Assembly (NCBI GenBank): GCA_005792285.1
Contig: SXSI01000021.1
Coordinates: forward strand, 1-54,592
Direction of reading: 5' to 3'
Length of the DNA stretch: 54,592 nt
Source of the DNA: Bacteroidota bacterium
GTDB taxonomy: Bacteria > Bacteroidota > Ignavibacteria > UBA10030 > UBA8401
In this document: positions 1 to 54,592 of the stretch, piece after piece
Position numbering within the stretch: the first letter of the stretch is position 1
Layout: every line of letters starts with the position of its first letter
The notes under the pieces: generated by a model
Database searches by the model: none
What the model was told of the DNA's origin: nothing
The model's input: the letters and a program-made list of their open reading frames with translations, nothing else
Position numbers and translations under genes: made by a program

Positions 1-33
1 AAGAAGTCGCAGGTTCGAATCCTGTTTCCCCGA
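1..33 (+). tRNA. 3' end of a tRNA, probably tRNA-Pro (truncated by window start)
   Basis: Only the 3' part is present. Positions 4-8 fit a five-base variable loop; 9-13 pair with 21-25 as a T stem around the loop TTCGAAT (14-20), with one G-U pair; 26-32 (TTCCCCG) are the 3' acceptor strand and A33 is the discriminator. CCA is not encoded. The implied 5' acceptor strand begins CGGGG, which is typical of tRNA-Pro, but the anticodon lies outside the window, so the amino acid is inferred. Confidence 0.8.
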
Positions 34-49
34 CAAATGAGTTTATCTC

Positions 50-1105
50 ATGAATATGAAATTAAATCCACGGTTACACAAAACTTCCTCACGGAAGAAG
101 GACCATGTTCTGCTAACCGTGAAAAAGGATGTCAAATTCAAAGAAAAAACTAATCACTTTGAAAAGTGGGAGTTTTGCCATAATGCATTACCTGAAATCA
201 ATTTTTTTGAAATAGACACAACAACAGTATTTCTTCACAAAGAACTCTCCTTCCCATTTTTAATTTCTTGTATGACCGGCGGCTATAAAGAAGCAAAGTT
301 AATTAACAGGCAATTGGCTGAAGTTTGCGAAGAGAAAAAAATTGCGCTCGGCGTTGGAAGTCAGCGGCAAGCTTTAGAAAATTCAGATTATCATTCTTCA
401 TTTAGTATTGTTAGAAAAGCTGCGCCAACAATTCCCATTATCGGAAATATCGGCGCATCGGAAGTTGCACAATTAAGAGATACTTCATCAATTCAAAAAT
501 TAGCCGATATGATTCAAGCAAACGCTTTTGCAATTCATTTAAATCCATTACAAGAATTAATTCAGCCAGAAGGAAGTACAAATTTCCGTGGTGTTTTAAA
601 TGGAATTGAAAAATTAGTTAACAAACTTTCAATCCCGGTAATTGTAAAAGAAATTGGTGCCGGAATTTCTTTTAATGTTGCAAAAAAATTAGCTGATGTT
701 GGTGTAACATATATTGATGTTGCAGGAGCAGGTGGAACAAGTTGGGCGGGAGTTGAAATACTTCGGAAAAATAAAAGTTCGTGGCAAGAAATTTTTTGGG
801 ATTGGGGAATTCCAACTGCAGATTCGCTAACACAGGTTTCTGAATTAAAAAAAGAATTCCCATCTTTACAAATTATTTCTTCTGGTGGAATTACAAATGG
901 AATTGAAATTGCAAAATCAGTTGCAATGTCGGCAGATGTAGTTGGTTCAGCACGTCCGCTGCTTCAGCAATTAATAAATTATGGTAAAAAAGGACTTGAC
1001 CAATTAATTAACGATTGGCATTCACAATTAAAAGGTGCAATGTTTCTTGTTGGTGCATTAACAATAGATGAACTTCAACATACAGCAATCCAAAAAGTTT
1101 CATAA
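50..1105 (+). CDS. fni: Type 2 isopentenyl-diphosphate delta-isomerase (FMN-dependent)
   Basis: This enzyme interconverts isopentenyl and dimethylallyl diphosphate in the cytoplasm, using reduced FMN. The 351-residue protein has the family's usual length and its TIM-barrel motifs: an N-terminal RKKDH (15-19), MTGG (75-78), GVGSQR (101-106), GNIGA (132-136), HLNPLQE (163-169), VKEIGAG (199-205), GAGGTSW (226-232) and SSGGITNG (277-284). ATG at 50 is used here; ATG at 56 would also fit. It starts only 16 bases after the tRNA, and a prenyl synthase follows after 14 bases, so the two probably form an isoprenoid operon. The call is firm. Confidence 0.95.
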   Translation: MNMKLNPRLHKTSSRKKDHVLLTVKKDVKFKEKTNHFEKWEFCHNALPEINFFEIDTTTVFLHKELSFPFLISCMTGGYKEAKLINRQLAEVCEEKKIALGVGSQRQALENSDYHSSFSIVRKAAPTIPIIGNIGASEVAQLRDTSSIQKLADMIQANAFAIHLNPLQELIQPEGSTNFRGVLNGIEKLVNKLSIPVIVKEIGAGISFNVAKKLADVGVTYIDVAGAGGTSWAGVEILRKNKSSWQEIFWDWGIPTADSLTQVSELKKEFPSLQIISSGGITNGIEIAKSVAMSADVVGSARPLLQQLINYGKKGLDQLINDWHSQLKGAMFLVGALTIDELQHTAIQKVS

Positions 1106-1119
1106 TATTTTCAACTCAA

Positions 1120-2097
1120 ATGAATTTCTCAACTCAATACAACAAATATAAAAATATAATCGATAAGAGGTTATCTCAAGTTACAATCTATCGAAAACCG
1201 AATTCGGTATATTTTCCAATAAAATATATTTTAGAAGGAACCGGAAAAAGAATAAGGCCTGTTATTACAATGTTGGCTTGCGAATCTGTCTGTGGGAAAA
1301 ACAACAAATCTATTTTTGCTGCAACAGCAGTTGAAATGTTGCACACTTTTACACTTGTTCATGATGATGTAATGGATAATTCTTCAACAAGACGAGGGAG
1401 AAAAACAGTTCATAAAAAATGGGATGTAAATACCGCCATTCTTGTTGGTGATGAAATAATTGCACTTTCGTATAAAGAGTTATTGAAAACTTCATCAAAA
1501 AATATTGAGTCAATTTTAAAAGTTTTTACAAATGGCATAGTTAAAGTTTGCGAAGGACAGGCACTTGATAAAGAGTTTGAATTAAGGAAAAATGTAATTC
1601 TTCCCGAATACATAAAAATGATTGATATGAAAACCGGGAGTATGGTTTCATCTGCAGCAGAAATTGGTGGAATTATTGGTGGTGGAAATTCAAAAGAAAT
1701 ATTGGCACTTCGTAAATTTGGAGAATCAATTGGAAGAGCATTTCAAATTCAAGATGATTTACTTGACGCAATAAGCACAAAGAAAACTTTTGGTAAAGAA
1801 GTTGGTAATGATATTATTTCAGGGAAAAAAACTTTCCTTTTACTTCACGCTATAAAAAAAGCAAAAGGAAAAGATTATCAATTGCTTAAGTCAGTAATAA
1901 ATAAAAATGGAACTAGTGGAAAAAATATTAACAAAGTTAAAGAAATCTACAAACGCCTTGGAATAATTGAAATTGCATTAAAAGCTGTAAAGAATGAAAT
2001 ATCAATAGCATGCAGACATTTAAACAAACTTCCGGCCTCGAAATCGAGAGAGATGCTTTTTTGGTTTGCATCGACGTTACTTCAACGAAAATTTTAA
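1120..2097 (+). CDS. Short-chain polyprenyl diphosphate synthase, GGPP-synthase-like
   Basis: This enzyme condenses isopentenyl diphosphate onto an allylic diphosphate. Trans-prenyltransferase motifs are clear: GKRIRP (42-47), first Asp-rich motif DDVMD (82-86) followed by RRGRKTVH, and second motif DDLLD (212-216) in FQIQDDLLD. The residue five before the first Asp is Phe77 (HTFTLVHDD). Long-chain enzymes such as IspB usually have Ala there, whereas archaeal type I GGPP synthases have Phe. There is no two-residue insertion in the first motif as in bacterial FPP synthases. A C15-C20 product is therefore inferred rather than a quinone side chain. It lies directly downstream of fni. Confidence 0.88.
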   Translation: MNFSTQYNKYKNIIDKRLSQVTIYRKPNSVYFPIKYILEGTGKRIRPVITMLACESVCGKNNKSIFAATAVEMLHTFTLVHDDVMDNSSTRRGRKTVHKKWDVNTAILVGDEIIALSYKELLKTSSKNIESILKVFTNGIVKVCEGQALDKEFELRKNVILPEYIKMIDMKTGSMVSSAAEIGGIIGGGNSKEILALRKFGESIGRAFQIQDDLLDAISTKKTFGKEVGNDIISGKKTFLLLHAIKKAKGKDYQLLKSVINKNGTSGKNINKVKEIYKRLGIIEIALKAVKNEISIACRHLNKLPASKSREMLFWFASTLLQRKF

Positions 2098-2114
2098 TAA
2101 TTTTATAAAATACT

Positions 2115-2381
2115 ATGGTACAAAAGAAAGTTGTAATAAAAAATAAAACCGGTCTTCACACACGCCCCGCCGCAACACTTGTAAAACTTGCCGCAAAATA
2201 TAATTCCGAATTTTACATTATGAAAGATGGAATGGAAATAAACGGAAAAAGTATTATTGGTGTAATGACACTTGCTGCAGAACAAGGTTCTACTCTTCAG
2301 TTACGGTTTGATGGAAAAGATGAAAAAGTAATGGCAAAAGCTATTGTAGAATTATTTGATCGCGGAATGGATGATGTATAG
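2115..2381 (+). CDS. ptsH: Phosphocarrier protein HPr
   Basis: HPr carries phosphate from enzyme I in the phosphoenolpyruvate phosphotransferase system. The 88-residue protein has the phosphorylatable His15 in GLHTRPA and the regulatory Ser46 in NGKSIIGV, at the canonical positions. Ser46 implies possible control by an HPr kinase/phosphorylase. Enzyme I follows with a 19-base gap if its ATG at 2401 is used. No sugar-specific EII genes occur in this window, so the pair may have a regulatory job or serve a permease encoded elsewhere. Confidence 0.95.
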   Translation: MVQKKVVIKNKTGLHTRPAATLVKLAAKYNSEFYIMKDGMEINGKSIIGVMTLAAEQGSTLQLRFDGKDEKVMAKAIVELFDRGMDDV

Positions 2382-2400
2382 TAAAACCGTAAAGAATGGA

Positions 2401-4137
2401 ATGATAACGATTACCGGAGTTCCGGCTTCTCCCGGGATTGTATTTGGTAAATCGTATTGTTATTTAAAAAAAATAATTAAGGTTGATAAATCATCGATTT
2501 TAAAAAATGCTATTCCACAGGAAGTAGTTCGTTTAGAGCACGCAATCGAACGATCTGAATATGAATTAAAAAAAATTATTTCATTCGCAGCAAACCAAGT
2601 TGGAAAAACTGAAATTAAAATTTTTGAAGCACAGATTTTAATTCTTCAAGATATTATTTTACTGGAAGGTATTAAATCGAGAATCAAAAACGAATTAACA
2701 AACGCAGAAGCTGTTGTAGATTCTGAGTTCTCAAAATATCAAAGCATTATGTTAAATGCGAAGGATGAGTATTTACGAGAACGGGCTCATGAAGTTGAAG
2801 ATATAAAAAACAGAATTATCAGAAATATTCAACAAGAAAAATTAACTTCACGGATAGATAAAAATGTAATTGTTGTTTCAGAAGCCTTAACTGCCGGCGA
2901 TACAATTTTATTTAGCAGAAACAAAATTCTTGGTTTTGCAACTGATGGTGGTGGGATTACATCTCATTCAACATTACTCGCACGGTCATTGCAACTTCCC
3001 GCTGTCGTTGGTTTAAAAGATATAACAAAAAATATTAATCATGGCGATTTGTTAATTGTTGATGGCTATGATGGAATTGTTATAATCAGACCAAACGAAG
3101 AAACAATTGAAAAGTTTAATTATGAAAAAACTCGACATGATAATTTCGAAAAGAAACTTATTCCTCTCCGCGATCAACCCGCAACCACACTCGATAATCA
3201 CACGGTAAGTTTAACTGTAAATATAGAATTCATGGATGAAATTCCGATAATGTTAAAACAAGGGGCGCAGGGTATCGGTTTGTATCGCTCAGAGGGTGTG
3301 CTGATTGGAAGAGATTCTATTCCAACTGAAGATGAACAATTTACAGAATATGAAAAATTAGCTTCTACGGTTGCACCGCATAGAATTGTAATTCGCACAT
3401 TTGATATTGGTGGTGATAAAATTTTTAGTGAACAAAATGATGAAGAAAATCCATCGCTTGGTTGGAGAGGAATTCGCATTTCGTTGGATATGCCGGAATT
3501 ATTTAAAACTCAACTTCGTGCAATTTTAAGAGCAAGCACAAGAAATAATGTTGACATATTATTCCCAATGGTAAGTGGATTTGAAGAAATAATTGAGGCA
3601 AAAAAATATTTATCAGAAATTAAAGATGAACTTCAGAATAAAAATATTCCTTTTGATAAAAATATTAGAGTCGGTTCAGTTATTGAAATTCCTTCTGCGG
3701 CTTTACTCGCTGGCGATTTAGCTCGTGAACTCGACTTCCTAAGTATCGGAACAAACGATTTACTACAATTTGTTTTAGCTGTTGACAGAAACAACGAACG
3801 TGTTTCAAAACTTTTCAACAGATTTAATCCGGGATTACTGAGATTGATTTCACAAATAATTACTCAAACTAAATCTGAAAATAAAAAAATTGCAATGTGC
3901 GGAGAGATGGCTGGTGATCCGTTAGCAACAACTTTATTAATTGGATTAGGGTTGGATGAATTTAGTGTAATCCCTGACATACTTCCTGAAATCAAAAAAA
4001 TTATTAGGACTATAACATTAAAAGATGCAAAAGAAATTGCTAAACACGCACTCACACTATCAACTTCTGCGGAAATACAAAATTATTTACAAGATGAGCT
4101 TCAAAAAATAATCCCTGATATTCCACTTTCACATTAA
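2401..4137 (+). CDS. ptsI: PTS enzyme I (phosphoenolpyruvate-protein phosphotransferase)
   Basis: Enzyme I autophosphorylates from phosphoenolpyruvate and passes the phosphate to HPr. The open frame extends upstream to TTG 2356 inside ptsH, with ATGs at 2371 and 2374. I chose ATG 2401 because it gives MITITGVPASPG at the N-terminus, a 578-residue protein, and places the active-site His of GGGITSHST at residue 189, the canonical number in E. coli and Bacillus. The C-terminal PEP-binding TIM barrel shows GLYRSEG, the GGDK region, SIGTNDL and the catalytic Cys motif AMCGEMAGDP. It is the immediate partner of the preceding HPr. Confidence 0.95.
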   Translation: MITITGVPASPGIVFGKSYCYLKKIIKVDKSSILKNAIPQEVVRLEHAIERSEYELKKIISFAANQVGKTEIKIFEAQILILQDIILLEGIKSRIKNELTNAEAVVDSEFSKYQSIMLNAKDEYLRERAHEVEDIKNRIIRNIQQEKLTSRIDKNVIVVSEALTAGDTILFSRNKILGFATDGGGITSHSTLLARSLQLPAVVGLKDITKNINHGDLLIVDGYDGIVIIRPNEETIEKFNYEKTRHDNFEKKLIPLRDQPATTLDNHTVSLTVNIEFMDEIPIMLKQGAQGIGLYRSEGVLIGRDSIPTEDEQFTEYEKLASTVAPHRIVIRTFDIGGDKIFSEQNDEENPSLGWRGIRISLDMPELFKTQLRAILRASTRNNVDILFPMVSGFEEIIEAKKYLSEIKDELQNKNIPFDKNIRVGSVIEIPSAALLAGDLARELDFLSIGTNDLLQFVLAVDRNNERVSKLFNRFNPGLLRLISQIITQTKSENKKIAMCGEMAGDPLATTLLIGLGLDEFSVIPDILPEIKKIIRTITLKDAKEIAKHALTLSTSAEIQNYLQDELQKIIPDIPLSH

Positions 4138-4160
4138 TAAACTTTTTAAAAAATAAAACT

Positions 4161-5219
4161 ATGACATTAACAGAGACATTAATTAATTCGATCGACAAAC
4201 AAGGAATGCAAAAACTTCTTCGAGGATTTTACAGACAAATTGAAGAAGGCGTTGAAATTAGTAAATTATTTCCAAAATTATATTCGGCTAACCAATTTAC
4301 CTCAATAGTATTAAGTGGTTTAGGTGGTTCTGCAATTGGTGGCGATTTAGTTCGATCATATATTGCGGACGAAATTAAAGTTCCATTTCTGATAAATAGA
4401 AATTATAAGCTTCCAAAATTTGTCAATTCAAATACACTTGTTATTATTTCAAGTTATTCGGGAAATACGGAAGAGACAATTGCTTCATACAAAGAGGCAA
4501 AAAAACGTAAAGCGAAAATATTGTGCATTACTTCAGGTGGTGAAGTTGCAAATTTTGCAAACAAACAAAAAGATCCAGCTATTTTAATTCCTGGTGGTTT
4601 GCCTCCTCGCGCTGCATTGGGATATTCTTTTTTCCCTTTACTTTTCGCACTTGGAAAAATGGGATTTATAAATGTTAAAAAGAAAGATGTTGCAGAAACT
4701 ATTTCTTTATTAAAATTGAATAGTTCTATTTATGGGAATATTGCATCCAAAGAAAATATTGCATTACAACTTGCTTCGATGCTGAAAAATTCTCTCCCTA
4801 TAATTTTTTCTTCTTCGGATAAATTTGATGTAGTTAATCTCAGATGGCGAGGACAAATAAATGAGAATGCAAAAATGATGGCTTATGGAAATGTTTTCCC
4901 TGAATTAAATCACAATGAAATAGTTGGTTGGGAATCCATTCCTCAAATAATGCAACAGTCGAGTATTTTTATTTTGAGAGATGAAGAAGATAATTCTCGT
5001 ATTCAATCCAGAATGGATATTACACAAAATATTTTGCACCCATTTGCCGGTAATGTAACAGAGGTTTTCAGTGAAGGAAGTTCCCTTCTTGCAAGAATTT
5101 TTAGTTTAATTCACTTGGGCGATTGGGTTAGTTTTTATCTCGCAATGATGCATAAGGTTGATCCAACTCCTGTTACAAAAATTGATTATCTTAAAACCGA
5201 ACTTTCAAAAATTCAATAA
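4161..5219 (+). CDS. Bifunctional phosphoglucose/phosphomannose isomerase (SIS domains)
   Basis: The protein is a SIS-domain sugar isomerase predicted to interconvert glucose-6-P or mannose-6-P with fructose-6-P. At 352 residues it matches the compact PGI/PMI family first described in archaea, not classical Pgi of about 550 residues. Visible motifs are GLGGSAIGG (53-61), SYSGNTEET (98-106), NHNEIVGW in the middle, and a C-terminal KVDPTPVTKIDYLK. It begins 23 bases after ptsI and precedes an ABC transporter by 15 bases, so it may be cotranscribed with the PTS genes. Whether it supplies the main glycolytic isomerase cannot be judged from the window. Confidence 0.88.
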   Translation: MTLTETLINSIDKQGMQKLLRGFYRQIEEGVEISKLFPKLYSANQFTSIVLSGLGGSAIGGDLVRSYIADEIKVPFLINRNYKLPKFVNSNTLVIISSYSGNTEETIASYKEAKKRKAKILCITSGGEVANFANKQKDPAILIPGGLPPRAALGYSFFPLLFALGKMGFINVKKKDVAETISLLKLNSSIYGNIASKENIALQLASMLKNSLPIIFSSSDKFDVVNLRWRGQINENAKMMAYGNVFPELNHNEIVGWESIPQIMQQSSIFILRDEEDNSRIQSRMDITQNILHPFAGNVTEVFSEGSSLLARIFSLIHLGDWVSFYLAMMHKVDPTPVTKIDYLKTELSKIQ

Positions 5220-5234
5220 TATTAAAAAAAAATA

Positions 5235-6161
5235 ATGTCCACTGAGACGATTCTTCGAACAATAAATCTTAATAAGCGGTTTAAAAAAAGATGGGCAGTT
5301 AAAAATTTAAATTTCGAAGTTAAACGTGGAGATATTTTTGGATTTTTGGGACCAAATGGTGCCGGGAAAAGCACAACCATCCGAATGATTTTTTCTTTGA
5401 TAAAACCAACTTCGGGCGATATTGAAATATTCGGACATTCAGTTAGAAAAAACCATTCTCAAGCATTACAAAAAGTTGCAGGTATTGTTGAAAATCCAGA
5501 TTTTTATTTAAACTTAACTGCATACAGAAATATGCAAATTGCTGGCGGTTTAACTTTAGGGAAAATTCCTTCTTCAAAAAGTATTGAGCATTCATTACAA
5601 ATTGTTGGACTTGCAGACAGATCTAAAGATAAAGTTAAAATTTTTTCGCATGGAATGAAACAGCGTCTTGGAATTGCTCAAGCATTACTTTGTAATCCGG
5701 AATTAATAATTCTCGATGAGCCAACAAATGGACTTGATCCACAAGGGATGAAAGATATTCGCGAGTTGATAATTAAACTCTCCAAAGAAAATGGAGTAAC
5801 GGTTATTTTATCTTCTCATTTGTTACACGAAGTTCAGCAAGTTGCAACTCGTATGGCAATTATTAGCCATGGAGAATTTCGAGTTCAGGGATTAGTTAAA
5901 GATTTGTTATCCGAAAATAAAGATATTCATGTTATTTCGGTGACACCAAAAATTAAAGCAATGAAAATTCTCAAATCTTCCTCATTAGTAAATAAAGTTA
6001 GTTTACAAAAAACAGAAATAGAAATTTCTACTTCACATAAAAATATTCCAAAATTATTAACATTATTATCAGAAAATAAATGCAATGTGTTTTCAGTTTA
6101 TCAAAAGCAAACATTAGAAGATTATTTTCTTTCAGTTACATCAGAAGAGAAGGTATTGTAA
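5235..6161 (+). CDS. ABC transporter ATP-binding protein
   Basis: This is a 308-residue ATPase of the ABC-2 exporter type. It shows Walker A GPNGAGKST (39-47), a signature variant FSHGMKQRLGIAQ, Walker B LIILDEPTNGLDP and the switch-histidine motif SSHLLHE. The C-terminal 90 residues after the nucleotide-binding core are typical of this group and do not identify the substrate. The permease gene follows after one base, so the two form an exporter. The substrate is unknown; multidrug, bacitracin-type or lipid export are all possible. Confidence 0.92.
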   Translation: MSTETILRTINLNKRFKKRWAVKNLNFEVKRGDIFGFLGPNGAGKSTTIRMIFSLIKPTSGDIEIFGHSVRKNHSQALQKVAGIVENPDFYLNLTAYRNMQIAGGLTLGKIPSSKSIEHSLQIVGLADRSKDKVKIFSHGMKQRLGIAQALLCNPELIILDEPTNGLDPQGMKDIRELIIKLSKENGVTVILSSHLLHEVQQVATRMAIISHGEFRVQGLVKDLLSENKDIHVISVTPKIKAMKILKSSSLVNKVSLQKTEIEISTSHKNIPKLLTLLSENKCNVFSVYQKQTLEDYFLSVTSEEKVL

Positions 6162-6162
6162 A

Positions 6163-7002
6163 ATGTTACTTCTAATTTATTTTGAACTTTTAAAAACTTT
6201 TTCGAAATGGAGAACATATATTGGATTCATTACTGTAAGCGTAGTAATACCCGTTGTGATGTACGCATTATATTATGAAGGAGGAGAATTTATAAATGCT
6301 CAAACAAGATCAATACAAAAAGAATTTTTTATGGTTGGAAATTTATTTAATGGTTGGGTAATTGCACAACTTATAATGAATAGTTTATGGGTTCATATTC
6401 CCTTTTTAATAACTTTAGTTGCCGGAGATCAGCTAGCCGGCGAAGCTGCATCTGGCACACTCAGACTTTCATTAATTCGTCCAATTTCTCGTTCAAAATT
6501 TCTCTTTGCAAAATATTTTACAACTTTAATTTATACAGCTTTACTTGTAATTGTAATTGCACTTTTAAGTCTCGGTTTAGGTTTATACTTTTTTGGAAGT
6601 GGTGACTTAATTGCGTTCGCTGAAAATTCAATAACAATTCTTCATCAAGATTTATTATTAAACAGATTTATTTTGGCTTACGCATTGGCTATTTTATCGA
6701 TGTCAGTAGTTGCTTCATTGGCATTTCTTTTTTCATCTTTTGTTGAAAATGCAATCGGACCAATAATTGCAACCATGGCAGTGTTAGTTTGTTTACTTGT
6801 AATTTCAAATTTACCAGTTGATCTTTTTGAAAATTATAAACCTTATTTATTTACAACATATCAAAATGCATGGAGTCTTGCTTTTAAAGATATTCTTGAC
6901 TGGAATGAAATTAGTCGCGCAGTTACAATAATGATTAGCTATTTAGTTGGATTTTATTCTCTAACTCTTATTATCTTCATCAAAAAAGATATCTTAACAT
7001 AA
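6163..7002 (+). CDS. ABC-2 type transporter permease
   Basis: The 279-residue protein has about six hydrophobic segments: one near residues 20-38, then a series from about 65 to 270. It also has the ABC-2 family pattern LAGEAASGTLRLSLIRPISR in the first cytoplasmic loop, which contacts the ATPase. Its start codon is one base after the stop of the ATP-binding gene, so translational coupling and a shared complex are likely. It would act in the inner membrane as a dimer with two ATPase subunits. The exported substrate cannot be read from the sequence. Confidence 0.88.
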   Translation: MLLLIYFELLKTFSKWRTYIGFITVSVVIPVVMYALYYEGGEFINAQTRSIQKEFFMVGNLFNGWVIAQLIMNSLWVHIPFLITLVAGDQLAGEAASGTLRLSLIRPISRSKFLFAKYFTTLIYTALLVIVIALLSLGLGLYFFGSGDLIAFAENSITILHQDLLLNRFILAYALAILSMSVVASLAFLFSSFVENAIGPIIATMAVLVCLLVISNLPVDLFENYKPYLFTTYQNAWSLAFKDILDWNEISRAVTIMISYLVGFYSLTLIIFIKKDILT

Positions 7003-7013
7003 AAGGAATATTT

Positions 7014-8297
7014 ATGTCACTACAAGAACGAATTACTGAAATTAAAAATGGCTTTACAAAAACATTTTGGGTTGCAAATATTATTGAACTTTTTGAGCGA
7101 ATGGCATTTTATGGTTCAAAAGCTGTCTTAACAGTTTATCTTGCAAACAAAGTTGGACTCGGTCCACAAATTGCTGGCACACTTGCTGGATTATTTTCCG
7201 GAGTTTTATATTCGTTACCAATTATTGCGGGAACTTTTGTTGACAGATTCGGATTTAGAAAAAGTTTGATGATTTGTTTTGCAATATTTACAATTGGCTA
7301 CGCTTTAATCGGATTTGCCGGGATGGGATTCAGTCAATCGATAATTGCAGTTACAGGAAAAACTCCATATATAATTTCTGTACTTCTTCTTACTGCAATT
7401 GGCGGTTCACTTATAAAACCTTGCATCGTCGGGACTGTTGCTAAAACTTCTCAGCCAACTGTAAAATCTTTGGGATATTCGATTTATTATATGTTGGTAA
7501 ATATTGGTGGTGCAATTGGTCCAATGATTGCGTTACAAGTTCGTGAAGATTTAGGAATCGAATTTGTTTTGATTATGTCATCTATAACCTCTTTTTTAAT
7601 GTTATTGGGAACTTTTTTCTTCTATGAAGAACCCGTTAGCAATAAAGATGAAAATAATAAGAATACTTCGATGTTAGTTGTTCTTAAAAACATGTTAATG
7701 GTTTTCAAAAATTTGAAGTTTATGGCTTTTCTAACAATTTTTTCTGGATTCTGGATAATGTTTTGGCAGATTTTTTACTCCTTTCCATTTTACATTACTG
7801 AAATATTAAAATTTGAAAGATTTGAATTACTCGAAACAGTTGATGCTTGGACAATTATTTTTCTGAGTGTTCCAATAACAGCACTCGCAAAAAAACTTTC
7901 ACCAATTCTTTCAATGTCGATTGGATTTTTGATAGCAAGTTGTTCATGGTTATTGCTAGCGTATTCTCCTTCAGTTGAAATGGCAATTGCTGCAATGGTT
8001 TTATTTGCGATTGGTGAAGTTACGCAAGCGCCAAGATTTTATGAATATGTTGCAGACCTCGCACCTTCAAATCAAGTTGGAACTTTTATGGGATTTGCAT
8101 TTTTACCGGTTGCAATTGGTTCATTTGTAGCAGGTCCACTTGCAGGGTGGCTTACAATTAATTATTTCAGTGGTGTTTCGCAAAATCCAGCAACTGCTTG
8201 GTATATTCTTTCTGCAATTGGATTTGTTTCAACTGCTGGCATGTTATTATATAATTATTTTTTTGTTGTAAGATTACAAAAGAAAGCTTTATCATGA
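7014..8297 (+). CDS. Major facilitator transporter resembling proton-dependent oligopeptide (POT/PTR) carriers
   Basis: The 427-residue protein has about twelve membrane segments. Near the N-terminus it has ELFERMAFYG, with E25, E28 and R29 matching the ExxER proton-coupling motif of POT carriers, followed by YLANKVGL. The later IYYMLVNIGGAIGP resembles the second POT signature (FYxxINxG). Symport of di/tripeptides with protons is therefore the best inference, although it is shorter than many POT proteins and other major facilitator substrates remain possible. It begins 11 bases after the ABC permease, and its stop overlaps the next start (ATGA). Confidence 0.75.
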   Translation: MSLQERITEIKNGFTKTFWVANIIELFERMAFYGSKAVLTVYLANKVGLGPQIAGTLAGLFSGVLYSLPIIAGTFVDRFGFRKSLMICFAIFTIGYALIGFAGMGFSQSIIAVTGKTPYIISVLLLTAIGGSLIKPCIVGTVAKTSQPTVKSLGYSIYYMLVNIGGAIGPMIALQVREDLGIEFVLIMSSITSFLMLLGTFFFYEEPVSNKDENNKNTSMLVVLKNMLMVFKNLKFMAFLTIFSGFWIMFWQIFYSFPFYITEILKFERFELLETVDAWTIIFLSVPITALAKKLSPILSMSIGFLIASCSWLLLAYSPSVEMAIAAMVLFAIGEVTQAPRFYEYVADLAPSNQVGTFMGFAFLPVAIGSFVAGPLAGWLTINYFSGVSQNPATAWYILSAIGFVSTAGMLLYNYFFVVRLQKKALS

Positions 8298-8956
8298 AAA
8301 AAATAGTTTTATTTATTTATCTATTTTTTTATTCTCAACAATTAATTTCACAGTTTAAAGATGCTGAACAAATTATTGATGCCATTCAAATCAAATACGA
8401 TGAGATAAAAGATTACACTGCTACAATTGAAGCAGCTGTTGATTTAGAGAGAATAAAAGTTCCGAAGATGGATGTTAAAATATATTTTAAGCAACCTGAT
8501 AAATTTCATATAGAATCAAAAAATTTTGCAATGATTCCGCGTGAGGGAGTGGTAATAAACCCAGCTGAATTGTTAAATAAATTTAATGCTAAACTTTTGG
8601 GAATTGAACAATTGAATTCGAGGCCGGTTTATAAAATTCAACTCACTCCAAAATCGGAGCAGAAACTAATATCTCTTGAGAGTTACGTCTATATCGATCA
8701 GGAAAATATATATATCGCAAAACTTGAATCTACTCCTTCTGAAGGTAGAACAATTGTTATAAATTTTTCTCAAAGTTTAGTCCAAAATAAATATTACCTC
8801 CCTTCTAAAATATTTGTAAAGTTTGAAAACGCAGAAACAAATCCATCTCAACGACTTCCCAGAAGTGGAAGCGTTACTATCTCCTACAAGAATTACCTAT
8901 TAAATACAGGTCTTTCTGATTCGTTGTTTACTAAAAAATCCAACAACCTAAAATAA
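8294..8956 (+). CDS. LolA-like outer-membrane lipoprotein-sorting protein
   Basis: The 220-residue protein starts with a signal peptide (MKKIVLFIYLFFYS) and is predicted periplasmic. The region around residues 25-200 reads as a LolA/LolB-like fold: an initial helix with repeated charged residues (IIDAIQIKYDEIKDYTATIE), then alternating beta strands including VKIYFKQPDKFHIES and later VYIDQENIYIAKLE. Such proteins carry lipids or lipoproteins across the periplasm. It overlaps the upstream transporter by four bases, so it is the last gene of the ABC-POT run. No intrinsic terminator is obvious before the next promoter. Confidence 0.65.
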   Translation: MKKIVLFIYLFFYSQQLISQFKDAEQIIDAIQIKYDEIKDYTATIEAAVDLERIKVPKMDVKIYFKQPDKFHIESKNFAMIPREGVVINPAELLNKFNAKLLGIEQLNSRPVYKIQLTPKSEQKLISLESYVYIDQENIYIAKLESTPSEGRTIVINFSQSLVQNKYYLPSKIFVKFENAETNPSQRLPRSGSVTISYKNYLLNTGLSDSLFTKKSNNLK

Positions 8957-8969
8957 TTTATCTCTTCTC

Positions 8970-8998
8970 TTGACTAGCAAATAATCTTTCTATAGATT
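8970..8998 (+). promoter_or_regulatory. Candidate sigma-70-like promoter of the mntR operon
   Basis: TTGACT at 8970-8975 is followed after 17 bases by TAGATT at 8993-8998. The -10 lies inside the palindromic operator. A start site near 9005 would leave a leader of only about ten bases before the ATG at 9016. This is a reading by eye. Confidence 0.5.
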
Positions 8999-9017
8999 TA
9001 GGTTAACCTAAATCTAT
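8992..9017. promoter_or_regulatory. Perfect 26-bp palindrome, probable MntR/DtxR operator
   Basis: The sequence is perfectly self-complementary around 9004/9005, with half-site ATAGATTTAGGTT. Its core TTAGGTTAACCTAA resembles DtxR/IdeR boxes (TTAGGTTAG..CTAACCTAA). It covers the candidate -10 and the first two bases of the start codon of the regulator gene, so bound protein would block both transcription initiation and early elongation. Autoregulation by the adjacent DtxR-family protein is inferred. Confidence 0.75.
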
Positions 9018-9672
9018 GTCAACAGTCAGTATAGAAAATTATTTAAAAAGCATTTACCATCTTCAGCAATCTGGGGAAAGGGTTTTTACAACTTCACTGG
9101 CAAATAGATTAAACATTGCCCCTGCTTCTGTTACCGAAATGCTACAAAAACTTTCTCTTCAAGGATTGTTGGTCTATGAAAAATATCGTGGAGTCAAATT
9201 ACTTGATAAAGGAAAAGTTCGGGCTCTTAAAATAATTCGTAAACATCGTTTGTGGGAAATGTTTTTAGTCAAACATTTAGATTTTAAATGGGATGAAATT
9301 CACGATGAGGCTGAAAAATTTGAACATATAATGTCCGATAAAATGGAAGCTAAAATTGATAAGCTTTTGAATTTCCCAATTTTTGATCCACATGGAGATC
9401 CAATCCCAGATAAAAACGGATATTTTGCTTCTCGTAATATTTTACCATTAACTAGCGTGGTTGATTCTAAGAATGTAAAAATAACTCGACTTGATGATTC
9501 TTCTCCAAAAATACTTCGTTGGGCAAATATAAATAAAATCGGTTTAGGTAATATTTTATATGAAGTTCAAAATAATAAAGCAAAAAGTAATCTTACATTT
9601 ACCCATAGCAATAAAAATATTCTACTTGATTATTCTTTAGCGAAAAATATTTACGTGCAGGAGATTTTCTAA
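9016..9672 (+). CDS. mntR: DtxR/MntR-family metal-dependent repressor, probably manganese-responsive
   Basis: The 218-residue regulator has an N-terminal winged helix (about 5-65, with TSLANRLNIAPASVTEML as the helix-turn-helix). A dimerisation/metal domain (70-140) and a C-terminal FeoA/SH3-like region follow, as in long DtxR proteins. Metal ligands align with DtxR: H77, E81 and H96 for the ancillary site, and E100, E103 and H104 for the primary site. Glu replaces DtxR Cys102 as in Bacillus MntR, which favours Mn2+; the N-terminal MntR ligand Asp8 is Asn here. The start lies within the operator palindrome. Its stop overlaps the ATG of the Nramp transporter by one base, which supports the role. 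Confidence 0.88.
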   Translation: MSTVSIENYLKSIYHLQQSGERVFTTSLANRLNIAPASVTEMLQKLSLQGLLVYEKYRGVKLLDKGKVRALKIIRKHRLWEMFLVKHLDFKWDEIHDEAEKFEHIMSDKMEAKIDKLLNFPIFDPHGDPIPDKNGYFASRNILPLTSVVDSKNVKITRLDDSSPKILRWANINKIGLGNILYEVQNNKAKSNLTFTHSNKNILLDYSLAKNIYVQEIF

Positions 9673-11567
9673 TGAGATTATTTAAACACGTTGATACAAA
9701 CCGACATTCACTTGATGAGGTTTACTCGACTGTTGACACTACAAATAAAGTTGGATTTTGGAGATCGTTTTTTGCATTCGCAGGTCCTGGCTATCTTGTA
9801 AGCGTTGGTTATATGGATCCCGGAAATTGGGCAACCGATATTGCCGGTGGAAGTAAATTTGGTTACACATTAGTTTGGGTTTTGTTAATGTCAAATTTAA
9901 TGGCAATTCTTTTACAAAGTTTTTCAGCGCGACTTGGAATTATTTATGGAAAAGATCTCGCACAAGCTTCTCGCGAACATTATCCCGCATATATAAATAT
10001 TCCTTTATATGTACTTGCAGAAATTGCAATCGCAGCGTGTGATTTGGCAGAAGTTTTAGGTCTCGCAATTGGATTAAACTTATTATTTAATATTCCATTA
10101 TTGTGGGGAGTTTCCATTGCACTACTCGATTGCATTTTACTTTTGCTGATCCTTAGACTTGGGATACGGAAAATGGAAGCATTTATTATTTCGATGATTT
10201 CAATTATAGGAATGTGTTTTGTGGTTGAAATGTTTTTTATCAAACCCAAACCGTTAGAAATTTTAACAGGTATTATGCCATCAATTCCAAATATGGATGC
10301 ATTATATATTACGATGGGAATAATTGGTGCAACTGTAATGCCACATAATTTATATTTACATTCTTCACTCGTTCAAACACGACGATTTAATCAAGACGAT
10401 GAAGGTAAAAGACGCGCATTGAAATTTAATATTTTTGATTCAGTGATCGCATTAAATATTGCACTTTTTATTAACGCAGCAATTTTAATTTTAGCTGCAG
10501 TTGTATTTCATCAAAGTGGGAGGTTTGAAGTTGCAGATATTACAGACGCGCACAAATTATTAGAACCACTTTTGGGAACAAGCCTTGCACCAACATTATT
10601 TGCAATTGCATTAATTGCATCGGGACAAAGCTCTACAATCACCGGTACTTTGGCCGGACAAATAGTTATGGAAGGATATTTAAATTTGAGAATTGTCCCT
10701 TGGCTTCGAAGATTAATGACACGCTTATTTGCTGTAGTCCCTGCATTTTTAGTAATTTATTTTATGGGAGATGATAAAACAGGAGAACTTTTAATTTTAA
10801 GTCAAGTCATATTAAGTATTCAACTCGGCTTCGCAGTAATCCCACTAATACATTGGGTTAGCGATAAAAAGAAAATGGGAACTTTTGAAATTTCATTATT
10901 ACAAAAGGTTCTTGCGTGGTGTGTTGCAATTATTATTGTTTCACTAAATATTAAATTAGTTTACGAAGAAGGGTTATTATTTATTTCTGCATTAGGAGGT
11001 CAATCTTTATGGGTACCAATAATTATTGGTTTATCTATCTCGGGGTTATTGTTACTTTTGTATATCACATTTGAACCATTATTAACTAAAAAAGAAATTA
11101 TAAAAGAAGTTACATTGCCACATAAAATGCTTGAAGAATTGAAAATCGAAATTGGTAAAGCATATTCCAATATTGCAATTACAATTGATTTTTCAGCTAT
11201 TGATGAGAAAACAATTTCATTTGCACTAAATCAAGGTGGTAATAATTCAACTTATCATTTAATACATGTTGTAGAATCTGCTGGTGCGATATTCAGCGGA
11301 AATAAAACTTCGGATCTCGAAACTCGAAAAGACTATGAATCACTTGTAAAATACTCTGATTCATTAATTAAGGCTGGCTATAAAACTGAAGTTCACTTGG
11401 GATTTGGCAATCGTTCTAAAACAATTATAAAGTTTGTGCAAAATTCTAATTCCGAAATTCTTGTAATGGGTGGACATGGCCATAGAGGATTAAAAGATAT
11501 TATTTTCGGAAGCACCGTTACAGCCGTCAGACACAAATTAAAAATTCCTGTAATAATTGTAAAATGA
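9672..11567 (+). CDS. mntH: Nramp-family Mn2+/Fe2+ transporter fused to a universal stress protein domain
   Basis: Residues 30-450 form an Nramp divalent-metal/proton symporter: TM1 has DPGN (49-52) and TM6 has ATVMPHN (220-226), which carry the metal-coordinating Asp, Asn and Met. Residues from about 480 to 631 form a UspA-like domain ending with the nucleotide-binding pattern GGHGHRGLKDIIFGST (600-615). Ordinary MntH is about 410-450 residues, so the 631-residue length reflects this fusion. The ATG overlaps the mntR stop (TAATG), and the next gene overlaps by four bases. Manganese uptake under control of the upstream regulator is the likely role; the cytoplasmic Usp domain may sense nucleotide or energy state. 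Confidence 0.93.
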   Translation: MRLFKHVDTNRHSLDEVYSTVDTTNKVGFWRSFFAFAGPGYLVSVGYMDPGNWATDIAGGSKFGYTLVWVLLMSNLMAILLQSFSARLGIIYGKDLAQASREHYPAYINIPLYVLAEIAIAACDLAEVLGLAIGLNLLFNIPLLWGVSIALLDCILLLLILRLGIRKMEAFIISMISIIGMCFVVEMFFIKPKPLEILTGIMPSIPNMDALYITMGIIGATVMPHNLYLHSSLVQTRRFNQDDEGKRRALKFNIFDSVIALNIALFINAAILILAAVVFHQSGRFEVADITDAHKLLEPLLGTSLAPTLFAIALIASGQSSTITGTLAGQIVMEGYLNLRIVPWLRRLMTRLFAVVPAFLVIYFMGDDKTGELLILSQVILSIQLGFAVIPLIHWVSDKKKMGTFEISLLQKVLAWCVAIIIVSLNIKLVYEEGLLFISALGGQSLWVPIIIGLSISGLLLLLYITFEPLLTKKEIIKEVTLPHKMLEELKIEIGKAYSNIAITIDFSAIDEKTISFALNQGGNNSTYHLIHVVESAGAIFSGNKTSDLETRKDYESLVKYSDSLIKAGYKTEVHLGFGNRSKTIIKFVQNSNSEILVMGGHGHRGLKDIIFGSTVTAVRHKLKIPVIIVK

Positions 11568-12265
11568 GAAAATTAATTTGTTTACTTATTTTAAGTAAAA
11601 CATTAATTTTATCTCAAGAATTCAGCAAAGCTATCGAGGATAATTCTTTTTTAATTGAAGAAGGAATTAACCAGGAAGAGGGGGTTGTTCAGCACATTTC
11701 TACAATTGACTTTGGGAAAAGTGATCAAACATTTTCTTTTACACAGGAGTGGCCTCTGTTAAGCCAAACTCATCAATTGAGTTACACAATTAATTCAAAT
11801 AACAATACGGCATTTCCACAGAAAGTAGGAATTAATTACAGATATCAAATTGATTTTCCAAACCCAAATATTAAATTTGCACCTCGTTTTTCTTTCTTTT
11901 CTCCAATCAATAAAAATAATAAAGAGCAATCTTTTTATCAATTTAATCTTCCAACATCATACAGGGCATCGGAATATTTCTATTTTCATCTGAATGCCGG
12001 TTCTTCATTCTCTAAAAATAATTTTCCCGAATCGTTTGTTGGGGGGAGTTCGATCTGGCTATTTAATGAAACAAATAATTTTCTTTGTGAGTTTATTTTT
12101 GAAAAAAACGGAGCTGTAAATACTTTCACTATCAATCCTGGTTTACGAAACGCAATCAATATCAACGATTTACAAATTGTAACTGGGCTTTCATTCCCAA
12201 TAGTTTTTGAAGATAATATTGACCGAAGAATTTTATTATACCTTTCTTTTGAACATACCTTTTAA
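11564..12265 (+). CDS. Outer-membrane beta-barrel protein of the manganese operon
   Basis: The 233-residue protein has a short signal peptide (ending near ILSQE) and alternating beta-strand patterns throughout. It ends with LLYLSFEHTF, whose terminal Phe fits a barrel-assembly signal. A conserved-looking N-terminal segment (NSFLIEEGINQEEGVVQH) recalls the small MetA-pathway-like outer-membrane transporter family. I recognise it only loosely. It overlaps mntH by four bases (ATGA), so it is translationally coupled and probably repressed by the same regulator. A role as a metal-related outer-membrane channel is inference. It converges with the lipoprotein gene seven bases downstream. Confidence 0.65.
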   Translation: MRKLICLLILSKTLILSQEFSKAIEDNSFLIEEGINQEEGVVQHISTIDFGKSDQTFSFTQEWPLLSQTHQLSYTINSNNNTAFPQKVGINYRYQIDFPNPNIKFAPRFSFFSPINKNNKEQSFYQFNLPTSYRASEYFYFHLNAGSSFSKNNFPESFVGGSSIWLFNETNNFLCEFIFEKNGAVNTFTINPGLRNAININDLQIVTGLSFPIVFEDNIDRRILLYLSFEHTF

Positions 12266-12272
12266 TAGTTAT

Positions 12273-12821
12273 TTATTTTATTATTAAGGGAAGTTTAACA
12301 TCTCCGTCTGTGTCAAATGCTTGCGTTTTATCTCCGGAATCATAATGCCTTAGAATTACTCGTAAATATCCTTTTGCAGAGCCACTGCCAGAAATAATTA
12401 AATTAAAAGTTTGTCCAACATCTTTCCCGTTTCCATCTTTGTTTAAATTATTTATTGTAATTCTTGATTCAATTCCATCAATCGCTGAAAAAACAAACAT
12501 ATGTTCGTTTGGCAATCCTTTTATTTCTGATGAAAGATCAATTGTTGGCGTAACAGATTCATCATAAAGAAATACTTCCCCTAAATAAGTTTTACCAGAA
12601 GTAACTCGCAATGTGTCTTCGGTAATTGTTTTACCTTTTACTTTGGTTGTATCTCTTGCAATAGCAAATGTTGAATCGGTACCACTTTTAAGAATTACTT
12701 TTATGGTTGTTAGTACATCATGCTCATCAATACCAACTGAAGTTGGATTTTTTTCTGTACAAGATGTCAAAATAAGTACAAATATTAACATGGTGAATAA
12801 AAATATATTTTTTGTTTTCAT
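12273..12821 (-). CDS. Lipoprotein associated with a TonB-dependent receptor
   Basis: The 182-residue protein has a lipoprotein signal (LILTSC, lipidated Cys21). The mature part is beta-rich: DVLTTIKVILKSG near the start, then DTLRVTSGKTYLGEVFLYDE, GLPNEHMFVFS, and GYLRVILRHYDSGDK with AFDTDGD near the end. This pattern matches a Bacteroidetes family often annotated as type 1 periplasmic binding fold superfamily protein, which repeatedly lies beside a TonB-dependent receptor. Here it is 12 bases downstream of the receptor gene. It is probably an accessory lipoprotein of the uptake system, at the outer membrane; its ligand is not known. Confidence 0.7.
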   Translation of the reverse strand: MKTKNIFLFTMLIFVLILTSCTEKNPTSVGIDEHDVLTTIKVILKSGTDSTFAIARDTTKVKGKTITEDTLRVTSGKTYLGEVFLYDESVTPTIDLSSEIKGLPNEHMFVFSAIDGIESRITINNLNKDGNGKDVGQTFNLIISGSGSAKGYLRVILRHYDSGDKTQAFDTDGDVKLPLIIK

Positions 12822-12833
12822 TGTTTATTTTTT

Positions 12834-15116
12834 TTAAAATGTGAATAAAAATTTAAGTGAAATATCTCTTCCTGTATTATTAATAAAGTAACGGAATCTG
12901 TTTAAATACTCACGATATTTTGTATTAAGTAAATTATTTACTCCCAACTGAATTTTAATTTGGCTTGAGTTTGTTTCAATTCTGCCGGAAAAAAACAAAT
13001 CGATCGTTGTATAACTATTTGGTGGCGGAAGATAATCTGTGCTTGTTGTAGTTTTTTGTTTTTGAACATAATTAATATTTATATCGGCTGAAATATCTTT
13101 GAAATAAAATAAATCTGGAAGATGAAAATGCGGAGTTATACGATATCTATTTCCCGGCATTCCGTATAAAAGTTCACCGGAATCAGAAATTTTTCCAATC
13201 ACAATACCAATATCTCCTTTAATTGAAATTTCTTCAGTTATTTCATATTCAAGACTTCCATCAAATCCATGAATAGTTACATCGCTTTGGCGATATTCAA
13301 AAGTTGGAAACACACCAATAATAGTTAATGTCGGGTTTTCTCGCGGAAATAAATATATATAATTTGCTATTCTATTATTAAAGATATTTATTCCGCCATG
13401 TACTCCTCCGAAATTCAAATGTGTTGTTATATCTCCGGCAATACTTTTTTCTGGATGTAATTTAGAATTACCTATTTCGTATTGAGCAGAACCATGATGA
13501 ACGCCGTCGCTATATAATTCATTTGCAGAAGGAGCTCTACTTGCGCTGCTTAAAGTAGCTCCAATTTGTATTTGTTCAGAAGTTAAATACTCAAGTGACA
13601 TGATTCCGTTTAAAGTTTCATAATCAATTGTAGTTGGTTTGAGGTTTGAGTTTTTAGAAAAATATAGATCTCTCCATTCTTTAGAATATCGACTTCCAAT
13701 ACTCACTCCAAGATTTTCTGATTTCCATTGTTCAATTAAAAATATACTTGAAGTATAACTTCTGTGATTTGGCACGAGAATACTTTTTCCTTCACTAATA
13801 TTTCCCTGTCGATTCCCACTAATTCCTGCAACCCCATTTATTAAACCAAATGGCAAATGTTTATATTTTAATTCAACATTATAAGTTGTTAATGTCATGT
13901 CCATCGAAGCAACCACCCTTGACTTTAAATGTCCATCAAATTCTTGACGTTTATTTTTTTGCCAACCATAAGTAAAATCAATTATACCTGGAATTAATTC
14001 TGAACTTGCCGCATGAAATGATAAAAGATCATGATTTACTTTTTGACTTGGATCTTTTATTTCGTACGAAAAAGGATTATTGATTTCCGGCTTACCTCTT
14101 TCAATTGCACGAAGCATATCATCATAACTACCAATATGAGATCCGGAATAAATTCCTAATTCGTTTCCAAAATGGCTGAAATAAGTTTCCGCAAAATGAT
14201 CTTCACTTCCATATTTTATTCCGAATGATCCATTTACTTCCCGAAATCCACTATTAGTAATATAATATTCTGGTGTTTGAGAGTCCCCCGCATATCTTCC
14301 ACTAATTTGCGTTTGCCAACTTAAAGGAAGATTTTCAAAAGCTCCATCCAAAATCATCGAACCGGATAGTTGTCTATTATTTGAAAATAAATTTCCAATA
14401 ACAGTACCATTAATTCCCGGTTCATTTCTAAAATTTCTCGGATCAAATTTAATTACACCACCGAGAGCACCATTCCCATATTCCACACTTGACGCACCCT
14501 TTATTACATCAACTTTAGTTGGCGAGAATGGATCAATTTCCGGTGCGTGTTCGTTCCCCCATTGTTGTCCTTCAATTGGGACCCCCGCATTAATCACAAC
14601 AATTCTCTGGCTATGAAAACCTCTGATGACAGGTTTACTTATTGACGGTCCAGTTGAATAACTAGTAATCCCGGGAATTCCTTCTAAAATTGTTGAAACG
14701 GTTTGTCCTCGCAGCATTTCAATTTCCTTTAAAGACATAGTTGTTACAGATTGTCCAATTCCTAAAAGTTCTGAATTATATTTTTCACCAACAACATGCA
14801 TTTCACCAAGATGAATATCTTGTTCTTCAAGTGAATATTTCAAGAACAAATTATTTTTAACTTCTATTTTTTTAGATACAGTTTTATATCCTAATAATTG
14901 AATTGAAATATAATAACTGCCACTTTCAATTTTATCAATTATAAATTCACCAACTGAGCTTGTAGTTGTACCTCTTTGTAAGTCCTTAATAAAGACATTT
15001 GCATTTTCAATTGGTTTGCTGGATAAACTATCAACAACAACTCCTTTAAGTTGAAATTTTTCTTGTGCCTGTGTAAATGTTAAAATAAATATTAAAAATA
15101 TAATATAACGACGCAT
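12834..15116 (-). CDS. TonB-dependent outer-membrane receptor, probably for a metal
   Basis: The 760-residue protein has a signal peptide (1-17) and a carboxypeptidase-regulatory-like domain (about 22-105, FQLKGVVVDSLSSKPIENAN). A plug domain follows (about 115-220, with VSTILEGIPGI and GGVIKFDPRN), then a 22-strand-type barrel ending in SLKFLFTF. The barrel segment ending GVHHGSAQYEIGNSKLHPE resembles the corresponding stretch of ZnuD-type zinc receptors, so metal uptake, perhaps zinc, is inferred. The gene is flanked by a small Cys/His protein upstream (50 bases) and a lipoprotein downstream (12 bases), all on one strand. A siderophore or cobalamin substrate is not excluded. Confidence 0.88.
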   Translation of the reverse strand: MRRYIIFLIFILTFTQAQEKFQLKGVVVDSLSSKPIENANVFIKDLQRGTTTSSVGEFIIDKIESGSYYISIQLLGYKTVSKKIEVKNNLFLKYSLEEQDIHLGEMHVVGEKYNSELLGIGQSVTTMSLKEIEMLRGQTVSTILEGIPGITSYSTGPSISKPVIRGFHSQRIVVINAGVPIEGQQWGNEHAPEIDPFSPTKVDVIKGASSVEYGNGALGGVIKFDPRNFRNEPGINGTVIGNLFSNNRQLSGSMILDGAFENLPLSWQTQISGRYAGDSQTPEYYITNSGFREVNGSFGIKYGSEDHFAETYFSHFGNELGIYSGSHIGSYDDMLRAIERGKPEINNPFSYEIKDPSQKVNHDLLSFHAASSELIPGIIDFTYGWQKNKRQEFDGHLKSRVVASMDMTLTTYNVELKYKHLPFGLINGVAGISGNRQGNISEGKSILVPNHRSYTSSIFLIEQWKSENLGVSIGSRYSKEWRDLYFSKNSNLKPTTIDYETLNGIMSLEYLTSEQIQIGATLSSASRAPSANELYSDGVHHGSAQYEIGNSKLHPEKSIAGDITTHLNFGGVHGGINIFNNRIANYIYLFPRENPTLTIIGVFPTFEYRQSDVTIHGFDGSLEYEITEEISIKGDIGIVIGKISDSGELLYGMPGNRYRITPHFHLPDLFYFKDISADININYVQKQKTTTSTDYLPPPNSYTTIDLFFSGRIETNSSQIKIQLGVNNLLNTKYREYLNRFRYFINNTGRDISLKFLFTF

Positions 15117-15166
15117 GATTTTCTTTTAAAAATGAATTTTGAATTAAAACTACTACTTTGGAAAAA

Positions 15167-15529
15167 CTAGATAGAAATTATTAGAGGTGGGCCATGCTTC
15201 GCAAACGAAGAGTTGAAATAGGATTTTTTTACAAAATCGTTAACTGGTAATTTTTGAGTATATAATGATTTTTTGTAGGTACCAAAGTTGAATGAAGAGG
15301 AAACAACAAATTGTTTTAAAGTGTGAAGGTTAAATTGACATTCAATATTTTTTTTGGGCAGTTTATGTTCACAAGTTGGGGTTGAATCTGTGTGTGTAGA
15401 AATTATTTCAACTGGATTTAATTTATTAATAATTATTTCATTTTCGGCATGTAATGCAGGATGAATTATAAACCCAACTATAAAATTAATTAGAAAAATA
15501 AAACGACAAAGTGCAATTGCTTTTTTCAT
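15167..15529 (-). CDS. Small exported Cys/His-containing protein at the TonB locus
   Basis: The 120-residue protein has a signal peptide (MKKAIALCRFIFLINF...HAENE). In the mature part there is a segment with Cys and His (HTDSTPTCEHKLPKKNIEC, FNLHTL) and a C-terminal SFAKHGPPLIIS. Small exported proteins with paired Cys/His and a C-terminal GPP motif (for example the DUF2946 type) often sit beside metal-related outer-membrane receptors. Homology is not proven. It is the first gene of a three-gene run with the receptor and lipoprotein, so it may bind or pass on metal. The 152 bases upstream hold no other clear gene. Confidence 0.6.
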   Translation of the reverse strand: MKKAIALCRFIFLINFIVGFIIHPALHAENEIIINKLNPVEIISTHTDSTPTCEHKLPKKNIECQFNLHTLKQFVVSSSFNFGTYKKSLYTQKLPVNDFVKKSYFNSSFAKHGPPLIISI

Positions 15530-15681
15530 ATATCAAATATACACAATATAATAAATAATTTATTTAATTACACTTACTATTTTTCTCCACTCTTTATACC
15601 ACACTCCAAATTTCCACCAATTACTAATGGAGCTATTTTTCATTGCACTAAACGTACTTCGCCAAACAAAGTATAGGCTAT

Positions 15682-16269
15682 TTAAATCTGCTGCAAGAAT
15701 TCAAGTAATTTGAAAAATGCTTTTGCTCTATGGCTATAAATGTTTTTTTCAGATAAATCCATCTCTGCGTAGGTTTTATTACTTCCCTTTGGAATAAAAA
15801 TAGAATCATACCCAAAACCATTTATTCCTTTTTGAGTTTCGATTATTTGCCCTTCAACGGATCCTTCGCAAGTTTTTAAAATACCATTTCCAATAATTGC
15901 AATTGAGGTTTTAAATCTTGCAAACCTTCTTCTCGGAGGAACTCCTTTTAGTTCGTCTAAAAGTTTTTGAACATTGTCGTTGTACGTTGCATTTTCTCCG
16001 GCATATCGTGCGGAATAAACTCCCGGCGCTAAATTTAAATAGTAAACTTCAAGCCCGGTATCATCTGACATTGTAAGCATTTTAGTAGCTTCAAATGCTT
16101 CTTTCGCTTTTTTTATTGAATTTCCTTCTAATGTAGGTTGATCTTCAACTGTTTTAAATATGTTCGGAAAATCTAAAAGCGATTTAGTTTTAAATAAATT
16201 TTTTGGCAGCAAAGAAATTATTTCGCTCAGTTTATCTCTATTATTTGTTGCAATTAATAATTCCTTCAT
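15682..16269 (-). CDS. rdgB: XTP/dITP diphosphatase (HAM1/RdgB family)
   Basis: This house-cleaning pyrophosphatase removes deoxyinosine and xanthosine triphosphates from the nucleotide pool. Motifs are ATNNRDKLSEI at the N-terminus, SDDTGLEVYYLNLAPGVYSARYAG in the centre, and GFGYDSIF with a final SHRAKAF. I chose ATG 16269, giving 195 residues starting MKELLIATNN, the usual family start; a longer frame starts at TTG 16284 inside radA but adds five unusual residues. It begins four bases after the radA stop, so it is the last gene of the TRAP-radA-rdgB run. Confidence 0.95.
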   Translation of the reverse strand: MKELLIATNNRDKLSEIISLLPKNLFKTKSLLDFPNIFKTVEDQPTLEGNSIKKAKEAFEATKMLTMSDDTGLEVYYLNLAPGVYSARYAGENATYNDNVQKLLDELKGVPPRRRFARFKTSIAIIGNGILKTCEGSVEGQIIETQKGINGFGYDSIFIPKGSNKTYAEMDLSEKNIYSHRAKAFFKLLEFLQQI

Positions 16270-16273
16270 TTTA

Positions 16274-17629
16274 CTATTTGACAATTAATTCTATTCCATT
16301 TTTTAAATTTGAAATACCAATAACCTCAATTTTTTTGAACTTCTGAGTTTTACTTTCTTGCTGTGGAATAATAATTTTTTTGAAGCCGAGTTTTTCCGCT
16401 TCGAGAATTCTTCTTTCCATTTGAGCAACTGTCCGAATCTCACCACCAAGTCCAACTTCACCAATAATAACATAATCCTGTGAAATTGGTTTATCTGTAA
16501 GTGAAGAAACCACAGCGCTAATTATTCCAAGATCTGCAGCGGGTTCATCAATTCTAATTCCACCTGCAACATTTACAAATACATCGTGAGCTCCCATTCG
16601 ATAGCCGAGTCTTTTTTCCAAAACAGCCAGTAACATTTGCAAACGACGAAGATCAAATCCAGTAACCGTTCGCTGTGGCATTCCATAATTTGTAGGTGTA
16701 ACAAGCGCTTGAACTTCAACAAGCAATGGGCGAGTTCCTTCGAGAGTTGCAACAACTGCTGAACCGGATACATTATTCGACCTGTTTGCTAAAAATATTT
16801 CTGAGGGATTTGAAACTTCGCGTAAACCATTATCTCGCATTTCAAAAATTCCAATTTCGTTTGTCGAACCATATCTATTTTTTAATGAACGAAGAATTCT
16901 ATATGCATAATGTCTTTCTCCTTCGAATTGCAAAACAGTGTCAACCATATGTTCGATCACACGAGGTCCGGCAAGCGTTCCATCTTTTGTAACGTGACCA
17001 ACTAAAAGCATAGAAATATTTTTTTCTTTTGCGAGTGAGGTAATTAGTGCAGTTGATTCTCTCACTTGTGAAATACTTCCGGGAGCAGATTCTAATTGCG
17101 GGTAATACATTGTTTGAATTGAATCGATAATTACAACAGAAGGCATTTCACGTTCAATTACTTCTCTAATTATTTCTAAATTTGTTTCAGCGAGAAGTTT
17201 AATATCTCTGTTACTTTTTGTAAGTCGCTGCATTCGCAATTTAATCTGCTGAATAGATTCTTCTCCGGTTACATACAATACTTTCCCGAGTTGTATTCCT
17301 TCAGCAATTTGAAGCATTAAAGTTGATTTACCAATTCCGGGATCACCGCCAATTAAAACTACAGAGCCAGTAACAATTCCACCACCGACGACGCGATCAA
17401 ATTCTCCGATGCTTGTAAATATTCTGATATCAATTTGAGATTGAATATCATTAATTGAAACAGGATTAATATTTGAATCGACCGAACTATGTTTCTTCCC
17501 TCTTTTTGATTCGACAACTTCTTCAACAAATGTATTCCACTCATTGCAATTTGGGCATTTCCCAATCCATCTTGGTGAAAGATATCCGCATTGCTGGCAT
17601 AAATATTTTGTAACTAATTTTGGACTCAA
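16274..17629 (-). CDS. radA: DNA repair/recombination protein RadA (Sms)
   Basis: RadA is a branch-migration ATPase acting in homologous recombination. The 451-residue protein has the N-terminal zinc finger C11/C14/C25/C28, Walker A GGDPGIGKST (94-103), the RadA motif KNRYG (250-254; usually KNRFG) and a C-terminal Lon-like domain (about 280-451, MGAHDVFVNVAGGIRIDEPA). The start is TTG 17629-17627, preceded by AAAGGAAAT. It overlaps the stop of the upstream TRAP permease in the tetranucleotide TTGA, so translational coupling is likely. The link between a solute transporter and a repair gene may be fortuitous. Confidence 0.95.
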   Translation of the reverse strand: MSPKLVTKYLCQQCGYLSPRWIGKCPNCNEWNTFVEEVVESKRGKKHSSVDSNINPVSINDIQSQIDIRIFTSIGEFDRVVGGGIVTGSVVLIGGDPGIGKSTLMLQIAEGIQLGKVLYVTGEESIQQIKLRMQRLTKSNRDIKLLAETNLEIIREVIEREMPSVVIIDSIQTMYYPQLESAPGSISQVRESTALITSLAKEKNISMLLVGHVTKDGTLAGPRVIEHMVDTVLQFEGERHYAYRILRSLKNRYGSTNEIGIFEMRDNGLREVSNPSEIFLANRSNNVSGSAVVATLEGTRPLLVEVQALVTPTNYGMPQRTVTGFDLRRLQMLLAVLEKRLGYRMGAHDVFVNVAGGIRIDEPAADLGIISAVVSSLTDKPISQDYVIIGEVGLGGEIRTVAQMERRILEAEKLGFKKIIIPQQESKTQKFKKIEVIGISNLKNGIELIVK

Positions 17630-18906
17630 GGATTTCCTTTAATTAAATGAACAAGCCATAAACTCAACTCCGGTACATAAGTTATAATCATTAACGAAAT
17701 AAGTAATGTAATAATAAATGGTACTGTAGCAATTGTTATATCTACAATTGATTTTTTAAATCTAAAACTTGAAATGAAAAGATTCAAACCAACTGGCGGA
17801 GTCAAATATCCAATTTCAAGATTTGTGAGAAAAATTATTCCAAGGTGAATTGGATCAATCCCATAAAGTTTAGCAACGGGAATTATTAATGGAACAACAA
17901 CTATAATTGCAGAAAATATATCCATCATCATTCCAACAATTAAAAGAAAAATATTCAAAATAATTAAAAATAAATATTTGTTTGAAATAAAAGTTGAAAC
18001 TAATTCAAAAAGTTTTTGAGGAACTTCCTGGTCGATTAAATAACTTGTTAATCCCATTGCAGAAGCGAGAATCATTATAATTGCACCGACAAGCACAACG
18101 CTTTCAACCATTATTTTTGGAATATCTTTTGTTAATGATAGATCTTTATAAATCCAAACTTCAACTATAAAAACATAAAACGCAGATATTGCTGCAGCTT
18201 CAGTTGCAGTAAACCAACCATTATAAATCCCGCCAATAACTATTATTGGGAGAGGTAATTCCCACTTAGCAGCTTTGCTACTTTTTATAAATTCAGAAAA
18301 TTTAAATGGTTTTTTTGCAACATGCTCCGAAAGTCCTTGACGAATACTATAAATCGAGAGAGCAACAATAAGTAATGTTCCAGGGAGTAATCCAGCAATA
18401 AAAAGTTTATCAATTGAAACTTCACTGACAATTCCATATAAAATTAATGGAAGACTCGGCGGGAATAATAAACCAAGACTTCCAGAAGTTGTAATTAATC
18501 CGAGTGCAAATTTTTCCTGATATTTTTCTGAAAGTAAAATTGGATATAATAATCCACCAAGTGCAACAATTGTAATTCCGGAACCGCCAGTTAAAGCTGT
18601 AAATACTGCGCAAGTCATTAAAACAACAATTGCCAAACCACCTGGCAACCAACCAATTAGCGATTGCGTCAAAGCAACTAATCTATTTGGCGCTTTACTT
18701 TCTGCAAGAAGATATCCGCTGAATGTAAATAATGGGATTGCCAATAAAACCGGTTGGCTTGCGAGTCGATAAAGTTCAACAATAATTACTGCAAAAGGGA
18801 TTTCAAGATTTGAGAATCCGAGAATTGAAAATGAACCAATAATTGTAAAGAGTGGTGCGCCAATTAATAAAAGTAAAACGATTAATAAAATAATTAATAT
18901 CGTCAT
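17626..18906 (-). CDS. dctM: TRAP transporter large permease (DctM/TatM)
   Basis: This is the 12-segment ion-coupled membrane subunit of a tripartite ATP-independent periplasmic transporter. With ATG 18906 it is 426 residues, the normal size, and its start overlaps the small-permease stop as ATGA. A longer frame from TTG 18930 is rejected. Family features include FTFSGYLLAE, the GGSGITIVALGG turn and the C-terminal LEIGYLTPPVGLNLFI. It works with the small permease, the solute-binding protein and the TatT partner encoded upstream. Na+- or H+-driven uptake of an organic acid or similar solute is the general role; the substrate is unknown. Confidence 0.93.
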   Translation of the reverse strand: MTILIILLIVLLLLIGAPLFTIIGSFSILGFSNLEIPFAVIIVELYRLASQPVLLAIPLFTFSGYLLAESKAPNRLVALTQSLIGWLPGGLAIVVLMTCAVFTALTGGSGITIVALGGLLYPILLSEKYQEKFALGLITTSGSLGLLFPPSLPLILYGIVSEVSIDKLFIAGLLPGTLLIVALSIYSIRQGLSEHVAKKPFKFSEFIKSSKAAKWELPLPIIVIGGIYNGWFTATEAAAISAFYVFIVEVWIYKDLSLTKDIPKIMVESVVLVGAIIMILASAMGLTSYLIDQEVPQKLFELVSTFISNKYLFLIILNIFLLIVGMMMDIFSAIIVVVPLIIPVAKLYGIDPIHLGIIFLTNLEIGYLTPPVGLNLFISSFRFKKSIVDITIATVPFIITLLISLMIITYVPELSLWLVHLIKGNP

Positions 18907-19415
18907 TGATGACTCACTGGCAATGACCAATTTTTATTAATTATTTCTTTTATTTTAATTATTAAGGAAAGTAAAAAACGAAACGCCATTACTAAATAGC
19001 CAGTTGGTATTATTATTATAAAATACCAAATGGGAATATTTAATAATAAATTTCCTCCTGTTTCTTTCTCTAATAATAAAAATTCGTAGGAAGCAATAAA
19101 TAAAATGTAGCAAATGTAAGTTGCAAAGAGCGAAATTATTATTGACAGTATTTTTTTTGTTTTGTCGGGAAGATATTTTGTAATTACCTCAACACTTATA
19201 TGTCTATTTTCGTCTGTTGCAACAATTGCCCCGAGAAAACCAATCCATAAAACTAAATGCCGTAGAAATATATCGCCCCATTCAATGCTTGTTTCAAAAA
19301 TGTTTCGTAATAAAATTTGAAATATTGCCATTACAATCATGCAACTCATTATTGAAACGATTGTCCACCTTGTTAAAATGGTAATTAATTTATTTAGTTT
19401 TAGAAAAAAAACCAT
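18903..19415 (-). CDS. dctQ: TRAP transporter small permease (DctQ/TatQ)
   Basis: The 170-residue protein has four hydrophobic segments (about 10-30, 45-65, 85-110 and 125-150) and the family pattern EWGDIFLRHLVLWIGFLGA followed by ENRHISVE in the first half. DctQ pairs with DctM in the inner membrane. Its start is four bases after the stop of the binding-protein gene, and it overlaps dctM by four bases, so the three genes are tightly coupled. Confidence 0.92.
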   Translation of the reverse strand: MVFFLKLNKLITILTRWTIVSIMSCMIVMAIFQILLRNIFETSIEWGDIFLRHLVLWIGFLGAIVATDENRHISVEVITKYLPDKTKKILSIIISLFATYICYILFIASYEFLLLEKETGGNLLLNIPIWYFIIIIPTGYLVMAFRFLLSLIIKIKEIINKNWSLPVSHQ

Positions 19416-19419
19416 TTAT

Positions 19420-20418
19420 TTATTTTGAGTTGTTTTTTTTCGTTCTAAATTCTTGTAATGAATTTTCAACTCGGCTTAGAAAATCATTATCATATAAATT
19501 TCCAACAAGCATTTTTCTAGCATTTTTTCCTACTTCTTCGCAAATATTTTTTTCCTGATCATTAACTAAACTTGTAAATATTATTTTTGCATTCTTCAAC
19601 GATTGAAGTGATTTACGATTATCATCGCGACTTAATTCTGTAAGCTTTCGCATATATATTTTCCCATTTCGTAATAATATTTCCTGATGCTCGGGAGAAA
19701 GTTTATCGAATTCTTTTTTGGAAATTACAACTGAACCAGCAGCATCTGCAAGTGGAAAATCCAACATATATTTTACTGTTGTAAACCACTGCAATGAAAT
19801 TGCTGCGAGCGGCGAAGTATAAAATCCATCAATCAATTTTGTTTGAAGTGAAGTCATAACATCTGTAATTGAAAGCGGGATAAAATTAGCATTCAACGAT
19901 TTAAATGTTGCTTCTGCAACAGGATCTCCTTCCCACGCCCACATTTTAATTCCTTTTAAATCTTTTATTTGTTTTATCGGTATGTTGGAAAATGTATAAA
20001 CAAACCCAACTTCAGCCCAACCAAGCAAAACAAAATTATTTTCTAAAAATGCTTTATTAAATTCCTCTTCATATTTTTGCAAAATAAAATCTACTTCTGA
20101 ATAAGATCTTAACAAAAATGGTGTGTCAAGAATTCTGACTTTTGGTGCAATTTCTCCCATTCCGACTCCGGTAATTCCTGTGCTGTGATATTGCCCTAAA
20201 CGGATTTTTCTGATCACATCTTTTTCATCGCCGGCAACACCACCAGGATAAATTTTAAATCCAAGTTTACCTCCCGATTCTTTTCTAACAGCAGCGTCAT
20301 ATTCACGCATAACATTAATCCATGTACTTCCTTCGGGTGCAAGTGTTACAAATTTAATAATGTGTTGTTGCGTAAAAAGTGGAAGTGTAAATAAAATTAA
20401 AATGTTAAATAGTTTCAT
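19420..20418 (-). CDS. dctP: TRAP transporter solute-binding protein (DctP/TatP)
   Basis: The 332-residue periplasmic protein has a short signal peptide (MKLFNILILFTLPLFT) and then the DctP fold: IKFVTLAPEGSTWINVM, LGFKIYPGGVAGDEKDVIRK, GLGQYHSTGITGVG-like region, and IKQIKDLKGIKMWAWEGDP, with LQTKLIDGFYTSP near the middle. It overlaps the upstream TatT gene by four bases. That coupling and the protein type match the TPAT systems described in Treponema (TatP with TatT), in which binding protein and TPR protein form a complex. Substrate unknown. Confidence 0.92.
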   Translation of the reverse strand: MKLFNILILFTLPLFTQQHIIKFVTLAPEGSTWINVMREYDAAVRKESGGKLGFKIYPGGVAGDEKDVIRKIRLGQYHSTGITGVGMGEIAPKVRILDTPFLLRSYSEVDFILQKYEEEFNKAFLENNFVLLGWAEVGFVYTFSNIPIKQIKDLKGIKMWAWEGDPVAEATFKSLNANFIPLSITDVMTSLQTKLIDGFYTSPLAAISLQWFTTVKYMLDFPLADAAGSVVISKKEFDKLSPEHQEILLRNGKIYMRKLTELSRDDNRKSLQSLKNAKIIFTSLVNDQEKNICEEVGKNARKMLVGNLYDNDFLSRVENSLQEFRTKKNNSK

Positions 20419-21290
20419 TCGAAATACTCGGTTTGTTTTTCTAATAATAATTTTGCTTTTCTTTTTGAAATAGCATTTACAAGTCGATGTTGTGGAAGAA
20501 TATCAATTGAAGCTTCAAGTGTTTTATTTAGAAGCGAAATAAATAATCCACTGTTTTGAGTTTGCACCGCATAACTTTTTGCATAATAGATATTTGATAA
20601 TAAGAATTTCCCTTTTCCAATTGCGATTGCTTTATCAAAATGTGTTTTTGCTAAATCAGGATTTCCACCTAATACTCGAGGTTGCGTAGCAAGAATCGTG
20701 CCAAAATAAATATGAGCGCCACCATAAAAATATGATTCATCCTGTTGAATTACAAACTGCATCATTGTATTCACTTTGTATAAATCTTTTATTACTTCCG
20801 GATCATTCAAACTTAAATTGATTAAATTTCCCCACGCATTTGCAGTCCAGAAAATTAATGGAACATCCTCTTTTGTAAAATCAATTAAACTATTTTTGAA
20901 TTCTGAAAGATTTCCGTCAAAATTATTTTTAAATTGATTGTTTTTTTTCAGTACAGATAATCCGAAATCTCTTCCCTTTGAATATAATATTTTTGCTCTT
21001 TCCGCATCAACATCTTCCACGAAACCAAGCGCATAACCAGTATATCCTTGGGTTAATAATAAAGAAATTTTTTGGTTGTTAGGATCTGCACGATGAAACC
21101 CTTCCAATAATTTTAAATTTGCCGGTAAAGATTTTTCTGCAACATCTAAATCTCCTTCTTCAAACATTGCATCAACACCATGTGAAAGAATTTCTTCTGT
21201 CATTCCAACTGTTATACTGGATAATGTAGAACAGCCATAATTAAAAACGGTAAAAATAATAGTTAAAATAAAGGGATAAATGGTTCGCAT
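20415..21290 (-). CDS. tatT: TatT-like TPR lipoprotein of a TRAP transporter
   Basis: The 291-residue protein has a signal with a likely lipobox (VFNYGC, Cys20) and helical-repeat sequence throughout: EGDLDVAEKSLPANLKLLEG, then QGYTGYALGFVEDVDAERAK and a later ILATQPRVLGGNPDLAKTHF. This fits the TatT family, TPR-containing lipoproteins that trimerise and bind the TRAP solute-binding protein in TPAT systems. It is the first gene of the run and overlaps the binding-protein gene by four bases. A divergent promoter region of 100 bases separates it from the PhoD-like gene. Confidence 0.88.
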   Translation of the reverse strand: MRTIYPFILTIIFTVFNYGCSTLSSITVGMTEEILSHGVDAMFEEGDLDVAEKSLPANLKLLEGFHRADPNNQKISLLLTQGYTGYALGFVEDVDAERAKILYSKGRDFGLSVLKKNNQFKNNFDGNLSEFKNSLIDFTKEDVPLIFWTANAWGNLINLSLNDPEVIKDLYKVNTMMQFVIQQDESYFYGGAHIYFGTILATQPRVLGGNPDLAKTHFDKAIAIGKGKFLLSNIYYAKSYAVQTQNSGLFISLLNKTLEASIDILPQHRLVNAISKRKAKLLLEKQTEYFE

Positions 21291-21390
21291 TCAAAAAAAA
21301 TAATCAAATATGTCACTATATCCAATTATGTATTTGAGTTGCTTTAAAAAGGTAATACTCATAGTTTTCAATAATTATTTCTAAAAACTT

Positions 21391-22740
21391 ATGATTAACA
21401 AAATAAATCAGTCCCTACTTGTAGTTGTATTTTCGATTACTTCGATATTTGCACAATCATCTTTACTACAATCCGGACCAATGGTTGGATATAGCGAAAT
21501 GACAGAGGTTGTACTTTGGGTACAAACAACTGAAAGCGCAAATGTTCAATTCAGATATTGGGCAAAAGATAATTCTTCAAAAAAATTATTATCGGAAATT
21601 ATACAAACTCCTGACGAAAAATATTTTACAGCTCACGTAGTTTTAAAAAACTTACAGCCCGGCACTTTTTATAATTATGAACTTCTAATAAATAACACAT
21701 TAGTAACTATTCCATACTTGTTACAATTTCAAACACAAAAACATTGGCAGTGGCGAACTCCTCCTCCAGACTTTTCGTTTGTGTTTGGTTCATGTGTCTA
21801 TGTAAATGATGCACCTTTCGATCGTCCCGGGAATCCATACGGTGCAGAAATTCCTATTTTCGATGAAATATTAAAACAAAAACCAGATTTTATGCTTTGG
21901 CTCGGCGATAATATTTATTATCGCGAAGGGGATTGGTATTCAAAATCTGGGATGTCTTATCGTTACACAAATTCTCGTTCATATAAACCAATGCAAGCTT
22001 TGCTCGGTTCGGTTCATAATTATGCAATTTGGGATGATCATGATTATGGAAGAGATAACGATGATAGAAGTTATAAAATGAAAGATGTAACGCTAGATTT
22101 ATTTAAGTTGTTTTGGGGAAATAATTCTTATGGAACAAAATCAACTGATGGGATTTTCAGTAGATTTATTTGGGGTGATACTGAATTTTTTCTACTCGAT
22201 GATCGATTTTACCGTTCACCAAATAATTCTCAAAATGATGAAAACAAAACCATGTTTGGAAAAGAACAATTAGGTTGGCTTAAAGATGCGCTAATCAATA
22301 GTGATGCCACTTTCAAATTTATTGTAAATGGAAATCAAATTCTAAATACAAATTCTAAAAAGGAATGCCTTTACATGTTTCCTAATGAATACAAGGATTT
22401 AATGAGTTTTTTGAAAAATAATAAAATCTCAGGTGTAATTTTTCTTTCCGGCGATTTACACTATAGTGAAGCACTTCAATTATCAGACAGTACTTTTTAT
22501 CCGTTAAATGAATTTACCTCTTCATCGATAACTGCAGGATTAGATCAAAAACCAATGACACAAAATAATTTAAGACTGCCAAATAGTTTTGTAAATGACA
22601 AACATAATTTTTGCGTTGTTAAAATTAATGGACCAAAAGAAAATAGAGTTGCAATAATTGAATTTCTAGATTTTACTGGCGCTTCAAGATGGAAGATGGG
22701 GGTTCCCGCCAATTCATTAAAGGTTAAACCTTCAAAATGA
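21391..22740 (+). CDS. phoD: PhoD-like alkaline phosphatase/phosphodiesterase
   Basis: The 449-residue exported enzyme has a signal peptide (ending near SIFAQSS), an N-terminal Fn3-like PhoD domain (about 28-118, LLQSGPMVGYSEMTEVVLWV) and a metallophosphatase domain. Metal-site motifs are FVFGSCVY, LWLGDNIYYREGDW, YAIWDDHDYGRDNDD and FLSGDLHYSE. PhoD enzymes use Ca2+/Fe3+ to hydrolyse phosphate mono- and diesters. The next gene, a response regulator, begins three bases after its stop, so it is probably cotranscribed with a two-component pair. It could act in phosphate scavenging or envelope polymer turnover. Confidence 0.9.
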   Translation: MINKINQSLLVVVFSITSIFAQSSLLQSGPMVGYSEMTEVVLWVQTTESANVQFRYWAKDNSSKKLLSEIIQTPDEKYFTAHVVLKNLQPGTFYNYELLINNTLVTIPYLLQFQTQKHWQWRTPPPDFSFVFGSCVYVNDAPFDRPGNPYGAEIPIFDEILKQKPDFMLWLGDNIYYREGDWYSKSGMSYRYTNSRSYKPMQALLGSVHNYAIWDDHDYGRDNDDRSYKMKDVTLDLFKLFWGNNSYGTKSTDGIFSRFIWGDTEFFLLDDRFYRSPNNSQNDENKTMFGKEQLGWLKDALINSDATFKFIVNGNQILNTNSKKECLYMFPNEYKDLMSFLKNNKISGVIFLSGDLHYSEALQLSDSTFYPLNEFTSSSITAGLDQKPMTQNNLRLPNSFVNDKHNFCVVKINGPKENRVAIIEFLDFTGASRWKMGVPANSLKVKPSK

Positions 22741-22743
22741 AAA

Positions 22744-23430
22744 ATGTTGAAGTCTAACATTCTCATTATTGAGGATGAAAAAAAATTATCTTCGTTACTT
22801 TCACGCGCACTTACTCAAGAAGGATATTCAATAGATATTGCTTTAGATGGTTTAACTGGTGAGAAAAAAGTTTTATCGGATAATTTTCATTTAATAATTA
22901 TAGACGTCATGCTTCCACATAAAGATGGTTTGTCAGTTATTTCATCTTTTAGAGCTATTCACATTAATACTCCTGTTCTAATAATAACTGCAAAAGGTGA
23001 AATCGAAGATCGAATTAAAGGACTTGATATTGGTGGAGATGATTATTTAGTAAAACCATTTGCGATCAGTGAACTTCTTGCTCGTGTGAGATCGTTGCTT
23101 CGTCGATCTTCGTCAACTGTTCAAAAAACAATTCGTGTCCAAGATTTAACACTCGATCTTGTAAAACGAAAAGTATCTCGAGGTAAAAATTTTATCGATT
23201 TATCTTCTCGCGAATTTGCATTATTAGAATATTTTATCACAAATAAAGATAAAATTATAACTCGTTCAACTTTGTGTGAACACATTTGGAATTATAACTT
23301 CGATACTGGAACTAATTTAGTTGACGTATATGTAAATCATTTAAGAAATAAAATTGACATTGGCTATAAAAATAAATTTCTCAAAACTATCCGCGGAGTT
23401 GGATATCAATTTGTAAGTAAATTAAATTAA
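22744..23430 (+). CDS. OmpR/PhoB-family response regulator
   Basis: The 228-residue protein has a receiver domain (1-120) with acidic pocket E10/D11, phosphoacceptor D54 (IIIDVMLPHKDG), T82 and K104 (VKPF). A winged-helix DNA-binding domain follows (about 130-226), with LSSREFALLEYF and VDVYVNHLRNKI. Its stop codon shares one base with the ATG of the kinase (TAATG). It is probably phosphorylated by that kinase. The target genes are not visible; the upstream phosphatase gene suggests phosphate or envelope control, as inference only. Confidence 0.95.
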   Translation: MLKSNILIIEDEKKLSSLLSRALTQEGYSIDIALDGLTGEKKVLSDNFHLIIIDVMLPHKDGLSVISSFRAIHINTPVLIITAKGEIEDRIKGLDIGGDDYLVKPFAISELLARVRSLLRRSSSTVQKTIRVQDLTLDLVKRKVSRGKNFIDLSSREFALLEYFITNKDKIITRSTLCEHIWNYNFDTGTNLVDVYVNHLRNKIDIGYKNKFLKTIRGVGYQFVSKLN

Positions 23431-24923
23431 TGTTCTCATTCTCCTCTATAAAAACACGGCTTACTCTTTGGTACACAGTAATATTATGTGGTACGTTGAT
23501 TTTATTTGGGACTGTTGCTTTTTTTACAGCAGAAACACAGTTATTCAAAAACCTCGATTTGTCACTTAGCAATGAAGTAGTTTGGCTAAAAAACTTTATC
23601 GAACCAAAAGCAAAACGAGTTCGTCTAAAAAAACAACGTTCACTTCAAACAAGGCAAGAAGCTGATTCAATTCTTCTTGCAAAAAAAGTTAGCCGAACAA
23701 AAGAACAATTTATTGTTGAAGAAGATACAACCGAATTTGATGTAATATGGAATCAAATTTATGAACACACATTACTAAGTCAAAAAAAACAATTAATACA
23801 AATTGAAGATCGAAATGGCGATCTTTTATACAAATCTTACAGTTTGGGTGAAGGAACTTTATCATTCGAATCAATTCCGGTAAACACTACAAAATTAGTT
23901 ACAATTTATGATTCAAGTGGGAGGCCATTGCGATTAGCGATTTATCAAAGTCGCTATGCAAAAATATTAGTTGCCTATCCCGAATCTGATGTTTACGAAG
24001 TTTTGAATAGTTTATTTTCAGTTTTACTTTTATTGGTTCCGGTTGTCGTACTTGTTTCAATTTTAGGTGGATATTTTCTTTCAAATCGTTCTTTGCGGCC
24101 GGTTGAAAATATTAACTTAACTGCAAGAAGTATAACTGCAACAAATTTAAATCAACGACTTCAAAAAGGAATTGTTGATGACGAAATTAGCCGACTTGCT
24201 GATACAATAAATGAAATGTTTGATCGTCTTCAACAATCATTTGAACAGATGAAACAATTTTCTGCAGATGCTTCTCACGAACTTAGAACTCCACTTACAA
24301 TTATTCGTGGTGAAATTGAATTAGCACTTTCGTCAAAACAATCTGTTGAAGAATATCGCCGAACATTAGCAAGTGTTCTTGAAGAAACAATTCGCCTTTC
24401 TACCATTACCGATGATCTTCTCACACTTGCACAATCTGAAAGAAACGATCTCCAATTTAATAAAGAAACTATTTCAATCACCTCTATAATAACAGAACTC
24501 TTCGAAGATATAACTTTGCTTGCAAGTGAGAAAAATATTCAAATTACAAAAAAGCAAATTGATGAAATTCAAATAGTTGGTGATTCAATTCGTCTTCGTC
24601 AATTATTTTTAAATATCCTCGATAACTCAATTAAATATACACACCCCAATGGAAATGTTTCAATTTCACTTTTGCAAAAAGATGGTTTTGCGGAATTTAT
24701 TGTTGAAGATTCTGGGATTGGAATAGCAATTGATGATTTAACAAAAATATTTGACCGATTTTATAGAGCCGATAAAGGACGATCGCGCTCACAAGGGGGA
24801 ACAGGATTAGGTCTTTCAATCGCAAATTGGATTGCGAAAATTCATAACGGAAAAATTTCTGTTCAAAGTGGAATTGGGAAAGGCTCAACATTTATTATTT
24901 CAATTCCATCTGTAACAAAATAA
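23430..24923 (+). CDS. Sensor histidine kinase
   Basis: The 497-residue membrane kinase has two transmembrane segments (about 14-34 and 195-215) flanking a periplasmic sensor of roughly 160 residues, a HAMP linker (217-270), and the phosphoacceptor H283 in ADASHELRTPLT. The catalytic ATPase domain has an N box (LNILDNSIKYT), a G1 box (DSGIGI) and a G2 box (GGTGLGLSIA). The periplasmic part is very basic and charged near residues 60-95. It is the partner of the overlapping response regulator. Its layout is like CusS-type kinases, but the stimulus is unknown. Confidence 0.93.
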   Translation: MFSFSSIKTRLTLWYTVILCGTLILFGTVAFFTAETQLFKNLDLSLSNEVVWLKNFIEPKAKRVRLKKQRSLQTRQEADSILLAKKVSRTKEQFIVEEDTTEFDVIWNQIYEHTLLSQKKQLIQIEDRNGDLLYKSYSLGEGTLSFESIPVNTTKLVTIYDSSGRPLRLAIYQSRYAKILVAYPESDVYEVLNSLFSVLLLLVPVVVLVSILGGYFLSNRSLRPVENINLTARSITATNLNQRLQKGIVDDEISRLADTINEMFDRLQQSFEQMKQFSADASHELRTPLTIIRGEIELALSSKQSVEEYRRTLASVLEETIRLSTITDDLLTLAQSERNDLQFNKETISITSIITELFEDITLLASEKNIQITKKQIDEIQIVGDSIRLRQLFLNILDNSIKYTHPNGNVSISLLQKDGFAEFIVEDSGIGIAIDDLTKIFDRFYRADKGRSRSQGGTGLGLSIANWIAKIHNGKISVQSGIGKGSTFIISIPSVTK

Positions 24924-24977
24924 TAATGTTGTATATTCGTTTAATCTATTTTTTATAATTTATTTAAAAGAAAATTT

Positions 24978-26387
24978 ATGTCAATCACAACATCAAATCA
25001 AAACGAACTTTCCCGAAGATTGAGTTTAACTTCTGCCATTTTTATTGTGGTTGGTTCTATGATCGCTTCAGGTATTTTTTTAACACCACAAAATGTTGCT
25101 GCAAGTGTTCAAATTCCAGGCATAATGATTTTTGTTTGGATTTTAACAGGGTTTTTAACTTTAGCAGGCGCACTTACAAATGCTGAAATTGCAAGTATAA
25201 TTCCGGAAGCTGGCGGACAATATGTTTTTTTTCGAGTAACATACAATGACCTTGTTGCGTTTCTTTATGGATGGACAACTTTTATTGTTTACCAAACCGG
25301 TTCAATTTCTGCAATCGCAGTAGCATTTGCAAGATACCTCGGTTATTTTGTTGATCTTCCACATTTATCGCCTGAACTAGAAGCGTGGCAACTTCCATTT
25401 ATTGGAAATATTTATCCATTAAAAGATATTGGTGTAAGCTTAGTTGCAATTTCTGCAATTATTTTATTAGCAATTGTAAATTATTTTGGTGTCCACTTTG
25501 GCGGATTCATTGTAACGCTTTTTACAATTTTAAAGGTTCTTGCAATTGGTGCAATAATTACACTTTCTTTTTCATCTGGCATGGGAAATGTAGAAAATTT
25601 TTTCCCACTTTGGGGAGTTCCACCTAACGGAGCTTTAGTTGGTGCAATTGGTGTTGCAATGATTGCAACCCTTTGGTCATACGATGGTTGGAATAGTATT
25701 ACTTATCTTGCAGGCGAAGTTAAAGAACCACAAAAAAATATCCCACGTGCAATAATTATTGGTACAATTACTGTTATTATAATTTATGTACTCACAAATT
25801 TAGCTTATCTCTATATTTTACCAATTGAGAAAATTGCAACTTCAAAACTTGTTGCTGCCGATGTTATGGATACTTTATATCCTAGTTATGGCGGCGCAAT
25901 AATATCAATAATGGTTATGATTTCGACTTTTGGTGCAGTAAATGCAACTTCACTTACAACTGCAAGAGTATTTTTTGCAATGGCAAAGGATAAATTATTT
26001 TTTAAAGGAATTGAAAAAGTTCATCCAAAATATAAAACGCCTGGAAGAAGTTTAATGGTTCAGGCAATTTGGGCGTCGGTCTTAACTTTAACTGGAACCT
26101 ATGATCAAATTTTTACTTATGTAATTTTTGCCGGTTGGATTTTTTATGCAATTGGCGGGTATGCGGTTTTTATTCTTCGTAAAAAAATGCCGGAGGTTAA
26201 AAGAGAATATAAAGTCCCGGGTTATCCTTATGTTCCAATAATATTTATACTTGTTGCAACTTGGTTTGTTATAAATACGATTATAACTCAAACTACAGAT
26301 TCAATAGTTGGATTGTTTTTGGTTTTAGCAGGAATTCCTTTTTACATGTATTGGAAAAATCAAATTAAGAAGAGCGCAAATTCCTAA
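24978..26387 (+). CDS. APC-family amino acid permease
   Basis: The 469-residue protein has about twelve membrane segments and the APC signature near TM1 (IVVGSMIASGIFLTP), plus EAGGQYVFFRVTYND and WSYDGWNSITYLAGEVKEP typical of the L-type amino acid transporter branch. It starts 54 bases after the histidine kinase and may be cotranscribed. Its stop overlaps the convergent gene by four bases (26384-26387), so no separate terminator fits between them. Exact amino acid specificity is not readable. Confidence 0.88.
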   Translation: MSITTSNQNELSRRLSLTSAIFIVVGSMIASGIFLTPQNVAASVQIPGIMIFVWILTGFLTLAGALTNAEIASIIPEAGGQYVFFRVTYNDLVAFLYGWTTFIVYQTGSISAIAVAFARYLGYFVDLPHLSPELEAWQLPFIGNIYPLKDIGVSLVAISAIILLAIVNYFGVHFGGFIVTLFTILKVLAIGAIITLSFSSGMGNVENFFPLWGVPPNGALVGAIGVAMIATLWSYDGWNSITYLAGEVKEPQKNIPRAIIIGTITVIIIYVLTNLAYLYILPIEKIATSKLVAADVMDTLYPSYGGAIISIMVMISTFGAVNATSLTTARVFFAMAKDKLFFKGIEKVHPKYKTPGRSLMVQAIWASVLTLTGTYDQIFTYVIFAGWIFYAIGGYAVFILRKKMPEVKREYKVPGYPYVPIIFILVATWFVINTIITQTTDSIVGLFLVLAGIPFYMYWKNQIKKSANS

Positions 26388-29300
26388 TAATCTCCACCGA
26401 GCGAAAAGTAATATCTCGGCTTAGAAAAGTTTTGAAGATTATAAGTCCACGCAACATCTATTTTTAATGGAAGTCCGAAGAAAATAAATCGCGTTCCAAC
26501 TCCCATTCCCATAAGTAAATCTTTCATTTCCGATTCTCCATTTGCATTTTTAGAGACACCTTTATAATATTTATCATCTGTCCAGGAAGAACCAATATCA
26601 ACAAACGCAGCTCCCATAATATTTTGCAATGCTATCGGGACTCCGCCGGCTACAAGAAGCTGAATCAACTGAAACCGATATTCATTATTTAGAAGTAAAT
26701 ATTTTGTTCCATTTTTTACGTTGTAATTAAAACCACGCATCGGTAAAACCGGTGTTAAAAAAACATAATCTTCAACGTTTTCAATTGGAATTCTATTATT
26801 GTCGAATGTATAATTAATCCATCCTTCAGTTCCTCCGAGAAAGAAATGCTGTGGATTTTTTCCGAAACTAAATCCAGATGCAACGCGTGATGCAATTGAA
26901 CTTGTTCTAAAGAGTCGAATATAATTTCGAAAATCAAAAGTTAGAGTTTTAAAATCAAGGGAGTTCGCTCCTTTAAATGGTGAAAAACTAAAAGTTAAAT
27001 TAAATCTCTTTCCATTGTTTGGAGAAAGTATCCACCATAAAGAATTATCGTGCACAAAACTTATTGATGGTATAATTAATTCGCGTCTTTGTGTAGCGGC
27101 TGGAGGAAATTCCATAGATTCACGCGATATATTTAAAAACATCAAACTCCCATCGACTCTGTTAAATTTATCAAATGGATAAGTTGCCATTGCGGCAAAT
27201 CCCCAATTTCGAAAACGGAATAATCCATTAGATAACCATAAATATCTCGCACTATGAAATCCTTGCAAACCATAATCAATTTTTTCAGGAAGATAAAAAT
27301 AACCGAGAGAGTAATCGCTATTTCGAAGATCTGTTAAAAGATTTGTAACAAAATAAATTTGATGATCGCCCAACATATCACTAAATGCCATTACAGTAGT
27401 TCCTTGTACGCCGTAATATGTACTGAAAGCTGTTGTCGCATAAATAATATCTGGAGAAAAATTCAGTTTATAATTTGTAATTCTATAATTTCCTGCTTCA
27501 TCTATATTATCACTTACTTGTAAAGTTGTATCGATTGAAGTTGTAGGTAATTGAAATTTTAATCCTTCAATTTCACTTGATGAATTACTTAAATCAATTT
27601 GAATTGCATCGCCATAAGAAACAATTCGCGGTTCGATTGCTTTGCTTACTGTGTCAGATTTTAAGGAAGCCGAGATTAAAAAGAATTGTTCCTTTCTGAA
27701 GTCAGTTTTTTCAAGTGATGTTATTTTTAATTCTTTTTCAAATGGACTTTTAATTAGAAAAATATCAAAACCAGCTTCATTCAAACAAGAAAAAGATAAT
27801 TTATTTCCATCGCGTGATAATGATAACTGGTAAAGCCCAGTAATTGAATTTGTAATTGGTCTTTCCTGTGAAGTGCCAAGATCTAATTGATAAATATTCC
27901 CAATTCCATTTTTATCTGAAACATAAAGAACTGATTTTTTATCTGTAGAAGGAATTGGATTTGTTTCATCACAGAAAGGAGTATTCGTGAGTTGCTTAAT
28001 AATTCCCGAATTAACATTCGCAGAATAAACATCATATTGCGAATAATTATTTTCCCAAATATTAAAGTTTGCAGTAGTTCGTTTTGATAAATTAATTGAA
28101 CGATCAGATGAGAAGTAAATTGTCTCACCATCATTTGACCAAGTTGGATCTAAATCAGAAAATACGTCGTTTGTAATATTGCTTATTTTGCGTGTTTTAA
28201 AATCAAAAACATACACATCAGATTGCGAGGCAGAATTACCAATAAAAGCAAGTTTGTTATTTGAATGCGACCAATCGACACTAAAAATTCCATCCAGATT
28301 TTTAAATGCAAGTTTTTCTTCTTCACCAGTTTCTACATTGATTAACATAATCGCATCTTTATCGCCACTTTTAACAGCGAGTGCAATCCTTTTACCATCA
28401 GGAGACCAACTAATTCCTGGCGTTAGTAAATGTAATTCTTCAAAATTTGCAACGCGCTGTCCATTGACTATTTTTTTTATTTTATTATCAATTGTTGAAA
28501 TAATAAATACATCAAGATAATCGTCTCTGTCGGATATAAATGCAATTTTATCTCCTTGTGGCGAAAGTGCCGGAGAAGTATTGTAAAAATTTCCATCTTT
28601 TGAGTGATTCGTTAATTGTTGTGCAAAATCTTTTGGCTCTTCTCTTTTGGCAATGTCCGGCCAGTACGCAACCTTCAATCCTTTTTGCCAATTTTCATTT
28701 AGTTCTTTAACTGTTAATCCAATTGCGCTTTTAAATCCATTATCAATACTTCTTAGTCCTTTAATTCGATGAAGTATTTCGGAAATTTTTTGTTCACCAT
28801 ATTTTGTTGCAATGTAATACCAAACGGATTGTCCTGCACGATACGAAAAATATCCACTTAAATTTTCAATCGGTGGAAGATATGTATGTAAAGTTGCATC
28901 TCTCATAAACATATCTGAGTTAACATCCCATTCTAAAGAAAGGTATTCTGAAAGTCCTTCGTTGAACCAATGAGGAAGTTGAAGCTGAACATTATTTGAA
29001 ATAATTGATTGAATTGATCCACCATAAAACATATCATTTAAAACTGCATGCACAAGCTCATGGTGAATAACATGTCGGAACTGTCTATAGTTTCCTTCAA
29101 ATGGAACAACAACTCTGTTTTTAAATAATTCTGTAACTCCGCCAATTCCTTCATCCATATATTCTGAAATAACATTTGTTTGTTGAAAGTCATTATGCGA
29201 ATTATAAATCATTATGGAAATTCTGTTTGAAATGGTGTGTCGAATTTTTTTTGAAATAGCTCCGTAAGCTGATTCCGCTGATTGCGCAGTAAACTTTGAA

Positions 29301-29479
29301 AGGTATTCTCCTTTTTCATAATAATAAATATCAAAATGCTCAGTTTGAATATACGACCAATTAAAGTTTTTATATTGAACTTTGTTCTTCCCAAAAACAA
29401 CTTCCTGAGAATAAGTTGGTTGATTACTCCAGAAAGTAAATATTATAAATAAAGCGATTTTAAAATTTCTTTTTAGCAT
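26384..29479 (-). CDS. Multidomain outer-membrane protein: gluzincin-like peptidase, PD40 propeller, Omp85-type barrel
   Basis: The 1031-residue protein has three parts after a signal peptide (ending near TYSQE). Residues 40-280 look like a peptidase-MA domain, with HELVH (140-144) and WFNEGLSEYLS (171-181), the HExxH plus downstream Glu arrangement of gluzincins. Residues about 295-620 hold repeated TolB/PD40 blades (SPQGDKIAFISDRDDYLDVF, SPDGKRIALA, SNDGETIYFSSDR). The C-terminal 300-400 residues read as a beta-barrel with MRGF (914-917) matching the Omp85 VRGF/Y loop-6 motif, ending SLGGDY. The gene lies 13 bases after rnr and downstream of tamB. Its role is unknown; surface protease or assembly factor are options. 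Confidence 0.85.
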   Translation of the reverse strand: MLKRNFKIALFIIFTFWSNQPTYSQEVVFGKNKVQYKNFNWSYIQTEHFDIYYYEKGEYLSKFTAQSAESAYGAISKKIRHTISNRISIMIYNSHNDFQQTNVISEYMDEGIGGVTELFKNRVVVPFEGNYRQFRHVIHHELVHAVLNDMFYGGSIQSIISNNVQLQLPHWFNEGLSEYLSLEWDVNSDMFMRDATLHTYLPPIENLSGYFSYRAGQSVWYYIATKYGEQKISEILHRIKGLRSIDNGFKSAIGLTVKELNENWQKGLKVAYWPDIAKREEPKDFAQQLTNHSKDGNFYNTSPALSPQGDKIAFISDRDDYLDVFIISTIDNKIKKIVNGQRVANFEELHLLTPGISWSPDGKRIALAVKSGDKDAIMLINVETGEEEKLAFKNLDGIFSVDWSHSNNKLAFIGNSASQSDVYVFDFKTRKISNITNDVFSDLDPTWSNDGETIYFSSDRSINLSKRTTANFNIWENNYSQYDVYSANVNSGIIKQLTNTPFCDETNPIPSTDKKSVLYVSDKNGIGNIYQLDLGTSQERPITNSITGLYQLSLSRDGNKLSFSCLNEAGFDIFLIKSPFEKELKITSLEKTDFRKEQFFLISASLKSDTVSKAIEPRIVSYGDAIQIDLSNSSSEIEGLKFQLPTTSIDTTLQVSDNIDEAGNYRITNYKLNFSPDIIYATTAFSTYYGVQGTTVMAFSDMLGDHQIYFVTNLLTDLRNSDYSLGYFYLPEKIDYGLQGFHSARYLWLSNGLFRFRNWGFAAMATYPFDKFNRVDGSLMFLNISRESMEFPPAATQRRELIIPSISFVHDNSLWWILSPNNGKRFNLTFSFSPFKGANSLDFKTLTFDFRNYIRLFRTSSIASRVASGFSFGKNPQHFFLGGTEGWINYTFDNNRIPIENVEDYVFLTPVLPMRGFNYNVKNGTKYLLLNNEYRFQLIQLLVAGGVPIALQNIMGAAFVDIGSSWTDDKYYKGVSKNANGESEMKDLLMGMGVGTRFIFFGLPLKIDVAWTYNLQNFSKPRYYFSLGGDY

Positions 29480-29492
29480 ATAGTAATTGAAT

Positions 29493-31670
29493 TTATCGTT
29501 TTTTTCTTTTAATATGAAGTGCTTTAATTGGACTTTTATTGTCGCTCATAATATTAAAGTCAATTTTTTTAGTTTCGGGATTTACTGAAATTATTTTAAC
29601 CTTAATTTTATCTCCCAATCTATACATTTTACCGGTTCGTTTACCAATTAAAGAATATTTCGCTTCGCTATATTCATAATAATCATCTTTTAGAGTCCTG
29701 GCATGAATTAATCCTTCAACTAATGTTTCATTTAATTCAACAAAGAAACCAAAATTCAACACTCCGGAAATAATTCCCTGGAATTCTTTCCCAATATGAT
29801 TTTTCATGTATTCAATTTGCATGATTTTAATTGTGTCTCGTTCGGCTTCTTGTGCTAATTTTTCGCGTGCCGAAGAATGTTGACACATTTCTTTTAATTC
29901 TTGATTTGAATAGAGAAGATGTTGAACTTCATCTTTATTATTTTTTTTAGTTAAATAATGATGAAGCAATCTATGAACTAGTAAATCTGGATATCTTCTT
30001 ATTGGAGATGTGAAATGTGTATAATCATCAAATGCCAATCCAAAATGGCCGATGTTCTCAGTATCGTAAATTGCTTTTGCCATAGAACGAAGTGTAACTA
30101 CATTAATTATATTTTCTTCTGGCTTTCCTACTACATTTTCGAGTAAGGTTTGAAACTCACGATGAATATTTTTTGATTGCTGAAATTTGAATCCTAATTT
30201 CGAAACAAAGAGTGAAAGTGCTTCGAGCTTTTCTGGATTTGGTGAAGGGTGAATTCGAAATACAAAAGGGACTACTGATTTATTATTGTGAAATTTTTTA
30301 ATTTGTAGTGCAACTAATTTATTTGCAAGCAACATACATTCTTCTACAAGTTGATGACTTTTCAATCGTTGTTTTATTATTATTTCTATAGGAATTCCAC
30401 GAGAATCAAATTTAAATTTTGGTTCAAGGGTTTCAAAATTAATTCCACCTTTTTTAAATCGCTCTTCTTTTAATTTCAATGCAACATTCCACAACGTCAA
30501 CAATAAATTTGAAAATTTTCCTTTTTTGGAATCGAGTATTTTCTCGACTTCCTCATAAGTAAATCTGCATTTTGAATGTATAATTGTTTTTGCAATTCTA
30601 TCTGAAATTATTTTTCCATTTTGGATTTTTATAAAACAGGAATAAGCTAATCGGTCTGTATCTGGCTTTAAACTACAAAGATTGTTCGATAACTTTTCGG
30701 GCAACATTGGTACAACCTGATTTGCCAAATAAAGACTTGTCCCTCTCGCTAATGCCTCATTATCAAGCTCAGAATTTGGTTTTACATAATAACTAACGTC
30801 AGCAATGTGAACTCCTAATTCAATTGTGGTTGAGTCTATTTCTTCAATTGAAAGTGCATCGTCGAAATCTTTTGCATCAACTGGATCAATTGTTACACAA
30901 TCTAAACTTCGACAATCTTCTCTTTCATCGATTTCTTTTTGAGAAAAATTATTTGAAAACTGCGCAGCTTCTTTTTCAACATTTTGTGGGAATTCTTGTG
31001 TTAAATTATATGTTCGCAATATTGATTTTATTTCTGCAAATGGATTCCCAGCAATACCCAATATTTCAATAATTTTACCTTCGGGATTAAAATCTTCTGA
31101 CTCCCATTCTATAAATTCCACAACAACACGATCTCCAGCTCTTGCATTCAACACATATTCTGCAGAAATATAAATATCTCTTTTAAATTTTTTATTATCA
31201 ATGATTGCAAAGATTGTATTTTTTGTTTTGGCAACTGTTCCGATAAAAATATGTTCAGCGCGTTTAATTATTTTTTCAATTTTCCCATCTGGATATTGTT
31301 TATTGTCAAGCGTCGTAGTTTTGGAATAAGTTACAACTTCAACCGTATCCCCTTCTAATCCAGTATTTAAAAGTTGAGGTGCAATTAATATTTCTCCCTT
31401 TTTTTCATTTGTAGTAACTACACCATAATTATTTTTTAATATTCTGAGAACTCCTTTTACGCGTCCTTTTGGAATATGTAATTTATAACCAGAATTCAAA
31501 TCAAATTCAAGAGTACCACTATCTACTAATTGGTGAAGCGTTGTTCGCAAAGATTGATATTCCTGATTATTGCGAATATTTAATAGTTGTGCAATTTCGC
31601 GTGATTTTACAGCGAGTGATGGTCTGGAAGAATATAATCCCAGAATTTTTTGTTGAATGTTATTTTTCAT
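29493..31670 (-). CDS. rnr: Ribonuclease R (RNB/S1 exoribonuclease)
   Basis: RNase R is a processive 3'-5' exoribonuclease that degrades structured RNA. The 725-residue protein has an N-terminal helix-turn-helix-like region (1-70), cold-shock domains (about 70-220), the RNB catalytic domain starting near residue 255 with CVTIDPVDAKDFDDALS, and a C-terminal S1 domain (about 630-710, GKEFQGIISGVLNFGFFVEL) plus a basic tail. Its ATG lies immediately after the tamB stop, so it belongs to the same run. It is followed by the peptidase-propeller-barrel gene. Confidence 0.95.
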   Translation of the reverse strand: MKNNIQQKILGLYSSRPSLAVKSREIAQLLNIRNNQEYQSLRTTLHQLVDSGTLEFDLNSGYKLHIPKGRVKGVLRILKNNYGVVTTNEKKGEILIAPQLLNTGLEGDTVEVVTYSKTTTLDNKQYPDGKIEKIIKRAEHIFIGTVAKTKNTIFAIIDNKKFKRDIYISAEYVLNARAGDRVVVEFIEWESEDFNPEGKIIEILGIAGNPFAEIKSILRTYNLTQEFPQNVEKEAAQFSNNFSQKEIDEREDCRSLDCVTIDPVDAKDFDDALSIEEIDSTTIELGVHIADVSYYVKPNSELDNEALARGTSLYLANQVVPMLPEKLSNNLCSLKPDTDRLAYSCFIKIQNGKIISDRIAKTIIHSKCRFTYEEVEKILDSKKGKFSNLLLTLWNVALKLKEERFKKGGINFETLEPKFKFDSRGIPIEIIIKQRLKSHQLVEECMLLANKLVALQIKKFHNNKSVVPFVFRIHPSPNPEKLEALSLFVSKLGFKFQQSKNIHREFQTLLENVVGKPEENIINVVTLRSMAKAIYDTENIGHFGLAFDDYTHFTSPIRRYPDLLVHRLLHHYLTKKNNKDEVQHLLYSNQELKEMCQHSSAREKLAQEAERDTIKIMQIEYMKNHIGKEFQGIISGVLNFGFFVELNETLVEGLIHARTLKDDYYEYSEAKYSLIGKRTGKMYRLGDKIKVKIISVNPETKKIDFNIMSDNKSPIKALHIKRKKR

Positions 31671-34600
31671 TTAAAATATTATTTTGTAGTAAACCCGCGC
31701 CCCAACCACAGATTGTTTGTCGACATTGTATTCGAAAGGATCTATTTTGCGCTCAATTTCAAATATAAAGTTTTTATATTTTCTGCTTCCTGTTATAGAA
31801 CTTAATGGCATTTGCAAACTTAGATTTGCATTATTTAAATCTGAAAAAACTTTTCCGCCAAAACTCCAATAAGCATCTAAAACCTCTCCCCCCAATCTCA
31901 AATCGGGAGTGTCGGTTGAATAACGTAATTCTGCATTTGAAATAAATGTAATATTATTTGATCTCACAAAATCCATCATCATTCCTGAAAGAAGTGTATT
32001 TGTAAAACTATTTATCATTGAAACACTAACCGAAGTTCCGAGTACTTCACTTATTCCCTGTTTGTCATTTAGATTTAAATCTTCGCGAAATTTTCCAGGA
32101 ATTCCCGGAGAAGAAGTTAATAAAAATGAAATGACATCTCCTTCAATATCACTTGTTCGTTCAGTTCTTTCTTTTTTTTCATTCACTTGATATAATGAAA
32201 GTTTTGGAATTGGTTGAATTCTTGTTCCTGTAATTTCAAGTTGAACATGTACATCTTCTGTCGGTGGATTTGCATTTTGTTCCAACTTCAATCTCGTTCC
32301 TGTATAAACTGCAATAATATTTAATTTTGGATTCGAAGGTTCAGCAAGAAATTCTATATTTCCTGATGCATTAAATTGCTTATAAAAAGTATAAGTTGAA
32401 CGTTCAGTAACATTAATCGTACCAAACATTTCCTTTGTTTTATTAGTATTTCTAATAGAAAAACTTCCTTCAAGATATGCCAACAATTCCTCATTAGTTG
32501 CCGGATTAAAAATAAACCGCGTTGTAACAATTCCATCTGTTTGAAATTGTAAATCATAAATAAATTTATCAAGTGGAGAAGGTTTTTGCAACCGCAAATT
32601 TCGTTCTTGTAAAAAGATCATCATTTCCTGAAATGCATAATTATCTCGACTTACTCTTGAGGTGTCATCCACAACAATAATATTTGAGATTTTAGATTGA
32701 TTAAATACTGTAGCAATTTGCGAGGGTGGAATTATCAGATTTGCATTTCTTACTAACAGTTTACCATGCATTTTTGAAATACCAGATGAACCATCAAAGC
32801 GTAAACCATCAGAAGTTGTTGCTAAAATTAATTCTCCATAAAAAGTATTACTCAATGAAGAATACCCATGTTGCATTACAAGCAATTCTCCTTTTGTAAT
32901 AATATTATAATTTAGATTATTAAAATCTTTTAAATTTATTGTTCCACTTATATCTGCATTACTTTTTGAATATACTGATTTGCTGTTTCGTAATGTGAAT
33001 TTTGAAAACTTTAAATTACTCTCTTCGAATAACAAACTCCCATTTGCTATATAGTGCAATCTATTAGGCAAATAAAGAAAATCAATATTATTAAAAGATA
33101 AATTACCATTTAATTCTGGGTTTTCAACTGAACCAGTTGCAGTTAATGTGCCGTTTATTTTTCCATTTATATTTTCAAGAGTTGAAAAATATGGTTCGAT
33201 ATAATTAAAGTTGAAATTATTAAATGCTATTTTTAGATCCAATCCGTCGCCTGTAACCTTTGGCGAACTGAATAAACTTAAATTGACAGGTACATTCCCA
33301 TTTATTGAAAAAATTTTATTTGATTCAATTGGAGAAAGTAGATCTAAATTAACCTGTGCAAGATTTTCATTATACCTTATTTCTCCAATAAGTTGATTTT
33401 CAGATTTATTTTTTTCTGAATTCCAAGTTATATCCACTTTTGAAGTTATTTGTGGTTTAGAAAGTGTACCATTTATTTGCAACGAAGCACTACTAATAAC
33501 ATTTGCAAAAAGTTTTTTATCTCCGATTGATTCCATTAAAGCTGAAATGTCAATTTTATTTACTTCGATTTGTGAATTTACCATTCCCAATTTTGTTAAT
33601 TCTCCAGAAAGTGATATATATTTTGAAGTATTAATAACACTTTCAGTACTTGATTCAAACAGAGTTAACTTTGGAATATTAATTCCATTTTTTGTAAAAT
33701 TAAATGTGACGGGCTTGTTATTATTCAAATGAATTGTACCGTATCGAAAATAAACAGATCGGAGAGTTGCAGATATATCATTTTCCGAAAACAATACTCC
33801 TCCTTGTACTTCTGTTGAAATAACACTGTCTATTGTTGACGAAATTAGAAACCTCGATTTTTGATTCTTTAGCTCAAATTCAATACTTACATTCTCATAT
33901 TTAGTGTCACCATAATATAATGCGTCAAAAGTAGATTCCAAAAATAAATCAATCTCACTAATATTTATCTCTTTTAATAAATCAATATTTGATATTGAAT
34001 AGTTTAAATCAAAGTTGTCGATATAAAATTTCTTTTCTTCAATTGTACTTCTTGCAGTTAAAATGTGTGACTTACCGGAAAGTGAAAGTTTACTCCCTTT
34101 TGTTTTCAAAATTCCTTCTATTTCAACGGTGGCATTGCTTGAAGGTAATTCTAATAACATTGTAATTGGTTCAAGGTTATTAATTGAAATTTTATATTCA
34201 CAATTCTGAGGATAACTAATTTTAAATGGTAGCTGCGAGACACTTTCTGTTTTTAATTGATTTTCTTTTTGAGCGATACCAAGTGAATTTAATATATTTT
34301 CTTTTTTTGATTTTACCAATTTGGTTATTTGTGCAAGAGTTGTTCTGAATGAATGTTGTAATAATCTTGGAGAAAAATCTCCTTTAAATGTTGCGTCTGC
34401 TAATCTCGAATTGAATGTATATTCCCATAATTTATTTTTTTTACCAAATAAAAGGAATACAGTTGATGTGTCGAAGTTGAATTTATTATATCTCGAGTCT
34501 TGAAATTTTATTTCTCCTTCTACAAGCGCATTATCAATATCTATTCCTTGAGTTGATAAATTAAAAGTACCACTAAGCAAAGAATTATGAATTGAGTCTT

Positions 34601-36083
34601 TCAATATATTTGCAAGATTTACTTCTTTGAAGTTTCCTAAAACTTGAAATGTCGTAGCATTGATATCTTTTTTATTATTGTTGAAAAGATATTTAAATCT
34701 TAATTCTCCGGCATCTGATAATTGAAAATAATCTCCCTGAAAAATATTATTTTCATATGTTCCCAATAAATTTGCACTATTAATTTTAACAAAGTTATAG
34801 GTTGAAGGTGTTAATTCTACTTTGTAATTAAAACTATTTAGACTTCCAGTTAAATTTGCAGTAAAATTCAATTTAGATTCAGAATATTTTTTACCAACAA
34901 AATCAAAAATATCAACATCTTCTCCTTCAACACTAATACTAACCGATTCATCATTCTTTCGGGTTGAAAGTGTTGCAATTAATTTTATTTCCTGATTTTC
35001 TTTGTTAATATTAAAATTAGCTTTGGTTTGAGTTTCTGTTTTTATTAATTCACCACTCACTAAAACTTCTGTCATTTCGCTGAGGTATTCCTTATAAGAA
35101 GGGATCAAACTTATAAAATCTGGTGGATTAATTATTGATGATTTTATTGTTACTGAAATCTCTTCGTTCTTTTGACCTAGCTTTATTGCATTTCCAGCAA
35201 AGTTTAACTGGCTATTTTTATGCTTAAGTTCGATGTTACTGAAATTAATTTCCGCCAAACTACCTTCAAACTTTCCTTTAATTTTAACTTCCCCATTTAA
35301 AGGGATATTAAAACCGCTTATTTTTGATATCTCATTAAAACTTAATTGAGAGTTATCAAGTGCAATTATCGCTTTAGGAGACTTTTCTAATTCAACAAGT
35401 TTGATTGATCCTTTTATGTTTGACTCAATACTTTTTAATTCGACTTCACTTAGCACTATATCATAGGGCGTTAAAGTAATATTTAATTTACCCTTTGCTA
35501 ATTTCAATTTTGTTGATTCATCTATTAATGAAATTGTACTAATTGACAAATTTGTTTTTTCAGGAGTTACATTAACTCCAATCTCACTTTCAATATTATT
35601 AATTATTCTTTTTTTATTATTCACTTCATCAGTAAAATTTATCGATCCATTAATTATCGCTAAATTTTTGATACTTAAACTGTTATTACCTTCTGATGGT
35701 TTATAAATATTCTGGAGATTAAAAGTTTGATTTTTAAATCGTATCACAGATATTTTAGGAGAGTATATTGAAATTGATAGAATTTCGTTTTCACCATTAA
35801 CTAGTTTAAGTAAGTCATATCCAATTTCTACATTTTGAATTGAAATTACTGTATCATTATTTTGTACAATTGTTGCATTGTTAATATTTATTCCTGTAAA
35901 TAAATCTCCCGAAATATCCCCAAATTTAAGTTTTGCATTTAATAATAATTCTGCCTTTGAGATTATATTACTTCTTAAATAAGAATGAAAAACAGAAGTT
36001 TTGGATAAAATAAAAATTCCCATTACAACGATTGCAAAAAATGAACCAATAATTAATAATGTGGTTAAAGCTTTATTTTTCAT
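31671..36083 (-). CDS. tamB: TamB/AsmA-like envelope protein (DUF490)
   Basis: The 1470-residue protein has one N-terminal membrane anchor (about 7-27) and then a very long beta-rich body of repeating strands, as in TamB, AsmA and other bridge-like lipid-transfer proteins. The C-terminal 350 residues contain the TamB (DUF490) signature region, with GTSVSVSMINSFTNTLLSG and LRLGGEVLDAYWSFGGKVF. It should span the periplasm and support lipid transport or outer-membrane protein assembly. It overlaps hldE2 by four bases, and rnr starts on the very next base. No canonical TamA is adjacent; the nearest Omp85-type barrel is encoded two genes downstream. Confidence 0.88.
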   Translation of the reverse strand: MKNKALTTLLIIGSFFAIVVMGIFILSKTSVFHSYLRSNIISKAELLLNAKLKFGDISGDLFTGININNATIVQNNDTVISIQNVEIGYDLLKLVNGENEILSISIYSPKISVIRFKNQTFNLQNIYKPSEGNNSLSIKNLAIINGSINFTDEVNNKKRIINNIESEIGVNVTPEKTNLSISTISLIDESTKLKLAKGKLNITLTPYDIVLSEVELKSIESNIKGSIKLVELEKSPKAIIALDNSQLSFNEISKISGFNIPLNGEVKIKGKFEGSLAEINFSNIELKHKNSQLNFAGNAIKLGQKNEEISVTIKSSIINPPDFISLIPSYKEYLSEMTEVLVSGELIKTETQTKANFNINKENQEIKLIATLSTRKNDESVSISVEGEDVDIFDFVGKKYSESKLNFTANLTGSLNSFNYKVELTPSTYNFVKINSANLLGTYENNIFQGDYFQLSDAGELRFKYLFNNNKKDINATTFQVLGNFKEVNLANILKDSIHNSLLSGTFNLSTQGIDIDNALVEGEIKFQDSRYNKFNFDTSTVFLLFGKKNKLWEYTFNSRLADATFKGDFSPRLLQHSFRTTLAQITKLVKSKKENILNSLGIAQKENQLKTESVSQLPFKISYPQNCEYKISINNLEPITMLLELPSSNATVEIEGILKTKGSKLSLSGKSHILTARSTIEEKKFYIDNFDLNYSISNIDLLKEINISEIDLFLESTFDALYYGDTKYENVSIEFELKNQKSRFLISSTIDSVISTEVQGGVLFSENDISATLRSVYFRYGTIHLNNNKPVTFNFTKNGINIPKLTLFESSTESVINTSKYISLSGELTKLGMVNSQIEVNKIDISALMESIGDKKLFANVISSASLQINGTLSKPQITSKVDITWNSEKNKSENQLIGEIRYNENLAQVNLDLLSPIESNKIFSINGNVPVNLSLFSSPKVTGDGLDLKIAFNNFNFNYIEPYFSTLENINGKINGTLTATGSVENPELNGNLSFNNIDFLYLPNRLHYIANGSLLFEESNLKFSKFTLRNSKSVYSKSNADISGTINLKDFNNLNYNIITKGELLVMQHGYSSLSNTFYGELILATTSDGLRFDGSSGISKMHGKLLVRNANLIIPPSQIATVFNQSKISNIIVVDDTSRVSRDNYAFQEMMIFLQERNLRLQKPSPLDKFIYDLQFQTDGIVTTRFIFNPATNEELLAYLEGSFSIRNTNKTKEMFGTINVTERSTYTFYKQFNASGNIEFLAEPSNPKLNIIAVYTGTRLKLEQNANPPTEDVHVQLEITGTRIQPIPKLSLYQVNEKKERTERTSDIEGDVISFLLTSSPGIPGKFREDLNLNDKQGISEVLGTSVSVSMINSFTNTLLSGMMMDFVRSNNITFISNAELRYSTDTPDLRLGGEVLDAYWSFGGKVFSDLNNANLSLQMPLSSITGSRKYKNFIFEIERKIDPFEYNVDKQSVVGARVYYKIIF

Positions 36084-36556
36084 TTATTATTATACTGCTT
36101 CAAAATATTTTCAATAATATTTGATGATGAGCGATTTGGTACAAATGAAATTGTTTTTACAAGTCCACCATTTTTTTCAACTACATCTTTTCCAACAATT
36201 GAATAGATTTTCCAATCTTCACCTTTTACAAGTATATCGGGAATTAGTTTTGTAATAATTTCCAATGGAGTATCCTCATTAAAAATCAAAACACAATCAA
36301 CTGATTTTAATTTTGAAATAACAATTGCGCGATCAAATTCATCAACTATTGGACGCTTTTCACCCTTAATTCGTTTGACGGAAGAATTACTATTTACACC
36401 AACAATTAATTTATCTCCGGCTTTTCGTGCCTCTTCAAGATATTCAACATGTCCACGATGAAGTATGTCGAACACGCCATTTGTAAAAACGACTTTCAGC
36501 CCCTCGTTTTTCCATTTCTCCCTTTGAAGAATTGCGTTGGACAATTGGAAGTCCAT
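36080..36556 (-). CDS. rfaE2: D-glycero-beta-D-manno-heptose 1-phosphate adenylyltransferase (HldE C-terminal type)
   Basis: This nucleotidyltransferase makes ADP-heptose for lipopolysaccharide inner core. The 158-residue protein has the cytidylyltransferase-like motif FTNGVFDILHRGHVEYL with HRGH at 33-36, and the second motif region NRSSSNIIENILK at the C-terminus. In E. coli it is fused to the kinase as HldE; here it is a separate gene 12 bases downstream of the kinase gene. It overlaps tamB by four bases. The pathway implies heptose-containing LPS or another ADP-heptose product. Confidence 0.93.
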   Translation of the reverse strand: MDFQLSNAILQREKWKNEGLKVVFTNGVFDILHRGHVEYLEEARKAGDKLIVGVNSNSSVKRIKGEKRPIVDEFDRAIVISKLKSVDCVLIFNEDTPLEIITKLIPDILVKGEDWKIYSIVGKDVVEKNGGLVKTISFVPNRSSSNIIENILKQYNNK

Positions 36557-36568
36557 ATGTTTTACCTT

Positions 36569-37555
36569 TTATAGTGAATCGTTTTGCAATGAATTTTCAA
36601 GTGCCTGTTTTAAAATCGGAACCGCTCCGACTTCGCCACAAACTACACCGGCTGCATGGTTTGCAATAATTGCCGCTTGTAAAACTGATGCGCCAGCTGT
36701 CATTGCAACTGTTGAAGTTGCGATAACTGTATCTCCGGCACCTGAAACATCTGCAATATGAAGCGCTCTTGTTGGAATGTGGTGAACTCCTCCATGAGAT
36801 TGAATTAGTGTCATCCCTTTTTCACCTTGAGTTAATAAAATATTATGTGCGTGAAGTTTGTGAAGTAACTCTTTGCCAATTTCAATTAATTCTTCGTTTG
36901 AAGAAATTTTTCTTCCGAATGCCTCTTCAATTTCTTTTATGTTTGGCTTGAAAAGAGTTACATTTTTATAATTAAAAAAATGAGAACTCTTTGGATCAAC
37001 AGCAACTATTTTATTATGCTTTACTGCGAGCGCAATAATATTTTGTAATAAATTTTGTGTGATTACACCTTTGTTATAATCTTCAAGAATAATTCCATCG
37101 ATGCTATGAATATTATTTTCGAGAATTTGTAATATTGATTTTTCTATTTCGGAATTAATTGTATCTCTTTTCTCATTATCAATTCTTACAACATGTTGTT
37201 GATGAGCAATCACTCTAAGTTTTACAGTTGTCGGTCGTGTTGGATCAGTAATAATTCCGGATGTATCAAAAGATTCTGTTTCGAGTAAATGTTTTAATGC
37301 AAGTCCGTTACTATCTTTCCCAATTACGCCAAGTAAAAATGGAATAGCTCCCAAAGATTTAATATTGTTTGCAACATTCGATGCTCCTCCCAATCCATCT
37401 GTTTCGCGGATAACATCAATAATCGGAACAGGTGCTTCCGGAGAAATTCGTGATACGTTCCCCCAAACATATCTATCCAGCATTAAATCGCCGATAATTG
37501 CTATCTTTTTACCGAAACATTGTTGAAGTATTTTTAAATAATCTGCTATTGGCAT
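36569..37555 (-). CDS. rfaE1: D-glycero-beta-D-manno-heptose-7-phosphate kinase (HldE N-terminal type)
   Basis: This PfkB/ribokinase-family enzyme phosphorylates heptose-7-phosphate at C1. The 328-residue protein has an N-terminal IGDLMLDRYVWGNVSRISPE, the GGASNVANNIKSLGA signature, and the C-terminal catalytic ADVSGAGDTVIA with the GAGD anion hole and Asp base. It forms a two-gene ADP-heptose module with rfaE2. A candidate promoter lies just upstream, which would make it the first gene of the rfaE1-rfaE2-tamB-rnr run. Confidence 0.93.
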   Translation of the reverse strand: MPIADYLKILQQCFGKKIAIIGDLMLDRYVWGNVSRISPEAPVPIIDVIRETDGLGGASNVANNIKSLGAIPFLLGVIGKDSNGLALKHLLETESFDTSGIITDPTRPTTVKLRVIAHQQHVVRIDNEKRDTINSEIEKSILQILENNIHSIDGIILEDYNKGVITQNLLQNIIALAVKHNKIVAVDPKSSHFFNYKNVTLFKPNIKEIEEAFGRKISSNEELIEIGKELLHKLHAHNILLTQGEKGMTLIQSHGGVHHIPTRALHIADVSGAGDTVIATSTVAMTAGASVLQAAIIANHAAGVVCGEVGAVPILKQALENSLQNDSL

Positions 37556-37581
37556 AATGAATTTTTGAGAATAATGAAACT

Positions 37582-37610
37582 AAATTACCTAAAAGAAAAG
37601 GGAGTTACAA
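37582..37610 (-). promoter_or_regulatory. Candidate promoter of the rfaE1-tamB run
   Basis: On the minus strand TTGTAA (37610-37605) is followed after 17 bases by TAATTT (37587-37582), 26 bases before the rfaE1 ATG. This reading is by eye in an AT-rich gap of 67 bases and is tentative. Confidence 0.35.
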
Positions 37611-37622
37611 AAGAGTGAAATG

Positions 37623-39440
37623 CTATTTCTGTAATGTCATTTTTATTGAAGAACTCCAACTACTTATATTAATTCTGCAGATATAAATACCACTTGGAAG
37701 CTGACTTCCATCAAAATAAATAGTATGAACTCCTGCACTTCGAACTTCATTTACAAGTGTTAAAATATCTTTTCCCAATAAATCATAAATTTTAATACTT
37801 ACATCTTCCTGTTTTGGTAATGTAAATGTAATTGTAGTTTTTGGGTTAAATGGATTTGGATAATTTTGATAAAGATGATATTGTTTTGCAATAATTTTTT
37901 CAGCGAATACTGAGGTTGTTTTATACGAAACTATTTGCGATGGAATACTTTCGTTGTTTAACTTGTCAAGAGCTGTGATTGTGTAATAATATTCAATATT
38001 GAATGGAACTGAAAATAAATCAACAAATTCTTCCTGTGAAGTAGTAGATATGTTATAAATATTCTTAGGATCATTAATTGTAAATGTTGGTGATGTACTT
38101 TTATAAATAACATATTTTTTTGCTGTATCACCATCGGTTGCTTTTTGCGGCTTCTTCCAATTTAATTTTATACTATTATTATTCCCAGTTATAGTTACTT
38201 CGGTTGGAAATAATGGCATCACCGCATCTTTCCATTCCATTTTTGGTTGAAGTGATTTATAATTGTAAAAATCTTTTTTAAGTGAATCTAAAAATCCTTT
38301 GGGATTATTTAATACACCATAGGTTGCCCGAAAAAATAAATTTCCTTCTGCATTATTATCTATTCTATTTAATCGAATTTGATTTGGTAATTCATTTGCA
38401 CTCCAATTAGCATCAGTAATCCGATAAGCCGCTTGTCCAACATAAAGATGCCGCCCATTTTTTTGAAATGCCCACCAAGGCAAAAGTTTTCCATAATCTT
38501 GAGATCCTGCAAATGGCCAATATAATTGTGGAGAAATGTAGTCAACATATTTTCCTTCTAACCAAGCAACTGGATCGCAATAAATTACATTGTAAGCATC
38601 CAAACCAACAATTCCCGATGGAACACCATTTTTCCAAATCCCAAACGGACTCATCCCTAATTTCACCCATGGTTTAATTGTATTTATTGAATCGTAAATT
38701 GCTTTAATCAAAATATTTACATTATCGCGACGCCAATCTTTTATATTTGTAAATCCGCGCGAATAATTTGTGAAAGCTGAATTGTCTTCGGTTGTAATTC
38801 CATTTGGCAGCGTGCCGGTTATTGGATATGGATAAAAGTAATCATCAAAATGAATTCCATCTACATCATACCTTTTTAAAACATCTGTGATAACTTTTAA
38901 AACATGCTCGCGAACTTGTGGTAATCCAGGGTTTAACATTTTTAAACTACCGAAAGTTAGTATCCAATCGGGATTTGTTTTTGTTACATGGTTTGAAGCT
39001 GTGATATAATTACCAACACTTCTTTCTGCACGATATGGATTGAACCATGCATGAAGTTCAATTCCTCTTTTGTGTGCTTCGGTAATTGCAAACTCCAACG
39101 GATCATAAAATGGAGAAGGAGCTACGCCTTGAGTTCCTGTCAGCCATCTCGACCACGGTTCAAAAGGTGAATTATATAAGGCATCACATTCGGTTCTAAT
39201 TTGAAACACAACTGCATTTGTACCACTGCTTTTTAAGTTATCCAGAATTTGAATTAACGCATATTGTTGCGAAGCCGGGTTTGTAATTCCACTTGCAGGC
39301 CAATCGAGATTAGTTACTGTAGCAATCCAAACACCACGAAATTCTCTTTTGGGTTGTTGAGCTTGAATGGTAATTGAAAAAAAGATAAAGCAGAAAAAAC
39401 TAATTACTAATATTTTTATTGATGTTTTAGAAAATATCAT
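37623..39440 (-). CDS. Secreted glycoside hydrolase-like protein (GHL10/DUF187) with T9SS sorting domain
   Basis: The 605-residue protein has a signal peptide (ending near IQAQQPK) and a GHL10/DUF187 TIM-barrel-like domain (about 30-400). Its motifs are REFRGVWIATVTNLDWP, AVVFQIRTECDALY, GIELHAWFNPYRAE and DGIHFDDYFYPYP. A fibronectin-like segment follows (about 420-510). The C-terminal domain has the type A Por sorting pattern (YPNPFNPKTTITFTLP, IKIYDLLGKDI, SGIYICRI). Type IX secretion to the cell surface is therefore predicted. It overlaps the upstream FadL/PorV-like gene by four bases. The polysaccharide substrate is unknown; peptidoglycan-related or glycan hydrolysis is suggested for the family. 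Confidence 0.88.
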   Translation of the reverse strand: MIFSKTSIKILVISFFCFIFFSITIQAQQPKREFRGVWIATVTNLDWPASGITNPASQQYALIQILDNLKSSGTNAVVFQIRTECDALYNSPFEPWSRWLTGTQGVAPSPFYDPLEFAITEAHKRGIELHAWFNPYRAERSVGNYITASNHVTKTNPDWILTFGSLKMLNPGLPQVREHVLKVITDVLKRYDVDGIHFDDYFYPYPITGTLPNGITTEDNSAFTNYSRGFTNIKDWRRDNVNILIKAIYDSINTIKPWVKLGMSPFGIWKNGVPSGIVGLDAYNVIYCDPVAWLEGKYVDYISPQLYWPFAGSQDYGKLLPWWAFQKNGRHLYVGQAAYRITDANWSANELPNQIRLNRIDNNAEGNLFFRATYGVLNNPKGFLDSLKKDFYNYKSLQPKMEWKDAVMPLFPTEVTITGNNNSIKLNWKKPQKATDGDTAKKYVIYKSTSPTFTINDPKNIYNISTTSQEEFVDLFSVPFNIEYYYTITALDKLNNESIPSQIVSYKTTSVFAEKIIAKQYHLYQNYPNPFNPKTTITFTLPKQEDVSIKIYDLLGKDILTLVNEVRSAGVHTIYFDGSQLPSGIYICRINISSWSSSIKMTLQK

Positions 39441-40855
39441 AGTCTGTAACTTAGTGTAAAATTCACATAAGTTACATTAATATTTTCATCAGTTCTAGAT
39501 GGATTTGAAATTGTAGATGTTGAATAATTATTGTGAAATGTAGAAAATTTTCGGGATGCAGCTGCAATATCCAAATTAATTCTTGGAGAAATTCTGTAAC
39601 CAATTCCACCCGAGAAAGTTACGGGATCAAATTCCTTTGGATCATCTTTGATTGGAGATTTTTCTAAATTATATCCTCCACGTAATTGTAAATAATCTGT
39701 CAATGAAAATTCAAGTCCTAATCTATAATTAGTAACCGAACGAAATTTTTCTCTGAAAATAAAATTTTCGCTTTCCAATGCTGAGTTATCTGCCCATTGA
39801 AGTTTTGTCCAATCTGTAACTTCAACATCTGCAGAAAGAAGAAGTTCATCGAACGGTGTTATCGAAATTCCACCAGCGATGCTTGTTGGTGAATTTATAT
39901 CGTATTGGTTTTTTGCAGAATATTTAAATGGTCCTTTTTTAGTCCCGTTATCAAAAAAACTTGCTCCTTCATCTGTATAAACTTCTTTTGCAGTTGTTGA
40001 AAATGGTGACTTTATAGTGAGCCCAAGTCGAAGAAAGTCACTTCTGAACATAAATCCTAAAATTATTCCGGTTCCGGAATATTCTGTTGAAATTAAATTT
40101 GAAAGATTAAATTGTTTGAATTGGCGATAAAGTGAATCAACTGGATAACTTGAAGTAGTATCTTTCCATAAATTATTTTGATCAAATTCTGTGTATTGTC
40201 TGTTGTAAGTATAATTTCCCGAAACTCCATAAAGTGTAGCTCCAACGGAAATATTTTCTTCAATATCAATAGCGCCGGAAAAATTCCACTGTCCGCCATT
40301 TCCTTCTTCATAAATAGTTCCGCTTTGTAAAACATTCGCGGTAAGTGGTGTATAACTTTTTTTATTAGATAAATAAATTTGAAACGGGATATCATATTTT
40401 ACATCTGCATCATACAGCGCGGGGATTATTGAACTTTTATTATTGAAACCACTGAATTGCATTGTCCTGTTATGGTCTGTAATATTTGTATAACCAAATG
40501 CAAAAACTAAACTTCCTCTTTCGGTTGGAATTGGAAGAACAAATCCAAAATCATCTAAACCAATATCGTTTTTAGTTTTATCGGATATATTTTGTTGAAA
40601 TGTTGTTTTATTATTATACGAACGATAATTTAATCCAGCTGTAAATTCAATAGTTCTCAATTGTGCTAATCCAGCGGGATTCCAATATACTGCCGAAAAA
40701 TTATCTGCAATGGAAGTAAATGCATTTCCCATTCCTAAAGCACGAGAATCAACACCGATTCCCGGCAATGTAAATCTTAGCGCCTCGTCGGTGGTTTGTG
40801 ATTTTAAAACAAAACTAAACCAGAATAAAATAGTTACTTGAAATAATTTCTTCAT
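39437..40855 (-). CDS. OmpP1/FadL-like (PorV-like) outer-membrane protein
   Basis: The 472-residue protein has a signal peptide and a barrel-type sequence. The N-terminal stretch GVDSRALGMGNAFTSIADN followed by AVYWNPAGLAQL is the hallmark shared by FadL/TodX transporters, UPF0164 and PorV-type T9SS proteins. It ends with YVNFTLSYRL. The four-base overlap with the downstream T9SS cargo gene suggests that the two are made together. Whether it transports hydrophobic compounds or helps deliver the cargo, as PorV does, is open. Confidence 0.8.
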   Translation of the reverse strand: MKKLFQVTILFWFSFVLKSQTTDEALRFTLPGIGVDSRALGMGNAFTSIADNFSAVYWNPAGLAQLRTIEFTAGLNYRSYNNKTTFQQNISDKTKNDIGLDDFGFVLPIPTERGSLVFAFGYTNITDHNRTMQFSGFNNKSSIIPALYDADVKYDIPFQIYLSNKKSYTPLTANVLQSGTIYEEGNGGQWNFSGAIDIEENISVGATLYGVSGNYTYNRQYTEFDQNNLWKDTTSSYPVDSLYRQFKQFNLSNLISTEYSGTGIILGFMFRSDFLRLGLTIKSPFSTTAKEVYTDEGASFFDNGTKKGPFKYSAKNQYDINSPTSIAGGISITPFDELLLSADVEVTDWTKLQWADNSALESENFIFREKFRSVTNYRLGLEFSLTDYLQLRGGYNLEKSPIKDDPKEFDPVTFSGGIGYRISPRINLDIAAASRKFSTFHNNYSTSTISNPSRTDENINVTYVNFTLSYRL

Positions 40856-40890
40856 TTAGCAAATGTTAAAAGTGTAGAAAGTAAAAAAAA

Positions 40891-41841
40891 TTAATCTTCT
40901 CTCTTTCGAACGGTCCCATTACTTGGAGGAGGTGGAGTTGTTGGCGTACTTTGTCCACGAACATTTGTGCCACCGGTTGAAGGTTGAGGTGTTTTAGGTG
41001 CGGTATATTTTATTTTCCCTTTTGCGTCTCCAGAAGAAGGCTCTTTTTTTGAATCTTCAACTTTTCCGCGGTTCCGGGAATTATCATCATCGATATTAAT
41101 TTTTTCTTTTTCACGTACTCTTCCAGAAGTTGGCGGATTTATTTCTTCAACTTTTTTCCACCAAGGAAGTTCACGTTCTCTTCCAGTTGGAATATCATTC
41201 GAATTTTTATTTCCTTCGTCACGAGTTCTTGTCCCAGTTGGTGGCGCTGGTGCATTTACACTTGTGGCGACTGAAGTTCCAGGGATATCAGCAGGACGAT
41301 CTCTGAATGAATTATCATCACCTCTTGAATTCCCGCTGCCTCCACCTCGTCTTCGGGATTCTAAATCATCATTGCTTGAATATCCTCCCGAACCATAATA
41401 GTATGGATAGTAATTATAAGGTGAGTAATAACCAAAATAATTTGGTTGATACCAATATGGATAAGGATAACCAACATACATTCCTTGATGACGATTATAT
41501 CCCCACGGATCATTAAACCAATAATCCCAGTCGTTATGCCAACTATATTGATAATAAAAAGGATCATACCAACCATAATTCCGGTGTGGGTTATAAAAAT
41601 GGAATGAAGCTCGGTATCGCGAACGACGGAAATCGTCATCTTCGAAATAATTGTAATTATTTATTATTGTTGTTTTAGAATCTGAATTATAGGAAGTGTC
41701 TGTTTCTGTATAATAATTAGTGCGTGGTTTTGAGCGACGTCGTGGGGTTTCATCTTCTTCATAAGTAGCGAGTTGAGTATAGCACCCCTCCATCAAAATT
41801 ATTCCTAAAATAAAATATATAACTGAATATTTATTTTTCAT
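40891..41841 (-). CDS. Low-complexity Tyr/Asn/Pro/Gly/Arg-rich lipoprotein
   Basis: I do not recognise this 316-residue protein. It has a lipoprotein signal (LMEGC, Cys20). Residues about 75-155 are extremely rich in Tyr, Trp, Pro, Asn and Gly (for example YPYPYWYQPNYFGYY). A Gly/Arg/Ser/Asp-rich stretch follows (RRRGGGSGNSRGDD), and the tail is Pro/Thr/Lys-rich. Such composition suggests a disordered, possibly adhesive or surface-exposed protein. A strong AGGAGG lies six bases before the ATG, unusual for this window, so high translation is likely. It sits 24 bases downstream of a signal-peptide-bearing outer-membrane gene. Confidence 0.7.
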   Translation of the reverse strand: MKNKYSVIYFILGIILMEGCYTQLATYEEDETPRRRSKPRTNYYTETDTSYNSDSKTTIINNYNYFEDDDFRRSRYRASFHFYNPHRNYGWYDPFYYQYSWHNDWDYWFNDPWGYNRHQGMYVGYPYPYWYQPNYFGYYSPYNYYPYYYGSGGYSSNDDLESRRRGGGSGNSRGDDNSFRDRPADIPGTSVATSVNAPAPPTGTRTRDEGNKNSNDIPTGRERELPWWKKVEEINPPTSGRVREKEKINIDDDNSRNRGKVEDSKKEPSSGDAKGKIKYTAPKTPQPSTGGTNVRGQSTPTTPPPPSNGTVRKRED

Positions 41842-41865
41842 AACAAACCTCCTGATAATTTTTCT

Positions 41866-42651
41866 TTACAGAGTGCGAACATATTCTATATGAAGGGTCC
41901 TGTTCCCAATTGTAATTTCTTTTGTAGAATTATTTTTAACCACATTCTTTAAATTAAATCCAATTAGAAAACCATTACCAAACGACCAGTGAAGTCCTGT
42001 GTTTAAATAACCTCTCCCTTTTCCAATTTTTTTTAAGTTATCGTTGAAAGCAAAATCATAATCTGCAACTAACGAAATATCTTTTCCAATTGATTTTTCT
42101 ATTCCTGCAAAAAAGTTTAAATCTTTATCTCCATCTTCTTTTTCTAAACTCATATTAACACCACCATGCCAACTTAAATTTCCCATAAAAGAGAAATTTT
42201 TACTTGCTGCTAAATATACTCCTGAAGATTTAATTGTGAATCGCTCAAGTGAATCGATATAAGTTTCTTTCCCTTGAGAATTAAACCCAAGTGCAATTGC
42301 TGGAGAAGCTTGGGTTTCATCAAACAATCTGAATTTTAACAAAACTCCCGGATTTTTTTGTGATTCAACTTTTCCGTATCCAATAAATCCAGTCCCGCCA
42401 AATGATACTCCAAAATTCAATCGGTCTAACGCGCCAGCTGATAATGAAAAAGTCATTCCGCCATCTTGAAAGAAATCAATATCAAAACCAAATGCTCCCT
42501 TTTTTAAAAGCCCAGCTGTTGGCACATCAACTAAATTTCTCATTTCAACGTCAGCAGTTTCGCCGGCGCTAGATTGCGCGTAAATGTAGTTAAATGAAAA
42601 CATATTGCTCATTGATATTAATGTTATAAGTAGTATTAGTTTTTGCTTCAT
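41866..42651 (-). CDS. Predicted outer-membrane beta-barrel protein, function unknown
   Basis: The 261-residue protein has a signal peptide (to about YIYAQS). The body is a series of amphipathic strands with Gly-rich turns (FGFDIDFFQDGGMTFSLSAG, LNFGVSFGGTGFIGYGKVE, LVADYDFAFNDNLKK), typical of a small barrel. The start of the mature part, EMRNLVDVPTAGLLKKGAF, looks conserved, and I loosely associate the pattern with YjbH-like outer-membrane proteins. It lies 28 bases downstream of cysS and 24 bases upstream of the Tyr-rich lipoprotein on the same strand. Function is unknown. Confidence 0.65.
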   Translation of the reverse strand: MKQKLILLITLISMSNMFSFNYIYAQSSAGETADVEMRNLVDVPTAGLLKKGAFGFDIDFFQDGGMTFSLSAGALDRLNFGVSFGGTGFIGYGKVESQKNPGVLLKFRLFDETQASPAIALGFNSQGKETYIDSLERFTIKSSGVYLAASKNFSFMGNLSWHGGVNMSLEKEDGDKDLNFFAGIEKSIGKDISLVADYDFAFNDNLKKIGKGRGYLNTGLHWSFGNGFLIGFNLKNVVKNNSTKEITIGNRTLHIEYVRTL

Positions 42652-42679
42652 CTGTAGGACACTTTTAGTGTATGAAAGT

Positions 42680-44119
42680 TTACTTCTTTTTTTTCCACTC
42701 TGTTTTGTCTTTTTTATCTTCTAATATAATACCTAATTTTGATAGATTATTACGTATAAAATCAGATAATGAAAACTGTTTTAATTTTCGAGCTTCATTT
42801 CTTGTTTGGATTAAAAGCTCAATTAGTTCTTTATCAATTGCTGATTCAGTTTTTAAGTTTTCATCAGAAAATAATCCTAAAATATCCTTTCCTTTTTCTG
42901 TGATGAATTGTAAAACATCTGTGGTTGATTTTTTATTTAATAAGTTTTCGGAAGAAGTAATTTTATATATCTCTTTAGATAAATCAAACATTACAGCAAT
43001 TGCTTGAGGAGTATTGAAGTCGTCATTCATTGCTGTAATAAAATCATCATTATATTTTTTTAATGAAATGCTTACTTCGCCATAATTTTTGTTTTCACAA
43101 AACTTTTTTAGTTGGCTATAAACATTTAATAATTTTTCGTATCCTTTTTTTGCTCCTTCAATTGCAGTTTCACTAAAATCGAGTGTGCTTCTATAATGAC
43201 TTTGTAAAATGAAAAATCGGATTTCTAAAGGATTAAATTTTTTAAATGCTTGTTTCAATGTGGTAAAATTACCGAGTGACTTTCCCATTTTTTTGCCATC
43301 AACAGTTACCATGTTATTATGTAACCAATATTTAACAAATGGTTTTTTTGTAACAGCTTCACTTTGTGCAATTTCACATTCGTGATGTGGAAATTGATTT
43401 TCAATTCCACCGCCATGAATATCAAAACTTTCACCAAGATATTTTATAGACATTGCAGAACATTCGAGGTGCCAGCCGGGATAACCATTTCCCCAAGGAC
43501 TTTGCCATTGCATTATGTGTCCCTTCTCAGCTTTTTTCCAAAGTGCGAAATCAGCAGAATGTCGTTTTTCTTTACTTACTACAATTCGCGTACCTTCTGA
43601 AAGTTCATCAACTTTTCTGTTTGATAATTTTCCATAACCTTTAAATTTATTTACTTCAAAATAAACAGACCCATTAACTTCGTATGCAAATCCTTTTGAA
43701 ATTAAATTTTTAACCATTTCGATTTGCTCAGTTATATGCCCAGTTGCACGCGGAGAAATATTTGGTCGAAGTATATTTAATTTATCCATATCTGAAAAAT
43801 AACTTTGCGTATATAACTCAGCAATTTCCATTGGATGTTTTTTTTCGAGCTTACTTTGCTTTTCAATTTTATCTTCCCCCTCATCAATATCTCCAACTAA
43901 ATGACCAACGTCAGTTATATTTTGAACGTATTTAACTTTATATCCTGAATATCTTAAATAACGGACAATTATATCAAACGAAACGTAACTTTTTGCGTGC
44001 CCAATATGAGAATCTCCATAAACCGTTGGACCGCAAACATAAATTCCAACTTCACCTTTTTTTAAAGGTAAAAAGTTTTCCTTTGTACGAGATAATGTAT
44101 TATAAATTAAAAGTTTCAT
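42680..44119 (-). CDS. cysS: Cysteinyl-tRNA synthetase
   Basis: This class I synthetase charges tRNA-Cys. The 479-residue protein has the HIGH motif (38-41), KMGKS (277-281; a KMSKS variant), and the zinc ligands C29, C220, H245 and E249, aligned with E. coli C28, C209, H234 and E238. Length is normal. Its ATG is directly next to the recN stop codon with no gap, so cotranscription with recN is likely. Confidence 0.96.
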   Translation of the reverse strand: MKLLIYNTLSRTKENFLPLKKGEVGIYVCGPTVYGDSHIGHAKSYVSFDIIVRYLRYSGYKVKYVQNITDVGHLVGDIDEGEDKIEKQSKLEKKHPMEIAELYTQSYFSDMDKLNILRPNISPRATGHITEQIEMVKNLISKGFAYEVNGSVYFEVNKFKGYGKLSNRKVDELSEGTRIVVSKEKRHSADFALWKKAEKGHIMQWQSPWGNGYPGWHLECSAMSIKYLGESFDIHGGGIENQFPHHECEIAQSEAVTKKPFVKYWLHNNMVTVDGKKMGKSLGNFTTLKQAFKKFNPLEIRFFILQSHYRSTLDFSETAIEGAKKGYEKLLNVYSQLKKFCENKNYGEVSISLKKYNDDFITAMNDDFNTPQAIAVMFDLSKEIYKITSSENLLNKKSTTDVLQFITEKGKDILGLFSDENLKTESAIDKELIELLIQTRNEARKLKQFSLSDFIRNNLSKLGIILEDKKDKTEWKKKK

Positions 44120-45829
44120 TTACTTTGCCTGTATTAAAGTTCGTGCAGTTTCAAGACTCGACTTGCTAACTTTTTCGCCACTCATTAATTTAGCTACCTC
44201 GTGTACTCTTTCATCTTCCGTTAATTTAATTAATCGCGAAGTCGTTGATAATTTATCAGAAGATTTTTCTACAACATAATGCGTATCTGCCAAGCTTGCA
44301 ATTTGTGGTAAATGTGTAATAGTTATAACTTGATGGGTTTTAGAAAGTTCCTTTAGTTTTTTTCCAACTGATTGTGCAATTCTTCCACTAACACCAACAT
44401 CAATTTCATCAAAAATTAATAGTGGAACATTTTCTCCGTTAGCAAGTATCGATTTAAGGATTAACATAATTCTAGAAATTTCGCCTCCCGAAGCTACACG
44501 ATTTAATGGTTTTGGTTCTTCGCCAATATTTGTGCTGATGTAAAATTCTATATTATCAATCCCTGTAGTTTTTAAGTTAATAAACTCTTTCCCTCTAGAA
44601 ATATATAAATCGTGTTCGGGAAGTGAGTCGCTAACTTGAAAATTATTATTTACAACAAATTTACTATTTGCTATTCCAACATCGGCTAATGAACTGCTAA
44701 CTAATTTTTCTAATTTTTTTGATGACTGCATTCGCAGGTCTGAAAGTTTGGTTGAGTTTTGTGTAATTGTATTTCTTGAACTCTCGATTTTTTTATTTAT
44801 TAAATTTATTTCATCATCAAAATTTTCAAGTAATTTTATTTCCTCTCCTATTTTTATTCTGTATTCAATAATCGCCGGAATCTGCAACATGTATTTCTTC
44901 TTCAAATGAGTTAAAACTCCAAGTCGCTCTCTTATGTCTTCAAGTCGCATTGGAGAAAAATGAAGTTTCTCCTGATATTTTTTTGCGACACTTGCTACAT
45001 CATTAATAATTGCAAACGCATTATCAATTTCTTTTAATTGCGAAGCAACCTCGGGATCAATTTGATTAAGTAAATCGATCTCTTTTTTGGCTTTATAAAT
45101 TAAAGCAGAAGCCGACTGTTCCTTGCTATATAATAGAGAGTTAATTGTGTTTGTAATTTCATGCAACTTTTCGGAATTACTGAATAGATTTAACTCGGTA
45201 TTTAATTCCACCTCTTCATTTAGAGTTGGATTCACTCCATCAATTTCCCTTATTTGAAATTCATAAAGATTCTTTTTCGCTTTTAAATCATGTTGTTTTA
45301 ATTGAAGTTCTTTTTTATCCACTAATAACGAATTTATTTCTTTATAAGATGTTTTATAATTTGTGAGCAGTTTTTCTGTTTCTGCAAAAGTATCAAGAAA
45401 TGAAAGATGCGTATTTGATCGCAACAACATTTGGTGATCATGTTGTCCGTGCAAGTCAACCAATAAATCTCCCAATTCTTTTAGTACAGTAAGAGTTACA
45501 GGTGAATCATTAATGAAACACCTCGACTGCCCTTTGAGAGTTATTTCACGACGGATAATTAGTTCGTCTGTTTTTTCAATTTCAAATTGTGTAAAAAATT
45601 CATTCAACTGATTATTATTTATTTTTACATTTATTTCTACAAATGCTTTTTCTGCCCCCGTTCTTACAACTTCCGCAGAAGTTCTTTCTCCCAAAACAAG
45701 ATTAAATGCGTCAATTAAAATTGATTTGCCAGCTCCGGTTTCTCCAGTGATAACAGTAAATCCTTTTTCCAAATTTATTGTAATATGTTCAATTAGAGCA
45801 TAATTTTTAATTGTAAGAGAAGTTATCAT
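44120..45829 (-). CDS. recN: DNA repair protein RecN
   Basis: RecN is an SMC-like ATPase in double-strand break repair. The 569-residue protein has Walker A GETGAGKS (29-36), the early motif HGQHDHQML, a central coiled-coil of about 300 residues, and C-terminal signature VASGGEISRIMLILK with Walker B LIFDEIDVGVSG. Length is normal. It is followed immediately by cysS and preceded by the large FG-GAP gene 42 bases upstream. Confidence 0.95.
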   Translation of the reverse strand: MITSLTIKNYALIEHITINLEKGFTVITGETGAGKSILIDAFNLVLGERTSAEVVRTGAEKAFVEINVKINNNQLNEFFTQFEIEKTDELIIRREITLKGQSRCFINDSPVTLTVLKELGDLLVDLHGQHDHQMLLRSNTHLSFLDTFAETEKLLTNYKTSYKEINSLLVDKKELQLKQHDLKAKKNLYEFQIREIDGVNPTLNEEVELNTELNLFSNSEKLHEITNTINSLLYSKEQSASALIYKAKKEIDLLNQIDPEVASQLKEIDNAFAIINDVASVAKKYQEKLHFSPMRLEDIRERLGVLTHLKKKYMLQIPAIIEYRIKIGEEIKLLENFDDEINLINKKIESSRNTITQNSTKLSDLRMQSSKKLEKLVSSSLADVGIANSKFVVNNNFQVSDSLPEHDLYISRGKEFINLKTTGIDNIEFYISTNIGEEPKPLNRVASGGEISRIMLILKSILANGENVPLLIFDEIDVGVSGRIAQSVGKKLKELSKTHQVITITHLPQIASLADTHYVVEKSSDKLSTTSRLIKLTEDERVHEVAKLMSGEKVSKSSLETARTLIQAK

Positions 45830-45871
45830 TTTATTTAATTGAAGCTACAGGGAATTTGTTTTTGTTTCAAA

Positions 45872-48800
45872 TTAGAAATAATATCCAATATTTAACATGA
45901 ACCCATAATTTAAATCGGGATGTAGTTGCAAAGGAGTGCCAATCATTACCGAAACTCCTTTTTCATTTTGGAATTCAATGCCAATTGGAAACGAAATAAA
46001 TCCAGTTATTTTACTTTCTTCTTCCTTTTTGGAAGTAATGCCTCCAACCAATCCTAGATAAGGTGTTAAATTATTAAGCGATATAGCTTTAACTAAATAT
46101 GTAAATCCACCTGCAATTCCAAAACGAGGTATAAAACTTAAACCTCCCAATATTCTTAACGATTTACTTAAATGATAAGCACTTAAAACTGAGAAATGAT
46201 TTTTAAAATAAAACAAATTTACTCCAAATGGTTTGGCAATTCCAGCAGTATCTGGTGGAATATATGGTGGTATATTATTGTAGTAAACTTTAAAATTATT
46301 TGTACTATCGCATGCAAGAATAATATCATTGCGGCCGTCATTGTCAATATCAGCAATTGCAATACTTGAAAGACTTTCATTTGAAGAAATCTGTGCTTTT
46401 GAAATAAACGCATCATCAGAAAATTTATTTTTTTTAATAAAATTTTGCAACAACGCAATATTTCCACTCGTGCTAATAACTCCAATATCACAAAGTCCAT
46501 CTCCATCAATATCATTAATTGCAAAACTTGTCGGAGAAAGCGAAACATTTACTTGGAAGCTTTCGCTGAACGCATCAGTTGTAATTGAACCAATTTTATT
46601 TTGATTTGGGAAAACCGAGATTGATCTTTCGTTACTGTTTACGACCACTATATCATTTAACAAATCATTATTAAAGTCTGCAATCGCTAAATTTGTTGGT
46701 GTCATTCCAGTTGGAAGTTCTATTGGTAAATCAAATGATGAAGTTGTAAATGTACCGATATTCCCAATATTTCGATAAAGTGAAAGAGTGTTCGCTCCGC
46801 TATTTGCGACAACTAAATCATTTTTTTTATCCCCATCGATATCAGTAATTGCAATTCCCCACGGTTTATTTCCTGCGAGAATATCAATTTTTTCTGAAAA
46901 TGTATTTTTCGATAATCCACTTCCCGATCCGATGTTTCTAAAAATAGAAATATTATACGATCCATAATTAGTTACTGCGATATCCATTTTTCCATCTCCA
47001 TCAATATCGCCGACTGCAACTGCTCGAGGATAAAGTCCCGCCTTTAATTCAATTCTATCAACAAGAGGTAGAAAATTAAAAGCTATAATTTTTGGTCTCA
47101 GTTTACTTCTAAAAATACTTATACTATTTGTTGTATAATGTGACATTACAACATCAAGCTGTTCATCTCCGTTTATATCGCAAACAACAAAATCTTCTCC
47201 TTTAATTGGAGTTGCAATATGAATTGGATCCTCAAAAGTTCCATAAATAATACTTTCGGCATTCTTTGAGTTATAGTACAAAGAAAGAGAATCGCTTCCA
47301 TCATTAAGTGTTAAAAGATCCAACCGACCATTCATATCAAAATCTCCAAGTACAATTTTTGCAGGATTTTTTAAAGTCGGTTTATTAATATTTGTTTCAA
47401 AATAACTTTTTGAAATTCCCACTCCGGAATAAGTTATAGCAAATGGTTTTACAGATTTAACGGTTACACCATCAACTGTAATTGAAATTGGTTCGTAGGT
47501 TCCACCGAATGGGACTATCACACGCACTTCTTCTGGGCTTGCAGAAATAATTTCGGCTTGCATTGTTCCAAACCGAATTAAATTTTTATTTTTATCAGGA
47601 TTAAAATATAATCCTGTAATTTTAATTTCTGTTCCGGGAGCCGCCACTTCAGGTTCAATATTATAAATAGTTGGTTTTGGGATATATTGAATTCCATCCA
47701 TAATTGCTGAACCTCCGGGCGTTTCCAGTTTTACAATTCCACTTTCCCCTTTACCAATAATTGCTGCAACAAGAGAATCGTTAATTGCAGTTACATTTAC
47801 CGCAGGAATATTTCCAAAAAAAACTTTTTTAACTGCAGATAAATGCCAACCATTAATTAATACCGTTCCGCCAGTTGTAACAATTGCTGGACTCATTGAA
47901 GTTATAACAGGTGGACCAATTCTATTTTGAAAAACTGAAATTGTGTTACTCCCTTTGTTGATTGTTAATATTTCGGGTTGCGCATCACCATCAAGATCTC
48001 CAACTGTCATCGCAATTGGACCACTTCCTGTTATAAAATTTATATAAGATTTTAAATTATTACTGCTAACGCCCACCGAGTTTTTGTGTAATGAAAGAAA
48101 ATTACTTCCTGTAACAATTCCAATATCGCATCTCCCATCTCCATCAAAATCGGCGGCTGCAATATCTTCTTGCGCGCCACTTGTTTGATAATCAGTCTGT
48201 TTTTCAAATGTATTTACCGTTATCGTATCCGGCTTACTTTTATTTCTGATGATCGAAAAATAATCTTCATCACTATGTGCAATTATTAAATCCAATCTTC
48301 TATCATTATTGATATCGGCAAGTGCAACTGATTTTGGTTTACTGCCAACAAGTAAATCTATCCTTTGTGCAAACGATTTTGTTGTTATTGAATCTCTCTT
48401 TGAAATATTTCTAAAAATAGAAACACTATTACTAAACTCATTAACACAAACAATATCCGCTTTCCCATCTCTGTCAATGTCGCCAACTGAAATACTTCTT
48501 GGACGCTGTTGTGTAATTAAACTAATTTTTTGTGAAAAATTTAATGGTGCGTTTTGAGTTGTAGAAAGTCCCCGTAAAATAGAAATTGTATTTCCATTTT
48601 CATTTGAAACAATAATATCATTTCTTCCATCACGTTCAAGATCGTAAACTTCAATGCTGTTTGGTCTCTCATCAACCGTTAAATCATATTTCGGAGAAAA
48701 AGATTCTGCAGCAAGCTGACCATACATTAAAATATTTTTAAATATTGAAATTGTATTGCTTCCTTGATTTGCAACTAGAATATCATTTCTTCCATCAGCA

Positions 48801-49366
48801 TCAACGTCTGCAATTACAATTCCTTGCGGCGAAATTCCTGTTGGCAAATCAAATTTTTGAGTGAATAATAATTTATCTGAATTTACAAAAATTGTTATCG
48901 AATTATTTTTTGAATTAGAAACTATAATTTCATGAAGTCCGTCGTCATTTAAATCGCCAACGACAATATCCTTTGGTAATTCTTTAGTCGGAAGTTCGAT
49001 TTTTTTTCTAAATGAACTCGAAGTAATATATCCACCGTTTGGATAAGTTAAATGAAAAGGGAATGGGTAATAACCTATAAGTCCTTTTGTAGCAATAGAT
49101 ATAGGGCGATATAATGCTCCCGATGGAACAGTAGAAATAATTTGGGTATTTGTGGATGAAATTATTTTCCCTTTTACTCCACCAAATGAAACATTAACAT
49201 TGCTCGATGAAGTTGGAAAATTTATTCCTGTAATAGTTACGGTTTTTCCACTCGAATTAATTAAAGGACTAATCGATCTTATAAATGGCGGCGCTTGTGA
49301 AATTAGTGAATTACAAAAAAGCAGGAATAAAAAAATGCATTTGGCGTTGATTAAATTACTTATCAT
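45872..49366 (-). CDS. Large surface protein: TIG domains, two sets of seven FG-GAP/VCBS repeats, barrel-like C-terminus
   Basis: The 1164-residue protein has a signal peptide (to about SLISQ), then an IPT/TIG domain (about 26-108). A first set of seven FG-GAP repeats follows (about 130-480), each with a DxDxDG-type calcium loop such as DVDADGRNDILVAN. Two more TIG domains follow (about 483-645), then a second set of seven repeats (about 655-1025, e.g. DIDGDGKMDIAVTN). The last 133 residues are beta-strand rich and end in GYYF, like an outer-membrane anchor; there is no Por sorting domain. The protein is probably surface-exposed and calcium-stabilised, perhaps adhesive. Function unknown. Confidence 0.85.
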   Translation of the reverse strand: MISNLINAKCIFLFLLFCNSLISQAPPFIRSISPLINSSGKTVTITGINFPTSSSNVNVSFGGVKGKIISSTNTQIISTVPSGALYRPISIATKGLIGYYPFPFHLTYPNGGYITSSSFRKKIELPTKELPKDIVVGDLNDDGLHEIIVSNSKNNSITIFVNSDKLLFTQKFDLPTGISPQGIVIADVDADGRNDILVANQGSNTISIFKNILMYGQLAAESFSPKYDLTVDERPNSIEVYDLERDGRNDIIVSNENGNTISILRGLSTTQNAPLNFSQKISLITQQRPRSISVGDIDRDGKADIVCVNEFSNSVSIFRNISKRDSITTKSFAQRIDLLVGSKPKSVALADINNDRRLDLIIAHSDEDYFSIIRNKSKPDTITVNTFEKQTDYQTSGAQEDIAAADFDGDGRCDIGIVTGSNFLSLHKNSVGVSSNNLKSYINFITGSGPIAMTVGDLDGDAQPEILTINKGSNTISVFQNRIGPPVITSMSPAIVTTGGTVLINGWHLSAVKKVFFGNIPAVNVTAINDSLVAAIIGKGESGIVKLETPGGSAIMDGIQYIPKPTIYNIEPEVAAPGTEIKITGLYFNPDKNKNLIRFGTMQAEIISASPEEVRVIVPFGGTYEPISITVDGVTVKSVKPFAITYSGVGISKSYFETNINKPTLKNPAKIVLGDFDMNGRLDLLTLNDGSDSLSLYYNSKNAESIIYGTFEDPIHIATPIKGEDFVVCDINGDEQLDVVMSHYTTNSISIFRSKLRPKIIAFNFLPLVDRIELKAGLYPRAVAVGDIDGDGKMDIAVTNYGSYNISIFRNIGSGSGLSKNTFSEKIDILAGNKPWGIAITDIDGDKKNDLVVANSGANTLSLYRNIGNIGTFTTSSFDLPIELPTGMTPTNLAIADFNNDLLNDIVVVNSNERSISVFPNQNKIGSITTDAFSESFQVNVSLSPTSFAINDIDGDGLCDIGVISTSGNIALLQNFIKKNKFSDDAFISKAQISSNESLSSIAIADIDNDGRNDIILACDSTNNFKVYYNNIPPYIPPDTAGIAKPFGVNLFYFKNHFSVLSAYHLSKSLRILGGLSFIPRFGIAGGFTYLVKAISLNNLTPYLGLVGGITSKKEEESKITGFISFPIGIEFQNEKGVSVMIGTPLQLHPDLNYGFMLNIGYYF

Positions 49367-49410
49367 TAAGTAAACTTAAGGAACTAGTGATTTGTATTCA
49401 ACCTATTCGG

Positions 49411-49444
49411 CTATAAAAATAATAACGCCCGTATATTCGGGCGT
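49411..49444 (-). terminator. Intrinsic terminator of the rplS operon
   Basis: On the minus strand a seven-base stem ACGCCCG pairs with CGGGCGT around the loop AATATA (49425-49444). It is followed by the U-rich stretch TTATTATTTTTATAG. It lies 32 bases after the rplS stop and 44 bases before the next minus-strand gene start. Confidence 0.85.
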
Positions 49445-49476
49445 CATCATTAATCTATTTTTTATGGGGTTGCTTA

Positions 49477-49803
49477 TTATCGATCTAGTTTACCAGTTCT
49501 TGAGCGAAGGTAATACAACTTACTTCGTCTAACGTTGCCTTCTTTTACAATCTCTATTTTAGCAATTCGTGGCGAATGAAGTGGAAATATTCTTTCTACC
49601 CCAACTCCATCAGAAATTTTTCTAATAGTAAAAGTTGCTCCTAATCCTTCTCCTCTTTTACTAAGTACAACTCCCTGAAAATGCTGAATCCGTTCTTTTT
49701 CTCCTTCAACAACTTTAACGTGAACGTTAAGTGTATCTCCCGGATTAAATTCAGGTATGTTTTTTGCAAAGTACGTTTGTTCAACTAAGCTTATCTTGTC
49801 CAT
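49477..49803 (-). CDS. rplS: 50S ribosomal protein L19
   Basis: L19 sits at the 30S-50S interface. The 108-residue protein has the family core [40 protein letters not shown] and [19 protein letters not shown], with [14 protein letters not shown] at the end; it lacks the short extra tail of some homologues. A strong AAGGAG precedes the ATG at 49803. It is the last gene of the rpsP-khpA-rimM-trmD-rplS run and is followed by a terminator. Confidence 0.96.
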
Positions 49804-49833
49804 TTATAAATCTCCTTTTTATTTTTCTAATTA

Positions 49834-50517
49834 TTAATTGTGTAATAAATCTGCTCGTCGCTCTTGTGTGCGGCTAATTTTTTGTTTCTCTCTCCAACTT
49901 TCAATTTCTTTATGATTTCCTTTTAATAAAACTTCCGGGACTTTCATTCCTCTAAAATCTGCTGGGCGTGTATAATTTGGTCCGTCAAGTAATCCATCCT
50001 GAAAAGAATCTCCCAATAAAGATTCTGCGTCACCAATTACTCCGGGAACTAATCTAACAACTGCATCAACTAAAACTGCTGCTGCAAGTTCACCCCCTGT
50101 TAGAATATAATCTCCAAGTGAAATTTCTTTTGTAACTAATTTTTCTCGAATTCTTTCGTCAATTCCTTTATAATGTCCGCAAATAATTAACAAATTATTT
50201 TTTAAAGATAATTCAACTGCTGTGTTTTGTTTTAACGGAACTCCATCTGCAGCCATATAAATTATTTCGTCATATTTTCTTTTCATCTGAAGTTTTTCTA
50301 CACAAGCAAAAATTGGTTCCGGTTTCAAAATCATACCGGCACCGCCACCATAAGGCGATTCATCAACTATATGATGTTTGTCGGTTGTATATTTTCGAAT
50401 ATCGTGAATAACAATTTTCACCATTCCGTTTTGTTGTCCACGCTTTAAGATACTTTCACTAAATGGACTTTTTAGAAGCTTCGGTAAACAGGTAATAATA
50501 TCAATGTGTAAACTCAT
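49834..50517 (-). CDS. trmD: tRNA (guanine-N1)-methyltransferase
   Basis: TrmD methylates G37 in tRNAs to prevent frameshifting. The 227-residue protein has the SPOUT knot motifs IICGHYKGIDERI and ISLGDYILTGGELAAAVLVD, and SPYGGGAGMILKPEP in the N-terminal half. Its start overlaps the rimM stop as ATGA, and rplS begins 30 bases downstream of its stop. Length is normal for the short form. Confidence 0.96.
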   Translation of the reverse strand: MSLHIDIITCLPKLLKSPFSESILKRGQQNGMVKIVIHDIRKYTTDKHHIVDESPYGGGAGMILKPEPIFACVEKLQMKRKYDEIIYMAADGVPLKQNTAVELSLKNNLLIICGHYKGIDERIREKLVTKEISLGDYILTGGELAAAVLVDAVVRLVPGVIGDAESLLGDSFQDGLLDGPNYTRPADFRGMKVPEVLLKGNHKEIESWREKQKISRTQERRADLLHN

Positions 50518-51059
50518 ATTGCAGCTCCATTAAACATTCCATCTGGTGGCGATATAATAATTTTCTTCATTTCAATATTAACAGATTTTACAATTTCTTT
50601 AACAACGGGAACGTAAACCTCTTCGATCCCGCTTTTTACTACATATGCTTGATGCCCTGGCAAATTTACAACATCTATTACTTCACCAAGAATTTCTTTT
50701 GATTCATTTACAACTGTAAAACCAATTATGTCGTGAATATAAATTGAACCTTTAGGAAGTTCTTTTCGTTCATCCATTGAAACAAATAAAAAATTATTTA
50801 CAATTGCTTCAGCTTCTGTACGTGAACTAATTTCAGAAAATTTAACTAGAAGATTTTTTGAGTGTTGGTTAACCGAAGTTAATGTCAACGTTCGAAGAGT
50901 TTCTTCGTTTAGTCCAACAAGAAACTTTGAACTTTTTGGATAATCTTTAGATGTGCGAAGAAAGGAGTGGTAATTTACTTCACCATTAAGGCCGAATGCT
51001 TTTCCAATAACACCAATGGCGCACAATGAACCCTGAGATATATTATTTGTTGTTTGCAT
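50514..51059 (-). CDS. rimM: 16S rRNA processing/30S maturation protein RimM
   Basis: RimM helps 30S subunit assembly by binding S19. The 181-residue protein has the N-terminal AIGVIGKAFGLNGEV and a C-terminal PRC-barrel region (about 100-175) with IHDIIGFTVVNESKEILGEV, LPGHQAYVV and VYVPVVKEIVKSVN. It overlaps trmD by four bases in the conserved rimM-trmD order. Confidence 0.94.
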   Translation of the reverse strand: MQTTNNISQGSLCAIGVIGKAFGLNGEVNYHSFLRTSKDYPKSSKFLVGLNEETLRTLTLTSVNQHSKNLLVKFSEISSRTEAEAIVNNFLFVSMDERKELPKGSIYIHDIIGFTVVNESKEILGEVIDVVNLPGHQAYVVKSGIEEVYVPVVKEIVKSVNIEMKKIIISPPDGMFNGAAI

Positions 51060-51091
51060 TTGGTCATTAATAGCATTTTTTTAATTACAAC

Positions 51092-51325
51092 TTATCCTTC
51101 AAGAATATCAACCGTTATTCTTTTATCATCTTTTGCAGCCATTGCTGCAACAAGGGTTCGGATAGCATTAATATTTCTTCCTTCTTTTCCAATAATACGG
51201 CCCATGTCTGGTTGTGCTACAGAAATTTTAATAGATGATTTTCCTTCTACTACTTCTTCTATAACTTTTATAGAATCTGGTTGTTGAACAATACTTCTGA
51301 CGATTGCTTCTACAATGTCTTTCAT
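51092..51325 (-). CDS. khpA: KH-domain RNA-binding protein KhpA
   Basis: The 77-residue protein is a single KH domain. The GxxG loop is visible as IIGKEGRNINAIR near the middle. A good GGAGGG lies seven bases upstream of the ATG. Its position between rpsP and rimM is the conserved one. KhpA binds RNA, often with KhpB, and affects cell size and translation in other bacteria. Confidence 0.93.
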   Translation of the reverse strand: MKDIVEAIVRSIVQQPDSIKVIEEVVEGKSSIKISVAQPDMGRIIGKEGRNINAIRTLVAAMAAKDDKRITVDILEG

Positions 51326-51346
51326 GATGTCCCTCCAAGTTGGGAA

Positions 51347-51781
51347 TTACTGAGCGGCAACTTCTTCTGTTTGTGGTTCAGTAGTAGCTTTGGCCTCAGT
51401 TGTTTTTTTCTTTGATGCCTTTCGTTTTGATTTCTTTTCTTCTTCTTTTTTCAATTTAAGATCTCGCCCCATACTCCATTTTTCCATTAAAGATGAAATT
51501 GTAGCATCGTCCTTTATTTGTTTTTTCAAACTCCATTTCATCCATTGACCATTTCTGCGTAACAATGAACGAACGGTATCTGTTGGTTGCGCACCAACTG
51601 AAAGCCAATGAAATAGACGATCTTCTTTTGTTGAAATTATTATTGGATTAACAGTTGGATCATATCTTCCGACAACTTCAATAAATTTACTATCGCGTGG
51701 CGATCTTGAATCTGTTGCAACTATTTTGTAAATGGGCTGTTTTTTCTTTCCCATTCTTAATAAACGTAATTTAACCGACAA
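51347..51781 (-). CDS. rpsP: 30S ribosomal protein S16 with a charged C-terminal extension
   Basis: The S16 core is residues 1-90 (KLRLLRMGKKKQPIYKIVA, DSRSPRDSKFIEVVGRYDP, WLSVGAQPTDTV). The gene starts at TTG 51781-51779, with AAGGAG eight bases upstream; the next ATG would delete the conserved SVKLRLLRM start, so TTG is preferred. At 144 residues it carries a Lys/Glu-rich tail (about 108-144: EEEKKSKRKASKKKTTEA and on), an extension also seen in related phyla. It heads the rpsP-khpA-rimM-trmD-rplS run, 61 bases after ffh. Confidence 0.96.
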   Translation of the reverse strand: MSVKLRLLRMGKKKQPIYKIVATDSRSPRDSKFIEVVGRYDPTVNPIIISTKEDRLFHWLSVGAQPTDTVRSLLRRNGQWMKWSLKKQIKDDATISSLMEKWSMGRDLKLKKEEEKKSKRKASKKKTTEAKATTEPQTEEVAAQ

Positions 51782-51842
51782 TTAAAACTCCTTTTTAAGT
51801 TGACAAAAATAATGAAATCTTGGAAGTCTTCCAAGTAGCATT

Positions 51843-53171
51843 TTAACGTTGAAATTTAGGAGGTTTGCTTTTATTCCCCATAAACGAAGACATTTTTGAG
51901 TAATTCTTTAACATCTTTTTCATTTTCTCGAACTGTGTTAGTAACTTATTTACATCCTGAATTGTTCTTCCGCTACCATTTGCAATTCTTTTCCGACGAG
52001 AACCATTTAAAATATCTGGATTATTTCTTTCTTCTTTTGTCATCGAAAGAATTATCGCTTCGATTACATCCAACTGCTTATCATCAACTTGTGCATTTGG
52101 TGGAAGTGAAACTCCGGGAATCATTCCAATAATTTGTTGCAATGGTCCCATTTTTTTTATTTGTTGAAGTTGTTCGTAAAAATCTTCAAGTGAAAATTCT
52201 GATTTCCATAATTTTTTTTCTAATTTTTCTGCCTGCTTCTCATCAATAACAGATTGTGCCTTCTCAACTAATGTAACAACATCTCCCATCCCAAGAATTC
52301 TTGAAGCCATTCTTTCAGGATAGAATTGTTCGAGTGCATCAATTTTTTCTCCAACACCAACAAATTTTATTGGAACTTGAACAACTGAACTTATTGAAAG
52401 TGCCGAACCTCCTCTGGTATCGCCATCAAGTTTTGTAAGTACAACTCCGGTTATTTGCAATTTATCGTGAAATGCTTTTGCTGTGTTGACTGCATCTTGT
52501 CCAGTCATAGCATCAACAACAAAAAGAATTTCATCTGGTTGAATTGCATTTTTCATTTTTACAACTTCGCTCATCATACCATCATCGATATGCATTCTTC
52601 CGGCGGTATCAATTATTATTGTGTCGGAATTTTGTTCAATTGCGAATTTCGAAGCGTCACTTGTAATTTTAACGGCACTTTCATTTCTATCACTATAAAC
52701 TGGAACATTTATAATATTTCCCAACATTGTAAGTTGATCGATTGCAGCCGGTCTATAAATATCTGCCGCAACGAGTAACGGTTGATGTCCCTTTTGTTTT
52801 AAATAATTTGCAAGCTTTGCAGAAAATGTAGTTTTACCGGATCCCTGTAATCCCACAACCATAATTTTAGTTGGGGGTTTTGAAGAAAAAATGAGATCCC
52901 TTTTTTCTGATCCCAATAGGCGAATAAGTTCATCATTTAATATTTTTACGAATTGTTGCCCAGGAGAAACACTTGTAAGAACTTCTTTCCCAAATGCTTT
53001 TGTGGAAACTTCTTTTATAAATGAATTTACAACGTGAAGATTAACGTCGGCATCCAAAAGAATGCGTTTAATTTCTTCGGTAGTTTCTGTAATATTGGAT
53101 TCGGAAATACGAGCTTCACCACGAAGTCGTTTAACGAGAGAGGAAAATTGTTGTGAAATTGTATCAAACAT
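51843..53171 (-). CDS. ffh: Signal recognition particle protein Ffh
   Basis: Ffh is the SRP GTPase that targets nascent membrane proteins. The 442-residue protein has an N domain (1-95), a G domain with GLQGSGKTT (107-115), AADIYRPAAIDQL, DTAGRMHID and TKLDGDTRGG, and an M domain (about 300-442) with SGRTIQDVNKLLTQFEKM. Length is normal. Its ATG follows a hairpin-plus-U-tract immediately upstream, which separates it from atpG by 29 bases. Confidence 0.96.
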   Translation of the reverse strand: MFDTISQQFSSLVKRLRGEARISESNITETTEEIKRILLDADVNLHVVNSFIKEVSTKAFGKEVLTSVSPGQQFVKILNDELIRLLGSEKRDLIFSSKPPTKIMVVGLQGSGKTTFSAKLANYLKQKGHQPLLVAADIYRPAAIDQLTMLGNIINVPVYSDRNESAVKITSDASKFAIEQNSDTIIIDTAGRMHIDDGMMSEVVKMKNAIQPDEILFVVDAMTGQDAVNTAKAFHDKLQITGVVLTKLDGDTRGGSALSISSVVQVPIKFVGVGEKIDALEQFYPERMASRILGMGDVVTLVEKAQSVIDEKQAEKLEKKLWKSEFSLEDFYEQLQQIKKMGPLQQIIGMIPGVSLPPNAQVDDKQLDVIEAIILSMTKEERNNPDILNGSRRKRIANGSGRTIQDVNKLLTQFEKMKKMLKNYSKMSSFMGNKSKPPKFQR

Positions 53172-53195
53172 AAAAAGGGGAGAAATATTCCTCCC
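53172..53195 (-). terminator. Terminator-like hairpin directly before the ffh start codon
   Basis: On the minus strand GGGAGGA (53195-53189) can pair with TTTCTCCC-type bases (53184-53178), including one G-U pair, around a four-base loop. It is followed by C and TTTTT, which run straight into the ffh ATG. It could end the atp transcript partially, or act as an attenuator. The 5' arm also contains the only GGAGG-like ribosome-binding sequence for ffh, so folding would hide it. Confidence 0.5.
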
Positions 53196-53200
53196 AATAA

Positions 53201-54079
53201 TTAGCTAGCTTTTTTTAAAGCTTCAGCTCCTGCAACAATTTCAAGAAGTTCTTTTGTAATTGAAGCTTGTCGGGCTTTGTTATAATATAATTGTAGCAAG
53301 CGAATTAAATCGCGCGCGTTTGTACTTGCATTATCCATTGCTATCATTTTTGCCCCTTGCTCAGCTGCGTTCGATTCTAATAAAATTTTCCAGATTTGAA
53401 AATGGAGATGTTTTGGTACAAGTGAAGTTATTAATTCTGTACTCGATGGCTCATAAATATAATCGGTCATTGAGTTTGATTCTTTTTTTGTAGAGGTAAT
53501 TGGTAAAAATTGGTCGATAACTATTTTTTGTGTAGCTAGCCCTTTTGCTTCATTATAAATTATTTCAATTTTATCAAAGCTTCCATCTGTGTAACCTTCA
53601 ATTAATTTGTCTGCAATTTCTCTTGCTGTTGAAAATTTAAGATATTGGTAAAGTCCAACATATTTTGAAACTACATTGTAGCTTCTTTTTGAAAAATACT
53701 CTGTTCCTTTTTTGCCAACACAAATTAATTTTACTTTTCCTGCAGCGAGCTGCGCATTATAATTTGATTTTAAATATTGCACCGCGTAGCGAATTAAGTT
53801 CGTATTAAACGCTCCGCATAATCCTCTATCTGAAGTTACAACTACAACAGCAATATTTTCAATTGGTCTATCATTTAAAAGTAAAAAGTCATATACGTTT
53901 ACTTTTGCGGCGAGATGAGAAAGAATTTCTTGCATTTTTTTTGCATATGGTCGTGCTTGACTAATTGCATCTTGAGCGCGGCGTAATTTTGCAACGGCAA
54001 CCATCTTCATTGCCTTTGTTATTTTTTCTGTACTTTTTACAGAACTAATTCTATTTCTTATGTCGCGTAATGTCGCCAT
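53201..54079 (-). CDS. atpG: ATP synthase gamma subunit
   Basis: The gamma subunit is the central rotor stalk of F1. The 292-residue protein has the N-terminal ATLRDIRNRISSVKSTEKITKA-type helix (residues 2-23), the central SDRGLCGAFNTNL, and the C-terminal helix with MIAMDNASTNARDLI and KARQASITKELLEIV. It starts three bases after atpA. ffh follows instead of atpD/atpC, so the beta and epsilon genes must lie elsewhere. Confidence 0.96.
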   Translation of the reverse strand: MATLRDIRNRISSVKSTEKITKAMKMVAVAKLRRAQDAISQARPYAKKMQEILSHLAAKVNVYDFLLLNDRPIENIAVVVVTSDRGLCGAFNTNLIRYAVQYLKSNYNAQLAAGKVKLICVGKKGTEYFSKRSYNVVSKYVGLYQYLKFSTAREIADKLIEGYTDGSFDKIEIIYNEAKGLATQKIVIDQFLPITSTKKESNSMTDYIYEPSSTELITSLVPKHLHFQIWKILLESNAAEQGAKMIAMDNASTNARDLIRLLQLYYNKARQASITKELLEIVAGAEALKKAS

Positions 54080-54082
54080 TTA

Positions 54083-54592
54083 TTACGGTTTAAAAATTTC
54101 TATAAATTCTTTAACTATTGTTTTAATTGTAGAAATTAATTCGTTACTAAGATCTCGTTTATCTTCAACTTCGGAAAGTACTTCGGGATAACGAGAGTGA
54201 AGCGATTCTAAAAATTCCTTTTCAAATTTTTGAATTGATGTCAAAGGAAGTTCATCTAACAATCCGTTTGTACCAAGATAAATTAAAATAATTTGTTCCT
54301 GATATGACATTGGAACGTATTGTCCTTGTTTCAATAATTCAACTAAACGTGAACCACGACGAAGCTGTTGTTGTGTTGCTTTATCTAAATCAGAACCAAA
54401 TTTTGCAAATGCTTCAAGTTCGCGATATTGTGCAAGATCCAAACGTAAACGTCCTGCAACTTTTTTCATAGCTTTAACTTGTGCATTTCCACCAACACGG
54501 GAAACAGAAATTCCAACGTTTATAGCTGGTCGAACTCCACTATTAAAAAGATTCGGCTCTAAATAAATTTGTCCATCTGTAATTGAAATTAC
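54083..54592 (-). CDS. atpA: ATP synthase alpha subunit, C-terminal part (cut by window end)
   Basis: Only the last 169 residues are in the window; the frame is open to the right edge and begins with [19 protein letters not shown]. The downstream signature [18 protein letters not shown] and [20 protein letters not shown] are typical of the alpha-subunit C-terminal domain. The internal Met at 54469 is not the start. The gene precedes atpG in the usual order. Confidence 0.96.

Follow-up and report, generated by a model that had tools for sequence, protein, structure and literature searches.

A gluzincin-type peptidase domain, a TolB-like propeller and an Omp85-type barrel in one polypeptide encoded beside RNase R and TamB

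The window, that is the whole analysed stretch of 54,592 nucleotides, carries at 26384..29479 a gene for a protein of 1031 amino acids with a peptidase MA domain, a PD40 propeller and an Omp85 barrel, supported by its reading frame, Pfam and AlphaFold. The initial annotation had placed these borders correctly, and only the strand needs mending: the reading frame runs on the minus strand, and a plus-strand reading of 26384-29479 was ruled out by stops throughout. It is the last gene of a run on this strand, which comprises a PfkB-family sugar kinase (36569..37555) and a cytidylyltransferase-like gene (36080..36556), both from the Pfam scan, then TamB (31671..36083; NCBIfam TamB at E 5e-21, the only PF04357 match of the genome) and RNase R (29493..31670), recognized by profiles of its RNB, OB and S1 domains and located 13 bases upstream of the barrel gene. 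All neighbors in the run are separated by gaps of at most 13 bases or overlap shortly. A promoter and terminator scan showed no enrichment over shuffled DNA, so the operon structure is suggested by this spacing.

By Pfam and AlphaFold, a signal-like start is followed by a gluzincin peptidase and a TolB-like propeller, from which a disordered linker leads to an Omp85 barrel of 16 strands. The full-chain model, for which 57 orthologs served as input, reached pLDDT 82.2 and pTM 0.79, and placed the peptidase at about residues 40-285, the propeller at about 300-577 and sixteen barrel strands at 674-1027. The following coordinates all refer to the minus strand. Residues 1-25 (29405..29479) resemble a signal peptide in their hydrophobic sequence and in a predicted helix at 2-17; they include no cysteine, and thus no lipoprotein signal as in TamL. 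The linker (residues 607-652, 27524..27661) has pLDDT below 50. The three-domain reading, first made from the letters of the DNA, is therefore upheld both by the profiles Peptidase_MA_2, PD40 and Omp85 and by the models, and the motifs HELVH, NEGLSEY and MRGF lie exactly at the residues originally given for them.

The N-terminal domain (residues 40-285, 28625..29362) matched Peptidase_MA_2 at residues 82-268 with 54.4 bits against a cut-off of 32.4 in the Pfam scan of the whole chain. Modelled alone it gave pLDDT 87.5, and by structure it matched M9 collagenases at Z 17.0 and M1 aminopeptidases at Z about 13-14. These matches speak for the proposed gluzincin fold around HELVH in the predicted structure. 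Clan MA is marked by HExxH and a downstream glutamate in a matching fold, and by Pfam and structural comparison the protein has both. HELVH occupies residues 140-144 (29048..29062), where H140 and H144 would be zinc ligands and E141, by analogy, the catalytic residue; NEGLSEY occupies residues 173-179 (28943..28963), and its E174, which stands 30 residues beyond H144, is the probable third ligand. A sequence profile of this domain found no relatives in PDB, and the resemblance to M9 does not imply collagenase activity.

These residues are strongly conserved. In the alignment of 57 sequences H140, E141, H144, E174, G175, E178, R915 and G916 were invariant; for H140, E141 and H144, and for E174, G175 and E178, invariance was recorded in both alignments, A1 and A2. 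HExxH was present in 106/106 ortholog sequences, some of them representing the same genome in two collections, and the zinc ligands were kept across orthologs of 43-82% identity as well as in three further paralog types. Such a complete and invariant zinc site argues for catalysis. One ortholog (L122:1-2889) had MWMNEVI in place of the WFNEGLAEY of the others, which may be an error in the sequence or a true alteration of the zinc site.

The propeller (residues 300-577, 27749..28582) was identified by PD40, which scored 66 bits over four stretches of the whole chain, above its cut-off, and by the match of the model to TolB (Z 27.5, rmsd 2.3 A over 245 residues). The curated TolB profile TIGR02800 gave 114.6 bits, below its cut-off of 343. 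One could suppose from the TolB-like fold that the propeller does the work, the peptidase domain being a structural scaffold, and that the protein only binds, for example as a Tol-Pal-like envelope tether. This seems quite unlikely to us: zinc ligands and catalytic glutamate are all invariant, and while TolB_N had no match in the source genome, which favors such a tether, that genome is 95.6% complete and the absence of TolB is uncertain. The genome is rich in Omp85 proteins and PD40 propellers, although the TolB N-terminal domain was not found.

The C-terminal part (residues 674-1027, 26399..27460) is predicted by AlphaFold to form the barrel that the initial annotation had expected, with structural matches to BamA (Z 25.7) and TamA (Z 23.3). 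Its strands, counted from the elements listed for the model, begin at residues 674, 690, 706, 721, 735, 752, 773, 797, 820, 844, 860, 926, 955, 988, 1003 and 1022. Pfam Omp85 was absent from the scan of the whole chain and appeared when the C-terminal third was scanned alone (PF01103 on residues 660-1031, 38.6 bits, cut-off 24, E 1.2e-9) and at the locus 26384-29479 in the genome scan. In the model, the MRGF motif (residues 914-917, 26729..26740) falls within the long loop that joins strands 11 and 12, the site of loop 6 in Omp85 proteins; its R915 and G916 were invariant in both A1 and A2. From its fold we infer that the barrel is located in the outer membrane, and the invariance of the RG motif suggests that it may do more than anchor the chain. 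No POTRA was detected in the protein, either by the Pfam scan or by the POTRA scan of the genome at this locus, as the initial annotation had foreseen; in this it departs from BamA, TamA and TamL. The curated TamL profile matched the barrel part only, at 28 bits against a cut-off of 400.

How widespread is this protein? The search among relatives gave matches in 60/60 genomes, nearly all with a close ortholog, whole or broken at a contig end. The architecture is conserved; most of the relatives with names are metagenome-assembled genomes that carry the labels Ignavibacteria, Kryptonia or Bacteroidetes. In the sample of the phylum 214/296 genomes matched at E 1e-10; the weakest of these matches may be due to the propeller and no other part. 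A strong match was missing from many genomes of the phylum, and the role is therefore not universal.

The source genome, which is reduced (1.68 Mb), appears from motifs and profiles to encode two more proteins of the same design, on contigs 45 and 48. The contig 45 paralog had a PD40 match, a peptidase match under the Pfam cut-off and no match to the Omp85 profile; the contig 48 paralog had PD40 and Omp85 matches and no Pfam peptidase match. The parts lacking a profile match were read from motifs and from alignment to the family profile. HExxH, WFxEG and (L/M)(R/K)G(Y/W) were kept in the paralog types of about 940 and about 1040 residues and in the contig 48 paralog. The contig 45 paralog (L202:8370-11465) belongs to a cluster recurring in L195, L196 and L200, together with a PorV-like gene of type IX secretion, a DUF5683-like gene and the gene of a large protein that bears a type IX sorting tail, not each member having been tested in each locus; by this gene cluster it may be tied to type IX secretion. 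The contig 48 paralog adjoins L203:10249-12600, where domains of beta-lactamase type and of M15 D-Ala-D-Ala peptidase are found in one chain.

The same genome has a set of POTRA-bearing Omp85 proteins: BamA, a TamL-like protein, a patatin-POTRA-Omp85 protein and two smaller ones. The patatin protein, which is PlpD-like, is encoded at L205:12582-15062 (contig 17). With these proteins present the usual insertase roles are filled, and we rejected the barrel protein as a substitute for TamA by default, since a TamL-like POTRA-Omp85 exists in the genome. The earlier idea that a protease and a propeller take the place of POTRA thus holds for this one protein and fails for the genome as a whole, where BamA and the TamL-like protein carry POTRA on separate chains.

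Genomic proximity to TamB is recurrent. Among the 48 named ortholog loci offering 7 kb of room, TamB lay upstream on the same strand in 26, in a divergent cluster in 2, and was lacking in 20; RNase R was the immediate same-strand neighbor in 33/62 ortholog loci with room. On the ortholog tree the linkage to TamB was seen on separate deep branches with six changes of state, a pattern consistent with an ancestral arrangement. RNase R adjoined the ortholog again in five loci from other families of the phylum. A frame of 1545-1621 residues preceded RNase R in 4/5 of these, matching TamB outright in one; the other frames gave matches of AsmA/DUF748 type or weak ones to TamB. In two of these loci AroB was next upstream, not the genes of the window. 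Outside the linked clades the few loci scanned had no shared pattern of neighbors.

As a control we took 15 genomes with the barrel gene elsewhere, and by coordinates RNase R and TamB were still side by side in about 10 of them. Most sampled genomes of the phylum had this adjacency, even where the flanking genes differ. Since TamB and RNase R persist together without the barrel gene, they form the stable pair, which the barrel gene joins in some lineages, and its linkage to TamB may be inherited order rather than function. Gene proximity remains moderate evidence of a link between the barrel protein and TamB; as proof of a partnership it was rejected, because the control weakens the inference.

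This bears on the view that the protein is an outer-membrane assembly factor or TAM component without POTRA, whose barrel would insert or fold proteins, whose propeller would bind clients or TamB in the manner of BamB or TolB, and whose protease would clear failures. It draws on the Omp85 fold with its invariant RG loop motif and on the clustering with TamB in several families, and Omp85 genes in the same operon have served before to propose TamB partners (PMC4494059). We find it possible, yet doubtful, given the missing POTRA, the BamA and TamL-like Omp85 in the same genome and the TamB-RNase R pairing that outlasts the absence of the barrel gene beside it. A bolder version would see in the protein a third type of Omp85 machine: zinc protease and propeller would stand for POTRA, it would work with TamB to insert outer-membrane proteins or destroy failures, and a paralog would be dedicated to type IX secretion. 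This version we think unlikely.

The outer membrane is built by Omp85 proteins. Most likely, in our opinion with a probability of about 0.45, the protein is a zinc protease anchored in this membrane and facing the periplasm, where it would process envelope proteins or control their quality. The Omp85 barrel would anchor the chain, with the propeller suspended beneath as a platform for docking or gating, and the gluzincin domain would cleave, close to the assembly machinery, envelope proteins that are unfolded, stalled or still maturing, much as soluble BepA does at BAM. In this scheme enzymatic activity, topology and substrates are presumed, as would be a contact of the protein with TamB or BAM. 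The scheme is favored by the complete invariant zinc site together with the precedents of PlpD and BepA, the latter a zinc peptidase that works on outer-membrane proteins at BAM (PMC8423444; review PMC13067283), and both the filled insertase roles and the recurrent gene run with TamB count toward it. Among the readings offered initially, a self-anchored protease is thus the best fit, the zinc site being invariant in diverse orthologs and kept in paralogs; the other one, a novel assembly or secretion factor, is a lesser possibility.

The side of the membrane is decisive for another alternative, in which the barrel exports peptidase and propeller by type Vd-like autotransport to give a self-secreted surface protease. 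We regard it as very unlikely. Loop 6 plugs Omp85 barrels, and a folded propeller would presumably be a poor passenger. Such autotransport had been proposed at first for PlpD and the Omp85 "metallo" proteins (PMC4104836), but those Omp85 N-terminal parts whose location has been tested are periplasmic, among them the enzyme domain of PlpD, which later work placed in the periplasm (PMC11116518). By analogy, peptidase and propeller, which precede an Omp85 barrel as in PlpD, would lie on the periplasmic side. Under the anchored-protease reading, a single chain of a widely conserved Omp85 protein would combine assembly or anchoring with quality control by a built-in protease, and the uncharacterized WD40-Omp85 class would receive an activity testable at one active-site residue, E141.

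The architecture is less isolated than the initial annotation implied, as WD40-Omp85 and enzyme-Omp85 (PlpD) classes are published. We take PF00149 to be the calcineurin-like metallophosphatase family. A "metalloprotease-Omp85" class was defined in 2014 by PF00149 (PMC4104836), and so it differs from our gluzincin-propeller-barrel protein. The WD40-Omp85 subfamily, named in 2014 by Heinz and Lithgow and likened to a BamA-BamB fusion (PMC4104836), has a TolB-like propeller directly ahead of the Omp85 barrel and no POTRA; our protein agrees with it in architecture, which was the basis of comparison rather than the published sequence set, but the peptidase domain is absent from its description in the main text of that paper. 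According to a 2024 paper the metalloprotease and WD40-like subfamilies are still not well characterized. In the open-access literature we found no account of a gluzincin joined to an Omp85 barrel, nor of one with a propeller as well, most subscription papers and supplementary tables lying outside the search.

PlpD and other patatin-Omp85 proteins likewise carry an N-terminal hydrolase on an Omp85 barrel, periplasmic in PlpD; however, PlpD is a phospholipase with POTRA and without a propeller, and ours has a putative zinc peptidase. TamA and TamL share the barrel fold, and the gene lies near tamB like tamA of Proteobacteria, but here POTRA is missing, peptidase and propeller are added, and the TamL-like protein of the genome is separate. 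TolB has the same propeller fold, but as a soluble member of Tol-Pal it bears an N-terminal domain of its own, which was not seen in the 1031-residue protein. M9 bacterial collagenases share the predicted gluzincin fold at about 13% identity. BepA is also a zinc peptidase of periplasmic type with a proposed action on outer-membrane proteins; unlike our protein it is a soluble M48 enzyme with a TPR domain and no barrel fusion, and the analogy is one of function only.
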